The position numbers and the translations under genes are program-made. This document shows positions 1 to 64,000 of a stretch of DNA of 64,000 nucleotides, one piece after another. The stretch's first letter is position 1. The number at the start of each line of letters is the position of its first letter. The DNA comes from Paraglaciecola marina (GTDB lineage Bacteria; Pseudomonadota; Gammaproteobacteria; Enterobacterales; Alteromonadaceae). Below the pieces are notes generated by a model. That model was given only the letters and a program-made list of their open reading frames with translations, searched no databases and was not told where the DNA came from. Where the stretch lies: assembly GCF_004360155.1 (NCBI RefSeq), contig NZ_SAIS01000009.1, forward strand, positions 62,001 to 126,000, in the 5' to 3' direction.

Positions 1-36
1 AACATTGATTAAGGCGACGAATTCTTCACTTGTCAT
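1..36 (-). CDS. Start of next inovirus gene (partial, runs off left edge)
   Basis: An ATG at 36-34 opens a frame (first residues MTSEEFVALINV) that stays open to base 1. It overlaps the stop codon of the preceding gene as ATGA, the same coupling used by two other gene pairs in this phage string. By position it should be a virion gene such as a coat protein, but twelve residues are too few to identify it. Confidence 0.45.
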   Translation of the reverse strand, partial: MTSEEFVALINV

Positions 37-281
37 TGAAAAGCATTCCCCGCCCTAAACCCTAGAAACCCACTAAGCGCACATATCAACGCAATAGTGA
101 GAGTTACAGAATCACCAGCCCCAAGACCAGCTTGAGAGAAAGTGAATTCCTGATATTCATCATGTGTAACAAGTAAATACTCGTTTGAATCTACAGAACC
201 GCACTCGTCAGAAGTTGTAGAAACTTCATAATAAAGTTCACTGTTATCTTGATAAGTTGCGGAATGAAGCATACATCTCAT
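33..281 (-). CDS. Small inovirus membrane protein, virion-gene position
   Basis: This 82-residue protein lies just after the ssDNA-binding gene, where filamentous phages encode small virion or accessory proteins. It has a polar, acidic N-terminal half and one hydrophobic segment near the C-terminus (about residues 59-76, TLTIALICALSGFLGF), and no evident signal peptide. Its stop overlaps the start of the next gene as ATGA. A second in-frame ATG at residue 4 is possible. The family is not recognised. The role (minor coat or assembly protein) is inferred only from position, size and the single membrane segment. Confidence 0.6.
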   Translation of the reverse strand: MRCMLHSATYQDNSELYYEVSTTSDECGSVDSNEYLLVTHDEYQEFTFSQAGLGAGDSVTLTIALICALSGFLGFRAGNAFQ

Positions 282-315
282 ATTTATTTACTCGTTACGG
301 AATAAGTGATTGTTA

Positions 316-621
316 TTAAGCAAGCTTCTTAACATCTGTTACGATGTTTTTACTTGGGTCTTTCGGGTTGGCATTAAGGAAAAGTTCAACTTCTGTTAGT
401 GGCTTAACTTGGTTAAATTTCTGAAATACTTCCTGAGAATTGACCATTTCAATTTGCTTCACTTCAAAGCCATTCTTTTGAATGTTGTGGTCACCTTGTA
501 TAAAGTTCTCAGCTGGAACCAAGTACTCAACATACGAAAAGTTATAAGGTTTAGGTGTCCCTGATTTTTTAGAAACCCCTTCACCTTTTGATGCACATAA
601 AAACACTGCTCTTAAAGCCAT
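316..621 (-). CDS. RstB-like / DUF1293-type inovirus ssDNA-binding protein
   Basis: The protein has about 101 residues from the chosen ATG at 621, which has an AAAGGT ribosome site about 6 bases upstream. A longer frame from 696 would run into the initiator gene and lacks such a site. Size and place directly after the RstA-like initiator match RstB of CTX-like phages and the DUF1293 family. The KKSGTPKPYNFSYVEYL segment resembles the N-terminal part of that family as I recall it. The known role in such phages is coating single-stranded phage DNA and assisting integration or packaging. Family assignment is by order and resemblance, not by a search. Confidence 0.65.
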   Translation of the reverse strand: MALRAVFLCASKGEGVSKKSGTPKPYNFSYVEYLVPAENFIQGDHNIQKNGFEVKQIEMVNSQEVFQKFNQVKPLTEVELFLNANPKDPSKNIVTDVKKLA

Positions 622-637
622 AATTGTTACCTTTTGT

Positions 638-1768
638 TTAGGTTGATAAAACGAGTGCATCGGATTTGATGCGAGTTGGAAAATCATCGTCATCAAGTTC
701 AGCCGTGAATAAATCGACTATTTCCTGTGATGAATATTGATGAATTTGTTTGAGTAAATTAATTACTCTGCGACTGTGAAGTACTGCGTATTTAATGCAG
801 TGTTCAGCAGTGGCATTTAATTTTTTAGACTGAAGCTGTATGCGTTCTGGTTGCGTGCCAAATTGGTTTAAGCATGGATAGCTACCAGCAAAATATTTGC
901 TTGGATTGAGCAGCGCATCGAGTGGAATTTCTCTGTCTATGTTTCTTAGTTCTACTTCCCAGCGAACCCAATCAGGATTCTTTTCATCTTTAAGGTGTAA
1001 GCCTTTTTCATAGACTCTTAGCATTTTCCCATTGGTACGTTTGCCAACATAGAAAGAACGGCCAGCACTGGCACAGAGACGACCATTTTTAGCGAGCACA
1101 CCTGATTCATAATAAGCGTAGCTAGGTGGAGTTGTGACTGTGAAAAGTCCTTGCTTAAACATCTTGCGACAGGTATCGATATTGAAGTGGCCTTGAAAAT
1201 CATCGTAAGCCATATCGATTCTGGTAATTCTGACATAACCTAATTCAATACAAAGGTCGTGTAGTTCTTCGAACTTAATAGAGCCACACGCTTTACCCGT
1301 GAGTGAGACCATAGCACCAAAATTTTCAGCGCCCCAACAAGCCACACCTACCGGAACACTATCAAACTCTAGGTTTGCACTATTTGGATATCTAAAGCGG
1401 CCGTAATGATTATTTTTCACAGTCCACATTTCATGATCTGAATAACTGAATTCTTCGCCTGACGCATCTTTCCAATCCGATAAATCTTTGTAGTGCTTAC
1501 TCATGCGTGTGTTTAGCTGTGAGATGAATTTAGAGATGTTATCGAACAATATATTATCTGTTGTGGTGACCATTTCTTCTGTAAGAAGGGCTTTATAGTG
1601 GTCGCGGAAATTAATGGTTCTATCTGCTTCAAAGTGTAGTTTTGCTTCCATTTTTAAGCGTTCTAGCTCGACATAATCAAAAGACAGTGTCAGATAGTCG
1701 ATAATGCACTTATCAGTCGAAGGCGCCAGAGTCATAGAGTCGCTGCCAGTTTTCGGGGGTAACTTCAT
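638..1768 (-). CDS. Inovirus replication initiation protein (RstA-like, Rep_trans family)
   Basis: This 376-residue protein is the rolling-circle initiator of the phage. It carries the pattern of the replication-initiation-factor family: RITRIDMAYDDF around residues 180-191, then FYVGKRTNGKMLRVYEKG, which matches the family's YxG...RxYxKG block, and an arginine/tryptophan-rich segment (WVRWEVELR) after it. The length matches CTXphi RstA (about 360). The start at 1768 follows GAAGAG; an internal ATG at 1735 is possible. The gene begins inside the end of the 78-residue upstream gene, and the ssDNA-binding gene starts 16 bases after it. It should nick the double-strand origin, which I could not locate. 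Confidence 0.85.
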   Translation of the reverse strand: MKLPPKTGSDSMTLAPSTDKCIIDYLTLSFDYVELERLKMEAKLHFEADRTINFRDHYKALLTEEMVTTTDNILFDNISKFISQLNTRMSKHYKDLSDWKDASGEEFSYSDHEMWTVKNNHYGRFRYPNSANLEFDSVPVGVACWGAENFGAMVSLTGKACGSIKFEELHDLCIELGYVRITRIDMAYDDFQGHFNIDTCRKMFKQGLFTVTTPPSYAYYESGVLAKNGRLCASAGRSFYVGKRTNGKMLRVYEKGLHLKDEKNPDWVRWEVELRNIDREIPLDALLNPSKYFAGSYPCLNQFGTQPERIQLQSKKLNATAEHCIKYAVLHSRRVINLLKQIHQYSSQEIVDLFTAELDDDDFPTRIKSDALVLST

Positions 1769-1949
1769 AAAATTCTATCTCTTCGCCGTAGGCTTTAAGG
1801 CAGTGATGGACAAGTTGAGCGTATGAATCGAACTCAAGAGGGAAATCAATAGAATCTGGCTGAAAAGACCACATGCCACATACTCGGTCAAAGTAAATAA
1901 TGCGCTTCTTATGCGGCTCATTGTCGAAGGTGAAGCAATTGTTTGGCAT
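1713..1949 (-). CDS. Conserved-looking small phage protein, 78 aa
   Basis: This frame starts at an ATG with a good AAGGTG ribosome site 8-9 bases upstream and ends inside the start of the replication initiator, a coupling typical of inovirus early genes. The product is soluble, acidic and aromatic-rich (NEPHKKRIIYFDRVCGMWSF), with no membrane segment. No function is recognised. It is preferred over the 90-residue frame that overlaps it, because it has the better ribosome site and a normal globular composition. Confidence 0.6.
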   Translation of the reverse strand: MPNNCFTFDNEPHKKRIIYFDRVCGMWSFQPDSIDFPLEFDSYAQLVHHCLKAYGEEIEFYEVTPENWQRLYDSGAFD

Positions 1950-2047
1950 TTGGTTACACCTTGGTCAATTGTAGTTACTGTTGTTGCTGGCTTTATCGCT
2001 ATACAGCGACTGGTGCAAATGCCGTCAACGCAATGTTTGCAAGTCAT
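1775..2047 (-). CDS. Possible small Cys-rich phage ORF, overlapping another frame
   Basis: The ATG at 2047 overlaps the stop of the upstream gene as ATGA, the coupling used elsewhere in this operon. The first residues are cysteine-rich (MTCKHCVDGICTSRC). After about 33 residues the frame lies fully over the 78-residue gene in another frame and becomes low-complexity and hydrophobic. The beginning may be a genuine small coupled gene, but the downstream part looks like shadow coding. I cannot tell which from one sequence. Confidence 0.3.
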   Translation of the reverse strand: MTCKHCVDGICTSRCIAIKPATTVTTIDQGVTKCQTIASPSTMSRIRSALFTLTEYVACGLFSQILLISLLSSIHTLNLSITALKPTAKR

Positions 2048-2343
2048 GATAAACCCACAAATAATTTAACGGGTTGAAGGATTTTCTCGCCATTCTTAAG
2101 GGCTTTTAGCAATCTTGATGCTGTAGGACTGGAAAATATTATTTGTGTTGGTCTATCGGTGAATTCGAGGCTTTGCTCGTAATTTTCAGGGCATGTATTA
2201 CAAAGCTCTAAGTATTCTTCAAGCGTTACAGTGCAAGCTGTTTTATGTGTGACAGTTTCGTAAAATACTTTGTTTAGTATTTCCGATGAATCCTCAAGGT
2301 TAATTATGGCGTTTTGTGTCACCACTGCTGTTAAATTATTCAT
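2044..2343 (-). CDS. Small inovirus early protein, 99 aa, unknown function
   Basis: The ATG at 2343 overlaps the stop of the excisionase-like gene (ATGA), and its own stop overlaps the next ATG in the same way, so it is part of one coupled early transcript. The product is soluble, with an acidic helical N-terminal half (VTLEEYLELCNTCPENYEQ) and a basic C-terminus. No known domain is recognised. Position between the regulator and the initiator suggests a replication or regulatory accessory. Confidence 0.55.
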   Translation of the reverse strand: MNNLTAVVTQNAIINLEDSSEILNKVFYETVTHKTACTVTLEEYLELCNTCPENYEQSLEFTDRPTQIIFSSPTASRLLKALKNGEKILQPVKLFVGLS

Positions 2344-2582
2344 TTTGAGAACACGCTAACGCCAGAGGCGCGAAGACGTTCAACCGTGATTTTTGTTAGG
2401 TCTACGTATCGAGTGACGCGCTTACCTTGACCCTTTGTTCTAGAAACAGCGTTTGCATGTCGGTACTCTGGAATATCACCTTTATCTAATTGGCCTCTAA
2501 TCGCTCCCTCGGTTTCACCTGTCATTTTTGCGTACTCAGACGGGCTCACGTAAGGTGCTGGTATAGCTAGTAATACTTGCAT
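2340..2582 (-). CDS. Small winged-helix DNA-binding protein (excisionase / Cox-like)
   Basis: This is the first gene of the leftward phage operon, transcribed away from the repressor across the operator region. The 80-residue product has a MerR/excisionase-like arrangement: YVSPSEYAKMTGETEGAIRGQLDKGD (helix-turn-helix with the recognition helix ending in a gly-asp turn, residues 11-36), then a basic wing with YRHANAV and KGQGKRVTRYVDL. Such proteins in temperate phages act as excisionase, as early-promoter regulator, or both. An AAAGAAG ribosome site precedes the ATG. The exact role is inferred. Confidence 0.65.
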   Translation of the reverse strand: MQVLLAIPAPYVSPSEYAKMTGETEGAIRGQLDKGDIPEYRHANAVSRTKGQGKRVTRYVDLTKITVERLRASGVSVFSK

Positions 2583-2612
2583 GGCATATACTTCTTTTAG
2601 TGGTTTATAGGG

Positions 2613-2654
2613 TTATCCCAATAGGTTTAATATTAGTTATCCCTATAGGGATAA
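2613..2654. promoter_or_regulatory. Paired repressor operators between divergent phage genes
   Basis: A perfect 18-bp palindrome, TTATCCCTATAGGGATAA, lies at 2637-2654. A second site at 2613-2630 (TTATCCCAATAGGTTTAA) matches it at 15 of 18 positions, 24 bp away. Both lie between the excisionase-like gene and the CI/RstR-type repressor. This is the arrangement expected for autoregulated lysogeny control; the repressor binding them is inferred. Confidence 0.75.
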
Positions 2655-2669
2655 TGCAAATAACATTTA

Positions 2670-2684
2670 CATCTATAGGTATTC
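2670..2684. promoter_or_regulatory. Third, degenerate operator overlapping the repressor ribosome site
   Basis: CATCTATAGGTATTC shares the CTATAGG core of the palindromic operators, and its AGG also sits where the ribosome site of the repressor gene would be. Occupancy here could give negative autoregulation. It is a weaker match than the two upstream sites. Confidence 0.4.
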
Positions 2685-2688
2685 TTTT

Positions 2689-3132
2689 ATGGAATTAGAC
2701 GCTATTTTAGAGAGGTTGATGCTAGTAACTGGGCAAAAATCAAATAGGTCTTTATGTATTTTTTTGGGGATTCCACCGACAACAGCAGGCAATTGGAAAA
2801 TGAGAGGAACAATTCCCTATCAAGCCTGTTTAATTGCTGAAGAAAAAACTGGCTATTTAATGAAGTGGCTATTGACTGGCGAGGGTCCCCAAAAACATGG
2901 AGAACCCATCATTAAAACTGTAGATGAAGAAAAGTTAATTGAAGACTTTGTTGAAGTAGTCGCTCAAGGTTTTAACCTTAAGTTTATGAAAATGACCGAA
3001 GATACGACAGAAGAAACAATGGGGTATTTAGCTAAAATGCTTTATACCAAAACCACTGGGCAAATATCTATTCCTAAGGCTAATGCTGAAAGTAAAAATC
3101 AGAAGCCGAAAGTTACTATGAAGTATCCGTGA
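2689..3132 (+). CDS. Phage repressor, CI/RstR-type N-terminal HTH
   Basis: This 147-residue protein begins with a bacteriophage-CI-type helix-turn-helix: it has LCIFLGIPPTTAGNWKMRG (residues 22-40) and then IPYQACLIAEEKTGYLMKWLLTGEGP, the tail of that domain family. The C-terminal part is helical and has no LexA-like Ser-Lys peptidase motif, so induction by RecA cleavage is not suggested. It is divergent from the leftward phage operon across palindromic operators, so it is the likely immunity repressor. The HNH gene follows 25 bp downstream in the same direction and may be expressed in the lysogen with it. Confidence 0.8.
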   Translation: MELDAILERLMLVTGQKSNRSLCIFLGIPPTTAGNWKMRGTIPYQACLIAEEKTGYLMKWLLTGEGPQKHGEPIIKTVDEEKLIEDFVEVVAQGFNLKFMKMTEDTTEETMGYLAKMLYTKTTGQISIPKANAESKNQKPKVTMKYP

Positions 3133-3157
3133 AGTTGTTAGGGTAATAGGAAATTAA

Positions 3158-3880
3158 ATGACAAAAGAGCAACAATATAAATACAAAGGAAATAGATGCT
3201 CAATATGTGGTATGACTGTCCAAGAAATGGTGAGCCGTTATGGTACCTTCAGTCGAATGTTCGAACTTCACCATATTGATCCGGATAAAAAAGATTCTAA
3301 TTACAATAATCTCATAAAACAAAACCTTTCAGCAAAGCAACTTGATGAAATAGATAAATGCATTTTACTTTGTCGCGTTTGTCATGGCGTGGTACATGCG
3401 CAAGATGTAAAAATAAATGGAGAAATAAAATTAAGCTTCAATGGTCGTGAAGTATCGCAAAAAATATCAGGTTGGTTAGTTATCGATCAGAAAAAACAAT
3501 CATTCCAATTTTTATGCGAGGAAAAATTATTAATTGAGCCTTACGTTGATCAAGTTGCAAAACAAAGCAAAGGAATTATATTCGGTGTGGATATAAATGA
3601 CGGCAATCATCTGATAAGTCAAATAAAGCTTTTAAAAAATAACGAAAGTTACAAGGTTTGGAAAGCTGAAACAAATGAGTTAATGCTTCAAGTGACAAGA
3701 AGAGACCAAACTCTTATATTTGAAATTAAAATAGCCTTCAGGTTTTGTGAATTGGATGGTAGTGGACTACCAAAGGGTGAAAGGTATTGGTATCGGAATG
3801 GAATTATTCTCTATGAAAATGGAGAAGTTCAAACAGAAGGTGTATTAATAAACCATCTAGACATTGATTATTTACCTTAA
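3158..3880 (+). CDS. HNH endonuclease-domain protein with unassigned C-terminal domain (phage cargo)
   Basis: The first ~85 residues form a zinc-binding HNH fold: CSIC at 14-17, the histidine pair in FELHHIDPDKKDSNYNNLI at 38-39, then CILLCRVCHGVVH with C72, C75 and H80. The remaining ~155 residues are a beta-rich region I do not recognise. The gene follows the phage repressor by 25 bp with a TAGGAAA ribosome site, so it is probably co-transcribed with it and expressed in the prophage state. That context fits a cargo or phage-exclusion nuclease better than a packaging nuclease, which inoviruses do not need. The role is inferred. Confidence 0.7.
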   Translation: MTKEQQYKYKGNRCSICGMTVQEMVSRYGTFSRMFELHHIDPDKKDSNYNNLIKQNLSAKQLDEIDKCILLCRVCHGVVHAQDVKINGEIKLSFNGREVSQKISGWLVIDQKKQSFQFLCEEKLLIEPYVDQVAKQSKGIIFGVDINDGNHLISQIKLLKNNESYKVWKAETNELMLQVTRRDQTLIFEIKIAFRFCELDGSGLPKGERYWYRNGIILYENGEVQTEGVLINHLDIDYLP

Positions 3881-3998
3881 CAAGCCAGCCAATAGGGCAA
3901 ATAAAAATGTTTAGATATTTCGCTACAAAGTTGGCTTCAAGAAAACTATTCCCCAAATACAATAACAATGTGTCTTTCTCTTTCCTCTTCAAGGTCGG

Positions 3999-4646
3999 TC
4001 AGAACCTGTAATTACTTGAACTAGATAAATCAGTTAAATTCTTGTCCGTTGGTAAATTTTTAGTGAATGCTTCCCATTTTTCTAACTCTCTTGCTCTCTG
4101 TAACGGTGGCATACCTTGCAAAGATTGAAACCAATTTACAGAACGGTTATGAGCGGCGTGGGGTATATTGATTAACGTTTCATCATGCTTGAATAAACCT
4201 ATAAACAAAGCTATTACAAATCCAATTTGAATTGTTGATTTAGCAAACAAAATAATAAACCACGTCATTTCATGATTAATGGTATACCTGTCAATACAAT
4301 CAATAATATTAAAAGCTACGGTTGTAAGGAATGCTATTCTTATTAACTTAAACGAAATGCTTTTCACTAAAGAAAGTCTTTTATGAAAGTAATCTAAAAT
4401 CCAGACCGCAATTAGGCTAAATAAAATCCATGAGCAATACCATACCACTCGGCCGGAATGGATTCCCAAAGTAAGGATGAATTCAAATAGAGGGTTCTCT
4501 AAAAGAGTAATGATTTCAAAAAAAATCATTACTATAGAAGATACAACATGGCTATTTAACCGCTTAAACAAAAGAATACTCGTTATCAACGACAACGAGT
4601 AAAAATATATGAAATAGCTTTCAACTCCTATAAAGAATTGTTCCAT
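3999..4646 (-). CDS. Polytopic membrane protein, unknown function (prophage cargo)
   Basis: The 215-residue product has about five hydrophobic segments in the first ~160 residues (for example SLSLITSILLF, IVMIFFEIITLL, WILFSLIAVWILDYF, IAFLTTVAFNIIDCI, IQIGFVIALFIGLF) and a hydrophilic C-terminal tail of ~50 residues that is probably cytoplasmic. The ATG lies inside the end of the secreted 44-residue peptide gene with AAGGA upstream, so the pair is translationally coupled. No family is recognised. It is oriented opposite to the genes on both sides, as an autonomous cargo cassette would be. Confidence 0.6.
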   Translation of the reverse strand: MEQFFIGVESYFIYFYSLSLITSILLFKRLNSHVVSSIVMIFFEIITLLENPLFEFILTLGIHSGRVVWYCSWILFSLIAVWILDYFHKRLSLVKSISFKLIRIAFLTTVAFNIIDCIDRYTINHEMTWFIILFAKSTIQIGFVIALFIGLFKHDETLINIPHAAHNRSVNWFQSLQGMPPLQRARELEKWEAFTKNLPTDKNLTDLSSSSNYRF

Positions 4647-4762
4647 TGAATTCCTTGACCAATAACTACAGGTGGCCTCTTAGTACCTAAGCCTGCATTA
4701 GCTGAGAAACTTGAGACAATCAATACTGACAAAAGAGTAAATATATATCCGATTTTTTTCAT
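4628..4762 (-). CDS. 44-residue secreted peptide overlapping the membrane-protein gene
   Basis: An ATG at 4762 with a TTAGGAT ribosome site opens a 44-codon frame. It encodes a textbook signal peptide: MKK, a hydrophobic core, and the cleavage-like SFSANA ending. The mature part is only ~20 residues (starting GLGTKRPP). Its stop at 4628-4630 lies 16 bases inside the next gene. The mature peptide would be exported next to a polytopic membrane protein. Function is unknown; a peptide/partner or peptide/immunity relation is a guess. The signal peptide and coupled overlap make real coding likely despite the length. Confidence 0.6.
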   Translation of the reverse strand: MKKIGYIFTLLSVLIVSSFSANAGLGTKRPPVVIGQGIQWNNSL

Positions 4763-4891
4763 TGTTACAATCCTAATTAGTTAATTCAAGTTAAATATGG
4801 GTAATTTCCCACTCCTAAATTATCGGCAAATATTGTGGAATCAAATCAATATTTTGTTATTTTAAGGCTTTGTGATTTATAAGGTTTAGCT

Positions 4892-5878
4892 TTGAGCATT
4901 AAGAAGCAGAAGGACGGAAGGTATAAACTCGAAATTTATCCTGATGGTAGAGAAGGTAAAAGAGTAAGAAAGCTATTTGAAACTAAGTCTGAAGCGATCC
5001 GTTATGAAAGGCATATTTTAGATTCTGCTAATAATGACCCATGGAACAAAAAAGAAATAATAGATAATAGAAAGTTAAGCGAACTGGCCAAACGGTACTA
5101 TGAACTATATGGCAAATCACTTAAGGATTCTGTTAATGCGATGCGTTATATAAATAGAACGGTAGCAGCATTAAACGACCCTAAAGGCATTGATTTAACA
5201 AAAGCTATATATACAGAATATAGAACACAAAAGATAAAGGACGGCTTTAAAAACAATACACTGAACAATGAGCTAATGCGTATTAAAGGAATGTTTAATA
5301 AGTTATTCGAACTAAAAGACATTCATTATAAGCCACCTCTTTTAGGCCTTAAAAAGCTTAAAGTTGATGATGCTGAGAAGACTTACTTAGAATTGCCAGA
5401 GCTAAAAATACTTATGGAAGCCCTTAAGAAAGCAAATAATGATTGTTATATGACTGCTAAGTTATGTGCCAGTACAGGGGCTAGATGGGGCGAAGCTGAA
5501 AGCATGGAATCCAGACGACTAAAAAAATACAGTGTGTACTACTCCAAAACAAAAAGTGCTAGAAATAGAACTGTTGGTATTACCTCTGATTTTTATAATG
5601 AATTACCCAAGAAAAGAGGCTTGATATTCTCGCCTACTTACAAGGTTTTTCTAGCTGTTTTTCATGGGTTAAAGCTTGATGTTCCAAAGGGCCAAGCAAC
5701 ACATATATTAAGACATACATTTGCTACTCACTTTATGAAGAATGGCGGTAACATTTTAGATTTACAAAAAATATTAGGTCATTCAGATATCAAGATGACC
5801 ATGATTTATGCCCATCACAGCCCAGAGTATACTGAGCACGCTATTAAACTAAATCCAATCGCAAAGATACTTGAGTAA
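4892..5878 (+). CDS. Tyrosine recombinase / phage integrase
   Basis: This 328-residue integrase has an N-terminal Arm-DNA-binding-like segment (MSIKKQKDGRYKLEIYPDGR), a core-binding domain, and the catalytic domain. The catalytic residues are the first Arg in GARWGE (about residue 198), H-x-x-R in HILRH (about 271-274), the His of LGHSD and the Tyr of MTMIYAHHS (about 305). It starts at TTG with AAGG 7 bases upstream. The gene is the last of the element and faces outward, so the right attachment site should lie within the next ~175 bp. The type resembles integrases of P2-like phages and Vibrio/Shewanella inoviruses. Confidence 0.88.
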   Translation: MSIKKQKDGRYKLEIYPDGREGKRVRKLFETKSEAIRYERHILDSANNDPWNKKEIIDNRKLSELAKRYYELYGKSLKDSVNAMRYINRTVAALNDPKGIDLTKAIYTEYRTQKIKDGFKNNTLNNELMRIKGMFNKLFELKDIHYKPPLLGLKKLKVDDAEKTYLELPELKILMEALKKANNDCYMTAKLCASTGARWGEAESMESRRLKKYSVYYSKTKSARNRTVGITSDFYNELPKKRGLIFSPTYKVFLAVFHGLKLDVPKGQATHILRHTFATHFMKNGGNILDLQKILGHSDIKMTMIYAHHSPEYTEHAIKLNPIAKILE

Positions 5879-5897
5879 TGGCGGCAAAATGGCGGCA
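5877..5897 (+). repeat. Tandem AATGGCGGCA repeat at integrase 3' end
   Basis: Two exact copies of AATGGCGGCA (5877-5886 and 5888-5897) begin on the last bases of the integrase stop codon, 11 bp apart. They stand out in composition from the AT-rich surroundings. Position next to an integrase suggests arm-type or core recombinase sites. The 158 bp that follow up to the next gene hold no other obvious gene. Confidence 0.5.
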
Positions 5898-6012
5898 TTT
5901 GTTTGGTTTAAGGTGTTTTTATGTGTTTTTTGGTGTGCTTTACTATTTTTATAAGCAGAGCTTAAACCTTGTGTAGCGCTGCATGACGTGTTTTTAGAGA
6001 GATTTTTGAGCA

Positions 6013-6043
6013 TAAAAAAAAGGCTCATTAAGAGCCTTTATTA
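6013..6043 (-). terminator. Intrinsic terminator of the PEP-CTERM gene
   Basis: AAAGGCTC / GAGCCTTT arms (6019-6026 and 6032-6039) with a 5-base loop are followed on the minus strand by a run of T. It lies just after the stop of the PEP-CTERM gene at 6056. Confidence 0.85.
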
Positions 6044-6055
6044 GAACAGTAAATA

Positions 6056-7015
6056 TTATTTTTTTCTTCTCGCTAATCCACCTAGACCTATCAAGCCAAG
6101 ACCTAGCAGAGCAATTGATGCAGGGGCCGATACTTCAACCGGTACCAATTCAGAATCTATTCTAAACTCGGCAACTAATTGGTTGGACATTTCTTCAGTT
6201 GTTAAGAAACCAATACAGCCCGCTTCTAAACCAATTGTTACACAAGCAGTGTCTGTAATTAATTGAAGACCCGATAATACAGTGGTTATAGTGTATTCGT
6301 AATCATCTAAAATGAAGCTACCTGAAAACTCTACATTACCACCGACAATGTCAAAGTCTGTAGTATCAGAAGTAATTGCAAAAATATCCGCACAGCCATT
6401 TAGGTTTACACCGGTGCCGTTTAAAGTTCCATCAGGGCAGATTAAGGTATCATCTAAAAGCGCTTCGTCTACAGTGAAGCCTCCACTTAGATCATAATCC
6501 ACACCATTAATAGTCTCTAAGAAACTAATTTCAAACCCTAAAGTAGGAGCATCTATTACTAGCGCTGGTCCAACGTAAGGAACCCCATCTAACTCAGTAG
6601 CGGTTAGTTGTAACGCGTCTAAAAAGCTCGCACCGATTAAAAGGCCGTCACCTGTTCCTACTACCCAGTTATTGTGAAATAAATCAGTACCTTGCTCTAG
6701 GCCTCCATTTGTAACAACTGTACCGAGTACAGGGCTAGCAGATTGGAAAGAGCTTTGGATACCATCAACACCACCGTTTATGACTACGTCTCCACTTGTG
6801 AGGCCCTCACCCCAAGTAAGATCCGTGGAAGCCGGAACTCCAAGTAAACCATTTGGTGTTGCGTCACCAGATGCGGTTACACTTCCGCCGGTTGTTTGAG
6901 TGAAGTCAGTGAAGCCTGCTTCGTTGATATAATTCCAAGATGTAATTTGTGCTGCGTTAGCGGTACCTACTGCAGCTAACGTCATTGCTGCGAATACCGT
7001 ATTTAACTTTTTCAT
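6056..7015 (-). CDS. PEP-CTERM sorting-domain secreted protein
   Basis: The 319-residue protein has an N-terminal signal peptide (MKKLNTVFAAMTLAAVGTANA) and a C-terminal sorting signal: a short motif (VSAPASIALLGLGLIGLGG), a hydrophobic helix and a terminal RRKK. The motif reads AP-A rather than PEP, a variant common in Alteromonadales. The middle is Gly/Thr/Asp-rich and beta-like with a few Cys, with no enzyme motif. An exosortase should cleave or anchor it at the outer surface, but none is encoded in this window. It has an AAAGGAA ribosome site and its own terminator. The gap to the upstream ThiF gene is 155 bp, so it may have its own promoter. Confidence 0.85.
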   Translation of the reverse strand: MKKLNTVFAAMTLAAVGTANAAQITSWNYINEAGFTDFTQTTGGSVTASGDATPNGLLGVPASTDLTWGEGLTSGDVVINGGVDGIQSSFQSASPVLGTVVTNGGLEQGTDLFHNNWVVGTGDGLLIGASFLDALQLTATELDGVPYVGPALVIDAPTLGFEISFLETINGVDYDLSGGFTVDEALLDDTLICPDGTLNGTGVNLNGCADIFAITSDTTDFDIVGGNVEFSGSFILDDYEYTITTVLSGLQLITDTACVTIGLEAGCIGFLTTEEMSNQLVAEFRIDSELVPVEVSAPASIALLGLGLIGLGGLARRKK

Positions 7016-7170
7016 TGTTATTTCCTTTTAATAGCTAGTTAGCTGGAGTAATTCCAATTAGCTGTAGCATGTAGTGTGCCATAAGAAAATAACGTATATT
7101 AAACAGATGGTTAGGTTTTTCTGTGGCTATTTAATTTAGTATTTTGTAAAAAAAATGGACATAAATGCAT

Positions 7171-8022
7171 TTAGTTATTAATTAGGTTTGTGGCCAGTTT
7201 TATTTTTAACCTTTGTAACAAGCCGTTATTACCAAAGGGCAGATAAGTCTTCTTTAGTTTGTTTTTGTAGGCATCAAAATGGAGCCCTGTCGGTGCACAT
7301 AGAACCTCTCCCCGTTTTAATAATATTTTTAAGGCATAAGTTCCTGCGACGCCTGCACACATCTTTACAGCCATTGGCATCGAAGGCCCTGTTTCTTTTT
7401 GAAAATTCGCACTTTCGGGAATGACTAAATAATCTCTTTGTAATAATGAAGGTGAGAGGCCCACTAGAAAACGTATAAGTTGGTCATTTCTGCTGTGCTG
7501 CTCAAATCTGAAGTATTCTTCATAGGACATTTTACCGGGCATAAAGCACAGAAAAGCGACTCCCATACCTATTGGGGCTGCCGTAACATAAGGAATTCTA
7601 AGTTCTTCACACTTTTTGAATACTAGCTTTCTAGCGTCTAAAGCAAAGAAATCTAAACTATCGATATATAGATCTACATCAATTAAAAAATCATCTACAT
7701 TATGCTTGTTGATCCCTTCATTAAATGACTTAATCAGAGAGTCGGGATTTATGTCTTTGGCAATGTTTTCCATTACTGCAGATTTGGGTTGATTAACTGT
7801 AGATAAAAATGCTCCAGCTTGACGGTTGAAGTTATGAACTTCAAACTTGTCAAAATCTGAAATGTTAAACTTTTCAACTCCTAGTCGAGTCATAGTTATG
7901 AGGTGTTCTCCTCCTACTCCTCCAGCTCCCGCAATTGCAATTCGTTTAGAACGTAATATTTGCTGTTCATCTGGCGTTATCCATCCAATATTTCGAGAGA
8001 AGGCACGGGTATAGTCAAACAT
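7171..8022 (-). CDS. ThiF/E1-like adenylyltransferase
   Basis: The 283-residue protein has the E1/ThiF core: a GAGGVGG nucleotide loop (32-38), a DFDKFEVHNFNRQAG segment matching the D-x-D...N-x-N-R-Q signature, and a conserved Lys after it. The CxxC zinc pairs of ThiF/MoeB are absent. MCAGVAG near residue 222 is the only candidate region for a catalytic Cys. Such enzymes adenylate a C-terminal carboxylate. No ThiS/MoaD-like partner is nearby, so it is unlikely to serve thiamine or molybdopterin synthesis. It follows the exosortase-associated acyltransferase by 57 bp, so the two probably work together. Confidence 0.78.
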   Translation of the reverse strand: MFDYTRAFSRNIGWITPDEQQILRSKRIAIAGAGGVGGEHLITMTRLGVEKFNISDFDKFEVHNFNRQAGAFLSTVNQPKSAVMENIAKDINPDSLIKSFNEGINKHNVDDFLIDVDLYIDSLDFFALDARKLVFKKCEELRIPYVTAAPIGMGVAFLCFMPGKMSYEEYFRFEQHSRNDQLIRFLVGLSPSLLQRDYLVIPESANFQKETGPSMPMAVKMCAGVAGTYALKILLKRGEVLCAPTGLHFDAYKNKLKKTYLPFGNNGLLQRLKIKLATNLINN

Positions 8023-8079
8023 TTTTAAGTTCCTTGAAGGCTACACACAATCAACTCAAGCTATTTTAGTAGAACTGGC

Positions 8080-8895
8080 TTACTTAGCGTTAAATTGATC
8101 ACTAATATCTTTTTCTATTACACTTAGTATGCTTTTGAAACCAGGAGTCAAGCCTGAAAAAAGTAATTCTCGATTGATATAATACGGAGCCCTTTTACCG
8201 TGATATTCAACTACTGGGCCAACTTTTGTAAATACTATACCTACAAACTTTAAACTTCTAGCAAGTCTAGGTTCCATCATTACAAAGCAATGCTTTATCC
8301 CCATATTTAAACAAACGGAAGCGGCTGAAAGGTATAAGCCTACTGCTATAAATGGGAAGCATCTGAGTTCTTTTTCGGAATAATTATATTCATTAATTGA
8401 ACCTGTAGCAGAGCCTTGAAATTTATCAGTTGCTCTTTTTCTAAATTGTTTCGGGATGGCAAGTCGAGATATCTCACACACTTCCTCTCTTGGAAAGTCT
8501 GAAGGATGTACACTTTTTTCGTTAATTGCGCTGAGGCAAAATTTCTCGATTGGAAGCATTTGTTTTGGGTCTTTACTGGTTACAACTCTTACTGTCCCAG
8601 CAAAGGCCCCAGTTGGTTTATGTTTAATTAGGCAATGAAATGCTCTTGAGTCAAATTCATCAAGTTCTTCGTTGGTAGGTTGAAGCTTCTCAAACTTTAG
8701 CTCTTCACAATATACCTTATGTCTAATTTTAAATGATTCAGATTTATGACTTCTATTAATAGCAACAACAGCAGATAGGTATTCTGAAAAATGTTTGGAT
8801 ATTTGGTTTGCTTGTCTGCTTATCGCAAAGTTAATGAATAGCTTAACAAGCGGGCCAATAATTGGTTTTTCAGCGTACTTTCTTAATTTTTTCAC
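8080..8895 (-). CDS. PEP-CTERM/exosortase-associated N-acyltransferase (autoinducer-synthase fold)
   Basis: The 271-residue protein matches the exosortase-associated acyltransferase group, related to acyl-homoserine-lactone synthases. It has the FKIRHKVYCEELKFE substrate-entry segment near residue 56, FDSRAFHCLIKHKPTGAFAGTVRVV, CEISRLAIPKQFRKR, and a C-terminal GNAT-like half (FPFIAVGLYLSAASVCLNMGIKHCFVMMEPRLAR). Members of this group have been proposed to make N-acyl amino acids. It lies directly upstream of the ThiF-like gene and near a PEP-CTERM protein, which supports the assignment. Substrate is unknown. Confidence 0.78.
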   Translation of the reverse strand: MKKLRKYAEKPIIGPLVKLFINFAISRQANQISKHFSEYLSAVVAINRSHKSESFKIRHKVYCEELKFEKLQPTNEELDEFDSRAFHCLIKHKPTGAFAGTVRVVTSKDPKQMLPIEKFCLSAINEKSVHPSDFPREEVCEISRLAIPKQFRKRATDKFQGSATGSINEYNYSEKELRCFPFIAVGLYLSAASVCLNMGIKHCFVMMEPRLARSLKFVGIVFTKVGPVVEYHGKRAPYYINRELLFSGLTPGFKSILSVIEKDISDQFNAK

Positions 8896-9021
8896 TATTT
8901 TTTGAATCCCTACCTAAGGCTCCAACTCCATCATAATTTAAGAGCTCAATTTGAAATGAGCAAAAGATAAATGTTAACTCAGTTCTAATTATTTATCATA
9001 ATACTTTTATAGGTCACACGT

Positions 9022-9771
9022 TTAGCGTAGGTAGTTTTGGTAAATTAGCCCTAGGTATTCATGCAAGGCTCTTTCACTTCTATATAAGCTAGATGCATTA
9101 GGTAAGCCTAGTACTGGTTCAACATTTTTACGACTCAAGTGTTCAACGGGTATTGGTAGTACCTTAATATTATAGTCTTCGAAATAAGTGATGGCGCGGG
9201 TTAAGTGGCTTGCAGAGGTAACTAACGATATATACTTGCCATCCAGCATTTCTGCTAGAGCAGCGACTTCAGTTTCAGTATTATTTCCTTTAGAGTTTAT
9301 GAAAATGTCATGGGAATTCACTCCCATAGTCGTTAGGAACTCCTGATTATGTGCAGCTTGTGAATAGACATCTCTTCTACCTAAAATACCACCGGCTAGG
9401 TAGATTGGTTTGTTTACTGAGTGGTACATTTGTGCTGCATAATGATTTCTCTGCATAGAGCAATTTGGCCATCTAGAAACAAAAGGTAAGTCATCATCTT
9501 CAACGTAGTTACACGCTAAGATAACAATCGCATCTGTTTGTCGCCAAACTTTAGATTCAATTTTTATTGTGGGATAGGGGTCTTCTAAATGTTTGATCAA
9601 TATAACACTTGGGTAGGTCATTGAACAAAGTAATAACCATCCCAAAGGCAGAAATGAGAAGAACGACAATAATTTACTAGTAGAGAATAAACAAGCAAAC
9701 CTGAGCAATACAAACATCAGTGTTGAATGTACCAAAGGGGAACTAAGTGACGTTGCTATATCTGCTAACAT
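9022..9771 (-). CDS. YdcF/ElyC-like DUF218 protein
   Basis: The 249-residue protein has two N-terminal hydrophobic segments (about residues 14-30 and 38-55) followed by a DUF218 domain: TDAIVILACNYVEDD, PIYLAGGILGRRDVY, NTETEVAALAEML and LVTSASHLTRAITYF. The family includes ElyC and SanA and is tied to envelope polysaccharide or peptidoglycan precursor metabolism. It is 30 bp after the sugar-nucleotide epimerase in the same direction, which fits a role in surface polysaccharide. The precise reaction is not known. Confidence 0.78.
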   Translation of the reverse strand: MLADIATSLSSPLVHSTLMFVLLRFACLFSTSKLLSFFSFLPLGWLLLCSMTYPSVILIKHLEDPYPTIKIESKVWRQTDAIVILACNYVEDDDLPFVSRWPNCSMQRNHYAAQMYHSVNKPIYLAGGILGRRDVYSQAAHNQEFLTTMGVNSHDIFINSKGNNTETEVAALAEMLDGKYISLVTSASHLTRAITYFEDYNIKVLPIPVEHLSRKNVEPVLGLPNASSLYRSERALHEYLGLIYQNYLR

Positions 9772-9801
9772 ACGGTTTGAAATTTTTTTGATTTCTTGAT
9801 T

Positions 9802-10821
9802 TTACTGTATTTCATAAAATGTTTTATACCAAGTAACAAATTCTCCAATTCCTTTATCTAAATTGGTTTTGGGTTGATAGCCAATGTCATTCGTTAGCGC
9901 AGAAACATCAGCATATGTATCAGGTACATCACCAGCTTGTAGTGGCAACATTTCTTTAATAGCTGTTTTATTTAATGCCTTTTCTAATGTTTCAATAAAT
10001 GTGAGTAAATGAACTGGATTATGGGCCCCGATATTATAGATTTTCCAGGGAGCTTTACTGCTACTAGGATCTGGGAATTTGCCGTTCCATTTGGTATTTG
10101 GTTGAGCTATGTTGTCTATGCACATTATAATGCCATCAACAATATCATCAATATAGGTGAAATCACGGCGATGATTGCCATAATTAAATACCTTGATAGG
10201 CTCCCCATCTAAAATTGCTTTGGTAAATTTGAATAGGGCCATGTCGGGTCTGCCCCATGGACCATAAACTGTAAAAAAACGTAGCCCTGTGGTTGGTAAT
10301 TTATATAGATGACTATATGAATGCGCTATAGCCTCGTTTGCTTTTTTAGTGGCCGCATAAAGTGAAACTGGATGGTCAACGTTATCGGTAACTTTGAAAG
10401 GAGTGGTTTCATTAGCACCATATACTGAGCTTGATGAAGCATAGACAAGGTGTTTGACTTTAGTATGTCGACACCCTTCTAAAATATTCATAAAGCCTAT
10501 TAAGTTACTATCAACGTAAGCATGGGGATTCTCTATTGAATACCTTACTCCTGCTTGGGCGGCCAAATGTATGACTTTTTCAAATAGATTGGTTCTGAAT
10601 AAATCCTCAATATTTTCTCTATCTGCCAAATCCATTTTTATAAAACTAAAATTATTGGACGATGTATGTGTTGATAATTGTTTTAAGCGTCCTTCCTTTA
10701 GAGTTACATCATAATAATCGTTCATGTTATCGATACCTACAACAGTATCGCCGCGGCTTAGCAGATATTTAGTAACGTGAAACCCAATAAATCCAGCAAC
10801 CCCTGTAACTAGAACTTTCAT
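9802..10821 (-). CDS. NAD-dependent UDP-sugar 4-epimerase (UDP-glucuronate epimerase type)
   Basis: This 339-residue extended short-chain dehydrogenase carries the Rossmann motif GVAGFIG (7-13), an active-site serine stretch (YASSSSVYG), the catalytic Y-x-x-x-K as YAATK (155-159), and [15 protein letters not shown], typical of UDP-glucuronate/UDP-galacturonate epimerases. The NDYYDV segment after the first strand also fits that subgroup. It should interconvert UDP-hexuronic acids for capsule, LPS or exopolysaccharide. It leads the leftward operon with the DUF218 gene. Confidence 0.85.
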
Positions 10822-10898
10822 AATAATACCCTTAGAGCTTGTTTAAGATTTTAATACCTTAAACATAAAAATATAAATGGAATGCGAAGCTAATATTT

Positions 10899-11717
10899 GT
10901 GATTATAACCAGATACTTGCCAGTAACTGTAACGATTATGATGGTAAATAATATATTTTTATTTAGTTTTAAAATTTTCTTAATTGTATGGCTGTTATCG
11001 AATTCGACTTTCGCTACTAAACTAAGCGATCTCGTTTCGAACATTAAGCCATCAATTGTAGGTGTGGGGTTATATGATCCGTTAGGTACGCAAACTCATC
11101 AATTAATGGGGAGTGGCTTTGTGTTTGGAGATGGTTCATTAGTTGCTACCAATTATCATGTTGTATCTATTGATTTAGACCCTACAAAAGTGCAACACCT
11201 CATTATTTTCTCAGGTCAAGGTCGTAAACCAAAAATCCAAAAGGTAAAAGTGGTTGCCACAGACCCTTTGCATGATTTAGCAATTCTTAAATTAGAGGAA
11301 GCCTTAAAACCTATAACATTGGCAACTGATGAATATGCGCCAGATGGGACAGAAATTTTACTTACAGGGTTCCCTATAGGTGCAGTACTGGGGTTATTTC
11401 CAGCTACTCATAGAGGCATAATTGCTGCTACTTCACCAGATGTTATTCCATCAGCCAATTCTCGGGGGTTATCCACAAGAATTCTCAAAAGGTTGGATGA
11501 GCAGTTCTTAATATATCAACTTGATATAACAGCTTACCCAGGTAATAGTGGTAGTCCAATATATGATTCTGAAACAGGGGAAGTCATAGGAGTGCTGAAC
11601 AAAGTATTTGTTAAAGAGTCAAAAGAGTCTGTACTGGAAAAACCATCAGGAATCAGTTACGCCATACCTATAAAATATTTGAAAGCTCTCGCCAAAAGCA
11701 GCGGCTATTCTATATAA
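10899..11717 (+). CDS. Secreted trypsin-like (DegP/S1) serine protease without PDZ
   Basis: A hydrophobic signal or anchor (FLFSFKIFLIVWLLSNSTFA) precedes a chymotrypsin-fold domain. The triad is visible: His in VATNYHVVS, Asp in DPLHDLAILKLE, Ser in AYPGNSGSPIYD. There is no PDZ domain, so it is shorter (272 aa) than DegP/DegS. The frame opens with GTG at 10899; ATG codons at 10938 and 10941 would give a more typical signal peptide and may be the real start, since no strong ribosome site decides. It is divergent from the epimerase and precedes the Tat-protein/kinase cassette, so it could process exported proteins of this island. Confidence 0.8.
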   Translation: MIITRYLPVTVTIMMVNNIFLFSFKIFLIVWLLSNSTFATKLSDLVSNIKPSIVGVGLYDPLGTQTHQLMGSGFVFGDGSLVATNYHVVSIDLDPTKVQHLIIFSGQGRKPKIQKVKVVATDPLHDLAILKLEEALKPITLATDEYAPDGTEILLTGFPIGAVLGLFPATHRGIIAATSPDVIPSANSRGLSTRILKRLDEQFLIYQLDITAYPGNSGSPIYDSETGEVIGVLNKVFVKESKESVLEKPSGISYAIPIKYLKALAKSSGYSI

Positions 11718-11865
11718 TTGGAAAAATTCCATTAAGTGTCTATTATATTTACACTAATGATATATTTTGATTTTTTATTTATTAAAATCAATATCTTGTA
11801 AATTGGTTTGTTTTTTGCATTAAGTGGTAAAGTTTAAAAATTCATAATACGGATGGTGAATAGTT

Positions 11866-12465
11866 GTGAAACATAATAAGCAAAGTATTGTAAAAGAAAA
11901 AGAATCAACGGATTCAAGAAGGAAGTTTTTAGTTAAGAGCACAGCTACTGCTTTAGTCGCGACCTTACCCATTAAAACAAGTTGGGCTAGAAGTGGAGGT
12001 CATGGTGGTGGGTGTATGGTTTCTGGCAACTTGTCTGGTAACCAGTCTGCTGTCTGTGAAGCTGTCGTTGTTTCAGGTAAGTCACCGGAAGATTGGTACG
12101 ATGATTGCCGTTCTAGTAAATATGTAAGTGCAACAGCTCGTACCGCATCTACCACTCCTTGGGGGACAATTTTTAGTTTTACACCTACTTCTGGTTATAG
12201 CCGTGGCGGTTATAAGAATAAATATAATAGATCGAGTGTTAGTTCTTCTAGCTCTTTATATGAAATTTTAGAAAAAGGCGGAGATTTGGAGCAAAACTTG
12301 GTTGCAGGGTATTTAAATGCTTTAGATAACCGTTACCCTCTGAAACCTGGCGTGACAGCTGAGATGTATGCTTCAATGTTAGAAGCCGAAGCAGAGAATG
12401 ACGAAGCAGCATTAATTCAAGCATTACAGCAAACCTATACTTATAGCGGCGGTTCTAGACGTTAA
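11866..12465 (+). CDS. Tat-exported small protein at head of PqqD/HprK-like cassette
   Basis: The 199-residue protein opens with a long basic n-region and a twin-arginine signal (SRRKFLVKSTATALVATLP, residues 17-35), with likely cleavage after TSWA. The mature part is Gly/Ser/Tyr-rich, has Cys at 50 and two further Cys soon after, a low-complexity middle, and an acidic helical stretch before a C-terminus ending SGGSRR. It begins at GTG. It sits 13 bp upstream of a PqqD-like gene and in line with an HprK-like kinase and a nucleotidyltransferase. This makes it a candidate substrate of that modification cassette (inference). No enzymatic motif is seen. Confidence 0.65.
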   Translation: MKHNKQSIVKEKESTDSRRKFLVKSTATALVATLPIKTSWARSGGHGGGCMVSGNLSGNQSAVCEAVVVSGKSPEDWYDDCRSSKYVSATARTASTTPWGTIFSFTPTSGYSRGGYKNKYNRSSVSSSSSLYEILEKGGDLEQNLVAGYLNALDNRYPLKPGVTAEMYASMLEAEAENDEAALIQALQQTYTYSGGSRR

Positions 12466-12478
12466 GATCTAATTCGAT

Positions 12479-12730
12479 ATGTTTCACATTTCTCCATCCG
12501 TTTTTATTTATAACGCCAGCGACCAGTCTGGCGTTTTAGTATTTGTTCCTGCGTTAGGTAAGGTGGTAACTTTGACCTCTAAGGTTGGAGTTATTTTATT
12601 GGCCTTAAAGAGTGAAGAAAGTTTTGATTTCACAGCATTTAATTCTAAAATTGTGGAAATTGAGTCTGATCAAGTGAAAGAAGTTTGGCATACTCTAATA
12701 TCAGAAGGTATTTTGATAGAGGATATTTAG
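12479..12730 (+). CDS. PqqD-family peptide chaperone (HPr-rel-A system type)
   Basis: This 83-residue protein is the size and fold class of PqqD/RRE proteins, which bind leader peptides for tailoring enzymes. The pattern of a strand-rich first half (VFVPALGKVVTLTSKVGVILLAL) and a helical second half ending EVWHTLISEGILIEDI fits. PqqD-like proteins paired with HprK-like kinases are a recognised set (HPr-rel-A), often in exosortase-bearing genomes. The kinase gene starts on the base after its stop codon, so they are co-translated. Confidence 0.72.
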   Translation: MFHISPSVFIYNASDQSGVLVFVPALGKVVTLTSKVGVILLALKSEESFDFTAFNSKIVEIESDQVKEVWHTLISEGILIEDI

Positions 12731-13642
12731 TTGCAATTAAAAGAGTTGGAGTATGGAGACCTTTCTGAGAAAATGCATAAAGGTAATATCGGTATTGATT
12801 TAGGCGTAGCCTCATTCCGAGTTAAATCAAAATTACCAGACGTTCAAAAAGTATTTTATGAATTATATTCTGACTATTCAATTGTAGGTCAGGATGACCC
12901 AACTGATTTCCAAGTATCAATTCAGCAATCTTTTTCTTTGAGACGATGGTTTAAACCTCAAATAAGCTTCTCACTTGACCAATATACTCCGTTTTTGCCC
13001 TTACCTCGATCACAAGCATACCCATTACTTGAATGGGGGATGAATTGGTGTATGGCAGCACATCAACATAATTTTTTACTCATCCATGGGGCTATCCTCG
13101 AAAAAAATGATGAAGCGTTTATTTTTCCTGCTCCTCCAGGCTCAGGTAAAAGCACGTTATGTGCATATTTAGCTAATTCCGGGTGGCGTTTATTGTCAGA
13201 TGAAATGACAGTTATTAATCTTGAAACAGGGTTAGCTCACCCATTTGTCAGGCCTATTTGTTTAAAAAATAACTCTATTGATTTGGTTAAAGAGTGGTTT
13301 CCTGATGTTGTTGTTTCAAATATTGCTAAAGATACATCAAAAGGCACAGTTGCTCATGTTAAACCTCCAGAAAGCAGTGTTTTGGATCTCTATAAAACTG
13401 CAAAAGTTAGGGCAATTGTGTTACCTCATTTTACTCTCGATAAAAAACTGGATATTTATACCCTCAATAAAATTCAAGCTTATGAGTCTTTGTCTAGTAA
13501 TGCATTTAATGAAGGGATGTTAGGCTTGCAAGGGTTTAGAGCAATGACTCGATTAATAGAGCAAACAGATACAGTTGAAATTTTTTATAACGACTTAAAT
13601 TCAGTCATGGAGTTTTTAACTGAGGGAGTATTTGCCCAATGA
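12731..13642 (+). CDS. HprK-related kinase (HPr-rel-A type)
   Basis: The 303-residue protein has the HPr-kinase-like P-loop APPGSGKST (about residues 135-143), and downstream LLSDEMTVI with the conserved acidic residue of that family. The N-terminal ~120 residues are specific to the HprK-related group. It starts with TTG directly after the PqqD stop codon, preceded by AGAGGA, and ends overlapping the next gene as ATGA. Family members near RiPP genes (for example the lasso-peptide kinases) phosphorylate a peptide serine. There is no PTS HPr gene here, so a peptide or protein target such as the Tat protein is more likely than HPr. Confidence 0.78.
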   Translation: MQLKELEYGDLSEKMHKGNIGIDLGVASFRVKSKLPDVQKVFYELYSDYSIVGQDDPTDFQVSIQQSFSLRRWFKPQISFSLDQYTPFLPLPRSQAYPLLEWGMNWCMAAHQHNFLLIHGAILEKNDEAFIFPAPPGSGKSTLCAYLANSGWRLLSDEMTVINLETGLAHPFVRPICLKNNSIDLVKEWFPDVVVSNIAKDTSKGTVAHVKPPESSVLDLYKTAKVRAIVLPHFTLDKKLDIYTLNKIQAYESLSSNAFNEGMLGLQGFRAMTRLIEQTDTVEIFYNDLNSVMEFLTEGVFAQ

Positions 13643-14784
13643 TGTCTCCTATTACGCAGCAGCTGATTTCTTTGGTAAAAGGTCAAGTACCTATGACTAA
13701 TAGGTTGGTAGAATGGGAATATATCATACGAGTCGCTAGAGAAGTATCCATGTTACCGAGAATAGCAGCTATGTCGGTTGACTTTTCTAACTTAGAAACA
13801 TTACCCAGTTATGCATTAAATCATTTTCAAGCAGCTAAATGCTCATCAGAACTATTAAAGCAACATGTTTATTTTGAGGCGGAAGGTTTAGTGAAATTAA
13901 TTAATAAAATTTCTGATGAGCCGCCCATATTCTTAAAAGGAGCAGCCTACTTATTAGCTAAATATAAAGTAGGAGAGGGCCGTGTTTTTTCGGATATTGA
14001 TATTTTAGTATCAAAAGAGTTAGTCGATTCGGTTGAAAACAAGCTTCTTGTATACGGTTGGATCCATGATGAAATTGATGATTATGAACAAATGTATTAT
14101 CGTAAATGGGCACATGAAATCCCTCCACTGATGCATTGTACAAGAGGAACTCAACTTGATGTACATCATAATTTAGTACCTATAATCAGTGGAAAGGCTC
14201 CTGATATTGAGTTTTTTAAGAATGATTTGGTGAGTATTTGTGATGGGCAAGCAAAAACATTAGCACCATATGCAATGGTATTGCACAGTGCAGTCCACCT
14301 GTTTTATCAAGAAGAGTATCATCACGGTTTTCGTGACTTAAGTGATTTACATTTGATGTTTAGCGAGTTTGGAGAGAATGAAGGATTTTGGGAGGCGCTC
14401 TTTCTATTAGCACAGCGGACTAATTTTACTGCTGAGTTAGGTTTGGCATGTCGCTATACAAACTTGTTTTTTAATTCCTCCATACCGGATAAATGGATGT
14501 TAAAAAGTGAAGGATTTTTGCCTTCAAGAATCACTATGGTGTTTTTTGATTGGATATTTTTTAGAATCCTGCAGCCTCAACATCCACTGTGTAAGGTATC
14601 CTATATTGGGTTAGCTAATTTAATTGCTATGATAAGAGGACATTGGATAAAAATGCCTTTGCCTATTCTTATTCAACACGTTTCAACTAAAGCATACAAA
14701 GCGATTGGCGAGATGATAGCTGGAAAAGGAGCTTTTAAGAAAAATAAAGAACAAGAGCTTCCAGAAAACCTTCCCAAAATATGA
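13639..14784 (+). CDS. Nucleotidyltransferase-family protein of the HprK/PqqD cassette
   Basis: The 381-residue protein carries a nucleotidyltransferase signature: FLKGAAYLLAKYKVGEGRVFSDIDILVS (about residues 98-125), with the D-x-D metal pair in SDIDILV. The C-terminal part is helical and has His-rich patches (LHSAVHLFYQEEYHHGFRDLSDLHLMF). Its ATG overlaps the kinase stop (ATGA). Nucleotidyltransferases of this kind accompany HprK-like kinases and PqqD in peptide-modification loci. It is the last gene of the cassette and converges with the LysR gene 14 bp away. The modified substrate is unknown. Confidence 0.72.
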   Translation: MMSPITQQLISLVKGQVPMTNRLVEWEYIIRVAREVSMLPRIAAMSVDFSNLETLPSYALNHFQAAKCSSELLKQHVYFEAEGLVKLINKISDEPPIFLKGAAYLLAKYKVGEGRVFSDIDILVSKELVDSVENKLLVYGWIHDEIDDYEQMYYRKWAHEIPPLMHCTRGTQLDVHHNLVPIISGKAPDIEFFKNDLVSICDGQAKTLAPYAMVLHSAVHLFYQEEYHHGFRDLSDLHLMFSEFGENEGFWEALFLLAQRTNFTAELGLACRYTNLFFNSSIPDKWMLKSEGFLPSRITMVFFDWIFFRILQPQHPLCKVSYIGLANLIAMIRGHWIKMPLPILIQHVSTKAYKAIGEMIAGKGAFKKNKEQELPENLPKI

Positions 14785-14798
14785 TTAACCACTAAGTG

Positions 14799-15743
14799 TT
14801 ACTTTTCTGCTAAATCACTACCTACTTCTGTTATTAATCTTCTTAGCCATATATGGCCTGCATCATGTTGTAATAATGGACTCCAGGCCATTTTTAATGC
14901 GATAGGTGGAATATCAAATGGTGGTTCTAACATAATTACATCAGGGTCCTGAGTATACAGTTTAGCTGCTTTACTTGGTAAAGTTGCCACCAAGTTTTGA
15001 GCTTTAGCTAGTTGTAGCGCCACATGATAATGCCTCGTAAATACCCGTATGCTTCTTTGTTTGCCAATTTTTGTCAGCTCTGCATCTACCCAGCCTAACT
15101 TTTGCACTTCTGTTGGATCTATTCCAACACCCACACCAAACCCTGTTTTACTGACCCATATATGCTTACTGGTTAAATAGTTATCTAGATTAAAATTGCC
15201 CACAATTGGATTTTGACTGTTTAATACACAGCAAAAAGAATCGTACCAAACCACTTTTTGATGAAATGATAAAGGAAGTTCATCAAAACGATTAATTGCC
15301 ATGTCTACTTTTCCATGTTCTACATCATGGAAGGTGACATCACTAGGGGTTATTAGATCTAACGTTACATTTGGGGCTAATTTAGTTAACCGTCTAATGA
15401 GTTCCATTAGTAAAGTTGATTCGGCATAGTCACTTGCCATGATCCTAAAAGTTCTATTACTTTGAAGAGGGCTAAATTCTACTTCTGGTTTTATGGTTGT
15501 TTCTAACTTTGAGAGTACGTCCCTTATAATAGGTTGCAATTCCGTGGCTCGTTTTGTAGGGGTCATGCCGCCACTAGTTCTAATCAGTAAAGGGTCTTTA
15601 AATAAATCTCTAAGTCTTCGAAGGCCATTGCTCATAGCTGGTTGAGTAATGCTTAGTTGGTTTGCTGCTTTTGTAACGCTGCCCTCTCTAAGTAGTACGT
15701 CTAGATAAACCAGTAAGTTTAAATCTACTTTTGATATATTCAT
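14799..15743 (-). CDS. LysR-family transcriptional regulator
   Basis: The 314-residue regulator has the N-terminal LysR helix-turn-helix (REGSVTKAANQLSITQPAMSNGLRRLRDLFKDPLLIR, residues 19-54) and a periplasmic-binding-like effector domain. It resembles the NodD/NahR branch. It lies 236 bp downstream of the isocitrate lyase gene on the same strand. Control of that gene or of C2/aromatic metabolism is possible but not shown. Confidence 0.88.
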   Translation of the reverse strand: MNISKVDLNLLVYLDVLLREGSVTKAANQLSITQPAMSNGLRRLRDLFKDPLLIRTSGGMTPTKRATELQPIIRDVLSKLETTIKPEVEFSPLQSNRTFRIMASDYAESTLLMELIRRLTKLAPNVTLDLITPSDVTFHDVEHGKVDMAINRFDELPLSFHQKVVWYDSFCCVLNSQNPIVGNFNLDNYLTSKHIWVSKTGFGVGVGIDPTEVQKLGWVDAELTKIGKQRSIRVFTRHYHVALQLAKAQNLVATLPSKAAKLYTQDPDVIMLEPPFDIPPIALKMAWSPLLQHDAGHIWLRRLITEVGSDLAEK

Positions 15744-15979
15744 TATTATTATCTCGAGGCTAAGAGTTATTTAGTATCTGAATTTTACTCATTTTAATTT
15801 GTATTTTCATGGATTAAATGCAACAAGGATGAAATATTAAATTAATGTTTATTAAAACTGCAAATTTGGGGAAAGAGGTGAACTACTTGAAGACGTCCAA
15901 AATCAAAGCACTAATAGCTTTGATTCTGAACAATTATTGAATGATGTTTTCCTGATATAACTAATTATATCGTGAATTA

Positions 15980-17575
15980 TCATGCATCGAATTGGTTCAT
16001 CGTATTGTCTTCTCCAGAGGCCTTTAATGCTTGTTCGCCAGAGAAGTATTCTTTATGGTCATCACCAATGTTTGAACCGGCCATAGCTTGGTGTTTAACA
16101 CATGCTAAGCTTTGTCTTATTTCTTTGCGTTGCACACCTTTTACGTAAGCTAACATGCCCTCATCACCAAAATAGCCTTTCGCTAACTCATCTGTTGATA
16201 ATGCTGCAGTATGATATGTTGGCAAGGTTATTAAGTGGTGGAAAATGCCAGCTTCACGAGCAGCATCGGCCTGGAAGGTTTTAATTTTTTCATCAGCTAG
16301 TTGAGCTAATTCAGAGTCGTCATATTGCTCTGACATTAAAGCGGCTCTGTCGTAACCTTTTATATCTTTGCCACTTTCTAACCAAGCATCGAATACTTGC
16401 TGGCGGAAGTTAAGAGTCCAGTTGAAAGATGGCGAGTTGTTATATACCAGCTTGGCATTAGGTACAGTTTCCCGAATCGCTCTTACCATATCACCAATTT
16501 GCCCAACATGAGGTTTTTCCGTTTCAATCCATAAAAGATCTGCACCATTTTGCAGTGAGGTAATACAATCTAAAACAACGCGATCAATACTCGTATTATC
16601 TTTAAACTTATATAAACCGTTTGGTAAACGTGTGGGTTTAACTAGCTTACCGTTTTGTTTGAGAACTGAGTCACCTTCATTTAAATCATCTATTGAATTA
16701 ACATCAGAGGTGTCTAGAAATGCATTGTATTGGGCGGCTAAGTCCCCTGGACTTTTTGAAACAGGTATTTTTTGGGTTAGGCTTGCACCTAGAGAGTCAG
16801 TTCTCGCTACGATGACGCCATCATCTACCCCCAGCTCAAGAAAAGCGTACCGTACAGCATTAATTTTAGCTAAAAAGTCTTCATGTGGAACCGTTACCTT
16901 TCCGTCTTGGTGACCACACTGTTTGGCATCGGATACTTGGTTTTCAATTTGAATACAGCAAGCTCCCGCTTCTATCATTTTCTTCGCTAACAGATAGGTT
17001 GCTTCTTCGTTCCCAAAGCCTGCATCAATATCCGCAATAATTGGCACTATATGGGTTTGATAGTTATCTATAGATGTTTGAATTTCTGTGGTGTCAAACC
17101 CTGCTGCTGTGGCCTTATCTAGCTCGGTGAAAAGGTCGCCTAACTCACGGGCATCTGCTTGACGTAAAAAGGTATATAGTTCTTCAATTAATGCTGGAAC
17201 GGTTGTTTTTTCATGCATAGATTGATCGGGTAATGGACCAAACTCAGACCTAAGGGCTGCTACCATCCAGCCTGATAGATATAAATAGCTTTTATCAGTT
17301 GTACCCTGGTGCTTTTTAACTGATAACATTTTTTGCTGGCCCACAAATCCGTGCCAGCAACCTAGAGACTGAGTATATTGACTAGAGTCTTCATCATAAT
17401 CTAGCATATCCTTGCGCATAATAGAGGCGGTATACTTGGCAATATCGAGTCCTGTTTGGAACCGATTTTGAGTTTTCATTCGAGCTGCATATTCTGGCGA
17501 AATTGCACTCCAAGTGCCATTTTGGACTGACTTTAGAGTATTGAATTTAGAGATATCTTGTTGATATTGTGACAT
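15980..17575 (-). CDS. aceA: Isocitrate lyase
   Basis: The 531-residue protein is of the longer isocitrate lyase type found in many marine and pseudomonad bacteria. It contains the catalytic K-x-C-G-H motif in DAKQCGHQDGK, the metal-binding PIIADIDAGFGNEEATY, the VARTDSLGA strand and the NNSPSFNW motif near the end. It cleaves isocitrate to succinate and glyoxylate in the glyoxylate shunt, needed for growth on acetate or fatty acids. No malate synthase is adjacent. The acs and CrbS/R genes 12 kb away belong to the same physiology. It appears monocistronic. Confidence 0.95.
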   Translation of the reverse strand: MSQYQQDISKFNTLKSVQNGTWSAISPEYAARMKTQNRFQTGLDIAKYTASIMRKDMLDYDEDSSQYTQSLGCWHGFVGQQKMLSVKKHQGTTDKSYLYLSGWMVAALRSEFGPLPDQSMHEKTTVPALIEELYTFLRQADARELGDLFTELDKATAAGFDTTEIQTSIDNYQTHIVPIIADIDAGFGNEEATYLLAKKMIEAGACCIQIENQVSDAKQCGHQDGKVTVPHEDFLAKINAVRYAFLELGVDDGVIVARTDSLGASLTQKIPVSKSPGDLAAQYNAFLDTSDVNSIDDLNEGDSVLKQNGKLVKPTRLPNGLYKFKDNTSIDRVVLDCITSLQNGADLLWIETEKPHVGQIGDMVRAIRETVPNAKLVYNNSPSFNWTLNFRQQVFDAWLESGKDIKGYDRAALMSEQYDDSELAQLADEKIKTFQADAAREAGIFHHLITLPTYHTAALSTDELAKGYFGDEGMLAYVKGVQRKEIRQSLACVKHQAMAGSNIGDDHKEYFSGEQALKASGEDNTMNQFDA

Positions 17576-17834
17576 GTGAATGTTCCTTAGTTGATGATAT
17601 TTTGTAACAAGCTAGAATGCGTTGATGAAATTGCTCTAAACTTGTTGTTGAGATAATCCTATATAGGCTTTGGTTATATTTGAAATCTATATAAAGGATT
17701 TTCATTATTTATTTTATGAATGATTGGTGGGTGTTTTATCAACAATTTAAAGGTATTAAATCAAAGTTTAAGACTTTGTTTTAAGTAAAGGACTTGGTTA
17801 TAGTTTGTTTTAGAATGTTAATTAGAGAGTATCT

Positions 17835-18782
17835 ATGTCAGAGCTAATGTCATCAATTGACCAGCGTACACAACTAGTGGGCGAGAATAGGTTAGAGTTA
17901 CTCATGTTTAAATTAGGCACTAGGCATACGTTTGCATTAAACGTGTTTAAAGTCAGAGAGGTGATTACAATCCCTCCAATGAATCAAATGCCTGGGGCTC
18001 ATAAAAATTTAAAAGGAGTCACAAATTATAGGGGGGCATCAATCCCAGTAATTGACTTGCGTGCGGCCATTGGAATTAATTTAAACGAAGAAAAATATGA
18101 GCCCGAGAATGTAATTATTACTGAATATAATAGAAGTGTTCAAGGCTTCTTAATAGGCAAGGTGATGCACATTATTAATACTTCTTGGAGTACTATTCAA
18201 CCTCCTCCAACTACTGCTGGTAAAAACAACTATTTAACAGCTATTACTCATGTTGAAATGGGTAACGATAGTGAATTAGTTGAAATTATAGACGTGGAGA
18301 AAGTACTTGCGGAAATTGTAGAATATGACACGTCTATTTCTGAGGATGTGCTAGATACAAACGTTTCAATCCACCTTAAAGGTAAAAAGATATTAGTTGT
18401 AGATGACTCGGCTACTGCTCGTTGGCAAATAAGAGAAACACTTGGTCAACTTGGGCTCGAAATTATTGAAGAAAAAGATGGTTTAAGAGCTTTAAATCGA
18501 CTCAGAAAGTGGGCTGATGACGGAAAAATAGTAACAGATGAGATTTTAATGATGTTTACAGATGCTGAAATGCCAGAAATGGATGGGTATCGATTAACCT
18601 CTGAAGTTCGAAAAGATCCACGGATGAGTGAGTTATTTATCGCCCTCAATACTTCTTTAAGTGGCAGCTTCAATGAAGCTATGGTTAAAAAAGTGGGTTG
18701 TAATCGATTTATTTCCAAGTTTCAACCTGATTTGTTAGTCGATGTAGTACAACAAAGAATGAGAGAAGCTCTAAATGTTTGA
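17835..18782 (+). CDS. cheV: Chemotaxis coupling protein CheV
   Basis: The 315-residue protein fuses an N-terminal CheW-like domain (VFKVREVITIPPMNQMPGAHKNLKGVTNYRGASIPVIDL) to a C-terminal receiver domain beginning KILVVDDSATARWQIRETL, with the phospho-acceptor Asp in MMFTDAEMPEMDGY. It couples chemoreceptors to CheA in a phosphorylation-tunable way. It is monocistronic, and no other che genes lie beside it. A chemoreceptor gene is present at 37 kb. Confidence 0.93.
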   Translation: MSELMSSIDQRTQLVGENRLELLMFKLGTRHTFALNVFKVREVITIPPMNQMPGAHKNLKGVTNYRGASIPVIDLRAAIGINLNEEKYEPENVIITEYNRSVQGFLIGKVMHIINTSWSTIQPPPTTAGKNNYLTAITHVEMGNDSELVEIIDVEKVLAEIVEYDTSISEDVLDTNVSIHLKGKKILVVDDSATARWQIRETLGQLGLEIIEEKDGLRALNRLRKWADDGKIVTDEILMMFTDAEMPEMDGYRLTSEVRKDPRMSELFIALNTSLSGSFNEAMVKKVGCNRFISKFQPDLLVDVVQQRMREALNV

Positions 18783-18892
18783 TTGCAGCTCTTAAGTTTA
18801 TGTTGTGTCACTATAGTTTCATATAATTTTTCATTACTAATCTAGATAGCTCACGTATAATCCTACGCTTTAAATTCATCAGTGGAGATAAG

Positions 18893-20185
18893 ATGAAGCG
18901 TATATTGAGCCTTTTAGTCGCAGGCTTCTGCAGTTCGTTAACAGCAACTGAAGCACCTAAAAATATTATTATGGTAATAGGCGATGGTATGGGGCCATCA
19001 TATACTACTGCCTATCGCATGTATGCAGATGATCCTGCTACACCGGAAGTAGAAGAAACGGTATTTGACCGATTATTAGTCGGTATGGCAAGTACCCATC
19101 CCGATAGTAATACTGGATACGTAACCGATTCAGCTGCAAGCGCTACAGCATTATCATCTGGTGTGAAAACTTACAATGGTGCAATTGGAGTAGATGTAGA
19201 TAAAAAGTCGGTTCAAACCGTACTGGAGTTGGCTAAAAAGCAGGGGCGTAAAACAGGGGTCGCTGTTACTTCACAAATAAACCATGCAACACCTGCGGGA
19301 TTTAGTTCTCATAACGAAAGTCGTCAAAATTATAACGCTATAGCAGATAGTTACTATGATGAGAAAATTAATAACCAGTTTGTTTTAGACGTTATGTTGG
19401 GCGGTGGTTGGAAGTACTTTATTCGTGAAGATCGTAATCTAGTAGAGCAATTTCAAAAGTCAGGTTATCAATATATTGATAACTATGAACAGCTTAGTAG
19501 TGTCAAACCAAATGCTCCGTTACTCGGCCTTTTTGCAGATGTTGGTTTGCCTTGGGCTTTAGATAGTGCAGGAAAACAACGTTTACCAGCTTTGGCCAGA
19601 ACAGCTGTGAAACAACTAGAAAATGATGAAGGTTTCTTTTTATTGGTGGAAGGCAGCCAAGTTGATTGGGCCGGTCATGCAAACGATGTGGCCGCTGCTA
19701 TGGCAGAAATGCATGATCTAGCGCTCACGCTTGAATGGCTAGAGGCTTATGTCCAAAGACATGATAATACTCTAATGGTAATTACGGCAGACCATAGTAC
19801 TGGTGGACTCACTATCGGTGCTAACCGAATTTACGATTGGGGACCATCGGTTCTTAAAGGCTTGAAAGCATCTCCCGAAGAAATATCAAAAATGTTAGTG
19901 ACGGCGAAAAATAGAGCTAAGTTAGCTTCAGATCTATTAGGGGTAGACCTTACCAGCGAGGAAGAGAAGCAACTTATCGATCTTGAGTCCGATAATGCCA
20001 GAGTGTTCCACAAGGCAATTACTAAAATACTTGATAACCGTTCAGTAACTGGCTGGACCACGGGTGGCCATACAGGAGTGGATGTTCCGGTAATGGCAAT
20101 TGGTCTAGGAAGTGAACGTTTCAGAGGCTACTTAGATAACACTCAAATTGCTGAAAACATTTTCGATCTATTAAAAGCGAAATAA
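18893..20185 (+). CDS. phoA: Alkaline phosphatase (PhoA family)
   Basis: The 430-residue protein has a short signal peptide (MKRILSLLVAGFCSSLTA) and the alkaline phosphatase core: the first metal site MVIGDGMGPSY, the nucleophile region YVTDSAASATALSSG, EGSQVDWAGHANDV, VITADHSTGG and TTGGHTGVDVPV. It hydrolyses phosphomonoesters in the periplasm to supply phosphate. A clear terminator follows. No convincing PhoB box was found upstream by eye. Confidence 0.93.
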   Translation: MKRILSLLVAGFCSSLTATEAPKNIIMVIGDGMGPSYTTAYRMYADDPATPEVEETVFDRLLVGMASTHPDSNTGYVTDSAASATALSSGVKTYNGAIGVDVDKKSVQTVLELAKKQGRKTGVAVTSQINHATPAGFSSHNESRQNYNAIADSYYDEKINNQFVLDVMLGGGWKYFIREDRNLVEQFQKSGYQYIDNYEQLSSVKPNAPLLGLFADVGLPWALDSAGKQRLPALARTAVKQLENDEGFFLLVEGSQVDWAGHANDVAAAMAEMHDLALTLEWLEAYVQRHDNTLMVITADHSTGGLTIGANRIYDWGPSVLKGLKASPEEISKMLVTAKNRAKLASDLLGVDLTSEEEKQLIDLESDNARVFHKAITKILDNRSVTGWTTGGHTGVDVPVMAIGLGSERFRGYLDNTQIAENIFDLLKAK

Positions 20186-20232
20186 TGAGCATTAAAACAT
20201 AGTTACCGTATTTTTATAAAAGATGAATATGT

Positions 20233-20257
20233 AAGCCAGCGTCAAGCTGGCTTTTTT
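20233..20257 (+). terminator. Intrinsic terminator after alkaline phosphatase
   Basis: AAGCCAGC / GCTGGCTT arms with a 5-base loop are followed by six T. It lies 48 bp after the phoA stop. Confidence 0.88.
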
Positions 20258-20269
20258 CTGTCTTAAATA

Positions 20270-20968
20270 CTATTGCTCAACTAAAAAATGCTCTAAGTCT
20301 TCACCGGTGAGTTTTTTAATTTGAGCAAATATATACCACAAGGCGGCGATTAACATGATCATGCTGGGTATGACGATCACAGGATAACTTAAAGCCGTCA
20401 TTCTCCCAAGCTCTTCAGTATATGCCGTGGTGCCTGGTGCGCTAACTAAAATCACCTTGGCCAATATATAATTTAAAGCTGACGATAAGAAGAAAGAACC
20501 TGCAACGATAAAAGAACTGGTGGCCATTTTTTTCTCAAAAGCTGCTGTGGTCCCTGTTTTTTCTAAAGAATCAGAAAGGTTTTTCCAGTTTACAATTTGC
20601 TCATTCAGTACAAATACTTTTAATAGAGGTTTACTGGTTTTTTGAGTAATCAATACTGCTAGGCCAATAAGGGCTGGAATACTGGCTTCTTTGATCGCAA
20701 TGTATTCTGCAGGTAACTCTAATAGGCTGATGCCACCAGTTAAAAAGACACTCACGATACCTAAAATAGAAAAGGGATTTACTTTACCTGATTGTTTAAG
20801 GTCCCAGATCCCAAAAGCGATGGGAAATATCAGTGCTGCAACAATACTCCATGCAGGTCCTAAGTACTCGTCTCCACTAAGTTTAGTTAATATAAGTACA
20901 GGGATTACAATATTAAAGGCTAAGTTGCCTAACATTCCCGGCTGTTTTTTGGGTGTAGATTGGGTCAT
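20270..20968 (-). CDS. VC0807-family integral membrane protein
   Basis: The 232-residue protein has about six hydrophobic segments (NLAFNIVIPVLILTKL, WSIVAALIFPIAFGIW, ILGIVSVFLTGGISLL, ASSFIVAGSFFLSSALNYILA-like, IVIPSMIMLIAALWYIFA) and matches in length and layout the VC0807 family of septation-like membrane proteins. Its function is not known. It is the last gene of the leftward run after the rhomboid gene, with a ~100-bp gap. Confidence 0.72.
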   Translation of the reverse strand: MTQSTPKKQPGMLGNLAFNIVIPVLILTKLSGDEYLGPAWSIVAALIFPIAFGIWDLKQSGKVNPFSILGIVSVFLTGGISLLELPAEYIAIKEASIPALIGLAVLITQKTSKPLLKVFVLNEQIVNWKNLSDSLEKTGTTAAFEKKMATSSFIVAGSFFLSSALNYILAKVILVSAPGTTAYTEELGRMTALSYPVIVIPSMIMLIAALWYIFAQIKKLTGEDLEHFLVEQ

Positions 20969-21070
20969 ATGTTACCTAAATGATGCAAAACTTTGCTGTT
21001 GCATAGTATATAAAAGTTAATAACTAGGGGCTAGAATTTTGAAGTTCAACCCCAGTATCTTTGTTCGTTA

Positions 21071-21637
21071 CTACCTTGTTTTTGATGCCCATAGTTTTGC
21101 TGCAACTAGCCCAGATAAAAAGCCAAATAAATGAGATTCCCAAGAGACATATGGGCTTGATGGCAAAACACCCCATATCAAACCGCCGTAGAAAAATGCC
21201 ACGAGAACCGATATCAACATGAGTTTGACTTTACCACTTAAAAAGCCAGCTAAAACTAAATAACCAAAGTATCCATAAATCACACCACTTGCACCGATAT
21301 GGCTCGAAGCTCGGCCAAACAGCCAAACTAAAATTCCAGTGCCTAAAACTACCCATAGACTAACCATTAGATAACGCTTTAAGCCGTATTGCAGTAATAA
21401 ATAACTGAAGATACTTATAGGGATAATGTTTGAAAAGTAATGCTGCAGGCTGCCATGAATAAAAGGTCCAAGTAGGATCCCTTTCAAACCAGGTATATAT
21501 CTAGGGAAATTCCCCAGCTGATTTAACATACGGCCAGTGAATAGATTTATTAGTTCAACAAGAGTTAATACCACAAAAAGCCAAAAGATAATTTTGACTT
21601 GTTGTGAGGTGTTCATGGGTTTGTTAGTAAGTTTCAT
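21071..21637 (-). CDS. Rhomboid-family intramembrane serine protease
   Basis: The 188-residue polytopic protein has the rhomboid catalytic pair: Ser in IGASGVIYGYFGYL (about residue 114) and His in WESHLFGFLSGLVAA (about residue 167). The oxyanion-side asparagine region (HYFSNIIPISIFSY) precedes them. It cleaves membrane-anchored substrates within the bilayer. It follows the yjf-type operon by 70 bp and may belong to the same envelope-maintenance transcript. Confidence 0.85.
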   Translation of the reverse strand: MKLTNKPMNTSQQVKIIFWLFVVLTLVELINLFTGRMLNQLGNFPRYIPGLKGILLGPFIHGSLQHYFSNIIPISIFSYLLLQYGLKRYLMVSLWVVLGTGILVWLFGRASSHIGASGVIYGYFGYLVLAGFLSGKVKLMLISVLVAFFYGGLIWGVLPSSPYVSWESHLFGFLSGLVAAKLWASKTR

Positions 21638-21707
21638 TTGCCTAATAATAACAAGAAAGCGTTACGCTATTATCACTGAAAATACTGAGTAAATTCATGT
21701 CAAATTG

Positions 21708-22871
21708 TCACAAAATAATATGGGGCAAGTAACGGGACATATCTTGTGTGATGGAGGACTTGTCCTCACGTACTGAAATTCCAGCAGCTTTATCATCGAC
21801 TAACCAAGAACCAATTAATGTGTGATTATCTGTAAACTGTGGCAAGGCTGAATATGCTTGATAAATAAAGCCTTCTTCACCATAGGGGCCACTGGCTTGT
21901 AGAACTGTTTTGCCATTTTCAATCACACTAACATTGGCCCCTTCCCGAGAGTAGATTGGCTTTTTAACGAGTTTACTTTCAGTAGCTAAAGACAGCTCAT
22001 CCTCAAAGTAAGAAGGCAGTAGATTAGGGTGGTTGGGGAACATTTTCCAAAGCATAGGCATAAGTGCTTTATTAGATAATACTGTTTTCCATATGGGCTC
22101 TAGCCAATTTACATTCGCTGTTTCAATGGCACTTCCAAACTCTTCTCTTTGAATAAACTCCCATGGGTAAAGTTTAAAAAGAGTTTGAATTTTATTATTA
22201 GCTAAGTCGCTAAAACTTCCACATTCACTTAACCCAATATCTTCCATAAAAACAAAGTCATTAAGTAGTCCTGATTCCCTAGCACAATCTTGTAAGTACT
22301 GGACAGTTCCTCTATCTTCATCGGTATCTTGGCAGCATGCAAAATGCATATGGGTCACATCATAATGTTTAGCGATAGCCGCTAATCTATGGACTAACTT
22401 TTCTTGTAAAGAGTTAAATTGATCTGCCTGTTTAGCTATATTGCCCGCATCAACATGTTCTTGTAACCACAACCATTGCCAAAATCCAGATTCATAAAGT
22501 GAGGTGGGAGTATCAGCATTATTTTCGTATAATTTGGCCGGGCCGGTACCGTGATAAGTAAAATCTAAACGAGAATACAAAGAGGGAGCTTGTTGTTTCC
22601 AAGAATCACGTATTTGCTCCCAAAATGTGTCAGGTATCTGAAATTTTTCGAGCAGTGCCTGATCGTTTACAACCTTATCAACCACATGCAAACACATTTG
22701 GTGAATGTCTTCAGTGGGAGTTTCTAAATCTTGTTCGATTTGTTTCAGGGTAAATTGATAATAGGCGGATTCATCCCAATAAGGTTCTCCATGCATGGTA
22801 TGAAATTTAAATCCATACTCTTCTGCTTTACGCCGCCAATTGCTACGTTCATTAATATTGACTCTTAACAT
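21708..22871 (-). CDS. Glutathionylspermidine synthase-like ATP-grasp protein (YgiC/YjfC)
   Basis: The 387-residue protein matches the synthetase domain of the glutathionylspermidine synthase family, as in E. coli YgiC/YjfC: DFTYHGTGPAKLYENNADTPTSLYE, LPSYFED near the end, KLVKKPIYSREGANVSVI, and GSWLVDDKAAGISVREDKS at the C-terminus. ATP-dependent carboxylate-amine ligation is expected, but the substrate is unknown; YgiC itself does not appear to make glutathionylspermidine. It follows the DUF1190 gene as in enteric yjfMC/ygiBC. Confidence 0.87.
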   Translation of the reverse strand: MLRVNINERSNWRRKAEEYGFKFHTMHGEPYWDESAYYQFTLKQIEQDLETPTEDIHQMCLHVVDKVVNDQALLEKFQIPDTFWEQIRDSWKQQAPSLYSRLDFTYHGTGPAKLYENNADTPTSLYESGFWQWLWLQEHVDAGNIAKQADQFNSLQEKLVHRLAAIAKHYDVTHMHFACCQDTDEDRGTVQYLQDCARESGLLNDFVFMEDIGLSECGSFSDLANNKIQTLFKLYPWEFIQREEFGSAIETANVNWLEPIWKTVLSNKALMPMLWKMFPNHPNLLPSYFEDELSLATESKLVKKPIYSREGANVSVIENGKTVLQASGPYGEEGFIYQAYSALPQFTDNHTLIGSWLVDDKAAGISVREDKSSITQDMSRYLPHIIL

Positions 22872-22918
22872 TTCAAAACATACTTGTTGAAAAAACGGTT
22901 AAAAAGCATGGATTGGGG

Positions 22919-23533
22919 TTAACCACCCCAGCCACCTTTTTTAGAGCTGCTGCCCCAGCTAGATTTTGCTCTAACGCTACTACCAAAACCGCCCCGCTTG
23001 ATCGTTCTGCTAACTGTTGGTTTGGGCTTTAAGGCACTTTCGCTGACATTCATGGTTCGACGACGGTAATCACCAAAATCGTAACCGTCAGCACCTATCC
23101 ATCGATTTCTATAGGGAGAATATCGAGAATAAGACGTGAACATTGGTTGAGAATAGTAACCTCTTGGTGATAACAAGTTACTAAGCATGTAACCCGCCAT
23201 AAAAGGCATAAAAAATGAACCTGAGCTATTTTGTACTTGGTTACATTGGTTGTACCCAAATTCTGCTTCACAGTCACTCTGGGAATTATATTTTGGGCCT
23301 GTACGCTCAGCTTCTTGCAAAGCTTGTTGATAGGCGGCCTCACATTGTGTGGCAGCATCAGGATTGTCATTAGTGCAATCAGAAACATCGGTATATACAG
23401 TTGCTTTTTGTTGATCACCACATGCTGTTAAGCAAATAGCGGCAATACCTAGTGCCAAAGGTTTAACGCTAAACCCTTTGCGCATTCCCTTTAGATTTAT
23501 ATTGATTGAGCGTTTACTTTTATTGGATTGCAT
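22919..23533 (-). CDS. DUF1190 (YgiB/YjfM) lipoprotein-like protein
   Basis: The 204-residue protein has an N-terminal hydrophobic segment ending at a Cys (LGIAAICLTACGDQQ, lipobox-like LTAC). The DUF1190 core contains paired cysteines (YTDVSDCTNDNPDAATQCEAAYQQAL and SQSDCEAEFGYNQCNQV), with a Ser/Gly/Arg-rich tail. YgiB/YjfM partners the synthetase-like YgiC/YjfC in enterics and the same pairing holds here. The n-region before the lipobox is unusually long (about 27 residues). Confidence 0.85.
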   Translation of the reverse strand: MQSNKSKRSININLKGMRKGFSVKPLALGIAAICLTACGDQQKATVYTDVSDCTNDNPDAATQCEAAYQQALQEAERTGPKYNSQSDCEAEFGYNQCNQVQNSSGSFFMPFMAGYMLSNLLSPRGYYSQPMFTSYSRYSPYRNRWIGADGYDFGDYRRRTMNVSESALKPKPTVSRTIKRGGFGSSVRAKSSWGSSSKKGGWGG

Positions 23534-23542
23534 TGGGCTCTC

Positions 23543-23959
23543 CTAGTAACTCATACATGCGGCGTTTAACAGCCCAACAGAAATAGAAACTGCAGCTAAA
23601 ATTGTGCCTGCTGATATTTCATTCTTATCAATTCTGTCCGCAATTTTAGGCATAAATGTAAAGCGCAATAATGCAAAGGCTAAAGACTGTGCAATAATCG
23701 CGACTATGCCCCAAATCACAAAGTCTATCAAAAACTCTGAGTTTGCTACTGCACCCGCCAAAGCAATACTGAAGCCAATCATAGCTCCACCAAAACCAAT
23801 GGCAGCGGCTTGATTTTTATGTACTTTAACTAAAGCCCATTCATCATGGGGAGTCACAAATGCATAAATTATTTTAAATACAAATAATAACAAAATTGAA
23901 ACTGCAAAATACAAAGCAAAGTTGCTTAACCCTGCTAGTGAGTTTAAAACTGCGTCCAT
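23543..23959 (-). CDS. yjfL: DUF350 membrane protein (YjfL family)
   Basis: The 138-residue protein has four hydrophobic helices arranged as two similar halves (ALYFAVSILLLFVFKIIYAF, AAIGFGGAMIGFSIALAGAV, FLIDFVIWGIVAIIAQSLAF, AGTILAAVSISVGLLNAACM), which is the DUF350 pattern. It lies 9 bp upstream of the DUF1190 gene. The order matches E. coli yjfKLMC. Function is unknown; envelope maintenance is suggested by neighbours. Confidence 0.85.
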   Translation of the reverse strand: MDAVLNSLAGLSNFALYFAVSILLLFVFKIIYAFVTPHDEWALVKVHKNQAAAIGFGGAMIGFSIALAGAVANSEFLIDFVIWGIVAIIAQSLAFALLRFTFMPKIADRIDKNEISAGTILAAVSISVGLLNAACMSY

Positions 23960-24027
23960 TTTTTATCCTTTTTAATATTGTGCACTCCCAACATATGTGG
24001 GGGTATTTAAAATTTAAACAGAGCTTA

Positions 24028-24672
24028 TTAACCGTTAATAGTAATGTCTGCTTGTCCGATATTAAAGCCTGTACTTAGCACTAAACAGCGGTCTAAATTA
24101 TTGTTTACTACTTTTTCTTCAGCGCACACTAGTAATGTTTCAACTTCGTCGTCTGAGGCGTCTCTTTCATAAAGCATCACAAATTGATCTGTTTCGCTAG
24201 TGTCGCCGTCTTCTTCATAGGTTTTTTCAGTCATAGCCACTGGTGGAGATTCTTCGCCAACCGCATCCCAAACTCTATTAAAGCTTTCACCTGCTAAGTT
24301 ATAAAATGGTTTAGATAAACCTGAGGCTAAAGTTTCCTTCCACTGCGCTTCGGAGCCAATGGTTTTTGTTTCGTAAAAGTACCAAAGTTTTACATCTGTT
24401 ATGTGGTTTTCCGTATCGCCACCATCAAGTATGACTTGCAGATATGCATCATCATCAGTGTAAAACCTGAGGATTTTACCTCCGGTATCTAGGTTTACCT
24501 CACCCACTGCTTGAATAAAGTGGTGTGTTGCTGCTTTTTCAATGGTTAGGCTTGGCTCTAACAATCTTAACTTTAGGGGATCTAGCTCAAAAGAACCGCC
24601 CAAATATAAGCCCATTATTTCAGGTGCCTTAGGCTTAGTCGTTTTATTTTTTTTACCAAATAATTTACTAAA
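24028..24672 (-). CDS. yjfK: DUF2491 protein (YjfK family)
   Basis: The protein has about 214 residues from the ATG at 24672, which is preceded by GAGG 7 bases upstream. An earlier ATG at 24690 lies deeper in the channel gene and has no clear ribosome site. The product is soluble and acidic (DDDAYLQVILDGGDTENHITDVKLWYFYETKTIGSEAQW), matching DUF2491/YjfK in length and position. Its start overlaps the channel stop, so the two are coupled. Confidence 0.8.
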   Translation of the reverse strand, partial: FSKLFGKKNKTTKPKAPEIMGLYLGGSFELDPLKLRLLEPSLTIEKAATHHFIQAVGEVNLDTGGKILRFYTDDDAYLQVILDGGDTENHITDVKLWYFYETKTIGSEAQWKETLASGLSKPFYNLAGESFNRVWDAVGEESPPVAMTEKTYEEDGDTSETDQFVMLYERDASDDEVETLLVCAEEKVVNNNLDRCLVLSTGFNIGQADITING

Positions 24673-25726
24673 CATTATTTGCCTCAACAAATTGTTGCCA
24701 TCGCACTTTATTAATGCGTTGATGCGCTATGTAATATATTTTATCACCCGAATAAAGGGTGGTATCTAAGTCAGGGTTGACTTGAATTTTCAATTTATCA
24801 TTACCCCTAGCCATACCAATTAAGGTTGCCTGATAATTGCTTTTTAAGGCTTGAAAAATACCTTCAACTTTTAAGGGAGGGACATCGTCAGGAATACGTA
24901 ATGAATATTGAGCTTGCCCTAGATTGACATCTAGTAGGTCATGATGCAATACACTGGAGCCGGGATCAAACGCGGACTTAGCTAGCATCTCAACCGCGAC
25001 ACTAGGTGTGCACTCAACATTAGGGCAATGTTTTTGTAACAGGCCAACTAAGCTTTCATCATTGAAGTAGGCAATCATCTGAGCTTCTGGGTTGCGTTGA
25101 CTACAGTATAGAGCCGTTGTCATGGTCAAGTCGTCTTCTGGATTATCCATGATAACCACGCCCGCGTTAGCGATACACGCTTTGTCCATATCCACATCGT
25201 TGCTAAAGGTTGTAACTTTCACAAATTCAACCTGATCAGGTAATGGATTGGTTATGTTGGCTCGAACACATAATACAATGTCAGGATTATCTTCTATGGA
25301 AGAGCGTTCGCGAATTAAAAGTTCTAATAGGCGAATGGTACGAGGCCCGTTCCAACCTAAAACCAAAATGTGATTTTCAACGTCAAGACTCTTCAATCCT
25401 CTTGCTCCTTTTTGCCATTGCTCTGATACCCAAGCGGCAATGCGCCCTAATACCAAACCGAATATACTTAACCCTAAAGGTATGATGTAAATAGAGACTA
25501 TATACTTGCCAGAAGTAGTGGTTGGAGATAAGTCTCCATAGCCAACGGTAGAGCCTGTTACCACCAACCAATATATAAAATCAACGGGTTGGGTTAAGGC
25601 TTGCTCTCCAGCAAAAAAGAGTAATAACCAGCTAGTTACCCCATAAAAAAGAAGCGCTAGTACAACAGTGTACCAGCGCATCTCGGCGAAGACTCTGACC
25701 AACAACTTACGAAACTTTGGAAACAT
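24668..25726 (-). CDS. Potassium channel-like protein with RCK/TrkA-N domain
   Basis: The 352-residue protein has two membrane helices flanking a pore loop with the selectivity filter TVGYGDLSP (about residue 58-66), then a Rossmann-like regulatory domain (HILVLGWNGPRTIRLLELLI, and VVIMDNPEDDLTMTTALYCSQ) and a C-terminal ligand-binding part. This is the Kch/MthK type of two-helix K+ channel. It is inserted in a yjf-type operon between the PspA-like and DUF2491 genes and overlaps the latter, so it belongs to the unit. Confidence 0.87.
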   Translation of the reverse strand: MFPKFRKLLVRVFAEMRWYTVVLALLFYGVTSWLLLFFAGEQALTQPVDFIYWLVVTGSTVGYGDLSPTTTSGKYIVSIYIIPLGLSIFGLVLGRIAAWVSEQWQKGARGLKSLDVENHILVLGWNGPRTIRLLELLIRERSSIEDNPDIVLCVRANITNPLPDQVEFVKVTTFSNDVDMDKACIANAGVVIMDNPEDDLTMTTALYCSQRNPEAQMIAYFNDESLVGLLQKHCPNVECTPSVAVEMLAKSAFDPGSSVLHHDLLDVNLGQAQYSLRIPDDVPPLKVEGIFQALKSNYQATLIGMARGNDKLKIQVNPDLDTTLYSGDKIYYIAHQRINKVRWQQFVEANNV

Positions 25727-25752
25727 ATTCGCCTTATTGATATATCTAGCTA

Positions 25753-26433
25753 TTACTTACCTAATATGCGACTAAGTTCATCATCTGCTGATGTTGTGCC
25801 ACCTGCTATACCTGCCTCTGCTAATCGCTTAGATAGGTCATCGCTAGACTCTTCACTTGCCAATTCTTCAGCTGCTTGTAATTCAGCATTACGTAAGTTC
25901 TGCTTTTCCTGAATTCTTGATAAGGACTCAGTAGCAGTTTTCATTTTACTGTTAGCCCCTAAATGTCTAGATGACACGGCTACCTGTGCTTTTTGAACTG
26001 ACTCAGTAGCTTTTACCATATCAACCTGTTGTTCCAACCTTTTAAGGTTAGACTTTGCTTGGCTAATATTTGTAGCTAATTGTTTTTCAGATAGTTTAAA
26101 TTGATCTAGATATTTTTGCTCGCCATCTTGCTCTGCACGCAAATCACTAACTTTTTGGGCACAATCTAATGCTAATTGACGGTCGCTATCTACCGCTTTG
26201 CGAGCGTGTGCTTCATATTGCTCAATTGAACTTTGTAAGTTATCTACTTTTTGCTGCGCAAGTTTACATTTCGCTAAAATCTGAGTTCTAGCATGATCTG
26301 ATTTGCGTAACTCATCTTTAGCATCACGGATTTCTTGTTCAAGAATGCGAATTGCCTGGCTATCAACTACTGATTGAGCAGCTTCAGTTGCACCGCCTTT
26401 TACTGCAGTGACTAATTTTCTCCAAACTGACAT
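25753..26433 (-). CDS. yjfJ: PspA/IM30-family protein (YjfJ)
   Basis: The 226-residue protein is almost entirely alpha-helical coiled coil (residues ~25-190, with repeated ELRKSDHARTQILAKCKLAQQKVDNLQSS-type heptads), as in PspA/IM30/YjfJ. PspA proteins are ESCRT-III-like and form scaffolds on damaged inner membranes. It lies 26 bp after the YjfI gene and 26 bp before the channel gene. It likely provides the membrane-repair core of this operon. Confidence 0.87.
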   Translation of the reverse strand: MSVWRKLVTAVKGGATEAAQSVVDSQAIRILEQEIRDAKDELRKSDHARTQILAKCKLAQQKVDNLQSSIEQYEAHARKAVDSDRQLALDCAQKVSDLRAEQDGEQKYLDQFKLSEKQLATNISQAKSNLKRLEQQVDMVKATESVQKAQVAVSSRHLGANSKMKTATESLSRIQEKQNLRNAELQAAEELASEESSDDLSKRLAEAGIAGGTTSADDELSRILGK

Positions 26434-26459
26434 ATTATTTCTCCTAATTTTTACAAAAC

Positions 26460-26849
26460 TTATTGCAAATGGCCTTCATAAGCATCTATAAATGCTTCGA
26501 CATTTTGAAATAATGTTGTTAACTCAATAATGACGCTTTCTGCTTTTGACTGAGAGCTTAGAGAGCCAAATGCAGTGTAATATTCATCACCTGCTACCTG
26601 TGAAATTCCGACTGTGGTTAATGGAAATATCATGTGAGTTTTCAATATTTCTTCGTTTAATACTGCAGCATCTTTGACTTCAGATTTTGCAAACAATAAC
26701 GATTCTACCAATATTTGTTCCCCGCTAATGGCGAGCCAAGCATCAATGCCATCACTATTGGCTATTAATAAACAGTTTTCTTCTCTAGTCACAACCAAAT
26801 CTTGGTTGTCAGCTAAAAGGGTCTCAAGTTGGTTAAGATCCCAAGTCAT
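26460..26849 (-). CDS. yjfI: DUF2170 protein (YjfI)
   Basis: The 129-residue soluble protein starts the leftward operon. Its length and sequence (MTWDLNQLETLLADN..., LLIANSDGIDAWLAISGEQILVESLLF) match DUF2170/YjfI, which precedes the PspA-like gene in E. coli yjfIJKLMC. It has no signal peptide. Function is unknown. The promoter should lie in the 186 bp upstream of it. Confidence 0.83.
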   Translation of the reverse strand: MTWDLNQLETLLADNQDLVVTREENCLLIANSDGIDAWLAISGEQILVESLLFAKSEVKDAAVLNEEILKTHMIFPLTTVGISQVAGDEYYTAFGSLSSQSKAESVIIELTTLFQNVEAFIDAYEGHLQ

Positions 26850-27035
26850 GGATATTCTCCTATCAGGCTAATGACTATAATGTGTTGATGTTTATATACC
26901 GGTGCATCTTTCTTTAAACACGGGCATAGTGTAGCCATTATAAAGTTAATTAGTCAAATTGTTTTTATCAACATTTGATATTTATTTGTTTTGAATGTAA
27001 ATTATAACTCACGTTTGTTCTGTTTGGTGTTTAAT

Positions 27036-27341
27036 ATGTCTAGTCAAAATGACGCAAAAAATTCTCATGTCACTGCATCTCATTCTGGAGATTGGCGGCA
27101 GCTGGTACAGCGTATTCTAAAAGCTGAAATGTCGAAACGTGGTACTAAGTATCAAGACCTCAGCGATAGATTGTCTACTATAGGGGTACATCAAAGCGCA
27201 GACAACCTTAGAAATAAAGTCAATAAAGGGATTATGGGAGCAGATTTGTTGTTACAAATCATGTATGTGCTTAATATGAGAAGAATCGAGCGAGATGATA
27301 TTTTAGATATATTTGCTGATTTAGGAAGCCCACTTGAATAA
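27036..27341 (+). CDS. DUF6471-domain small protein
   Basis: The protein has about 101 residues from the ATG at 27036; a longer TTG frame from 26991 adds residues that look non-coding. WRQLVQRILKAEMSKRGTKYQDLSDRLSTIGVHQSADNLRNKVNKGIMGADLLLQIMYVLN is the DUF6471 pattern and looks like a helix-turn-helix-type DNA-binding domain. It is divergent from the yjf operon and converges on the small-RNA stretch. A regulatory role is plausible but unproven. Confidence 0.75.
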   Translation: MSSQNDAKNSHVTASHSGDWRQLVQRILKAEMSKRGTKYQDLSDRLSTIGVHQSADNLRNKVNKGIMGADLLLQIMYVLNMRRIERDDILDIFADLGSPLE

Positions 27342-27410
27342 GTGAAAGCTTTGAAGCATGTTTAAAATTTTGTTTTTAGTTAATGTTTAATTTTTGAAAG
27401 GTTACCCCCT

Positions 27411-27545
27411 AAAAAAAAGTCCGAGCAGGGCTCGGACAAGAACAGTTCTGGGAGAAACGTCAATAAAAACTGTAAGTTAATAATAAATCAGCTTGCTTAA
27501 ACCGCAATTAAAATTGGGTATCTTGGGTTAACTATAGGTATAATA
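27411..27545 (-). ncRNA. Candidate small RNA, copy 1 of a tandem family
   Basis: Read leftward, the unit begins at a conserved TATACC (27542-27537), passes a hairpin with CAGTTTTTATTGACG and a TTTCTCCC loop, and ends in a terminator whose GTCCGAGC / GCTCGGAC arms (27419-27436) are followed by eight T. No reading frame is conserved with the other copies. The 27342-28128 region has no gene. The loop sequence TTTCTCCC could pair with ribosome-binding sites. Confidence 0.65.
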
Positions 27546-27670
27546 AAGAATACCATATGGTAAATTTGGTAAGTCTTTGAATTCTAAATTAGACAACTTG
27601 GATTCTCCTAGTCTTCTTAATATTGATTGGGAGCTAATATGCAAGAGTTTGTAGGAATTTTTTGTTTTGG

Positions 27671-27815
27671 TAAAAAAAGCCCGAAATGATGATGACATCA
27701 CTCGGGCAAAAGCAGTTTTGGAAGAAACGTCAATAAAAACTGTAAAGTTATATTAATTCAGCACACCCAAACTGCAATCTAATTTGGGTATGCCCCTGTA
27801 ACCATAGGTATATAA
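27671..27815 (-). ncRNA. Candidate small RNA, copy 2 of a tandem family
   Basis: This unit has the same layout as copy 1: TATACC at 27812-27807, a middle hairpin with CCCAAA / TTTGGG arms, the conserved CAGTTTTTATTGACGTTTCT element, and a terminator with GCCCGA / TCGGGC arms plus T-run (27672-27705). Stem sequence differs from copy 1 but pairing is kept. It lies about 260 bp from copy 1. Confidence 0.65.
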
Positions 27816-27925
27816 ACTTAAACAAAGCTATAATGTTTTTATAAAAGGTAATGAGTTTAACTATCGAAATCGATGGTAATTTTTAGTGTTTAACTGGAGG
27901 ATATTTCAAATGTTTTTGGTAATGT

Positions 27926-28070
27926 AAAAAAAAGCCCGAACAGATAAAATTATCATTCAGGCAAAGAGCAGTTTTGGGAGAAACATCAATAAAACTGTGC
28001 GTAAATAGTAATCCACACAAGTCAAACTTCAATCGAAAAAGGGTATGTAGAGTAAACTAAAGGTATAAAA
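27926..28070 (-). ncRNA. Candidate small RNA, copy 3 of a tandem family
   Basis: This is the third unit, about 255 bp from copy 2 and nearest the porin stop. It has TATACC at 28067-28062, the conserved CAGTTTTATTGATG and TTTCTCCC element, and a terminator with GCCTGAA / TTCGGGC arms (one G-T pair) followed by eight T. It is the most diverged in the middle part. It lies downstream of and on the same strand as the porin gene. Confidence 0.62.
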
Positions 28071-28128
28071 AAGCACCCAAATATGAGCTGTCCTAATTTA
28101 GATGCTAATTAAGTTTACTGTTTAAGTT

Positions 28129-29292
28129 TTAAAAAGCGTATTTTGCTGTTAGTTGAATTCGTCCCATTGTTCCATCACTTCCTGATTCAAGTTCTTTCTT
28201 AGCGTATGCATATTCGCCCCCTAATGTGAGCTCCTTTGTTGGAGAGTACATTAAGTTAACGCGGGCACTTAAGGTGGATTTTATTGGATCAATAGAGCCA
28301 TTTAAGCTCATGTCGTTGTCAGCATTAAATGCTGAGTACATAAAATTACTTCGAAATTTTTCGTTCCAAATATGACGATAGGCGACAGTGAAACCAGTAG
28401 AATCTATGGCTTCTAACTCGTTATCTTCATTAAGAATAGCCCCATTAGCAACATTAAGGCCTAAGTACCTTCCCAATCCTTTACCAGTATTAGCCATTAA
28501 TCTAATATCATCTTGGCCTAGTTTAAATTTAGCGGTCAGACTCAAGCCCATCGAAGTTTCAGAAGTGTCTATATCTGTGCCATCTTGCTTGTTAATGTAA
28601 GATAATTGACGGGCTAAACCAGCTACCGCAAAATGCCCCCAATCCCCTTTAAATGTGTATCTTGCAGTAATATCAGGAAATGCATTGTCGTCTGATACTA
28701 TTCGTCCGCTGGCTTGGTAGTTTGATATGGTACTTTCAGGGTTTTCTGCTGCAATTTCAAAATTTCCTGATGTATATCTAACCATCATTTGACGAACAAA
28801 AATGGTACCGTCGGTAACACCAATAAAGTCAACACTTTCAGGTAAGGCTCTTACGTCTTGAAAGGTTGACCATGTTTGTCCAATCAACCAATTGTCATAT
28901 TTAATAAATGCATGTCGAATCCGTGGCGTATATGAGTTGCTGATGCGCTCATCTCCGCCTGCAGTGGCGTGAAAATCAAACTCCAACACGCCTGAAAGCT
29001 TTTTACCGTTTGCAAGTGCGGTATCAGTAGTAAAGCGAAACCGACTTTGTTTTATGTGTGCGTCAAATTGTGTTGATTCTTCAGTGCCACCTGTCGGAGT
29101 AAGGCTAGGTATGTAAAAGTCTCTGCCAATAGAGCCAGAAGACAAGGTACCATCGCTATATGAGCTAAACATGGCGTCGGCTTTTATATAGCCACTAAAT
29201 TTGACATTGGTTTTTTCTAATACATTAGCCTGGGCAGCGCCCGCTAAACTTGATATTACAACTGCTACTGGTAACACTCTTTTTAGTTTCAT
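28129..29292 (-). CDS. DcaP-like outer-membrane porin
   Basis: The 387-residue protein has a signal peptide (MKLKRVLPVAVVISSLAGAAQA) and an outer-membrane beta-barrel pattern ending in an aromatic residue (TAKYAF). The segments KFSGYIKADAMFSSYSDG, KQSRFRFTTDTALANGKKLSGVLEFDFH and RIRHAFIKYDNWLIGQTWSTFQD match the DcaP-type trimeric porin group. It is divergent from acs across 171 bp that hold an 11-bp triplet repeat and an inverted repeat. Uptake of small carboxylates for acs is a reasonable guess. The ribosome site is AAGGAAA. Confidence 0.83.
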   Translation of the reverse strand: MKLKRVLPVAVVISSLAGAAQANVLEKTNVKFSGYIKADAMFSSYSDGTLSSGSIGRDFYIPSLTPTGGTEESTQFDAHIKQSRFRFTTDTALANGKKLSGVLEFDFHATAGGDERISNSYTPRIRHAFIKYDNWLIGQTWSTFQDVRALPESVDFIGVTDGTIFVRQMMVRYTSGNFEIAAENPESTISNYQASGRIVSDDNAFPDITARYTFKGDWGHFAVAGLARQLSYINKQDGTDIDTSETSMGLSLTAKFKLGQDDIRLMANTGKGLGRYLGLNVANGAILNEDNELEAIDSTGFTVAYRHIWNEKFRSNFMYSAFNADNDMSLNGSIDPIKSTLSARVNLMYSPTKELTLGGEYAYAKKELESGSDGTMGRIQLTAKYAF

Positions 29293-29311
29293 TGTTTTTT
29301 CCTTACGATAT

Positions 29312-29344
29312 TTGTTTTAACATTGTTTTATCATTGTTTTAACA
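29312..29344. repeat. Three 11-bp tandem repeats upstream of porin
   Basis: The units TTGTTTTAACA, TTGTTTTATCA and TTGTTTTAACA run head to tail, differing by one base. They lie 20 bp upstream of the porin ATG. A period of one helical turn could place bound protein on one DNA face; alternatively they are part of the porin 5' untranslated RNA. Confidence 0.6.
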
Positions 29345-29377
29345 TTGGACGATTTATTAAGGTTTGCATATAGGCTG

Positions 29378-29399
29378 TTGGTCTATAAGACCAAAGTCT
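29378..29399. promoter_or_regulatory. Inverted-repeat site between porin and acs (candidate CrbR box)
   Basis: Two overlapping dyads are present: TTGGTCT-ATA-AGACCAA (29378-29394) and AGAC-CAAA-GTCT (29388-29399). They lie 65-86 bp before the acs start. AGAC-N4-GTCT recurs in front of the CrbS-like kinase gene. Binding by the LuxR-type regulator is inferred. Confidence 0.5.
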
Positions 29400-29463
29400 C
29401 ATGTAGAAATTAAGTAGTGCGGTTAAAGTATTAGCAAATAAATTCAAGTTTGGAATAAAAATT

Positions 29464-31404
29464 ATGACTGAATCTCGTTTCCCAGTGCCAGAACAGGCAA
29501 AAATAGGCTCTCATCTCACGCCAGAAAAATATCAAGAGATGTATCAAGAATCAGTCGACTCACCTGATATTTTTTGGGGTAGACAAGCAGCAACAATTGA
29601 TTGGTTTAAAGCTCCAACTAAAATTAAGAATACTTCTTTTGACAAAAACAACCTGAGCATAAGGTGGTTTGAAGATGGGGAATTAAATCTTAGTTACAAC
29701 TGTATAGATAGGCATTTACCAACAAAGGCTAACACAACTGCCATCATTTGGGAGGGAGATACGCCTGACCAAGATAAGCATATTAGCTACCAAACACTGC
29801 ATAATGAAGTATGTAAATTAGCTAATGGCTTAAAAAAATTAGGAGTGACTAAAGGCGACAGAGTGGCGATTTATATGCCGATGATCCCTGAAGCCAGTTA
29901 TGCAATGTTAGCTTGCGCACGTATAGGGGCCATCCACTCAATCATTTTTGGTGGATTTTCACCAAACGCTATAGCAGACCGAATTAATGATTGTGATGCA
30001 AAAGTTGTGATCACTTCTGATGAAGGACGCCGAGGCGGTGGCGTTGTGCCACTTAAAGTGAACGTAGATGAAGCTCTACAAGATGACAAATGTCCAAGCA
30101 TTCAACATGTTGTTGTTTTTCAAAATACAGGTGGTGATGTTGAAAAACAAAGCAGAGATATTGATTGGAAGACTTTAACCGATAGTTGCAGTTTCAACTG
30201 TGAGCCTACCGTAATGAATGCTGAAGACCCTTTATTCATTCTTTATACATCTGGTTCAACAGGCACCCCAAAAGGAGTGGTGCACACCACTGGAGGGTAC
30301 TTAGTGTATGCTTCCATGACTCATAAGTATGTATTTGACTATCGAGAAGGAGAAATATATTGGTGTGCAGCTGATGTAGGCTGGATTACGGGTCACACAT
30401 ATATGGTTTATGGTCCATTGGCAAATGGCGCAACTACATTATTATTTGAAGGTATACCGACTTACCCCGATGTGAGACGTATATGCCAAGTTGTAGATAA
30501 ACATAAAGTAAACATACTATATACAGCACCTACAGCAATACGTGCTTTAATGGCCCATGGAGATTTTCCAGCTGAAGGCAGCAGTTGTGATTCATTGAGA
30601 TTGTTGGGTTCTGTTGGAGAGCCTATTAACCCAGAAGCGTGGCATTGGTATTATGAAACTATCGGTAAAGGTCGATGCCCAATAGTAGATACTTGGTGGC
30701 AAACAGAAACTGGTGGGGTAATGATGACACCATTACCAAGCGTCACTGACTTAAAACCAGGGGCTGCAAGTACACCATTTTTTGGTATTCAGCCAGCGCT
30801 TGTAGATAGTGATGGCAAAGAATTAACGGGTGAAGCTGAAGGAAATTTAATCATTAAGGATAGTTGGCCAGCACAAGCACGTACTGTTTATGGAGACCAC
30901 GAACGTTTCATTCAAACTTATTTTAGCACCTTCGATAATGCTTACTTTACTGGTGATGGTTCTCGTAGAGATGCAGATGGCACATACTGGATAACAGGCC
31001 GAGTTGATGATGTGTTAAATGTCTCTGGACACCGTTTAGGTACCGCTGAAATTGAAAGTGCTTTGGTTTCGCACTCGGCAGTTGCCGAAGCGGCAGTTGT
31101 TGGATATCCACATGATATTAAAGGGCAGGGCATTTATGTTTATGTAAGTCCTGTTGAAGGTATCGAACCTACAGAAGAGTTAACGAAAGAACTGATCAAA
31201 TGGGTTAGAAAAGAACTTAGCCCAATAGCGTCTCCGGATTTAGTGCAGTGGACTTCAGGGTTACCTAAAACTCGTTCAGGTAAAATTATGCGCCGTATTT
31301 TGCGTAAGATTGCTGCCAATGAACATTCTCAATTAGGCGATACTTCGACACTGGCTGATCCTAGTGTGGTTGATAACTTAATCGAGAATCGCTTAGTCCG
31401 TTAA
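29464..31404 (+). CDS. acs: Acetyl-CoA synthetase
   Basis: The 646-residue AMP-forming ligase has the adenylation motifs [28 protein letters not shown] and [38 protein letters not shown], and the C-terminal acetylatable lysine in [11 protein letters not shown]. It converts acetate, ATP and CoA to acetyl-CoA in the cytoplasm. It is followed by a CrbR-like regulator and a CrbS-like sensor, the known control pair of acs in Vibrio. With isocitrate lyase it supports growth on acetate. Confidence 0.96.
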
Positions 31405-31529
31405 TCACCCATTTTTGTTTTTTATTTTTATTAGTTAGTCCGATATAGATTAATATCAAGTGATGTTATTGATTTGTATCGGTTATACTGTTTCAATAAC
31501 TAATTATTAACAAAAATAATCGCGATATC

Positions 31530-32189
31530 ATGTATACACTGCTCATTGCCGATGATCACCCTCTCTATAGAGATGCTCTTAAAGGGGCTTTAAATGGTTC
31601 TTTACAATCACTGTCACTATTAGAGGCTGGCTCTCTCGCTGACACATTAAAAATCATTGAAAGCACAGAGGTTGACCTATTGCTCTTAGATTTACACATG
31701 CCAGGAAGTCAGGACTTATTTGGATTAATTCATGTGAGAAAGTTGTTTCCAGATTTGCCGGTGATGATTATTTCAGGTTTAGAAAATAAAGATATTGTCT
31801 CCAAAGTACTAAACACTGGTGCTATGGGCTTTATACCTAAAACTACAAGTTCCGAAGATATTGCCAAGGCCGTAGAAACAGTTCTACAAGGTGATATTTG
31901 GGTGCCTGACACATTAGTCAATGAACTTGATTCTCAAGATGATGCATTTACAGAGTTAGCGGCTAAAATAGCCACATTAACTCCAGCTCAGTACAAGGTT
32001 TTATGTTTGATGCGTGATGGTTTGTTAAATAAACAAATTGCCTATGAGTTAGGAATAGCAGTGGCAACTGTAAAAGCACACGTTACAGAAGTGTTTAAAA
32101 AATTGTCTATAAATAATCGTACCCAAGGCGTGTTAATTGCCTCACAATTACAATTAGAGCCGCCTAGCCCAACTAACTGTCATCACTAA
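31530..32189 (+). CDS. crbR: LuxR-family response regulator (CrbR/ErdR type)
   Basis: The 219-residue regulator has a receiver domain (LLIADDHPLYRDALKG, phospho-acceptor Asp in VDLLLLDLHMPGSQD, Lys in FIPKTTSSED) and a C-terminal LuxR helix-turn-helix (LTPAQYKVLCLMRDGLLNKQIAYELGIAVATVKAHVTEVFKKL). It lies 125 bp after acs and converges with the transporter-kinase gene, the layout of the CrbR/CrbS acetate switch. It should activate acs. The symbol is by analogy with Vibrio. Confidence 0.85.
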   Translation: MYTLLIADDHPLYRDALKGALNGSLQSLSLLEAGSLADTLKIIESTEVDLLLLDLHMPGSQDLFGLIHVRKLFPDLPVMIISGLENKDIVSKVLNTGAMGFIPKTTSSEDIAKAVETVLQGDIWVPDTLVNELDSQDDAFTELAAKIATLTPAQYKVLCLMRDGLLNKQIAYELGIAVATVKAHVTEVFKKLSINNRTQGVLIASQLQLEPPSPTNCHH

Positions 32190-32225
32190 GTTTAGTTATT
32201 AAAGAACCGTAAAATGTTTTGAGTA

Positions 32226-35200
32226 TTATATTTTAGTTTTAAAGCTATTCAATAAAGCACGTAATTTAGCGGGTTTAATAGGTTTACTGAGATATTCCAC
32301 TCCTTGTTGTTTACATTGCTGCAGTAAATTTTGTTCTCGATTAGCTGTCACTAAAATGGCTGGCAAAGCTTTACCCATTCGCTCTCTTAGCTTCGCGATT
32401 AACTGTAAGCCATTTTCTGAATCTGATAATTGGTAATCCACCAAAAGAGCATTGGGTTCAAATTTGGCTGCGATTGTTATGGCTTGATACGTAGTTTGTA
32501 CGCAGCTATTTAAAATATTCCACTTCTCAAATAGGGTTGAAATTGCATCTAAATTTTCTGCTATGTCATCAACACACAATACTTTTAATTTCGCTAAGTC
32601 GGTTTTAACGGCTGGTAATGTGATTGGTGAAAAAGGTTGAGGTGTTGCTATGGGTAAGATTATTGAAAAACAACTTCCTTTTCCTAGTTTAGAGCGAAGT
32701 GTGATGGGTATATCAAGTTTTTCTTTTAATCTAGATACCACGCCTAGACCTAGCCCTACACCTTGTACTAGATGTTCTGTAACGCGGTAAAAGTCGTCAA
32801 ATACTTTTTGTTGTTCAGATTTGGCCATACCTATTCCAGTATCCCAGACCTGCAGTAATACTGATGGGTCACCATCAGTTGAGGTGCGAATTCTAGCCGT
32901 GATTAGTATCTTTCCTGTATTAGTATACTTAATAGCGTTAGATAACAGATTCTGTACAATTCGATATAATGATGTTTTATCCGATGTGACCCAACAATCA
33001 GTAAGTCGAGTCCGAAAGTCTAATCCTTGCTCTTTTGCTTTCATTGAAAATTCATCGATTAATGGGCTAAGCAACATCCTCAAAGACATGGGCTCTTTGT
33101 TAATACTTAACTCATTTTGATCTAGTCTGGCTATATCTAATAAAGTCGCGATTAAGGTTTCGCTCGAAATAACGCTGTCATTTAGTTTATTTAATACCTC
33201 TCTTACATCATTGGCCACATCTGCTTCATCTAAAACTGATAAATAAAGTTTTGCAGCATTTAAAGGTTGCAACACATCGTGACTAGCAAAAGCTAAGAAA
33301 CGCGTTTTACTAGCATTGGCTTCTTCTGCTGCTTGTTTGGCCTTGACTAGGTCGTGTTCCAATTGCGCTCGGCGGTCTATTTCCAATCTAAGCTCGGCAT
33401 TAATTGCTTGTACTTCTTGGCCTCGTCGCTCAATTCTTCTTTCCAGATTTATATTGGCTTCTTTTAGTGCTTTTTGAATCTCGATATGTGAAGTAATGTC
33501 TGCGAAACTAGTTACAAAGCCGCCACCAGGCAGAGGATTACCGACCATCTCAATCATCTTTCCATCGCTACGTTGGCGCACAAATTTATGAGGGTGGCCT
33601 GCTTTTAAATGATCGATTCGTTTTTTAACTAAAGTTTCTACTTCACCAATACCACATTCACCTCTTACGGCATTAAAATAGACCATTTTCTCTATAGGAG
33701 TACCGACACTTATTAAATCGTCTGGGTAGTCGAACAACTGCAAATAACGTTTATTCCACGCTACTAGATTAAGATTTTTATCTATTACGCTTATCCCTTG
33801 TTCTAAATTCTCGATAGAAGTGAAAAGTGCTGAAGCATTAAATTGGATAGCTTGGGTGGTATCGTCGAAAAATGTTACCACTTCTTCAAAGTTGAGTTTT
33901 TTACCAATTAGTACACTATCTATTAACCGTTTAGCACTTGAGCTCCCCAAAACTCCTCCTAGAGCTTTTTCACAAAACATTAAAAAGTCGGGTTGAGGTG
34001 GCTTCTGCCAATCTAGTTGTATGCCACTGCGGCGTTCAAAATCTACTAACAAACTTTGAGTTCGTGGTTCACCTAGAAAGGTTGAAAGTAGAGTTGATAA
34101 ATCACTTACTGTTGCTAAGGTTTGCCTTTTTTTTGATTCGTCTACTTGTCCCTCTCGAGGAGACACAAATGCCTGAGACTGCAAGCGGTCAATCAGTCTG
34201 TCTGGGGCAAAATACGAGAAAACAATATAGGCAAATGTATTAATGCTTAGACTAAGGAGAGCTACCATACTGATGGCGTCAGAATGTAAAGTGTCATTAG
34301 CCAACTCGTTACTTAAAGGTAAGATAATCCACAATATCCAGGTAAACAAACCACTCAATAAACCGGCATAGACACCATGTGCATGGCCTTTTTTCCAATA
34401 TAATCCACCCACAATGGCAGGAAGAAGCTGTATGACTAAAGAGAAAGCTATTAATCCTATGGAAGCTAATGAGCGACTTCCGGTCATCTGTTGTTGATAA
34501 ATATATGCCAGTAGCAATAAACACCCAATAACTAAACGCCTTACAATTAAAATCACACTCGCATAATTTTTACTGGTGTTAGTAGAAGTGTCTTCATTAT
34601 GTGGTTTGGACAAAATTTTAGGCATGATGACATCATTGGTGATCATAGTACTCAAGGTAAGGGTAGCGATAATAATCATAGCCGTGGCTGCAGATAAACC
34701 TCCTAGAAATACCAGCACTTGAATGAGTATAGTGTCAGATGCCATTGCTAAACTAAGGACGTAAGTGTCTGGATCTTGATCACCTAAAATGGTTTGCCCT
34801 GAAGCTGCAATGATGGGAATAACCGCGGCAGTAATAGCCAAGTACAATGGGAATAGCCATCGAGCCGTTCTAAGGTGCTTTAATTTAAGGTTATCGATGA
34901 CGGCAATATGATATTGACGTGGCAAGCAAACCACAGCTGCTGCCGCCATTACAGTTTGAGCAATAAATGAAAATGAGCCAAAGTCGCTAATATCGTTAAA
35001 GTTTTTTAATGTATTTTTAAACGTCTCTTGATCCACGGATATCGACCAGCGATAGCCAATAAAGCAAACTCCAACTAATGCTGCCAACTTCAAAGACGAT
35101 TCCAGTGCTATTGCCAAGATTAAACCATGCCTATGTTCTGTGACATCTGTTCGTTGGGTACCAAAATAAATAGAAAATAAGGCAATAAAACCAGTGGCTA

Positions 35201-35666
35201 ACATTACTATAAGCTCACTATTTTCTTGTTTGGTTACTATCTGGAAAGCTGCACCAATGGCTTTTAGTTGCAATGCCACATACGGGATTGTGGCCAATAA
35301 AGCGATTATAGTGACTAATAAAGCAACTAATTGTCTTTTGCCATATCGTGAGGAAATAAAGTCGGCAATAGTTGTAATATGTTGTTTTTTGCTAACGAGA
35401 GTAAGCTTAAATATAAACCGATAACCAAATAGATACACTATTATTGGTCCAAGTAATATTGGAAGGTATTGCCATGTATTACGGGCGGCTTCGCCCACTG
35501 CACCGAAGAATGTCCAGGCAGTACAATAAATTGCTAATGCAAGAGAGTATATAACCGGATGGGAAGTAAGCTTTGTCGCTAAGGGAGATCCCTTTTCTCC
35601 CCATTTCGCTACAAAAAACAACCCAACTAAGTAGGTTAACGCTAATATAATCCAACCAAATGCCAT
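32226..35666 (-). CDS. crbS: Hybrid sensor kinase with sodium/solute-symporter domain (CrbS/MxtR type)
   Basis: The 1146-residue protein has, in order, a sodium:solute symporter-like region of about 13 membrane helices (residues ~1-500), a linker of the STAC type, a PAS domain (IENLEQGISVIDKNLNLVAWNKRYLQLFDYP), a kinase with the phospho-His in FASHDVLQPLNA (about 793), and HATPase boxes (LLSNAIKYT, VGLGLGVVSRL). It ends in a receiver domain (LKVLCVDDIAEN; Asp in ALLVDYQLSD, about 1075). It should sense acetate-linked signals and phosphorylate the neighbouring regulator. It converges with that gene; 36 bp separate them. Confidence 0.9.
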   Translation of the reverse strand: MAFGWIILALTYLVGLFFVAKWGEKGSPLATKLTSHPVIYSLALAIYCTAWTFFGAVGEAARNTWQYLPILLGPIIVYLFGYRFIFKLTLVSKKQHITTIADFISSRYGKRQLVALLVTIIALLATIPYVALQLKAIGAAFQIVTKQENSELIVMLATGFIALFSIYFGTQRTDVTEHRHGLILAIALESSLKLAALVGVCFIGYRWSISVDQETFKNTLKNFNDISDFGSFSFIAQTVMAAAAVVCLPRQYHIAVIDNLKLKHLRTARWLFPLYLAITAAVIPIIAASGQTILGDQDPDTYVLSLAMASDTILIQVLVFLGGLSAATAMIIIATLTLSTMITNDVIMPKILSKPHNEDTSTNTSKNYASVILIVRRLVIGCLLLLAYIYQQQMTGSRSLASIGLIAFSLVIQLLPAIVGGLYWKKGHAHGVYAGLLSGLFTWILWIILPLSNELANDTLHSDAISMVALLSLSINTFAYIVFSYFAPDRLIDRLQSQAFVSPREGQVDESKKRQTLATVSDLSTLLSTFLGEPRTQSLLVDFERRSGIQLDWQKPPQPDFLMFCEKALGGVLGSSSAKRLIDSVLIGKKLNFEEVVTFFDDTTQAIQFNASALFTSIENLEQGISVIDKNLNLVAWNKRYLQLFDYPDDLISVGTPIEKMVYFNAVRGECGIGEVETLVKKRIDHLKAGHPHKFVRQRSDGKMIEMVGNPLPGGGFVTSFADITSHIEIQKALKEANINLERRIERRGQEVQAINAELRLEIDRRAQLEHDLVKAKQAAEEANASKTRFLAFASHDVLQPLNAAKLYLSVLDEADVANDVREVLNKLNDSVISSETLIATLLDIARLDQNELSINKEPMSLRMLLSPLIDEFSMKAKEQGLDFRTRLTDCWVTSDKTSLYRIVQNLLSNAIKYTNTGKILITARIRTSTDGDPSVLLQVWDTGIGMAKSEQQKVFDDFYRVTEHLVQGVGLGLGVVSRLKEKLDIPITLRSKLGKGSCFSIILPIATPQPFSPITLPAVKTDLAKLKVLCVDDIAENLDAISTLFEKWNILNSCVQTTYQAITIAAKFEPNALLVDYQLSDSENGLQLIAKLRERMGKALPAILVTANREQNLLQQCKQQGVEYLSKPIKPAKLRALLNSFKTKI

Positions 35667-35746
35667 TTATTTTCTCTATGAAAACGATTGTTAACCAAAG
35701 GCTTAGAGAACTTTACCATACCTTTAGTGAGGTTTTGTTAACTATA

Positions 35747-35758
35747 AGACTATGGTCT
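35747..35758. promoter_or_regulatory. AGAC-N4-GTCT site upstream of the CrbS-like gene
   Basis: AGACTATGGTCT lies 81 bp before the ATG of the transporter-kinase gene (and 182 bp before queA). It repeats the AGAC-N4-GTCT dyad found upstream of acs. Autoregulation by the response regulator is inferred. Confidence 0.42.
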
Positions 35759-35939
35759 GATCTCTAAACAATAAATTGCATAAACTGGCTATTTCAGTTT
35801 TGACTCAGGAAAATGAGTGTTTCATACCCTAAATGTAACAGAGCTCAAATACTCAGCTTTTTTACACCTTGAATAGAGACATCTTGAGCTACACGACACA
35901 TCACCGTAAAATGCACGACGATTTAATGGCGAGAACCTT

Positions 35940-36995
35940 ATGAAATTATCTGATTTTCAATTTGATTTACCTGAAGCACTTATAGCTCGGTACCCTACCA
36001 AGCAACGTACAGCAAGTCGTTTGATGCACCTAGATGGTGACAGTGGAGTTGTTTCCCATAAAAAATTTAGCGACATAGTCAGTCTAGTTAATGAGGGCGA
36101 CCTTTTAATTTTTAATAATACTAGAGTGATACCGGCTCGTTTGCTTGGGCAAAAGGAGTCTGGCGGTAAAGTAGAAGTATTAGTGGAGAGGGTGCTAGAC
36201 CAACACAGGGTATTGGCACATGTCAGAGCCAGTAAATCACCTAAAGTTGGGACACTACTAATTCTTGAAAATCACCTAAAAGCTGAAATGGTGCAACGTC
36301 ATGATGCCTTATTTGAGTTGAAATTTCTTAATGAGGAAACAGTGTTAGCATTGCTTGAGCAATATGGGCATATGCCGCTCCCACCATACATCGACAGGCC
36401 AGATGAAGAGTCTGATAAAGAGCGCTATCAAACTGTATATAACCAGGTCCCTGGAGCTGTTGCCGCTCCTACTGCAGGTTTGCATTTTGATGAAGCGATT
36501 TTACAGCAGCTTAAAGACAAAGGGGTTAATTCTGAGTTCGTCACTTTACACGTTGGGGCAGGCACTTTTCAGCCTGTTAGAGTAGATAATATTTTTGAGC
36601 ATCAAATGCACTCTGAATATGCAGAGGTTTCGCAACAGGTTGTTGATGCTATCGTAGCCACTAAAGCCGAGGGTAAAAGAGTAATAGCAGTGGGTACCAC
36701 CTCGGTACGTTCACTTGAGTCTGCAGCGCAAGCCTCATTAAAATTAGGTAAGCCTCTACAACCATTCTTCAGTGACACCGATATCTTTATTTATCCGGGT
36801 TACGAATTTCAGCTAGTTGACGCTATGTTAACTAACTTTCATTTATCTGAATCAACCTTACTGATGTTGGTAAGTGCTTTCTGTGGTAAGGCAAATATTG
36901 ATTTTGCATATCAACAGGCAATCGAGCACAAGTATCGATTTTTTAGTTATGGAGATGCTATGTTTTTAGAGAGAGCAAAAGCCATAGATAAATAG
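35940..36995 (+). CDS. queA: S-adenosylmethionine:tRNA ribosyltransferase-isomerase
   Basis: The 351-residue enzyme shows the QueA pattern: [23 protein letters not shown] at the N-terminus, [40 protein letters not shown] and [19 protein letters not shown]. It builds the epoxyqueuosine ring on tRNA. The functional partner tgt lies 2 kb downstream, separated by an inverted chemoreceptor gene; in many gammaproteobacteria the two are adjacent. Confidence 0.96.
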
Positions 36996-37024
36996 GCTTT
37001 TGACTCTCAACTTGTTAGAACTAA

Positions 37025-38713
37025 TTACAATTTAAATTGATTAACAATTTTGTCTAGTTCATTTGCTTTCTCACGTAAATTGTCAGATGTTTTATTATTT
37101 TGCTCAATTATATCGTTTAAACCTGATGTTTGAGTAAATATTTCTACTATCTGTTTTCCAATATCATTACCAACTTGATTTTGTTCTTCTGCGGCATTCG
37201 CAATTTCTGAATTCATATTGGTAATTTTTCTTATTGAACCTACGATATCGCTTAGAGTAGTTGACGTTTGAGATACACTTTGTTCAGCGGCTGAACTACA
37301 AGTCATGCTGCGCTGCATCCCCTCAACAGCTAACTTAGAGTTGCTTTGGAGTTTGGCAATCATTTGTTGAATTTGTTCTGTGCTACCTTGAGTTTTACTT
37401 GCTAAATTTCTAACTTCATCAGCTACTACAGCAAAGCCTCGTCCTTGTTCTCCTGCTCGAGCTGCCTCTATCGCGGCATTTAATGCTAGTAAGTTAGTCT
37501 GTTCTGCAATGCTTTCAATCACTTGTAAAATGGTGCCGATATTTTCAACATCACCACCTACGTCCTCCACAATACCATGGGCTTTTTTGATTTCAATAAT
37601 CAGCTCACCCATTTCGCTACTGCTTTTCTCTATCTGATCTAGTGCATCTTTACCATGACTGTTTGCTGCGTTGGCGGCATCAGATGCAGTTTTAGCGTTA
37701 ACTAATACTTCATTTGAGGAGGCATTCATTTCTGTCGTAGCAGATGCTACTGACTCAACAGATGTTTGTTGTTGGGTGCTAAGAAGTTTAATATTGTCTG
37801 TTTGCTCTACTAATAAATTGGTCTCTGAATCAACATCCAATGCTACATTGTAAATGTGCTTTATATCTTCTTGTAAGGTTTTTAAAAATGAATTTAGATT
37901 CTCTGCGAGAATACCCGTTTCAAACTTGTCTTGAACGGGAATTCTCTGTGTTAGGTCTCCATTACCGGCACTCAGTTGACGAATGGATTCCGAAACTGTA
38001 TTGAGTGGGGTTAATATGGAACTTACAATAAATAAGCTTACAGCCACCATAAGAAAAATCAGAATAATGGATATTACAGTAACCGAGGTTAGTAGTGTGT
38101 TACTAACTTCTTCCACGTGCACTTCAAAAATAGCAGAGTCTTTTTCAATACTATCGACATAGATACCGACACCAATCATTAAGTCCCATTTTTCTAAAAA
38201 TATTGAATAGGATAGTTTAGGTGAGGCCACTGTCTCATTGGGCTTTGCGAAGTGATAGGTAACAAACTCATTACCGTCTCCTAATTTGTTTTTGCGACCA
38301 GCTGTGACTAAATCATTAATAAGAAATACACCGTTTATGTCTTTAAAGTCGCGATAGCTGTTGCCAATTCCTGCACTACTTGTTCCACTAAAAATACGTG
38401 TTGAATCTCCATCATAACCAAAGATATAACCATCTTCCCCAAATTCCATACGTTGCATTATTTGAACCGCTTCTTCTCTACTTCCTCCTCCTTCATATAG
38501 TGGTTTTATAGAGTGATAAGCTAAATCAATTATATTTTTAAGCTCTGTCTTTTTAGTCTTAGTAATTAGTTGTGTCGCCGACGCCTTCTCCGTTTCTATC
38601 AGATTGCCTAGTTGAACATAAATGATAGATAAGAGTGCGATGCATGTAATGACAAGTGGCAGAATTGATGTCGTTAAAAGTCTATTGCGAATCGAAAGTT
38701 TATTTAAAAGCAT
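37025..38713 (-). CDS. Methyl-accepting chemotaxis protein with Cache sensor
   Basis: The 562-residue receptor has an N-terminal helix ([22 protein letters not shown]), a periplasmic sCache/Cache_2 domain ([25 protein letters not shown] and [15 protein letters not shown]), a second membrane helix, HAMP, and a cytoplasmic signalling hairpin ([37 protein letters not shown]). There is no C-terminal methylesterase-tether pentapeptide. It sits inverted between queA and tgt, an insertion into a common gene pair. The ligand is unknown; Cache_2 receptors often sense small carboxylates. Confidence 0.93.
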
Positions 38714-39030
38714 AAGGTAAGATGGCCTTTGTTTGATATTTTGAACCTTACCTCTAGTAATAATACAAATCTATTCGAAAGCAAGCTTAATTATTTTAAG
38801 TAAGTATGGTTAGCTAGTTATTTTGCTCAGTATGGTCATCGTTAAGTATATATCGCAATATTATTGGTTAATTTAGAAACCGGATAAAATTTAGTGGTTA
38901 TATAGTTTTCAAACCAGGAAGGGATTCGTATATAATCTCGCAAATTTTTTAGCTGATCAGAATGAAATATAGTTTGTTTTGAAGGGCTTGTTCGCCATCG
39001 GACTGTTTTCCGGTAAGCAGAGAGAGATAA
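38714..39030. other. Intergenic stretch before tgt
   Basis: This 317-bp divergent gap between the chemoreceptor and tgt contains no reading frame worth calling. A candidate tgt promoter lies at 38908-38936. The remainder is AT-rich and presumably holds the chemoreceptor promoter, which I could not place. Confidence 0.6.
38908..38936 (+). promoter_or_regulatory. Candidate sigma-70 promoter of tgt-yajC-secDF
   Basis: A perfect TATAAT at 38931-38936 is preceded 17 bp upstream by TTCAAA (4 of 6 to consensus). It would give a leader of about 85 bases before tgt. Confidence 0.5.
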
Positions 39031-40149
<1,119 letters not shown>

Positions 40150-40193
40150 CGGGTATTTAATATTTTAATAATTAACAGAGTTTAGGGGATTTT

Positions 40194-40529
40194 ATGAGTT
40201 TATTTATATCGAATGCTTACGCGCAAGATGCTGGTGGAGCTGCCGGTGGTGGTTTTGAAATGTTGATCATGCTTGGTGTGTTTGGCTTAATTTTTTACTT
40301 TATGTTGTATCGCCCACAAGCGAAACGTGTGAAAGAGCATAAAAACTTAGTAAGCTCTTTAAGTAAAGGTGACGAAGTGTTAACCCAAGGTGGCATGGTT
40401 GGTAAGATTACCAAGGTATCAGAAGACAAAGATTTTATTGAGATTGGCTTAAACGATAGTACTAATATCGTTATACAAAAGTCTGCCATATCGGCTGTAT
40501 TGCCTAAAGGTACTATGAAAGCTATATAA
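40194..40529 (+). CDS. yajC: Sec translocase accessory subunit YajC
   Basis: The 111-residue protein has a single N-terminal membrane helix (FEMLIMLGVFGLIFYFMLYRPQ) ending in the conserved RPQ motif, followed by the cytoplasmic SLSKGDEVLTQGGMVGKITKVSEDKDFIEI domain. It associates with SecDF-YidC. It lies between tgt and secD as usual, with a hairpin before secD. Confidence 0.95.
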   Translation: MSLFISNAYAQDAGGAAGGGFEMLIMLGVFGLIFYFMLYRPQAKRVKEHKNLVSSLSKGDEVLTQGGMVGKITKVSEDKDFIEIGLNDSTNIVIQKSAISAVLPKGTMKAI

Positions 40530-40541
40530 AGCTTTAGTTGT

Positions 40542-40562
40542 AGGGGCTTTGGCCCCTTTTTA
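40542..40562 (+). terminator. Hairpin with T-tract between yajC and secD
   Basis: AGGGGC / GCCCCT arms with a TTTG loop are followed by a short T-tract, only 24 bp before the secD start. It looks like a partial terminator or attenuator inside the operon. Confidence 0.65.
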
Positions 40563-40585
40563 TTGAAAAACGGAAGGAATGTCTT

Positions 40586-42430
40586 GTGTTAAATCAAACT
40601 CCGCTGTGGAAATACTTTGCGGTTGTCATAGTTGTTGGTATATGTGCCTTATATGCATCACCTAATTTATATGGCGAAGATCATGCGGTACAAATTTCTG
40701 CTAGTAGTAATGCGGTAATTGACGGGGCTACTTTAGACAAAGTCTCAGCTGAATTAAAGTCAGCAAATATTCCAAGTAAAAGCATTGTGTTACAAAACGA
40801 ACAAATCTTAGTTCGTGTTCCTGATTCGGATACCCAGCTAATCGCCCGTGAGACCATTGAAAAAGCCCTAGGTGATGATTATTCCGTTGCCATGAACTTG
40901 GCTCCAGATACTCCAAAATGGTTAGAGTCCTTAGGGGGGACTCCGATGAAACTAGGGTTAGACTTACGTGGTGGCGTACATTTTTTGATGGAAGTAGATA
41001 TGAAATCTGCTTTGTCGAAATCCTATGAAGATATGGTGGGTGATTTTAAATCAGCTCTGAGAGAAGAAGGCATTCGTTACCGCACTGTGAAGCAGATTGA
41101 CGATGGAGTTGAAATTTATTTTCGTGATGAAGAAAAGTTAGATAAAGCTGAATTTTTCCTAAAAAATCGTAATCGTGACTTTGTGTTTAGCAATAAAAGT
41201 GACTTAGTTCTTCTGGTCAAGATGTCAGAGCAAAAATTACTAGAAACACGTGATTACGCAGTAAAGCAAAATATCACGATAATCCGTAACAGGGTAAACC
41301 AATTAGGTGTTGCAGAGCCAACGGTTCAAAAACAAGGCCCCGATCGCATTGTGGTTCAGTTACCAGGTATTCAAGACACAGCAAAAGCAAAAGAGATATT
41401 AAATGCGACAGCTACTTTAGAGTATAGAGAAGTTGATCTTGAACATGATGTCCGTGACGCCATCAATGGACGGGTTCCTGCAGGTTCAGAATTATTATCT
41501 TATGAAAAAGGTGGTCCTCAATTATTGAAGAAAAAGGTCATAGTAAAAGGTAGCTCTATTATTGATGCCAACAGTGGTGTTGACCAAAACGGTATGCCTA
41601 AAGTGTCGATCTCTCTTGATTCTAAGGGGGGAGCTCAAATGCTTAATTTCACTAAAAGAGCGGTAGGTAAACCTATGGCCGTGGTATTTATTGAATATAA
41701 AGCTACGGATGAACGTGACGAGAATGACAAACTGATTTTTGAAGAAAAGCGTCGTGTTATTAGCGTGGCGACTATTAATGGGGTATTCAGTAATAAGTTT
41801 GAAACCACGGGATTAGACTCCCCTAGAGAAGCCCATGACTTAGCATTATTACTTAGAGCTGGAGCATTGATTGCGCCTATTCAAATTATTGAAGAACGTA
41901 CTGTTGGGCCAAGTTTAGGCCAAGAAAATATTAATTTAGGTATGCAGGCCATTATTTGGGGCTTTGTGGCAGTGCTTGTTTTCATGTTGGCTTACTATAA
42001 AAAATTTGGCGTTGTTGCAAATATCGCATTAACCCTTAATTTAGTCATGATAGTGGGCATTATGTCTATGATCCCTGGTGCTGCGCTGAGTTTACCGGGA
42101 ATGGCTGGCATTGTGCTGACAGTGGGAATGGCGGTAGATGCCAATGTACTGATTTTCGAGCGAATACGTGAAGAAATAAAAGAAGGCAGAAGCCCCCAGC
42201 AGGCTATACATCATGGTTACGATAGTGCATTTTCAACTATCCTTGATGCGAACATTACAACCTTCCTTGTTGGTTTGATACTATTTGCCGTTGGTACGGG
42301 TCCTATAAAAGGTTTCTCTATCACCTTAATGATCGGTATCGCTACTTCGATGTTCACTGCCATTGTGGTGACTCGAGTCATTGTTAATGCATGGTGGGGC
42401 GGAAAACGTCTAACCAAGTTGTCTATTTAG
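40586..42430 (+). CDS. secD: Protein translocase subunit SecD
   Basis: The 614-residue protein has an N-terminal helix (YFAVVIVVGICALYASPNLYG), the P1 periplasmic domain beginning near LGLDLRGGVHFLMEVD, VQLPGIQDTAKAKEIL, and a C-terminal bundle of five helices with AMAVDANVLIFERIREE-type residues (GMAVDANVLIFERIREEIKEG). It uses the proton motive force to pull exported chains. It starts with GTG behind GGAAGGAA. SecF follows after 10 bp. Confidence 0.97.
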   Translation: MLNQTPLWKYFAVVIVVGICALYASPNLYGEDHAVQISASSNAVIDGATLDKVSAELKSANIPSKSIVLQNEQILVRVPDSDTQLIARETIEKALGDDYSVAMNLAPDTPKWLESLGGTPMKLGLDLRGGVHFLMEVDMKSALSKSYEDMVGDFKSALREEGIRYRTVKQIDDGVEIYFRDEEKLDKAEFFLKNRNRDFVFSNKSDLVLLVKMSEQKLLETRDYAVKQNITIIRNRVNQLGVAEPTVQKQGPDRIVVQLPGIQDTAKAKEILNATATLEYREVDLEHDVRDAINGRVPAGSELLSYEKGGPQLLKKKVIVKGSSIIDANSGVDQNGMPKVSISLDSKGGAQMLNFTKRAVGKPMAVVFIEYKATDERDENDKLIFEEKRRVISVATINGVFSNKFETTGLDSPREAHDLALLLRAGALIAPIQIIEERTVGPSLGQENINLGMQAIIWGFVAVLVFMLAYYKKFGVVANIALTLNLVMIVGIMSMIPGAALSLPGMAGIVLTVGMAVDANVLIFERIREEIKEGRSPQQAIHHGYDSAFSTILDANITTFLVGLILFAVGTGPIKGFSITLMIGIATSMFTAIVVTRVIVNAWWGGKRLTKLSI

Positions 42431-42440
42431 GAGCAAAACC

Positions 42441-43382
42441 ATGCAATTATTAAATATGAAAGAAACCGTTGCCTTTATGGCATTAAAAAAACCAGCGGCG
42501 GCATTGTCAATTTTGTTGCTTATTGGTTCACTAGTGTCACTAGCAGTTAATCAACTTAACTGGGGTCTAGACTTTACCGGTGGAACGCAAATTGAAGTGG
42601 GTTATGAGAATACCGCAAACTTAGAAGAAATCCGTAAAGTATTAGAACAGTCTGATTTTAAAGATGCGGTGGTTCAAAACTTTGGCAGTAGTACTGATGT
42701 ATTGATTCGTCTAGCTTCACGTGACGGGGTTAAACCGGCTGAGTTAGGTGATGCAGCCCTTAAAGTATTGAAAGAAGCTGATGATACGGCTGAAATGCGT
42801 GGTAGTTCTTATGTTAGTTCAAGTGTAGGTGAAGAGTTAACAGAGCAGGGAGGTTTAGCTATGTTAGTGGCTTTAGTTTGCATACTTATCTATGTTGCGA
42901 TGCGATTTGAATGGCGTTTTGCGCTGGGGTCAGTGGCAGCCTTGACTCATGATGTTATTATTACTCTGGGTTTATTCTCTGTGTTTCAATTAGAGTTTGA
43001 TCTAACCGTATTAGCGGCTGTATTAGCGGTTATTGGCTATTCACTCAATGATACGATTGTAGTGTGCGATAGGATCCGTGAGAATTTTCGTAAGATCCGT
43101 AAGGGTGAATCAGAAGACATAATTAATACATCTCTTACTCAAACCTTGAATCGAACCATAATAACCTCGCTAACCACTATTTTAGTATTGCTAGCTTTAT
43201 TCTTTTTAGGTGGTGCGACCATTCATGGTTTCGCAACAGCCTTGTTGTTTGGTGTGTTAATTGGTACCTATTCATCTATCTATGTTGCTAGTTTAGTTGC
43301 GTTAACACTAGGTATTAGTAAAGAAGACTTAATGCCTACTGAAGTAGAGAAAGAAGGCGCCGATCAAGACGCAGTGGTTTAA
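42441..43382 (+). CDS. secF: Protein translocase subunit SecF
   Basis: The 313-residue protein begins with a helix and the conserved LNWGLDFTGGTQIEV, and ends with a five-helix bundle containing VIGYSLNDTIVVCDRIRENFR and SLTTILVLLALFFLGG. It pairs with SecD. A strong terminator follows about 30 bp later, closing the operon. Confidence 0.97.
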   Translation: MQLLNMKETVAFMALKKPAAALSILLLIGSLVSLAVNQLNWGLDFTGGTQIEVGYENTANLEEIRKVLEQSDFKDAVVQNFGSSTDVLIRLASRDGVKPAELGDAALKVLKEADDTAEMRGSSYVSSSVGEELTEQGGLAMLVALVCILIYVAMRFEWRFALGSVAALTHDVIITLGLFSVFQLEFDLTVLAAVLAVIGYSLNDTIVVCDRIRENFRKIRKGESEDIINTSLTQTLNRTIITSLTTILVLLALFFLGGATIHGFATALLFGVLIGTYSSIYVASLVALTLGISKEDLMPTEVEKEGADQDAVV

Positions 43383-43410
43383 TCCCTCATTAGAAAAATA
43401 CAAAACTAAA

Positions 43411-43436
43411 AACCAGCACTGATTGCTGGTTTTTTT
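43411..43436 (+). terminator. Terminator after secF
   Basis: AACCAGCA / TGCTGGTT arms with a 5-base loop run into a T-tract. It marks the end of tgt-yajC-secDF. Confidence 0.9.
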
Positions 43437-43545
43437 ATTTCAGTAAGTGATAACACCCAGTTTATAACTGTATAAGTAGCGCTTATTCTCTGTTAATCAG
43501 GTATATTTTAATGCTGAAATTACCAATGTCTTAGTTAGGAAAAAC

Positions 43546-46443
43546 ATGATATCAACCGAAAAATACAAGTTTGGCTCAGCGATAGTTTTGAGTATTAGCT
43601 TGTTAATTTCAGCTTGTGGCGCTAAACATAAAAATGAAAATCAACAGGTTTCAAGTGAGCCTGAGGTGCAACACCATATCGTAAAAAGTCCTAATGATAA
43701 TCGTGAATATACCTCTATTGTTTTAGATAACGACTTACAACTTTTATTGGTATCCGATCCAGATATTGAAAAGTCAGCGGTGGCTCTAAGTGTGGCTGTC
43801 GGTTCATTTCAAGAACCCAAAGAGTTCGGTGGTTTGGCTCACTACTTAGAACATATGTTGTTTATGGGTACCAAATCCTACCCAGAGGTGGGGGGGTATG
43901 GCGAATTTGTTACCTTAAATGGCGGAACCCAAAATGCCTATACAGAGCTCGATCATACTAATTTTATGGTAGCGGTAAATAATGAGGCCTACGACCAAGC
44001 CTTATCTAGATTTAGTGGATTTTTTTATGAGGCATTATTAAATGAAGAATACGCTGATAAAGAGCGCAATGCTGTGCACTCAGAATGGACTATGAAAAGT
44101 CCAAACGATTGGGTGATACTTGCACAGCTAGAAGGGAAAACACTAAACCCTGAGCACCCTATATCGCAGTTTAATTGGGGGAATTTAGAATCTCTTAAAG
44201 ATAGCGGAAACCAAAAACTTCAAGATGCTCTATTAGACTTTTATAACCGTTATTATTCGGCAAACTTGATGAAAGCCGCCATGATTAGTAATTTGTCAAT
44301 TGCTGAAATGAAGTTACTCGCAAAACGTCATTTTTCTAAAATTCCAAATAAACACACCCCTAAACCAACTATTAATGTACCGGTAGCAACTGCCGAGCAA
44401 CTAAAAAAGATAGTTCATTATGTGCCACAAGCTGATATGAAACAGTTAAGTCTGCATTTTGTTATTGAAAATAACGCACATGAATTTGCAGTAAAACCTA
44501 ACGGTTACGTAAACTATCTAATGGCGAATGAAATGCCAGGTACGTTAGCGTCAGAGTTACGTGATGCAGGATTTAGTGAAGCTGTATATTCAACTTACGA
44601 GGCCGGTGAATATGGTAGCTCAGGTAGCTTTATTTTGTACATCGATCTCACCGAAACAGGTGTTCAAAACAGAGACAAGGTAATGGGTGCAGTAGTGAGA
44701 TATTTACGCTTACTGCGGGAACAAGGAGTCAACCCACTATATTTCAATGAAATTAAGCAATCGTTAAGTAACGACTTTCGTTTCAAAGAGAAAACTAATG
44801 ACTACAACTATGCAATGCAGATATCAGCAAACCTACAGCACATACCAACTGAATATGTATTAAGTAGTGAGTATGAATATCAACGTTTCAATGCTGTGGC
44901 GATTCAAAATGTTTTAAACCAATTAACTTTAGATAATGCTCGTGTTTTTTATATAGATAAAGCGCAACCTGCAGACATTGAAATGAAGTATTTTGCAGGT
45001 AAGTATAGTGTGCAAGATATTACTGACGAAAATATTGATACATGGCGAAAATATGGGACACAATTCCACTTAAGTTTACCTAGGGCAAACACCTTAATGC
45101 CTGAAAACTTTGATCTTGCTGAAATAGCTTATATAGACAAACCTAAATTGTTAGTTAACGAAAAGGGTTATACGGTTCATTTAGGGCACTCGGCACTGTT
45201 TAAACAACCTAAAGGTCGGATATCATTCGAATTAAATAGCGGCTTTACTAAAATAAGTGCAAAAAATCATGTTTTAGCAAGCCTATTAAGCAGAGCATTA
45301 AGCCAACAGTTAATTGAGTTGCAGTCTGAAGCAGGGGCAGCAGGTATGGGGCTGAATACTAGCTTACATAATGGTTTGTCACTTACAGTGAGCGGCTTTA
45401 CTGATAAACAAGGTGACCTAGTAACTCAATCATTGCAACAAATACTTTCCTTTGACATTAGTGCTGCAGATTTAGACAACATTAAAGCGAGTTTTATATC
45501 TGATATTGAAAGTAGTAAGAAGCAAATTCTACTCAACCAACTATTTCCTAAATTTAGCGAAATAGTGAATTTAGATGGGTATAGCGACAATGCATTATTG
45601 GCCGAGGTAAATGGCATTTCGCCAGCCGATCTAAAATGGTTTCGAGAGCAATTGCTGAAAAAAGCTAACTTGCGAGTCTTTGCTTATGGAAACTATACCG
45701 ATAAGCAAGTTAAAGCATTGGCTGAATTAGTGTTAGCCGTGCTGCCAGATAAGCGGGATATTTCTGAGGTTTACCAAACTCCGGCTTTACATCCTTTACC
45801 AGGAAGTATTTATAGCTGGAAAGAGGACTTAGATATACCGGATGTAGGGTTAATTGATGCTTATTTAACGCCTTTGAACTCCGCTGATTTAGCTGCAGCA
45901 CGTGTGTTGTCTCAGTTGATACGACCAGCATTATTTAAACAAATCAGAACAGAAGAGCAGTTAGCTTATGCTGTTAATTTTTTTGGCGAGACTTGGCGAG
46001 ATCAAATGCTATTCGGTTTTTATATTCAATCACCTGCAAAAGGATTAGTTGAAGTACATGAACGTATTGAATTATTCCGTAAGGAGTTTGTATCTAAACT
46101 TGCCGCAGTGACACCAGAAACCTTTACCACCACAGTGCATGGCATTTTAGTAACCCTTAATCAACCCGCTAAAAATCTATCTCAGGAAATGGCAGAGTTT
46201 ATCGAAGATTGGCGTGATCAAAAGTGGACATTTGATAGTAAGCAGAGATTAATCAAAGAGTTGGAAAAAGTGACATTAGACGATGTCATTGCAATTTATA
46301 AACGTTTGCAAGAAGGTGCCGAATTTGGGCGAGTGCTAGTACAAATGCGTGGACATAATTTTGCAGATAAAAACTTTATTGAATTGGAAGGCTCAGAAAC
46401 AATAACGAATGTGGATGTCTTTCATCAAGCATTAAGCAATTAA
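43546..46443 (+). CDS. M16 insulinase-family lipoprotein protease (PtrA-like)
   Basis: The 965-residue protein has a lipoprotein signal (IVLSISLLISACGAK, lipobox ISAC) and the inverted zinc motif HYLEH in GGLAHYLEHMLFMGT, with the distal Glu in the NEEYADKERNAVHSEW segment. Length and the second M16-like half agree with protease III (pitrilysin, PtrA). E. coli PtrA is periplasmic and soluble; the lipobox here suggests membrane anchoring. It degrades peptides. It is monocistronic. Confidence 0.9.
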   Translation: MISTEKYKFGSAIVLSISLLISACGAKHKNENQQVSSEPEVQHHIVKSPNDNREYTSIVLDNDLQLLLVSDPDIEKSAVALSVAVGSFQEPKEFGGLAHYLEHMLFMGTKSYPEVGGYGEFVTLNGGTQNAYTELDHTNFMVAVNNEAYDQALSRFSGFFYEALLNEEYADKERNAVHSEWTMKSPNDWVILAQLEGKTLNPEHPISQFNWGNLESLKDSGNQKLQDALLDFYNRYYSANLMKAAMISNLSIAEMKLLAKRHFSKIPNKHTPKPTINVPVATAEQLKKIVHYVPQADMKQLSLHFVIENNAHEFAVKPNGYVNYLMANEMPGTLASELRDAGFSEAVYSTYEAGEYGSSGSFILYIDLTETGVQNRDKVMGAVVRYLRLLREQGVNPLYFNEIKQSLSNDFRFKEKTNDYNYAMQISANLQHIPTEYVLSSEYEYQRFNAVAIQNVLNQLTLDNARVFYIDKAQPADIEMKYFAGKYSVQDITDENIDTWRKYGTQFHLSLPRANTLMPENFDLAEIAYIDKPKLLVNEKGYTVHLGHSALFKQPKGRISFELNSGFTKISAKNHVLASLLSRALSQQLIELQSEAGAAGMGLNTSLHNGLSLTVSGFTDKQGDLVTQSLQQILSFDISAADLDNIKASFISDIESSKKQILLNQLFPKFSEIVNLDGYSDNALLAEVNGISPADLKWFREQLLKKANLRVFAYGNYTDKQVKALAELVLAVLPDKRDISEVYQTPALHPLPGSIYSWKEDLDIPDVGLIDAYLTPLNSADLAAARVLSQLIRPALFKQIRTEEQLAYAVNFFGETWRDQMLFGFYIQSPAKGLVEVHERIELFRKEFVSKLAAVTPETFTTTVHGILVTLNQPAKNLSQEMAEFIEDWRDQKWTFDSKQRLIKELEKVTLDDVIAIYKRLQEGAEFGRVLVQMRGHNFADKNFIELEGSETITNVDVFHQALSN

Positions 46444-46510
46444 ACCTCTCTCAGTAATTTGTTTAATTACCTTAATAGTGATTAATATTCAGTCGCTTAT
46501 TGAAGATATA

Positions 46511-46550
46511 AAGAAAAAGGCGAGTATAACTCGCCTTTCTGTTTTTTTAT
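46511..46550. terminator. Bidirectional terminator between M16 protease and suhB
   Basis: AAAAGGCGAG and CTCGCCTTT arms (about 46516-46538) have T-rich tails on both strands. They serve the two convergent genes. Confidence 0.85.
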
Positions 46551-47320
46551 TTTAAGTGTTTTACTAAAGTTTGGACGATTTTAGGGCTACCTGCCACTAT
46601 TTCACCTTTATGCATTGGGTCATTCCCCCCTGCAAAATCGGTTACTAAGCCACCTGATTCACGAACCAATAACTCTCCAGCAGCGATATCCCAAGGTTTA
46701 ATGCCACGCTCCCAGTACCCGTCGTAACGACCTGCAGCAACATAGGCTAAGTCTAGCGCGGCAGAGCCTGAACGACGAATGTCACCCGCTTGCATAAATA
46801 TCTTACTAAAGCTCTGTTGGTACTCTGGTAGTGTGTCTTTTGCTTTGAATGGGAAGGCAGTGGCTAGAATTGTTTGACTTAACTCTTTAGCTTTACTTGC
46901 TCTAATACGAAAACCGTTTAACTGTGCACCCGCACCTTTGCTGGCAGTAAACAGTTCACCACGAAGGGGATCAAAAACTACCGCTTGATCAAGTCTACCT
47001 TTATGCATAAGAGCAATAGATACAGCAAAATGAGGGATACCTTTAATAAAATTGGTAGTGCCATCTAATGGATCAATAATCCATTTAAAGTCGTTGTCAC
47101 CTTCAACTACCCCCCCTTCTTCACCCACAAAGCTGTGCTCAGGGTAAGATTGCTTAATTTTATGAATAATTGCTTGTTCGGCTTCTTTATCAATACGAGT
47201 AACATAATCGTTATCGCCTTTTGCTTCTGTCATCAAATCAGTTTGATTTTCAAACCCTTTAACAATAATGTTGCCTGCCGTCCGCGCAGCACGGATCGCT
47301 ATATTCAGCATAGGATGCAT
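46547..47320 (-). CDS. suhB: Inositol-1-monophosphatase family protein SuhB
   Basis: The 257-residue enzyme has the metal-binding motifs GEEGG, WIIDPLDGTTNF and KPWDIAAGELLVRESGG. In gammaproteobacteria SuhB also acts in rRNA antitermination. It is oriented away from trmJ, as in enteric genomes where the two are divergent neighbours, but here 5.3 kb of other genes intervene. Confidence 0.95.
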   Translation of the reverse strand: MHPMLNIAIRAARTAGNIIVKGFENQTDLMTEAKGDNDYVTRIDKEAEQAIIHKIKQSYPEHSFVGEEGGVVEGDNDFKWIIDPLDGTTNFIKGIPHFAVSIALMHKGRLDQAVVFDPLRGELFTASKGAGAQLNGFRIRASKAKELSQTILATAFPFKAKDTLPEYQQSFSKIFMQAGDIRRSGSAALDLAYVAAGRYDGYWERGIKPWDIAAGELLVRESGGLVTDFAGGNDPMHKGEIVAGSPKIVQTLVKHLK

Positions 47321-47673
47321 AGTTAACCACCAATTTTAAAAGAACAGTAAGTAGACAGCTGCTGTATAAAAAAATATAAACAGTTGCACAAAAAATCGCC
47401 GCGCAGTTTACCAGAGTGATAAGCCTTTTACTAGCAACATTGACAACTGATATAAGGGTTTAATAAGCGTAATAATCTAAAAATAGTGTGTTGAAGTAGA
47501 GTATAAACCTAAGTTAAATATAGCTTTTTTAATAATTTATTGGGCTGGTAATAAACCTAAAGTCTAATAGTAAGTTTCGGGTTATCGATTAATATTTAAC
47601 TAGGTTTTGTTAGGATATAAAAAGTTTTAGGGTTATGGTTGAAGTTAGGGAGATTTTTAATCCGAGTGACTAT
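47321..47673. other. Divergent intergenic stretch suhB / porin
   Basis: This 353-bp AT-rich gap contains no convincing gene. It must hold the suhB promoter (leftward) and the promoter of the porin module (rightward). Near the right end there are repeated TTAGG-like stretches but no site I can name. Confidence 0.55.
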
Positions 47674-48912
47674 ATGAATAGAATAAAATTTGTTGTAAGT
47701 AACTGCTTGATTACAATGTTAATTCTAAGTTCATTTAATGCCTCGGCAAATACTGTTGAAGAACTCGAGAAACGTATACAGCAACTTGAAAACCTGGTTG
47801 AAAAGCTATTATCTGAGGCTTCGGTAGGAACTGAGCTTGATGTAAAGAATGAATCTGATGATGAGGATATTAATCGTTCAATCAGTGATTTGACATTGGA
47901 GCTAGAGGAGCAGCATTATTTGATAGAGGAGTTAAGTAAAAAAGACGAATACCGAATGAAAGTCGCAGGCTATGCTGATGTTGAGTATAAAGGGTCCGAT
48001 ACTCCAGGGGTCAGCGAAGAGTTTAGAATGCATCATTTGTCTCTTTTTTTTACTAGAAAATTTGATAATAAATTCAAATTTTTCTCTGAGATAGAATACG
48101 AAGATGCGCCCAAATTTGATGGTGTAAATGATGGTTCTGGAGACTTGGATGAGGCTTCAGGAACTATTTTCGTTGAAGCAGTAAATTTTGACTGGAATTA
48201 TAGTCAAGCGTTAAATGTGAGGGTTGGTCGTTTTTTCTCTCCTGCGGGAATTTGGTCAGAAGATCATTATCCACCTTTTGTTGCCACCCAAGAACGCCCT
48301 ATGCACATATTCCGTATTTTTCCGCAGTTTGTGGATGGAGTGTCTGGCTATGGGCGCCAATTTTTAACCGACTCAATTAGTGTTGATTATAATATATTTC
48401 TAGGAAATGGAGAGTCTTCTATTTCGGGTAAAAAAGACCTTAACAGTAATAAGGCGACAGGTTTTAGAGGGCGAATACAACTACCTATATGGGATGAATT
48501 TAACCTTGGTTTTACCTTATATAATGACAACGAAGATAGCGCTAATGGCAATGCCGATAAGTTTGCATATGGATACCACTTAGAAGCTCGCTATCATAAT
48601 ATTTCTGTTCAAGGTGAATATGCCCTTGCTAACCTCGAGTTCTCCGATGAAGTTCTTGATTATGATAGAGAGGGGTACTACGCTCAGTTTAAGTACCACT
48701 TGAACGATTGGGATCTCGGCTATCGCTATGATTACTATGATGAAAACAACCTTGGTAAAAACTCAGTTAAAAGAAATTCGATTTTTGTAAACTTCCATCT
48801 TAATGAAGCAATTACGCTTAAAGGTGAATATCACAGAAACCAATATCGAAATTCTTCAGTTGATGACGTCGGTTTTTATACCTTTTCAATCTCCACGTAT
48901 TTGGGGAACTAG
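47674..48912 (+). CDS. Outer-membrane porin with N-terminal coiled coil (OprP/O-like)
   Basis: The protein has about 412 residues from the ATG at 47674, preceded by GAGTGA. An upstream ATG at 47635 would add 13 residues in front of a good signal peptide (FVVSNCLITMLILSSFNASA). After cleavage comes a coiled coil (VEELEKRIQQLENLVEKLL), then a beta-barrel resembling phosphate-selective porins (FSEIEYEDAPKF, VRVGRFFSPAGIWSEDHYPPFVATQERP). It is the first gene of a three-gene module with a periplasmic binding protein and a GGDEF/EAL sensor, with 3 bp to the next gene. Confidence 0.8.
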   Translation: MNRIKFVVSNCLITMLILSSFNASANTVEELEKRIQQLENLVEKLLSEASVGTELDVKNESDDEDINRSISDLTLELEEQHYLIEELSKKDEYRMKVAGYADVEYKGSDTPGVSEEFRMHHLSLFFTRKFDNKFKFFSEIEYEDAPKFDGVNDGSGDLDEASGTIFVEAVNFDWNYSQALNVRVGRFFSPAGIWSEDHYPPFVATQERPMHIFRIFPQFVDGVSGYGRQFLTDSISVDYNIFLGNGESSISGKKDLNSNKATGFRGRIQLPIWDEFNLGFTLYNDNEDSANGNADKFAYGYHLEARYHNISVQGEYALANLEFSDEVLDYDREGYYAQFKYHLNDWDLGYRYDYYDENNLGKNSVKRNSIFVNFHLNEAITLKGEYHRNQYRNSSVDDVGFYTFSISTYLGN

Positions 48913-48915
48913 ACT

Positions 48916-49347
48916 ATGAGAAAGCTTAAATCACTCACATTTATTATGTTTTTATGCTTTTTTTCTGAAAACGCTTTTTCAGAGACTGTATATGTAGTAG
49001 TTAACGAAAAAAATACCGACATAATAAGTCCTGAAATGGTTAAATTGATCTACTTAGATAAAAACTCTGTTTGGTCTGACGGTACTGAAATTTTAGTGTT
49101 CGAGTTGCCTGTAAAATCTGAAGCTAGAGAAAAATTTTGCCAAGAAGTATTGAATATGTCACCTATATCGAGTCAAAGATATTGGTCTAATCGTTTTGTG
49201 AACAATACCATTCAAAATGAAGTGAAAATTAAGCCTCATCGTTTAGTAACAAGGTTTGTGAGTGCTAAAGAATCTGCGATTGGATACATTCCGGAGTCAG
49301 AAATTGATAATATGCAAGGTGTTAGAATCGTAATGACAATAAATTAA
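48916..49347 (+). CDS. Small PstS-like periplasmic binding protein
   Basis: The 143-residue protein has a signal peptide (LTFIMFLCFFSENAFS) and a single lobe of a phosphate-binding-protein-like fold: VYVVVNEKNTDIISPEMVKLIYLDKNSVWSDGTEILVFELP, then FCQEVLNMSPISSQRYWSNRFV and AIGYIPESE. It lacks ABC transporter partners. Between a porin and a membrane sensor it probably delivers ligand information to the sensor rather than feeding a transporter (inference). Confidence 0.75.
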   Translation: MRKLKSLTFIMFLCFFSENAFSETVYVVVNEKNTDIISPEMVKLIYLDKNSVWSDGTEILVFELPVKSEAREKFCQEVLNMSPISSQRYWSNRFVNNTIQNEVKIKPHRLVTRFVSAKESAIGYIPESEIDNMQGVRIVMTIN

Positions 49348-49352
49348 ATATT

Positions 49353-52300
49353 ATGTCCTTGGGATTATTTAAAAAGTCTATAGCCACTAAATTAATTTTA
49401 TATGTTGGAAGTGCCATAACCATAGTGTTGTTACTTCAGGCATACATAAATATTAATAGATTTGAACAGTTAGTTACTCCACTAATTGTCCGTGATTTGG
49501 ACAACGCTTTAGCTCGTAGCCAAATGGTGTTTGAGAGTTTATCAGAACAAATTATTGAAGATGCTCAAGTTATTACTTCTCATAATGCACTTAGTAATTA
49601 CATAGATTACGAGCTACTCGATGACACCAAGGGAATGAATGAGGAGCTAGTGACCTTAGAACAATTTTTAATTTCTTTAAATGCATCTAAAAGCCATTAC
49701 CTCAATATTGAAATCTTTACTAAGCGTCGCTCAATTATAAGAATTAACAATGGTGAGGTAGCTGAGTCTACCTATAGTGTTACCCCAAGGTTTATTTTCA
49801 TTGATAAAGCAAAATTTGACTCCTACTACACAACAAGCATAAATCACAACGTCCTTTATACTCTCAAATATAAATTTTCGATGTCTGGCACTTTTGCAGA
49901 AGAGGGAGTGGTAGGGGCTATTTATATTGTGCGAGATGCAAGCTCAGTTTTGCAAGAGTTAGTAGAAGAATTGCAAGGCTTAAATATGCAACTTACAGTC
50001 ATGGCGGGTAATGTGTTAATTGCAGGAGATCCAATAGATAGAGATTGGTTAAGTAGAGAACTTCATGATCCAGATTCGAATTTGACCATATCAGTAGGTA
50101 TTAGCGAAGAAAACGCGTTTTTGTTCGTTCATGAAATGCATCGAAGTATTATCGTTTTAGCTATCTCTCTTATTTTAGTATTAGGAATATCTCAATTTTT
50201 TACTATTACACAGGTCATAGCTAAACCCCTTAAGAGCCTAATTGACTTTATGAATAAGCAAGCACTTGGCAAGGTACCAGCTTCGATTAGATATCAAACT
50301 GAGCGTACTGATGAGATTGGACTTTTTGCTCAAGGTCTAAATAATATGCTTGAACAAATACATACTAGGCAAACGGCTTTGTCAGTAAGTGAAGAAAGGT
50401 TAGCTTTAGCTTTGTGGGGCAGCGGAGAGGGGATGTGGGAGTTTTCAGTTAGCGACTCAACAATACTTTTAGTGGAAGAGAGCTGTGAAATTTTATCTAT
50501 AGAAATGAGTCCAATTAAGCTTTCCCTAGCTGAATTTATTTCTAAAATTCATGAAGATGATCGAGCCAATGTAAACGCCTATTTTAAGGATTTTAAGATG
50601 GAGGCCTCTGACTTATTTGAAATCGAGTTTAGAGTCTTTGTAAGTGACAATCTAAAATGGTTAAAAATGAAAGGTAGAGTCACCAAGCAAGGTGACGAGT
50701 TAAGCAATGACAATTTGATTGTTGGTACTTTAATGGATATCAGCGACCAAAGAGAAGCAGAAAAAGAAATTAGGCTTTATGCTAAAGCATTTGACAGCAG
50801 TGCAAGTGCAATCGTGATATTAGACAAAACATTAGTGGTGCTTGCTGTTAATGAAGCTTTTAAAGAAACAACCGGTTCTAATCTGAGTGATGTGGTAGGG
50901 CGTATTCCAGATTTTATTATTAATCATTCACATTCTTCTTTTGATATAAAAGAGTTTACCCATGAAATACAAAACAATGGGAAATGGCAAAATGAATTAA
51001 TTGGAATGAAGAAAAATGGAGAGCGCTTTATTAAAGATATAAGCATTAACGCTATCCTGGATACCAATGGTGCTCCCACTCACTATGTATGCGCATTTAA
51101 CGATATTACCCATAAGAAGAAATCCGAAAAAGATCTCTGGACTATGGCTAACCACGACATTTTAACTGGGCTACCTAATCGCGGTTATTTCCGAAAAAGT
51201 CTAGACTCTGCAATTGTTAAAGCTAAAAATGAAGGTGAATCTTTAGCTTTGTTTTTTATCGATTTGGATAGATTTAAACAAGTGAATGACACCTTAGGGC
51301 ATGAATCAGGTGATCAATTATTGAGGAAAGTCGGCGCAACACTTGTGAAGTTAGCACGAAAGACAGATTACGCGGCTCGCCTTGGAGGCGATGAATTCGC
51401 TATTATTATTGAAAACGTAGCAAATAAAGTAAACGTTGAAAGAATTGCAATGGATTTAGTTAAGCAATTTGACAAAGGGTTAATAGTAAATGACAAAGAC
51501 TCAGGAGTAGGGGTAAGTATAGGTATTAGCCTTTACCCTGAAAATGCCAAAACTGCTGATGAATTAGTGCACTACGCAGATACTGCCATGTATTTCTCAA
51601 AGACGACTGGAAGTAATTTGTTTCATTTCTTTGAACCAAGTATGAGCGACCATGTTAATCGACGGAATTTAGTTGAAAAAGAGTTAAGAGAAGCCTTAAA
51701 AGAAGACAAGTTGTCTCTTTATTTTCAACCTCAAATTAGTATCACAACAGGTGTAGTCGTGTCTTTTGAAGCACTTTCACGGTGGTTTCATCCAACATTG
51801 GGAACTATATCTCCTGATGAATTTATTCCTATAGCTGAAGATGCAGGTCTAATTGTTGATTTAGGTAAACAAGTATTGAAAAAAGCCTGTCAACAAGTAA
51901 AACAGTGGCATGAGCACGGCTTTAGCACCATTAAAATTGCCATTAACGTCTCCATAAAACAATTTATGTTATCCGATGTTACCTATGATCTATCTAACAT
52001 TCTCAATCAAGTAAATCTCGATGCTCGTTATATTGAACTAGAGCTCACTGAGAGTCTTTTTGTTGATGAAGCTGAAACTGTGATCAATACTTTGAAGAAG
52101 TTAAAACAATTAGGTGTTAGTTTATCTATTGATGATTTTGGTACTGGCTATTCTTCTTTGAGTTATTTGAATAAATTTCCTCTAGACGTTCTAAAGATTG
52201 ATAAAAGTTTCGTAAATCAATTGAGTTCAGACAAAACAGGTATGGCTATAACCCAGTCCATAGTGGCTATCGCACATGCATTAGATCTAGAAATAGTCGC

Positions 52301-52445
52301 TGAAGGCGTAGAGACTGAAGAACAATTGTCTATATTGGATAAAATGGGCTGTCATTATGTCCAAGGCTACCTATATGGACCTCCCATTTCTTCTGAAGAG
52401 TCATTTGATTTTCTAGAACATAGTAACCTCTTTGAGCACCCTTAA
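49353..52445 (+). CDS. Membrane sensor with HAMP, PAS, GGDEF and EAL domains
   Basis: The 1030-residue protein has a helix near residue 15-30, a periplasmic sensor region (to ~260), a second helix (SIIVLAISLILVLGISQFF), HAMP, two PAS-like domains (the second AKAFDSSASAIVILDKTLVVLAVNEAF), GGDEF (intact, about 678-682) and EAL (intact, about 805-807, with DDFGTGYSSL and EGVETEEQ). An RxxD inhibitory site (RKTD) precedes GGDEF by five residues. Both c-di-GMP synthesis and breakdown look possible. It starts 5 bp after the binding-protein gene, suggesting that protein as input. Confidence 0.9.
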   Translation: MSLGLFKKSIATKLILYVGSAITIVLLLQAYININRFEQLVTPLIVRDLDNALARSQMVFESLSEQIIEDAQVITSHNALSNYIDYELLDDTKGMNEELVTLEQFLISLNASKSHYLNIEIFTKRRSIIRINNGEVAESTYSVTPRFIFIDKAKFDSYYTTSINHNVLYTLKYKFSMSGTFAEEGVVGAIYIVRDASSVLQELVEELQGLNMQLTVMAGNVLIAGDPIDRDWLSRELHDPDSNLTISVGISEENAFLFVHEMHRSIIVLAISLILVLGISQFFTITQVIAKPLKSLIDFMNKQALGKVPASIRYQTERTDEIGLFAQGLNNMLEQIHTRQTALSVSEERLALALWGSGEGMWEFSVSDSTILLVEESCEILSIEMSPIKLSLAEFISKIHEDDRANVNAYFKDFKMEASDLFEIEFRVFVSDNLKWLKMKGRVTKQGDELSNDNLIVGTLMDISDQREAEKEIRLYAKAFDSSASAIVILDKTLVVLAVNEAFKETTGSNLSDVVGRIPDFIINHSHSSFDIKEFTHEIQNNGKWQNELIGMKKNGERFIKDISINAILDTNGAPTHYVCAFNDITHKKKSEKDLWTMANHDILTGLPNRGYFRKSLDSAIVKAKNEGESLALFFIDLDRFKQVNDTLGHESGDQLLRKVGATLVKLARKTDYAARLGGDEFAIIIENVANKVNVERIAMDLVKQFDKGLIVNDKDSGVGVSIGISLYPENAKTADELVHYADTAMYFSKTTGSNLFHFFEPSMSDHVNRRNLVEKELREALKEDKLSLYFQPQISITTGVVVSFEALSRWFHPTLGTISPDEFIPIAEDAGLIVDLGKQVLKKACQQVKQWHEHGFSTIKIAINVSIKQFMLSDVTYDLSNILNQVNLDARYIELELTESLFVDEAETVINTLKKLKQLGVSLSIDDFGTGYSSLSYLNKFPLDVLKIDKSFVNQLSSDKTGMAITQSIVAIAHALDLEIVAEGVETEEQLSILDKMGCHYVQGYLYGPPISSEESFDFLEHSNLFEHP

Positions 52446-52659
52446 ATCTCCCCAGTGATTGATAAAGCTTTGCCTATTAATAGTAAAATCTTAACTTTAG
52501 GTGTTTGACTATTTAAGGTCATTTTTGACAATTATTTTTATTCATTGAACTTGGCTTTTCAGTTAGCTTATTTTAATTTTTCTCATGCTTTGAGCTAAGG
52601 GCTGCTTATGCTATTATCCGCGCCCAGAAAATTGCCAGCTCAGGAAGTGTGTCTCCGTC

Positions 52660-53397
52660 ATGTTAGAAAATATTCGCGTTGTTCTAGTAAATACTTCTCA
52701 TACCGGTAACATAGGCTCTGCGGCTAGAGCTATGAAAACTATGGGGTTAAGTCAGTTAGTTTTGGTTGACCCAGTATCTCCACCAGACGGGAAGTCAAGT
52801 GCATTAGCTGCTGGAGCTGGTGATGTGTTAGCGAACGCGAAAACAGTCGCGACTTTGGCTGAAGCTGTGGCTGATTGTGGTTTAGTGGTAGGAACTAGTG
52901 CCCGTTCTCGGACTTTATCTTGGCCCATGTTAGAACCAAGAGGTTGTGGTGAAAAGCTTATAGCCGAGGTTCCTAAATACCCAGTTGCTCTAGTATTCGG
53001 GCGTGAAAATAACGGGTTAAGTAACGAAGAGTTACAACTTTGTCACTTTCATGTTTGTATCCCTGCAAACCCAGATTACAGCTCGTTGAACTTAGCTGCC
53101 GCCGTGCAAACTTTATGCTATGAAGTACGAATGGCTTATTTAAACTTAACCAGAAACCAGCACCCAGAAAATCATCCTGAGAATAATGATTACCCTTTAT
53201 CTGAAGAGTTAGAAGGTTTTTATAGTCATTTGGAACAAACCCTTATTAAAACGAATTTCATCATTGCTAAACATCCCGGTATGGTGATGACCAAATTACG
53301 CAGGATGTTTAATCGTGCCCGTCCCGAGTCACAAGAACTCAACATTTTACGAGGCATATTAGCGTCAATTGGTAAAACCACTTCAAATAAAGAATAA
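52660..53397 (+). CDS. trmJ: tRNA (cytidine/uridine-32-2'-O)-methyltransferase
   Basis: The 245-residue SPOUT methyltransferase has [24 protein letters not shown] at the start, [17 protein letters not shown], and [17 protein letters not shown], the knotted SAM-binding segment. It methylates position 32 of several tRNAs. It is followed after 2 bp by cysE; trmJ ahead of cysE and iscR is common in gammaproteobacteria. Confidence 0.95.
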
Positions 53398-53399
53398 CT

Positions 53400-54209
53400 A
53401 TGTTTAACAGAATGAAAGAAGACGTGCAGAGCGTATTTCATCGTGACCCTGCTGCTCGCACAACCTTTGAAGTGTTGACTAATTACCCAGGATTACATGC
53501 TATTTGGCTGCATCGTTTGGGCCATAGACTTTGGAAAGCAAATTGGAAGTGGCTAGCGCGTTCTATATCCACGTTTTCTCGTTGGTTGACTGGGATTGAA
53601 ATTCACCCTGGTGCCACTTTAGGTCGCCGCTTTTTTATTGATCATGGTATGGGTGTGGTTATTGGAGAGACTGCAGAGATTGGTAATGATGTAACTCTGT
53701 ATCACGGGGTTACTTTAGGGGGCACTAGCTGGAATGCCGGAAAACGCCATCCTACTTTAGAAGATAACGTAGTTGTAGGCGCGGGTGCAAAAGTATTAGG
53801 CCCAATTACTATGCACAAGGGAGCAAAGGTTGGTTCTAATTCGGTAGTAGTGCGTGACGTACCAGAAAACGCCACTGTAATTGGCATACCAGGAAGAGTG
53901 GTGGTGTCTCAGAAAAAGCCCACTCCACCTAATCAAGGTGAAAGAGAGAAAATCGCCCAAAAGTATGGGTTTGATGCGTATGCTGTCGCCACTGATAACC
54001 CAGACCCTGTTGCTCAAGCAATAGGAGTGATGGTTGACCATGTTCATCTTATTGACACAAAAGTAGAAGAAATGTGTAAAGCCATTAATAAAATGGGTGG
54101 AGATGTGTGCGGGAAATCATTACCAAGCCTAGAGTTAGATAATTTTTCTGGCGACGAAATGGCAAAAGATATTAAAAAAGCATGTGACGCTTTTGACCCG
54201 CAAATTTAA
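53400..54209 (+). CDS. cysE: Serine O-acetyltransferase
   Basis: The 269-residue enzyme has the helical N-terminal part and a left-handed hexapeptide-repeat domain: [54 protein letters not shown], and [28 protein letters not shown]. It makes O-acetylserine for cysteine, the sulfur donor to IscS. The C-terminus is extended by a helical stretch beyond the hexapeptide fold. The location before iscR fits supply of cysteine for Fe-S assembly. Confidence 0.95.
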
Positions 54210-54228
54210 CTTAGTGATTTGAACCTTA

Positions 54229-54278
54229 ATACTTGAGTAAAACACTAGGTTAAATACTTGACTAAAATAGTAGGGTAT
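54229..54278. promoter_or_regulatory. Two adjacent IscR type-1 boxes
   Basis: Site B (54254-54278, ATACTTGACTAAAATAGTAG...) matches the 25-base type-1 consensus at all but one position. Site A (54229-54253) is a weaker copy abutting it. Both lie 40-90 bp before the iscR start, so feedback repression by [2Fe-2S]-IscR is expected. Confidence 0.85.
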
Positions 54279-54317
54279 GTGAAGATCTGACACATCTTAG
54301 ATATTAGGTTTATAAGT

Positions 54318-54806
54318 ATGAAATTGACTTCAAAAGGCCGTTACGCGGTAACCGCGATGTTGGATGTATCATTGCATTCTCAACGTGGTCCTGTGTCTTT
54401 AGCAGAAATCTCAGAGCGCCAAGAAATTTCATTGTCATACCTAGAACAGCTTTTTTCTCGTCTTCGTAGAGAAGAACTAGTTGAAAGTGTACGTGGCCCT
54501 GGCGGTGGGTATAAGTTAGGTCGTAATGCTAGCGATATATCTATTGGTGAAGTGATCAATGCGGTAAATGAATCCGTAGATGCTACTAAGTGCCAAGGTC
54601 AGGGAGGATGCCAAGGCGGTGAACGTTGTTTAACTCACAATTTGTGGGAAGGATTAAGCGACCGCATTAGTGTGTTTTTAAACGGCATTACCCTAGGCGA
54701 ATTAATGGAGCAGCATGAAGTGAAACAAGTTGCGCAGCGCCAAGACAAAAATAAACATCTTAATAATATAGCGTCAAACGACATTACTATCAGTTTGCAG
54801 CTTTAA
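54318..54806 (+). CDS. iscR: Fe-S cluster regulator IscR
   Basis: The 162-residue Rrf2-family regulator has the winged helix ([20 protein letters not shown]...; [35 protein letters not shown]) and the three cluster cysteines at 92, 98 and 104 with the following His. It represses its own operon through the boxes upstream. The C-terminal ~30 residues are a polar tail. iscS follows 12 bp later. Confidence 0.97.
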
Positions 54807-54818
54807 GCGGAGTAAAAA

Positions 54819-56042
54819 ATGAGCGAATTAAAGCTTCCAATCTACTTGGATTATTCTTCAACTACACCGGTAGACCCTCGTGTTGCCGCTAAAATGGCTG
54901 AGTGTTTGACTACAGAAGGTGTGTTTGGTAACCCAGCTTCTCGTTCTCATAAATTTGGTTGGGTAGCAGAAGAAGCGGTAGATATTGGCCGTAATCAAAT
55001 CGCAGATTTAGTGAATGCAGACCCTAGAGAGATTGTGTTTACCTCGGGTGCCACCGAGTCAAATAACCTTGGTATCAAAGGCGCTGCTAATTTTTATGGT
55101 AAAAAAGGCAAGCATCTCATTACTGTAAAAACTGAGCACAAAGCTGTTTTAGATACCATGCGTCAGTTAGAGCGCGAAGGTTTCGAAGTGACCTATTTAG
55201 ACCCAGAGCCAAACGGTTTACTTGATTTAGACAAGCTAGTTGCTGCTATTCGCCCAGATACAATTTTAGTCAGTGTGATGCATGTCAATAATGAAATTGG
55301 TGTGATTCAAGATATCACTGCAATTGGTGAGTTATGCCGCGAGCGTAAAGTTTTGTTTCATGTTGATGCCGCACAAAGCACGGGTAAAGTGCCAATCGAT
55401 TTACAAACAATGAAAGTTGATTTGATGTCCTTCTCTGCCCACAAAACTTATGGTCCAAAAGGCATTGGTGCTTTGTATGTGCGTCGTAAGCCGCGTATAC
55501 GCTTAGAAGCGCAAATGCACGGCGGTGGTCATGAGCGTGGTATGCGTTCAGGTACTATGGCAACTCACCAGATTGTTGGAATGGGAGAAGCATTTAGAAT
55601 CGCTAAAGAAGAAATGGGCGCTGAAAACGAGCGTTTATTAATGTTACGTAACAAGTTATGGAGCGGTATTAAAGATATGGAAGCCGTTTACTTGAACGGT
55701 GATATGGACAGCCGCATAGCAGGTAATCTTAACGTGAGCTTTGCTTACGTTGAAGGAGAGTCATTAATTATGGCCCTTAAAGATATGGCTGTATCATCTG
55801 GCTCTGCATGTACATCAGCAAGCCTTGAGCCATCATATGTGTTACGTGCGCTTGGGTTAAACGATGAGTTAGCACATAGCTCTATTCGTTTTACAATGGG
55901 ACGTTTTACTACTGAAGCAGAAATTGACTATGTTATTGGTGTTATCCGTAATGCTATCGATAAGCTACGTGAAATGTCTCCTTTGTGGGATATGTACAAA
56001 GAAGGTATTGATTTAGATTCTGTTGAGTGGGCTCACCACTAA
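54819..56042 (+). CDS. iscS: Cysteine desulfurase IscS
   Basis: The 407-residue PLP enzyme shows [23 protein letters not shown], the PLP lysine in [16 protein letters not shown], and the mobile-loop catalytic Cys in [15 protein letters not shown]. It takes sulfur from cysteine and passes it to IscU and other acceptors. Confidence 0.98.
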
Positions 56043-56064
56043 GTTAACGCATTTTAAAATTAAT

Positions 56065-56092
56065 GTGTTGTTGGGCTTAAGCGCGGCAACAC
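56065..56092 (+). other. Stem-loop between iscS and iscU
   Basis: GTGTTG / CAACAC arms enclose a GCTTAAGC dyad in the 70-bp gap. There is no T-tract, so it is not a terminator. It could stabilise or process the transcript and allow unequal iscRS and iscUA levels. Confidence 0.45.
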
Positions 56093-56112
56093 ATAACCAA
56101 AGGTAAAAGAAA

Positions 56113-56493
56113 ATGGCTTACAGCGAAAAAGTAATTGATCACTACGAAAACCCTCGTAACGTTGGTGGGTTTGATAAGAACGATCCAAAAATTGCTACTG
56201 GTATGGTAGGTGCACCAGCTTGCGGTGACGTAATGAAGTTACAATTAAAAATTGATGATAACGGTATTATTGAAGACGCAAAATTCAAAACCTATGGTTG
56301 TGGTTCTGCTATCGCATCAAGCTCTTTGGTAACTGAGTGGGTTAAAGGTAAGTCTATCGACGAAGCAGTAGAAATTAAAAATACTGATATCGCTGAGGAA
56401 TTAGCATTACCACCAGTGAAAATTCATTGCTCAATTTTAGCTGAAGACGCGATTAAAGCAGCAGTTGAAGATTATAAAAGTCGCCAAAACTAA
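56113..56493 (+). CDS. iscU: Fe-S scaffold protein IscU
   Basis: The 126-residue scaffold has the three cluster-binding cysteines at 37 (GAPACGDVM), 63 (YGCGSAIAS) and 106 (IHCSILAED), and the LPPVK motif recognised by HscA. It assembles the nascent cluster with IscS. Confidence 0.98.
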   Translation: MAYSEKVIDHYENPRNVGGFDKNDPKIATGMVGAPACGDVMKLQLKIDDNGIIEDAKFKTYGCGSAIASSSLVTEWVKGKSIDEAVEIKNTDIAEELALPPVKIHCSILAEDAIKAAVEDYKSRQN

Positions 56494-56524
56494 GATAAAA
56501 ATTTTTAAGTAATAGGAGTAGCCA

Positions 56525-56848
56525 GTGGCAATTACCGTATCCGATAGCGCAGCACAACGTGCTAAAACATTTCTCGAAAATAGAGGGAAAGGTTTAGGGT
56601 TGCGTCTTGGTGTTAAGACAACTGGCTGTTCTGGTTTAGCTTATGTTCTTGAATTTGTTGACGATTTAAATTCAGATGATCAACTCTTTGAAGACAATGG
56701 TGTAAAAATTATCGTCGACGGCAAAAGCCTAGTGTACTTAGACGGTACCCATTTAGATTTCGCTAAAGATGGTTTGAACGAGGGCTTTGAGTTTACTAAT
56801 CCTAACGCTAACGGCGAGTGTGGTTGTGGCGAAAGCTTTAACGTTTAG
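56525..56848 (+). CDS. iscA: Fe-S carrier IscA
   Basis: The 107-residue A-type carrier has the conserved cysteines in TTGCSGLAY and the C-terminal GECGCGESF. It starts with GTG, with TAGGAG 7-10 bases upstream. It transfers clusters to target proteins. Confidence 0.96.
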
Positions 56849-56903
56849 CCCTTAGTCTTGTTATTTTTCTGCAATTCAAAAACAGTAAGCCTAATAAAAT
56901 CAG

Positions 56904-57431
56904 ATGAACTACTTCGAGCTTTTTAATATTTCCGTTTCTTTTGATGTAGATTTGTCTGCATTATCTCAAACCTATCAGCAACTCCAGCGTCTTACTCATC
57001 CGGATAAGTTTGCTAGTGGTAGCGAGCAAGACAAACTCGTTGCTATTCAAAAAAATGCACAAGTTAACGATGCGTATAGCACTTTAAAATCACCTTTACC
57101 AAGAGCTGAGCACATACTCTCATTAAGAGGTATTGATTTGCAGCATGAGCAGCAAACCATTAAAGATACCGCTTTTTTGATGCAGCAAATGGAATGGCGA
57201 GAAGCGTTAGCTGAGTTAGACGATAATAGCGATCCTTTGGACGTATTAGCGTCACTTGAAGATGAAATTAAACATAACGTAAAAAGCGATTTAAGCAAAC
57301 TACAAAGTTTGTTAGCAAGTGAGCAAGAAGCAGCAGCACTACAGGCAGCTGATGTTATCCGTAAGCTAAAATTTTTATATAAAATGTTAGCCGAAATAGA
57401 GCTCAAAGAAGAAGCCTTAAACGACTTCTAA
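56904..57431 (+). CDS. hscB: J-domain co-chaperone HscB
   Basis: The 175-residue protein has the J-domain with the HPD tripeptide in RLTHPDKF and a C-terminal helical domain ([14 protein letters not shown] and ELKEEAL) that binds IscU. It stimulates the HscA ATPase. It lies 31 bp before hscA. Confidence 0.97.
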
Positions 57432-57462
57432 ATTCATTTATTTAAATCAAAAGAATCGAATC

Positions 57463-59325
57463 ATGGCATTACTGCAAATAGCTGAACCCGGTCAAAGCGC
57501 CGCTCCTCATCAACGTAAATTAGCGGTTGGAATTGATTTAGGCACAACTAATTCATTAGTGGCTTCTGTTAGAAGTGGCGAAGCATTAACTCTGCCCGAT
57601 GAACAGGGTAATCATTTATTGCCGTCTGTTGTGAGATATTTACAACAAGGCGTTACTGTTGGCCTAGATGCTAAACAACAGGCAAGTATTGACCCGTCTA
57701 ACACAATAGTATCGGTTAAACGCTTTTTAGGTCGTTCAGTAGCAGATATAAAAAAAGCGTATCCACATTTACCTTACCAATTTACCGAAGCTCAATCTCC
57801 GGCAATCACAGTTGCATCAGGCAATGTAAACCCTGTTCAAGTTTCCTCAGAAATTTTGTCAGTATTAAAACTGCGTGCTGAAAAAACCTTAGGTGACGAA
57901 CTTCAAGGTGCCGTGGTAACCGTTCCTGCTTATTTTGATGATGCACAACGTCAAGGCACCAAAGATGCCGCAACATTAGCTGGGTTAAAAGTTTTAAGGT
58001 TATTGAACGAACCTACAGCCGCTGCCATTGCTTATGGTCTAGATTCTGGCCAAGAGGGGGTGATTGCCGTTTATGACTTGGGCGGTGGTACCTTTGATAT
58101 TTCTATCTTACGACTCAGTAAAGGTGTGTTTGAAGTACTTGCTACTGGTGGTGATTCAGCGTTAGGTGGTGATGATTTTGATGCTGTGTTAGTTGAGTTT
58201 ATTCGTGAGCAAGCAGGTTTAACAGGCGATTTATCAAAAGAACTGCACAGAACCTTATTAGATAAAGCCAAACAGGCTAAAGAATCGCTAAGCCAAGAAT
58301 CTATTGTGACCGTAGAATTTACCGATGATGCTGGTAAATCCCATGGGATACAGATAACTATTGAGCAATTCGAAAGCCTAATAGCACCTTTAATTAAAAC
58401 TACATTAAGAGCTTGTCGCCGTGCATTAAAAGATGCTGAGCTTGAAAAGGAGCAAGTACTTGAAGTGGTTATGGTGGGAGGATCTACTCGGGTGCCAGCA
58501 GTTTGCCAAAAAGTAGGGGAGTTCTTTGAACGTACTCCGTTAACCTCTATTAACCCAGATAAAGTAGTAGCTGTGGGCGCTGCCATACAAGCTGATATTT
58601 TGGTGGGAAATAAGCCCGATAGTGACATGTTACTTTTAGATGTGTTGCCTTTATCTTTGGGTATAGAAACCATGGGCGGGTTGACCGAGAAAGTTATTCC
58701 TCGTAATACCACTATTCCAGTGGCAAAAGCCCAAGAGTTTACCACTTTTAAAGATGGTCAAACTGCAATGATGATCCATGTGGTACAAGGTGAGCGTGAG
58801 TTAGTAAGTGATTGCCGTTCATTAGCAAAGTTTGCCTTACAGGGTATACCGCCAATGGCTGCAGGTGCTGCTCACATCCGCGTCACCTTTCAAGTTGATG
58901 CCGATGGATTGTTAAACGTAACTGCCATGGAAAAATCTAGTGGTGTAAAAGCTGATATTCAAGTTAAGCCTTCTTATGGCTTAGATGATAGTGAAATCGC
59001 TACTATGCTTAAGGCATCAATGGAGCATGCCCAAGATGACATGCAAGCCAGAATGCTAAAAGAACAGCAAGTAGAAGCCGCTAGGGTTTATGAAACCTTA
59101 ACTGCTGCATTACATGCCGACGGAGCCACATTGCTAAATAAGGAAGAAAGACAAATCATTGAACAAGGTTTAGTTGAATTGCAAACCTTGGCTCAAGGTA
59201 CAGATAAAGAAGCGATTAAGACTGGTATTGAAAATGTAGATAAGTTGAGTCAAGTTTTTGCAGAGCGCAGAATGGATCAATCAATTAAAAATGCCTTTTC
59301 GGGGCAATCAGTTGATCAAATTTAA
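57463..59325 (+). CDS. hscA: Hsp70-type chaperone HscA
   Basis: The 620-residue chaperone has the actin-like ATPase motifs [30 protein letters not shown] and [13 protein letters not shown], and the substrate-binding domain after residue ~390. It acts with HscB on IscU to release the cluster. Length equals the usual size. Confidence 0.98.
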
Positions 59326-59355
59326 ATTAATTTACGGAATGTTAGGAAACCTGTT

Positions 59356-59694
59356 ATGCCACAAGTAATCTTTTTACCACACGAAGAGTTGTGCCCAGAT
59401 GGAGCAGTATTAGAGGGCGAAAAAGGTACCTCTGTGCTTGATTTAGCCTTAAAGAATGGCATTGGAATTGAACATGCTTGCGAAAAGGTATGCGCTTGTA
59501 CCACTTGTCACGTGGTGATCCGTGAAGGCTTTGATTCTTTAGAAGAAGGTGACGAGTTAGAAGAAGACATGCTTGATAAAGCCTGGGGGCTAGAGCCAGA
59601 GTCTCGTTTAGGCTGCCAAGCAATTATTAAAGACGAAGATCTAGTAGTAGAAATCCCTAAATACACAGTGAATCAGGTGAGTGAAGGTCACTAA
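59356..59694 (+). CDS. fdx: Isc-type [2Fe-2S] ferredoxin
   Basis: The 112-residue ferredoxin has the cluster cysteines in HACEKVCACTTCHV and SRLGCQAI. It supplies electrons to cluster assembly. It is the last isc gene here: no iscX follows, and a terminator lies 34 bp downstream. Confidence 0.97.
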   Translation: MPQVIFLPHEELCPDGAVLEGEKGTSVLDLALKNGIGIEHACEKVCACTTCHVVIREGFDSLEEGDELEEDMLDKAWGLEPESRLGCQAIIKDEDLVVEIPKYTVNQVSEGH

Positions 59695-59728
59695 GGCTTT
59701 TAATTATCTAAAAATTTGTATTAAATAG

Positions 59729-59752
59729 AACCAGCAGTTTGCTGGTTTTTTT
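59729..59752 (+). terminator. Terminator of the isc operon
   Basis: AACCAGCA / TGCTGGTT arms with a 3-base loop run into a T-tract. The arms are identical to those of the secF terminator. Confidence 0.9.
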
Positions 59753-59772
59753 ATGAGCAGGGTCAAATTAAA

Positions 59773-59788
59773 CTGTTTTTATATACAG
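59773..59788. promoter_or_regulatory. LexA (SOS) box of yebG
   Basis: CTGTTTTTATATACAG is a perfect CTGT-N8-ACAG site with flanking AA/TT symmetry. It lies 46 bp before the yebG start, so DNA-damage induction is expected. Confidence 0.88.
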
Positions 59789-59834
59789 TTGTTGTGCTAG
59801 GCTTGTTTCATTGATTGCAGAGGAGATAAAAGTT

Positions 59835-60125
59835 ATGGCCGTTATTACACGTTATGTAGTAGAACACAAAGGGGTGGAAAAGTTTGTGAGTGCAGATAAA
59901 AAAGCAGCTGATCAATACGACAAAATGTTAGACGTTGCCGATAACTTAAGTGAGTACATTGAAGGTAAAGGTTTTACCTTGGATGGACCAGTACTTGAAG
60001 AGTTGTCTATTATGCTGTCTAAAAATAAAGACTCGCTTACTAAATTATTAAAAGGTACTACAGCAGAAAGTTTGTTAGCTGAAGAGAAAGCTGAAGTAGT
60101 AAAGATTGAGAAAAAGAAAGCTTAA
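59835..60125 (+). CDS. yebG: SOS-regulated YebG-family protein
   Basis: The protein has about 96 residues from the ATG at 59835, which has GAGGAG upstream; an in-frame TTG at 59811 is unlikely. ITRYVVEHKGVEKFVSADKKAADQYDKMLDVADNLSEYIE matches YebG, a small DNA-damage-inducible protein of unknown mechanism. It ends in a Lys-rich tail. The LexA box in front agrees with the known regulation. Confidence 0.9.
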   Translation: MAVITRYVVEHKGVEKFVSADKKAADQYDKMLDVADNLSEYIEGKGFTLDGPVLEELSIMLSKNKDSLTKLLKGTTAESLLAEEKAEVVKIEKKKA

Positions 60126-60352
60126 GTAGCTTTTTTTTGAGTACGGTGACTATGCATATCATTGGTTTATAATGTGTATGGTAAATATGCCTTTTCTTTC
60201 CTTCTAAACAAATGATTTTTCTTTTAATTATTAAGCTTATCCTTACTTACTCCCACTAATAAAAAGGTGTTCGTTTTTTATTCGACTATACTTTTATACC
60301 TCAATGTAGTATTTCAAAATTGGGGAATAAAATTAAATGGAGAGCTAAAAAC

Positions 60353-60808
60353 ATGAAGTTACACCTATCAAAATTACTATGCATTGTTTGCCTTTTTTCA
60401 GCACCTACTTTTGCTAAAGACAGGTTAGAAGTTTACAAAGATTACGATATAGGCACAGAAATAACGTTAATGACTACAGTGAAAGTAGATCCCAATATGG
60501 AGGAGGTATATCTGGCAGGTTTAGCCCAAAGTTGGGTAAAAGCTGTAAAGCTACAAAAAAAGCTAGGGTTTATTAAGGACTGGAAAATTCTTGGAAGTGA
60601 TTTTCCGTTAAGTGGTGATTTTAATTTAATTCTAATTGTAACGTTTGAAAACTCAGCTGATATGGAGCCATCTAAGAAGAAATACATGGCTTTTATGGAT
60701 GCGTGGGGTAAAGAGAATAATGAACAATCTCAGGAATTATCAGCTAAATACCCAGAGGTAAGGACTTTGACTGGGGAATACGTTTTAAGAGAAGTTATAA
60801 TCGACTAA
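60353..60808 (+). CDS. Secreted protein of unknown function
   Basis: The protein has about 151 residues from the ATG at 60353, preceded by GGAG. An upstream TTG frame from 60320 lacks a ribosome site. A signal peptide (LHLSKLLCIVCLFSAPTFA) is followed by a compact alpha/beta domain with TLMTTVKVDPNMEEVYLAGLAQSWVKAVKLQKKLGF and FNLILIVTFENSADMEPSKKKYMAFMDAW. The layout suggests a ferredoxin-like dimeric barrel, but I recognise no family. It stands alone between yebG and a lipoprotein gene. Confidence 0.65.
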   Translation: MKLHLSKLLCIVCLFSAPTFAKDRLEVYKDYDIGTEITLMTTVKVDPNMEEVYLAGLAQSWVKAVKLQKKLGFIKDWKILGSDFPLSGDFNLILIVTFENSADMEPSKKKYMAFMDAWGKENNEQSQELSAKYPEVRTLTGEYVLREVIID

Positions 60809-60821
60809 AATATTCTAGTTT

Positions 60822-60849
60822 AAATGCCAACGTAGCGTTGGCATTTCTG
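60822..60849 (+). terminator. Strong hairpin after the secreted-protein gene
   Basis: AAATGCCAACG / CGTTGGCATTT is an 11-bp perfect stem with a 3-base loop. The following T-tract is short (TTTCTG), so termination may be imperfect. Confidence 0.75.
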
Positions 60850-61130
60850 ATCAAGCTATCACAAAACCAAAACCAAATTTACTGAGACTTTTACTTTCTT
60901 GAATTGACCGTTTTAGAGTCATTTTGAGTACTCTATAGCTTTCTCAAATTTTGATGTGCAGGCGTAGCTCGATATGAAGTTTTCAATTTGCGAATATGCG
61001 CTTAATTTTCCTTTATAATAGCTGCTTTTACGAATCTAGTAACTTTGTTACAGTGTTCATAACAATCGTATACAGTCAATTTAATATTATCAGTCTACCC
61101 GCTTTCTAATTTAAATAGGTTAACTATTCA
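60850..61130. other. Intergenic stretch before the lipoprotein gene
   Basis: No gene is seen. A TATAAT at 61014-61019 could be a -10 element, but no -35 lies at a good distance. The rest is AT-rich and featureless by eye. Confidence 0.5.
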
Positions 61131-62762
61131 GTGCAAAACCTCAATGGTACAACAGCTCATAGCCAATACTTTTATTCAAAATTAAGACTCTCAAGTTTAT
61201 TAGTAATTTCAATATTACTTATTGCATCATGTGGAGGTGGTGGAGACAGTCAAAAAGGTGGCCCAGAAATTAGTTACACAGTCAGTAACCAAAGGGTATT
61301 TGAAGAAGGCTTTTTTGTTATAGATGCTTGGGAAACGCCAACGGCTGGTGTGACTATGAGCCAAATATCAGGTCCGACAGCGACAAAGTTGAGCAATGTA
61401 AATGTTTTTGCTACGCGTTGGCAAGCGCCTTCACTTGAATTAGATATCACCGAAATAATGGAATTTGAATTGAAGGCTATAGATGATGACGGAAACGTCT
61501 CTACCGAAGTAGTATCTGTAGAAGTGATAGGCTTTAGTGGGGTAGGGCGAGTAATAGGTCAATACTCACCAAGTTTACAACTATATGAAGCTAATAGTTT
61601 TAATCAATTGTATGGCGTTAGGAATACACTAGAACCACAGTTTATCGATGAACAAGAAATCGTTCTATTTGGTAAAGACAATTATAGTTTTACGGATTAT
61701 AGGCTTTCAGACACATTAACCGTTGCAGGAACATACCGTAATATCAGTCAGTTAGTTACAAATGCCTTGTCTTTTAACCTTCTTGGCTCACGTGATTTTA
61801 ATAAAGAGTTGTTAGTGTTGGATGAAGTGAACAATACTGTTAATTGGCTTACGTCTAATAGTTCAATATCAGATAATGCAAGCTTATTGGAGGCTGATAG
61901 TTTTTCAATTGAAGCCCCTTGTTCATTTTTAGGGCGGGTTGATACCGGACAAAACTTTGTTTGGGTTGGCCAGCGTGATAGAGGGTTATCAGTTGTAAGG
62001 CTAGAGCCTATTATAGTAGATGACGTCACAACATTTGAAACTGAAGTTATCGACGAAATAGGCAGTGGTCGTAGCTTATGTCATCTCATGACTACAGTGT
62101 TTCCTGAAGATATTTATATACGTGACTATTACGATGACTCTGCATTCTCCAATTTAATTGCCGTTGATTACAACTCTAACTCTCTTGTTCTGTATGGTGA
62201 TACCAACGAAGACCGACATTATGAAGAGCTCAGTGTTATTCCAATACAAGGAGCTACCGATGGGAGCATGAAAATAGTAGATGTGTTTTCCTCTGGTACT
62301 GCGAGCGAGTCGCCACATTATTTGGCAATTTTAATGAGTGATGGTGAAGTTGATGGAAAACACAGCCTTACAGTTATTGGCCAATTTGATAACAATGAAT
62401 TTGAACAGCAAGTATTTAGTTGGACTTCAGGTGTACCACAATCATTAGTGCATGGATCTTTTATTGGCATTAGGCCTGGTGACCAAACTAGAAAAGATTT
62501 TGCCGTTGTGACTAAATCCCCTGGTCAAGTATTAGTCTTTGAAAATATTATACCTGACGGGGCGAGTATCGGAGAAACTCCAGTATATTCCGAGCCTGTT
62601 TCTTTCGATATTGAAGATGGAGCAGGCTCAGCTGTTACTGCTTATGAGGACTTTATTTTGAAAACCATTGAGCAGGGAGATGTGATTTACATTTCTTATC
62701 CTGATACAGGTGTTGTTAGGTCTTACACTCCATCGTTTGAAGAATTAAATTCTTTTAATTAA
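61131..62762 (+). CDS. Large lipoprotein with PKD/Ig-like N-terminal domain and beta-propeller-like body
   Basis: The 543-residue protein starts at GTG after AGGT and has a lipoprotein signal (SSLLVISILLIASCGGGG, lipobox IASC, then a Gly-rich linker). Residues ~45-130 resemble a PKD/cadherin-like module (MEFELKAIDDDGNVSTEVVSVEVIGFSG). The remainder has repeated strands such as LLVLDEVNNTVNWL, VWVGQRDRGLSVVRLE, IAVDYNSNSLVLYGD and FAVVTKSPGQVLVFEN, suggestive of a FG-GAP/propeller-like repeat fold. No catalytic motif is visible. Function is unknown; an outer-membrane or surface role is likely. Confidence 0.65.
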   Translation: MQNLNGTTAHSQYFYSKLRLSSLLVISILLIASCGGGGDSQKGGPEISYTVSNQRVFEEGFFVIDAWETPTAGVTMSQISGPTATKLSNVNVFATRWQAPSLELDITEIMEFELKAIDDDGNVSTEVVSVEVIGFSGVGRVIGQYSPSLQLYEANSFNQLYGVRNTLEPQFIDEQEIVLFGKDNYSFTDYRLSDTLTVAGTYRNISQLVTNALSFNLLGSRDFNKELLVLDEVNNTVNWLTSNSSISDNASLLEADSFSIEAPCSFLGRVDTGQNFVWVGQRDRGLSVVRLEPIIVDDVTTFETEVIDEIGSGRSLCHLMTTVFPEDIYIRDYYDDSAFSNLIAVDYNSNSLVLYGDTNEDRHYEELSVIPIQGATDGSMKIVDVFSSGTASESPHYLAILMSDGEVDGKHSLTVIGQFDNNEFEQQVFSWTSGVPQSLVHGSFIGIRPGDQTRKDFAVVTKSPGQVLVFENIIPDGASIGETPVYSEPVSFDIEDGAGSAVTAYEDFILKTIEQGDVIYISYPDTGVVRSYTPSFEELNSFN

Positions 62763-62814
62763 CTTTACTTGTTCGCTCCTAACAGACTAAATCATAGTTT
62801 AAATTTTTTCTAGA

Positions 62815-64000
62815 CTAATGGCTGGTTTGTTCTGGCATATACCGTGCCCGCTTTTTAGGCTTTAGAGTATTTAGATCTGCTAGTACTAATCCATCTATGC
62901 AATGGTTAAAGTCAGGGTCGATGTTAAAGTCAATGAAGTGAACCCCTCCATCTTGATAGGTTTCGGTATATTGTTTATACAATGTTGGAACGGCCATCCC
63001 CATATTAGCAAGCGTGTGTTTAAGTAGGGTGAAATCCGTTTTGTAGTCGTCGCCACTAAAATTATGTTGATAGCCATGGGGAAGCAAGTAGGGGGTTTTA
63101 GCATGGGCTATGTTTGATTTACTCCCAAAATATAAACTGTAAAACTGTACCAGTAAGTCTTTGGCCGCTTTAGGGTAGTGGTCACTTACACTTACCGCTC
63201 CAAATAAATAGCGGTACTCTGGATGATGCTGAATAAATGCGCCTAGTCCAAACCATAAGTAGTCTAAGCTGCGTTTACCCCAGTATTTAGGCTGAACAAA
63301 GCTTCTGCCAAGTTCCAATCCTTGTTCGAAGTATGTATCCATTTCTGGGCCATAATCGAACAGACTAGCAGAATACAAACCCTCAACACCTTGTTTTTCA
63401 ATGATGCTTTTTGCTGGCCCAAAGCGGTAGGCTCCGGCAATTTCTAAATCTTCTTGATCCCATAATATTAAATGGTAATAGTGGGTGTCGTAGGGGTCAA
63501 TATCGCGGCGTTTATCTGTTCCTTCGCCTACTGCTCTGAAGGATACTTCTCGCAACCTGCCAATCTCTCGCATTATGGGAGAGCTTCCTTTGTGCTGGTA
63601 GAGAAACATAACTTTACCATCTTTAGTCACGCCTAATCGTTGGCAATTTTGTTTGAGACTAAGATACAACTCCGCTCTGTTTTCTGCTGGCGCTATGGAT
63701 TTTTGAGTCTTAAATATAGCTTTTTTACCGTGGCCTATTTTGTATAAGTGTTTTTTAAACAAAGATACATGTTGAGCGCGAGTGATCTTATTGTTGTCAT
63801 ATGACTCAAAAGGTATCAACTCACCAATTCTCATTGGCAGATGATGACGCTTATGTTTGAACATTTCTTTGACTAACAACATAGTTGCTAAGGGCTTGTA
63901 AATCATAGACAAACCGTAAAATAGATGGGAGTTTTTGGCATCGATAAATACAGGCAAAATGGGGGATTTTGCTTGTTTGGCAATGCGTAAAAAGCCGCTT
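62815..64000 (-). CDS. OlsF-like bifunctional acyltransferase, C-terminal part (5' end outside window)
   Basis: The frame is open to the right window edge, so the gene is partial. The first visible residues (GFLRIAKQAKSPILPVFIDA) are the end of a PlsC-type lysophospholipid acyltransferase domain. After residue ~100 comes a hemolysin/OlsB-like GNAT domain: MREIGRLREVSFRAVGEGTDKRRDIDPYDTHYYHLILWD, EIAGAYRFG, LELGRSFVQPKYWGKRSLDYLWFG. PlsC plus GNAT on one chain is the layout of OlsF (ornithine lipid synthesis) and related marine enzymes. Substrate is not certain. Confidence 0.78.
   Translation of the reverse strand, partial: SGFLRIAKQAKSPILPVFIDAKNSHLFYGLSMIYKPLATMLLVKEMFKHKRHHLPMRIGELIPFESYDNNKITRAQHVSLFKKHLYKIGHGKKAIFKTQKSIAPAENRAELYLSLKQNCQRLGVTKDGKVMFLYQHKGSSPIMREIGRLREVSFRAVGEGTDKRRDIDPYDTHYYHLILWDQEDLEIAGAYRFGPAKSIIEKQGVEGLYSASLFDYGPEMDTYFEQGLELGRSFVQPKYWGKRSLDYLWFGLGAFIQHHPEYRYLFGAVSVSDHYPKAAKDLLVQFYSLYFGSKSNIAHAKTPYLLPHGYQHNFSGDDYKTDFTLLKHTLANMGMAVPTLYKQYTETYQDGGVHFIDFNIDPDFNHCIDGLVLADLNTLKPKKRARYMPEQTSH

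Follow-up and report, generated by a model that had tools for sequence, protein, structure and literature searches.

MicA, RybB and VrrA are short Hfq-type small RNAs (sRNAs) of gammaproteobacteria that belong to the sigmaE type, and the consensus of sigmaE promoters reads GAACTT/TCTGA. The sRNAs NmsRA/NmsRB of Neisseria (NgncR_162/163), according to excerpts of two reports, are encoded in tandem, are 70–78% alike and repress through UC-rich anti-Shine-Dalgarno stretches situated between or in stem-loops (PMC5362039, PMC9973317). The window, that is the whole stretch of 64,000 nucleotides from Paraglaciecola marina analyzed here, contains on its minus strand three diverged units between the gene of a DUF6471 protein and the gene of a DcaP-type porin (28129–29292, minus strand). 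As far as the description in these excerpts goes, the units are like the Neisseria siblings in being tandem sibling genes with a UC-rich, anti-Shine-Dalgarno-like sequence; however, the Neisseria pair has two copies with three stem-loops, whereas the window has three copies with two predicted stem-loops and other flanking genes, and relatives have a single copy. From the sigmaE-type sRNAs the units differ in their promoter-like elements, which have the form TTGnnn/TAnnnT and not GAACTT/TCTGA.

Do the units belong to a known RNA family? Rfam, named as a check in the original prediction, yielded no Rfam 15 family at gathering score in the window or in 18 homologue loci, and a permissive scan gave only weak matches. 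The best of these was RF02278 (Betaproteobacteria_toxic_sRNA) against copy 1, which shares a UGUCUCC-like stretch followed by a terminator with U-run but reaches 22.9 bits with a gathering score of 50; the alignment covers mainly a short CU stretch and a generic terminator. RF00519 (suhB/mmgR) shares with copy 1 the UUUCCUCCC stretch and a subsequent terminator but differs in the 5′ part (20.5 bits, threshold 41), and VrrA and MicX are matched far below threshold in the same scan. No paper on a queA-linked sRNA family was found among the top-ranked results for broad terms in open-licence PubMed Central. Relative to Rfam 15 and these limited literature searches the family is new and apparently undescribed, albeit of a known kind.

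The three units of the window

Repeat search, alignment and folding bear out the original prediction of three minus-strand copies in a gene-free gap (Table 1), in which an ORF scan found no open reading frame of at least 60 amino acids. By repeat search, copies 1 and 2 are 79% identical over 91 nt, and a core of 31 nt is common to all three copies, with 87% and 90% identity to copy 1. The spacing, given originally as about 255–260 bp, is 255–256 in one interval but 270 in the other and hence not equal. Each unit has its own promoter-like elements and terminates within the intergenic region in a terminator-like hairpin with a U-run, a predicted intrinsic terminator, and the 131–141-nt stretches fold better than 200 of 200 shuffles each (z −2.95, −4.44 and −4.18 for copies 1, 2 and 3). 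The terminator stems, said to differ in sequence and to keep pairing, do pair in all three copies with one mismatch, three stem pairs being changed on both sides. TATACC and the CAGTTTT/AAAACTG pairing are likewise present in the copies, and the element described as TTTCTCCC was found, except that copy 2 reads TTTCTTCC. At the level of sequence, the original reading as sibling genes of sRNA type on the minus strand, with terminators and a CU-rich core, is supported. Elsewhere in the window, the sRNA model scores weakly at positions 8721–8802 (minus strand; 17.6 bits, E 0.025), probably by chance.

Table 1. Coordinates of the sRNA units, their predicted elements and their usual neighbors in the window.
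Feature	Position	Strand	Remarks
DUF6471 protein gene (PF20075), usual convergent sRNA neighbor	27036..27341	+	XRE-like predicted fold
sRNA copy 1, predicted transcript ~64 nt	27411..27474	-	5′ end inferred from -10 element, +/-3 nt
Copy 1 terminator stem-loop	27419..27437	-	U-run 27411-27418
Copy 1 core GACGTTTCTCCC, proposed anti-Shine-Dalgarno seed	27450..27461	-	
Copy 1 promoter-like elements	27480..27507	-	TTGCGG (27502-27507), 16-nt spacer, TATTAT (27480-27485)
Copy 1 twin ATACC boxes, proposed activator sites	27517..27541	-	27537-27541 and 27517-27521, 20 nt apart
sRNA copy 2, predicted transcript ~74 nt	27671..27744	-	
Copy 2 terminator stem-loop	27679..27707	-	U-run 27671-27678
Copy 2 core GACGTTTCTTCC	27720..27731	-	one change vs copy 1
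Copy 2 promoter-like elements	27750..27777	-	TTGCAG, 16 nt, TAATAT
Copy 2 twin ATACC boxes	27787..27811	-	
sRNA copy 3, predicted transcript ~74 nt	27926..27999	-	
Copy 3 terminator stem-loop	27934..27962	-	U-run 27926-27933
Copy 3 core GATGTTTCTCCC	27976..27987	-	
Copy 3 promoter-like elements	28005..28032	-	TTGAAG, 16 nt, TACTAT
Copy 3 twin ATACC boxes	28042..28066	-	
queA, usual divergent sRNA neighbor in relatives	35940..36977	+	tblastn 74% identity over 346 aa

Homologues and their distribution

A covariance model built from the three copies of the window (R1) matched 15 of 147 genomes of the family, the own genome included, and a second model built from 16 units (R2) matched 125 of 246 family genomes at E ≤ 0.01 among the matches listed (stricter filters). 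As carriers we counted, among the matches listed, 41 family genomes including the window's own. Twenty-six of these, again among the matches listed, reach at least 60 bits; every one of the 12 genomes listed for the window's genus is included, together with nine of genus g9 and one each of five others. A further 15 at 32–52 bits were accepted for their position between queA and DUF6471. The weaker or partial R2 matches L160, L166, L167, L175, L178, L179, L182 and L200 stayed outside the count of 41 and the 33 rows of the larger alignment, and the remaining R2 matches are partial, weak or from other terminator-bearing arrays. Among the 41 counted carriers three units were seen in the window's genome only and one unit in the relatives, so that 'multicopy', as the family had originally been characterized, is not supported as a family trait. 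In a class-wide sample of 369 genomes no full-length match was found in the other 368, and four other genomes match the 3′ part of the model alone (from position 63, 89, 94 or 96). A further genome scan gave matches in Paraglaciecola, Aliiglaciecola, Aestuariibacter halophilus and other Alteromonadaceae and two chance-like ones. L126 (Desulfotignum MAG) and L131 (Bacteroidetes MAG), two matches from beyond the family, have no terminator in the sequence viewed and were taken as chance and not as homologues.

Promoter-like anatomy and probable start of the RNA

Where would the RNA start? The first 70 or so bases of each unit align with those of relatives as a putative promoter composed of two ATAC(C) boxes, TTGnnn, a 16-nt spacer and TAnnnT. 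In the 16-unit alignment 15 units contain TTG and 15 have TAnnnT at a common column, with 16 nt between the two elements and L010 as exception, while no other tested column contains TAnnnT in more than 5 of the 16; in the 33-row alignment it stands at one column in 32 rows, the next best column having 9. These counts derive from units collected with covariance models that both include the promoter columns, which biases the collected units towards having such columns. A simple promoter scan picked up none of the three predicted promoters, and a mechanical terminator scan only the terminator of copy 1, its sites being no more numerous than in shuffles (2 versus 2.0).

The twin boxes are ATACC-N15-ATAC direct repeats, 20 nt apart in 17/17 units, and ATAC is retained in both boxes in all 17, ATACC in 16 and 12 of them. 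Allowing at most one mismatch, the strict twin-box consensus has a total of 25 matches, spread over 19 of 26 genomes; 19 matches coincide with the sRNA locus and 6 lie at other sites, as compared to a single match for the reversed-pattern control. In the window's own genome the strict consensus has no match. A global twin-box regulon was considered and discarded, as the loose pattern is at background in the own genome (66 versus 80 for the reversed pattern) and the strict pattern marks mostly the sRNA locus.

Since the upstream blocks are promoter-like, the RNA start lies most likely about 7 nt after the −10 element, giving 64, 74 and 74 nt in the window. The RNA proper is predicted to comprise about 64–74 nt, with a GAYGTTTCTCCC-like core, often within a 5′ stem, and a terminator. 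The RNA of about 140 nt starting at TATACC that was originally proposed is not supported, as its upstream part aligns as boxes plus −35 and −10 elements. Such a long RNA, with the upstream half as part of the transcript, would be consistent with the conservation of TATACC and ATACCC, with the better folding of the long forms as compared to shuffles and with a 14-bp upstream hairpin that copy 2 can form. However, copies 1 and 3 lack this hairpin, RNAalifold gives no upstream pairs common to the three copies, and in relatives the upstream half retains only short blocks at fixed DNA spacing; we hold the long form to be very unlikely.

Core, stems and candidate targets

Within the otherwise diverged RNA a short seed is conserved. 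Of the 33 aligned rows, 25 contain the core GAYGT(2-4)CTCC and 28 contain TTCTCC, rows with a changed core (L009, L010, L150, L153, L154, L159, L195 and window copy 2) having been kept. The covariance search suggested with the original prediction uncovered homologues, and it revealed covariation in the terminator stem: across 16 units 95.2% of cells are paired and 6 of 8 pairs are changed on both sides (0 of 500 shuffles each), the corresponding figure for further pair types being 30 of 500 shuffles. Covariation of the stem is a general feature of terminators. In 24 of 33 rows the core is predicted to sit within a stem of 4 or more pairs, with 14.1 rows expected from shuffles, which makes it likely that many members form a 5′ hairpin; the sequence of this hairpin is not conserved across genera. 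The CAGTTTT/AAAACTG stem, part of the element originally singled out as best conserved, is not retained as sequence beyond close relatives. Accessibility of the core is hardly above that of core-keeping shuffles (0.77 versus 0.74), and excess accessibility was therefore dropped as an argument.

Which mRNAs could be bound? The complement of the 12-base core is found at 17 places in 12 genomes of the genus, 9 of which are the sRNA loci themselves, with 20 places for the reversed control; outside the sRNA loci of these 12 genomes it is at background level, and one of the 8 places concerned (L203) directly precedes a 94-aa ORF. The 9-base complement GGGAGAAAC stands before an ATG at 19 places in five genomes versus 14 in the control and recurs at one gene only, hflC, in 5/5 genomes. 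hflC was rejected as target, as there is a strong Shine-Dalgarno sequence within the end of hflK and three genomes outside the carrier count have GGGAGAAAT, GGGAGGAAT and GGGAGGGAG at this site; the junction could be read for 20 of the 30 loci, while the start filter missed the remaining 10. For DUF2170 and queA, 1769 and 1123 of 2000 permutations, respectively, were at least as strong as the observed pairing, and the sRNA of the own genome did no better than those of others (30 rows in each case). For DUF6471 the number was 57 of 2000, with uncertain start codons (31 rows).

Alternatively, the RNA could bind a protein, or act as sponge for another sRNA or mRNA, with copy number titrating the partner. 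The three copies in the window, a core not more accessible than in shuffles and the failure to find a conserved mRNA target would fit such a role, but the conserved part is an anti-Shine-Dalgarno-like CU stretch and no repeated motif is seen within one RNA, and such a role seems improbable to us. We favor mRNA pairing: because the core is anti-Shine-Dalgarno in character, and by analogy with the Neisseria siblings, the sRNA probably acts by masking ribosome-binding sites and thereby silencing the mRNAs.

Genomic neighborhood and evolution

When relatives are selected by score only (25 genomes), all 25 have queA divergent from the unit and 23 have DUF6471 convergent with it; of the other two, one is cut off by a contig end and G047 carries DUF6471 at a distance of about 20 kb. 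If the 15 relatives selected partly by position are added, the numbers become 40/40 for queA and 38/40 for DUF6471 (genome G144 is counted twice in the 41-row neighborhood table). The candidate sRNA gene has a steady genomic address in this marine bacterial family, namely queA–sRNA–DUF6471–DUF2170. In the window, about 7.9 kb lie between queA and the nearest unit; the intervening block of about 8 kb carries porin, acs, CrbR-like and CrbS-like genes, and no unit is present upstream of queA (best score 4.8 bits). This block (28129–35666; DcaP-type porin, acs, CrbR-like, CrbS-like) has the appearance of an insertion or rearrangement in the window's lineage. Because relatives have a single unit beside queA and the three units of the window form a supported clade in the tree (99/89), triplication and separation from queA arose, judging by synteny and phylogeny, in the window's lineage. 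Since the porin-bearing block parts the units from queA, the porin is to be seen as incidental, and its original designation as a meaningful neighbor is not supported, relatives having queA and DUF6471 instead.

Could the conserved segment be shared control DNA and not an sRNA gene, with operators serving the divergent queA and a terminator serving the convergent DUF6471 gene? In relatives 45–280 nt separate the first box from the queA start codon, the end of the unit is 7–180 nt away from DUF6471 in 35 of 39 rows, and 17 fetched loci with DUF6471 and without a queA match in the stretch held no unit, the window being the exception. Yet the three units of the window persist complete 7.9 kb from queA, all retaining boxes, promoter-like elements, core and terminator, while the queA upstream region has none; moreover, the core between promoter and terminator is retained as well as the boxes, and the U-run is on the sRNA strand. 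We consider shared control DNA unlikely and keep to sRNA genes.

CbrB drives CrcZ in Pseudomonas, and in a similar manner the units could encode sRNAs in an acetate regulon of the adjoining CrbS/CrbR-like genes (29464–35666), since acs, a hybrid kinase and an ErdR-like LuxR-type regulator (195 bits, where the NCBIfam cut-off is 390) adjoin them. In the 40 relatives, however, queA is the neighbor instead, the acs upstream region contains no ATACC, and the boxes give AC-N5-GT at best, as opposed to AC-N4-GT in the four ACTU examples printed in the excerpt of the source (PMC5715377). Such a regulon is highly improbable in our view, and control of the units by CrbR is disfavored by this difference in spacing from the four printed examples and by the acs/CrbR/CrbS neighborhood not being common to relatives. 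Upstream of acs itself, AAGACCAAAGTCTCAT at 29387–29402 resembles the printed CrbR ACTU examples (PMC5715377) and fits the adjoining CrbR/CrbS-like genes.

The DUF6471 protein

DUF6471 is present in 26/26 high-scoring genomes and occurs also without the unit, as in five loci without recognizable unit, of which L158, L172, L177 and L180 have queA close by and L157 has no queA match. The protein is predicted to adopt an XRE-like helix-turn-helix fold (mean pLDDT 82). Its model aligns to C.Esp1396I with a Z of 10.3 and an rmsd of 1.7 over 73 residues, a middling Z for a helical model, for which values below about 13 may mean little, and a Foldseek search with the model gave no match at E ≤ 0.001. 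As activator acting on the boxes DUF6471 is not preferred: ATACC/GGTAT is at chance level upstream of DUF6471 genes (23 in 13,696 bases), another conserved element is found there, and the protein occurs without the sRNA. By eye, this palindrome-like element, GTAAATTATA-N-TCAC, can be made out in front of the DUF6471 genes of many family members (window 26850–27035). It may be the operator of DUF6471 itself, and because the element differs from the boxes DUF6471 is not named as the regulator. No paper on DUF6471 was found in the open-licence subset of PubMed Central.

Proposed mode of action

The copies, promoter-like elements, terminator hairpins, conservation and synteny are read directly from the DNA. 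In our opinion it is rather likely that the units of the window are sibling genes of trans-acting sRNAs with an activator-aided promoter and an anti-Shine-Dalgarno core, derived from one ancestral copy by triplication. Each unit would be an independent small-RNA gene driven by a sigma-70-type promoter (TTGnnn-16-TAnnnT), with a putative activator binding to the pair of ATAC(C) boxes, spaced by 20 bp, that closely precedes the −35 element. The resulting RNA of about 64–74 nt would expose the CU-rich GAYGUUUCUCCC, often within a 5′ stem, and end in an intrinsic terminator with a U-tail. Its CU stretch would pair, probably with the help of Hfq, with purine-rich ribosome-binding sites of several mRNAs and thereby lower their translation. 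The single ancestral copy between queA and DUF6471 would have been triplicated in the window's lineage, which could raise the dosage and allow for small differences in targets, the seed of copy 2 being changed.

Other CU-loop arrays and significance

Further sRNA-like arrays were observed in the family. Four genus-mates (G117, G161, G141 and G212; loci L086:1147–3140, L087, L088 and L089) contain tandem arrays of seven to ten units with a core GTGTGTTTTAGTTTATGTGTGTTTCC and a terminator, about 170–420 nt apart, adjoining a transglycosylase-like lipoprotein gene and in L086 also a gshA-like gene (names read from the ORFs). Their upstream GAACTWA-N15/16-GTC elements look like sigmaE promoters. 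The exact 19-nt GTGTGTTTTAGTTTATGTGTGTTTCC core was found in 5 of 196 family genomes, all of the genus of these arrays, and is absent from the window's genome. In G178, G210 and G087 (L090, L091, L092 and L093) sRNA-like copies with a core CAGTTAACTTTCATAGTTTTCCTCCCTGAAATG and a terminator are dispersed between genes, mostly every 1–3.5 kb. One of them, L090:7751–7826, just passes the Rfam threshold of suhB/mmgR (41.9 versus 41) and, if a true member, extends that family to Alteromonadaceae. At L094:1631–2384 (G035) there is a tandem set of four units, whose cores are TTTTTGTTTATCTCCCTAAAC-like and whose upstream elements resemble GAACTAA/GTCTGA.

It is a tentative and still rather doubtful idea that local amplification of short CU-loop sRNA genes has occurred repeatedly in Alteromonadaceae, in the queA-linked family to three copies and in other genomes, with CU-loop sRNAs of different build, to the tandem or dispersed sets just described, as a recurrent tuning of anti-Shine-Dalgarno control. 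The queA-linked family would then be under a twin-box activator largely dedicated to it, given that the sRNA locus accounts for 19 of the 25 strict twin-box matches in relatives. The present analysis adds a conserved sRNA-type family that is absent from Rfam 15 at threshold, and its promoter-like anatomy offers a way in to the regulator of the sRNA. The natural contrast between one copy in relatives and three copies in the window makes dosage and seed divergence of sibling sRNAs testable.
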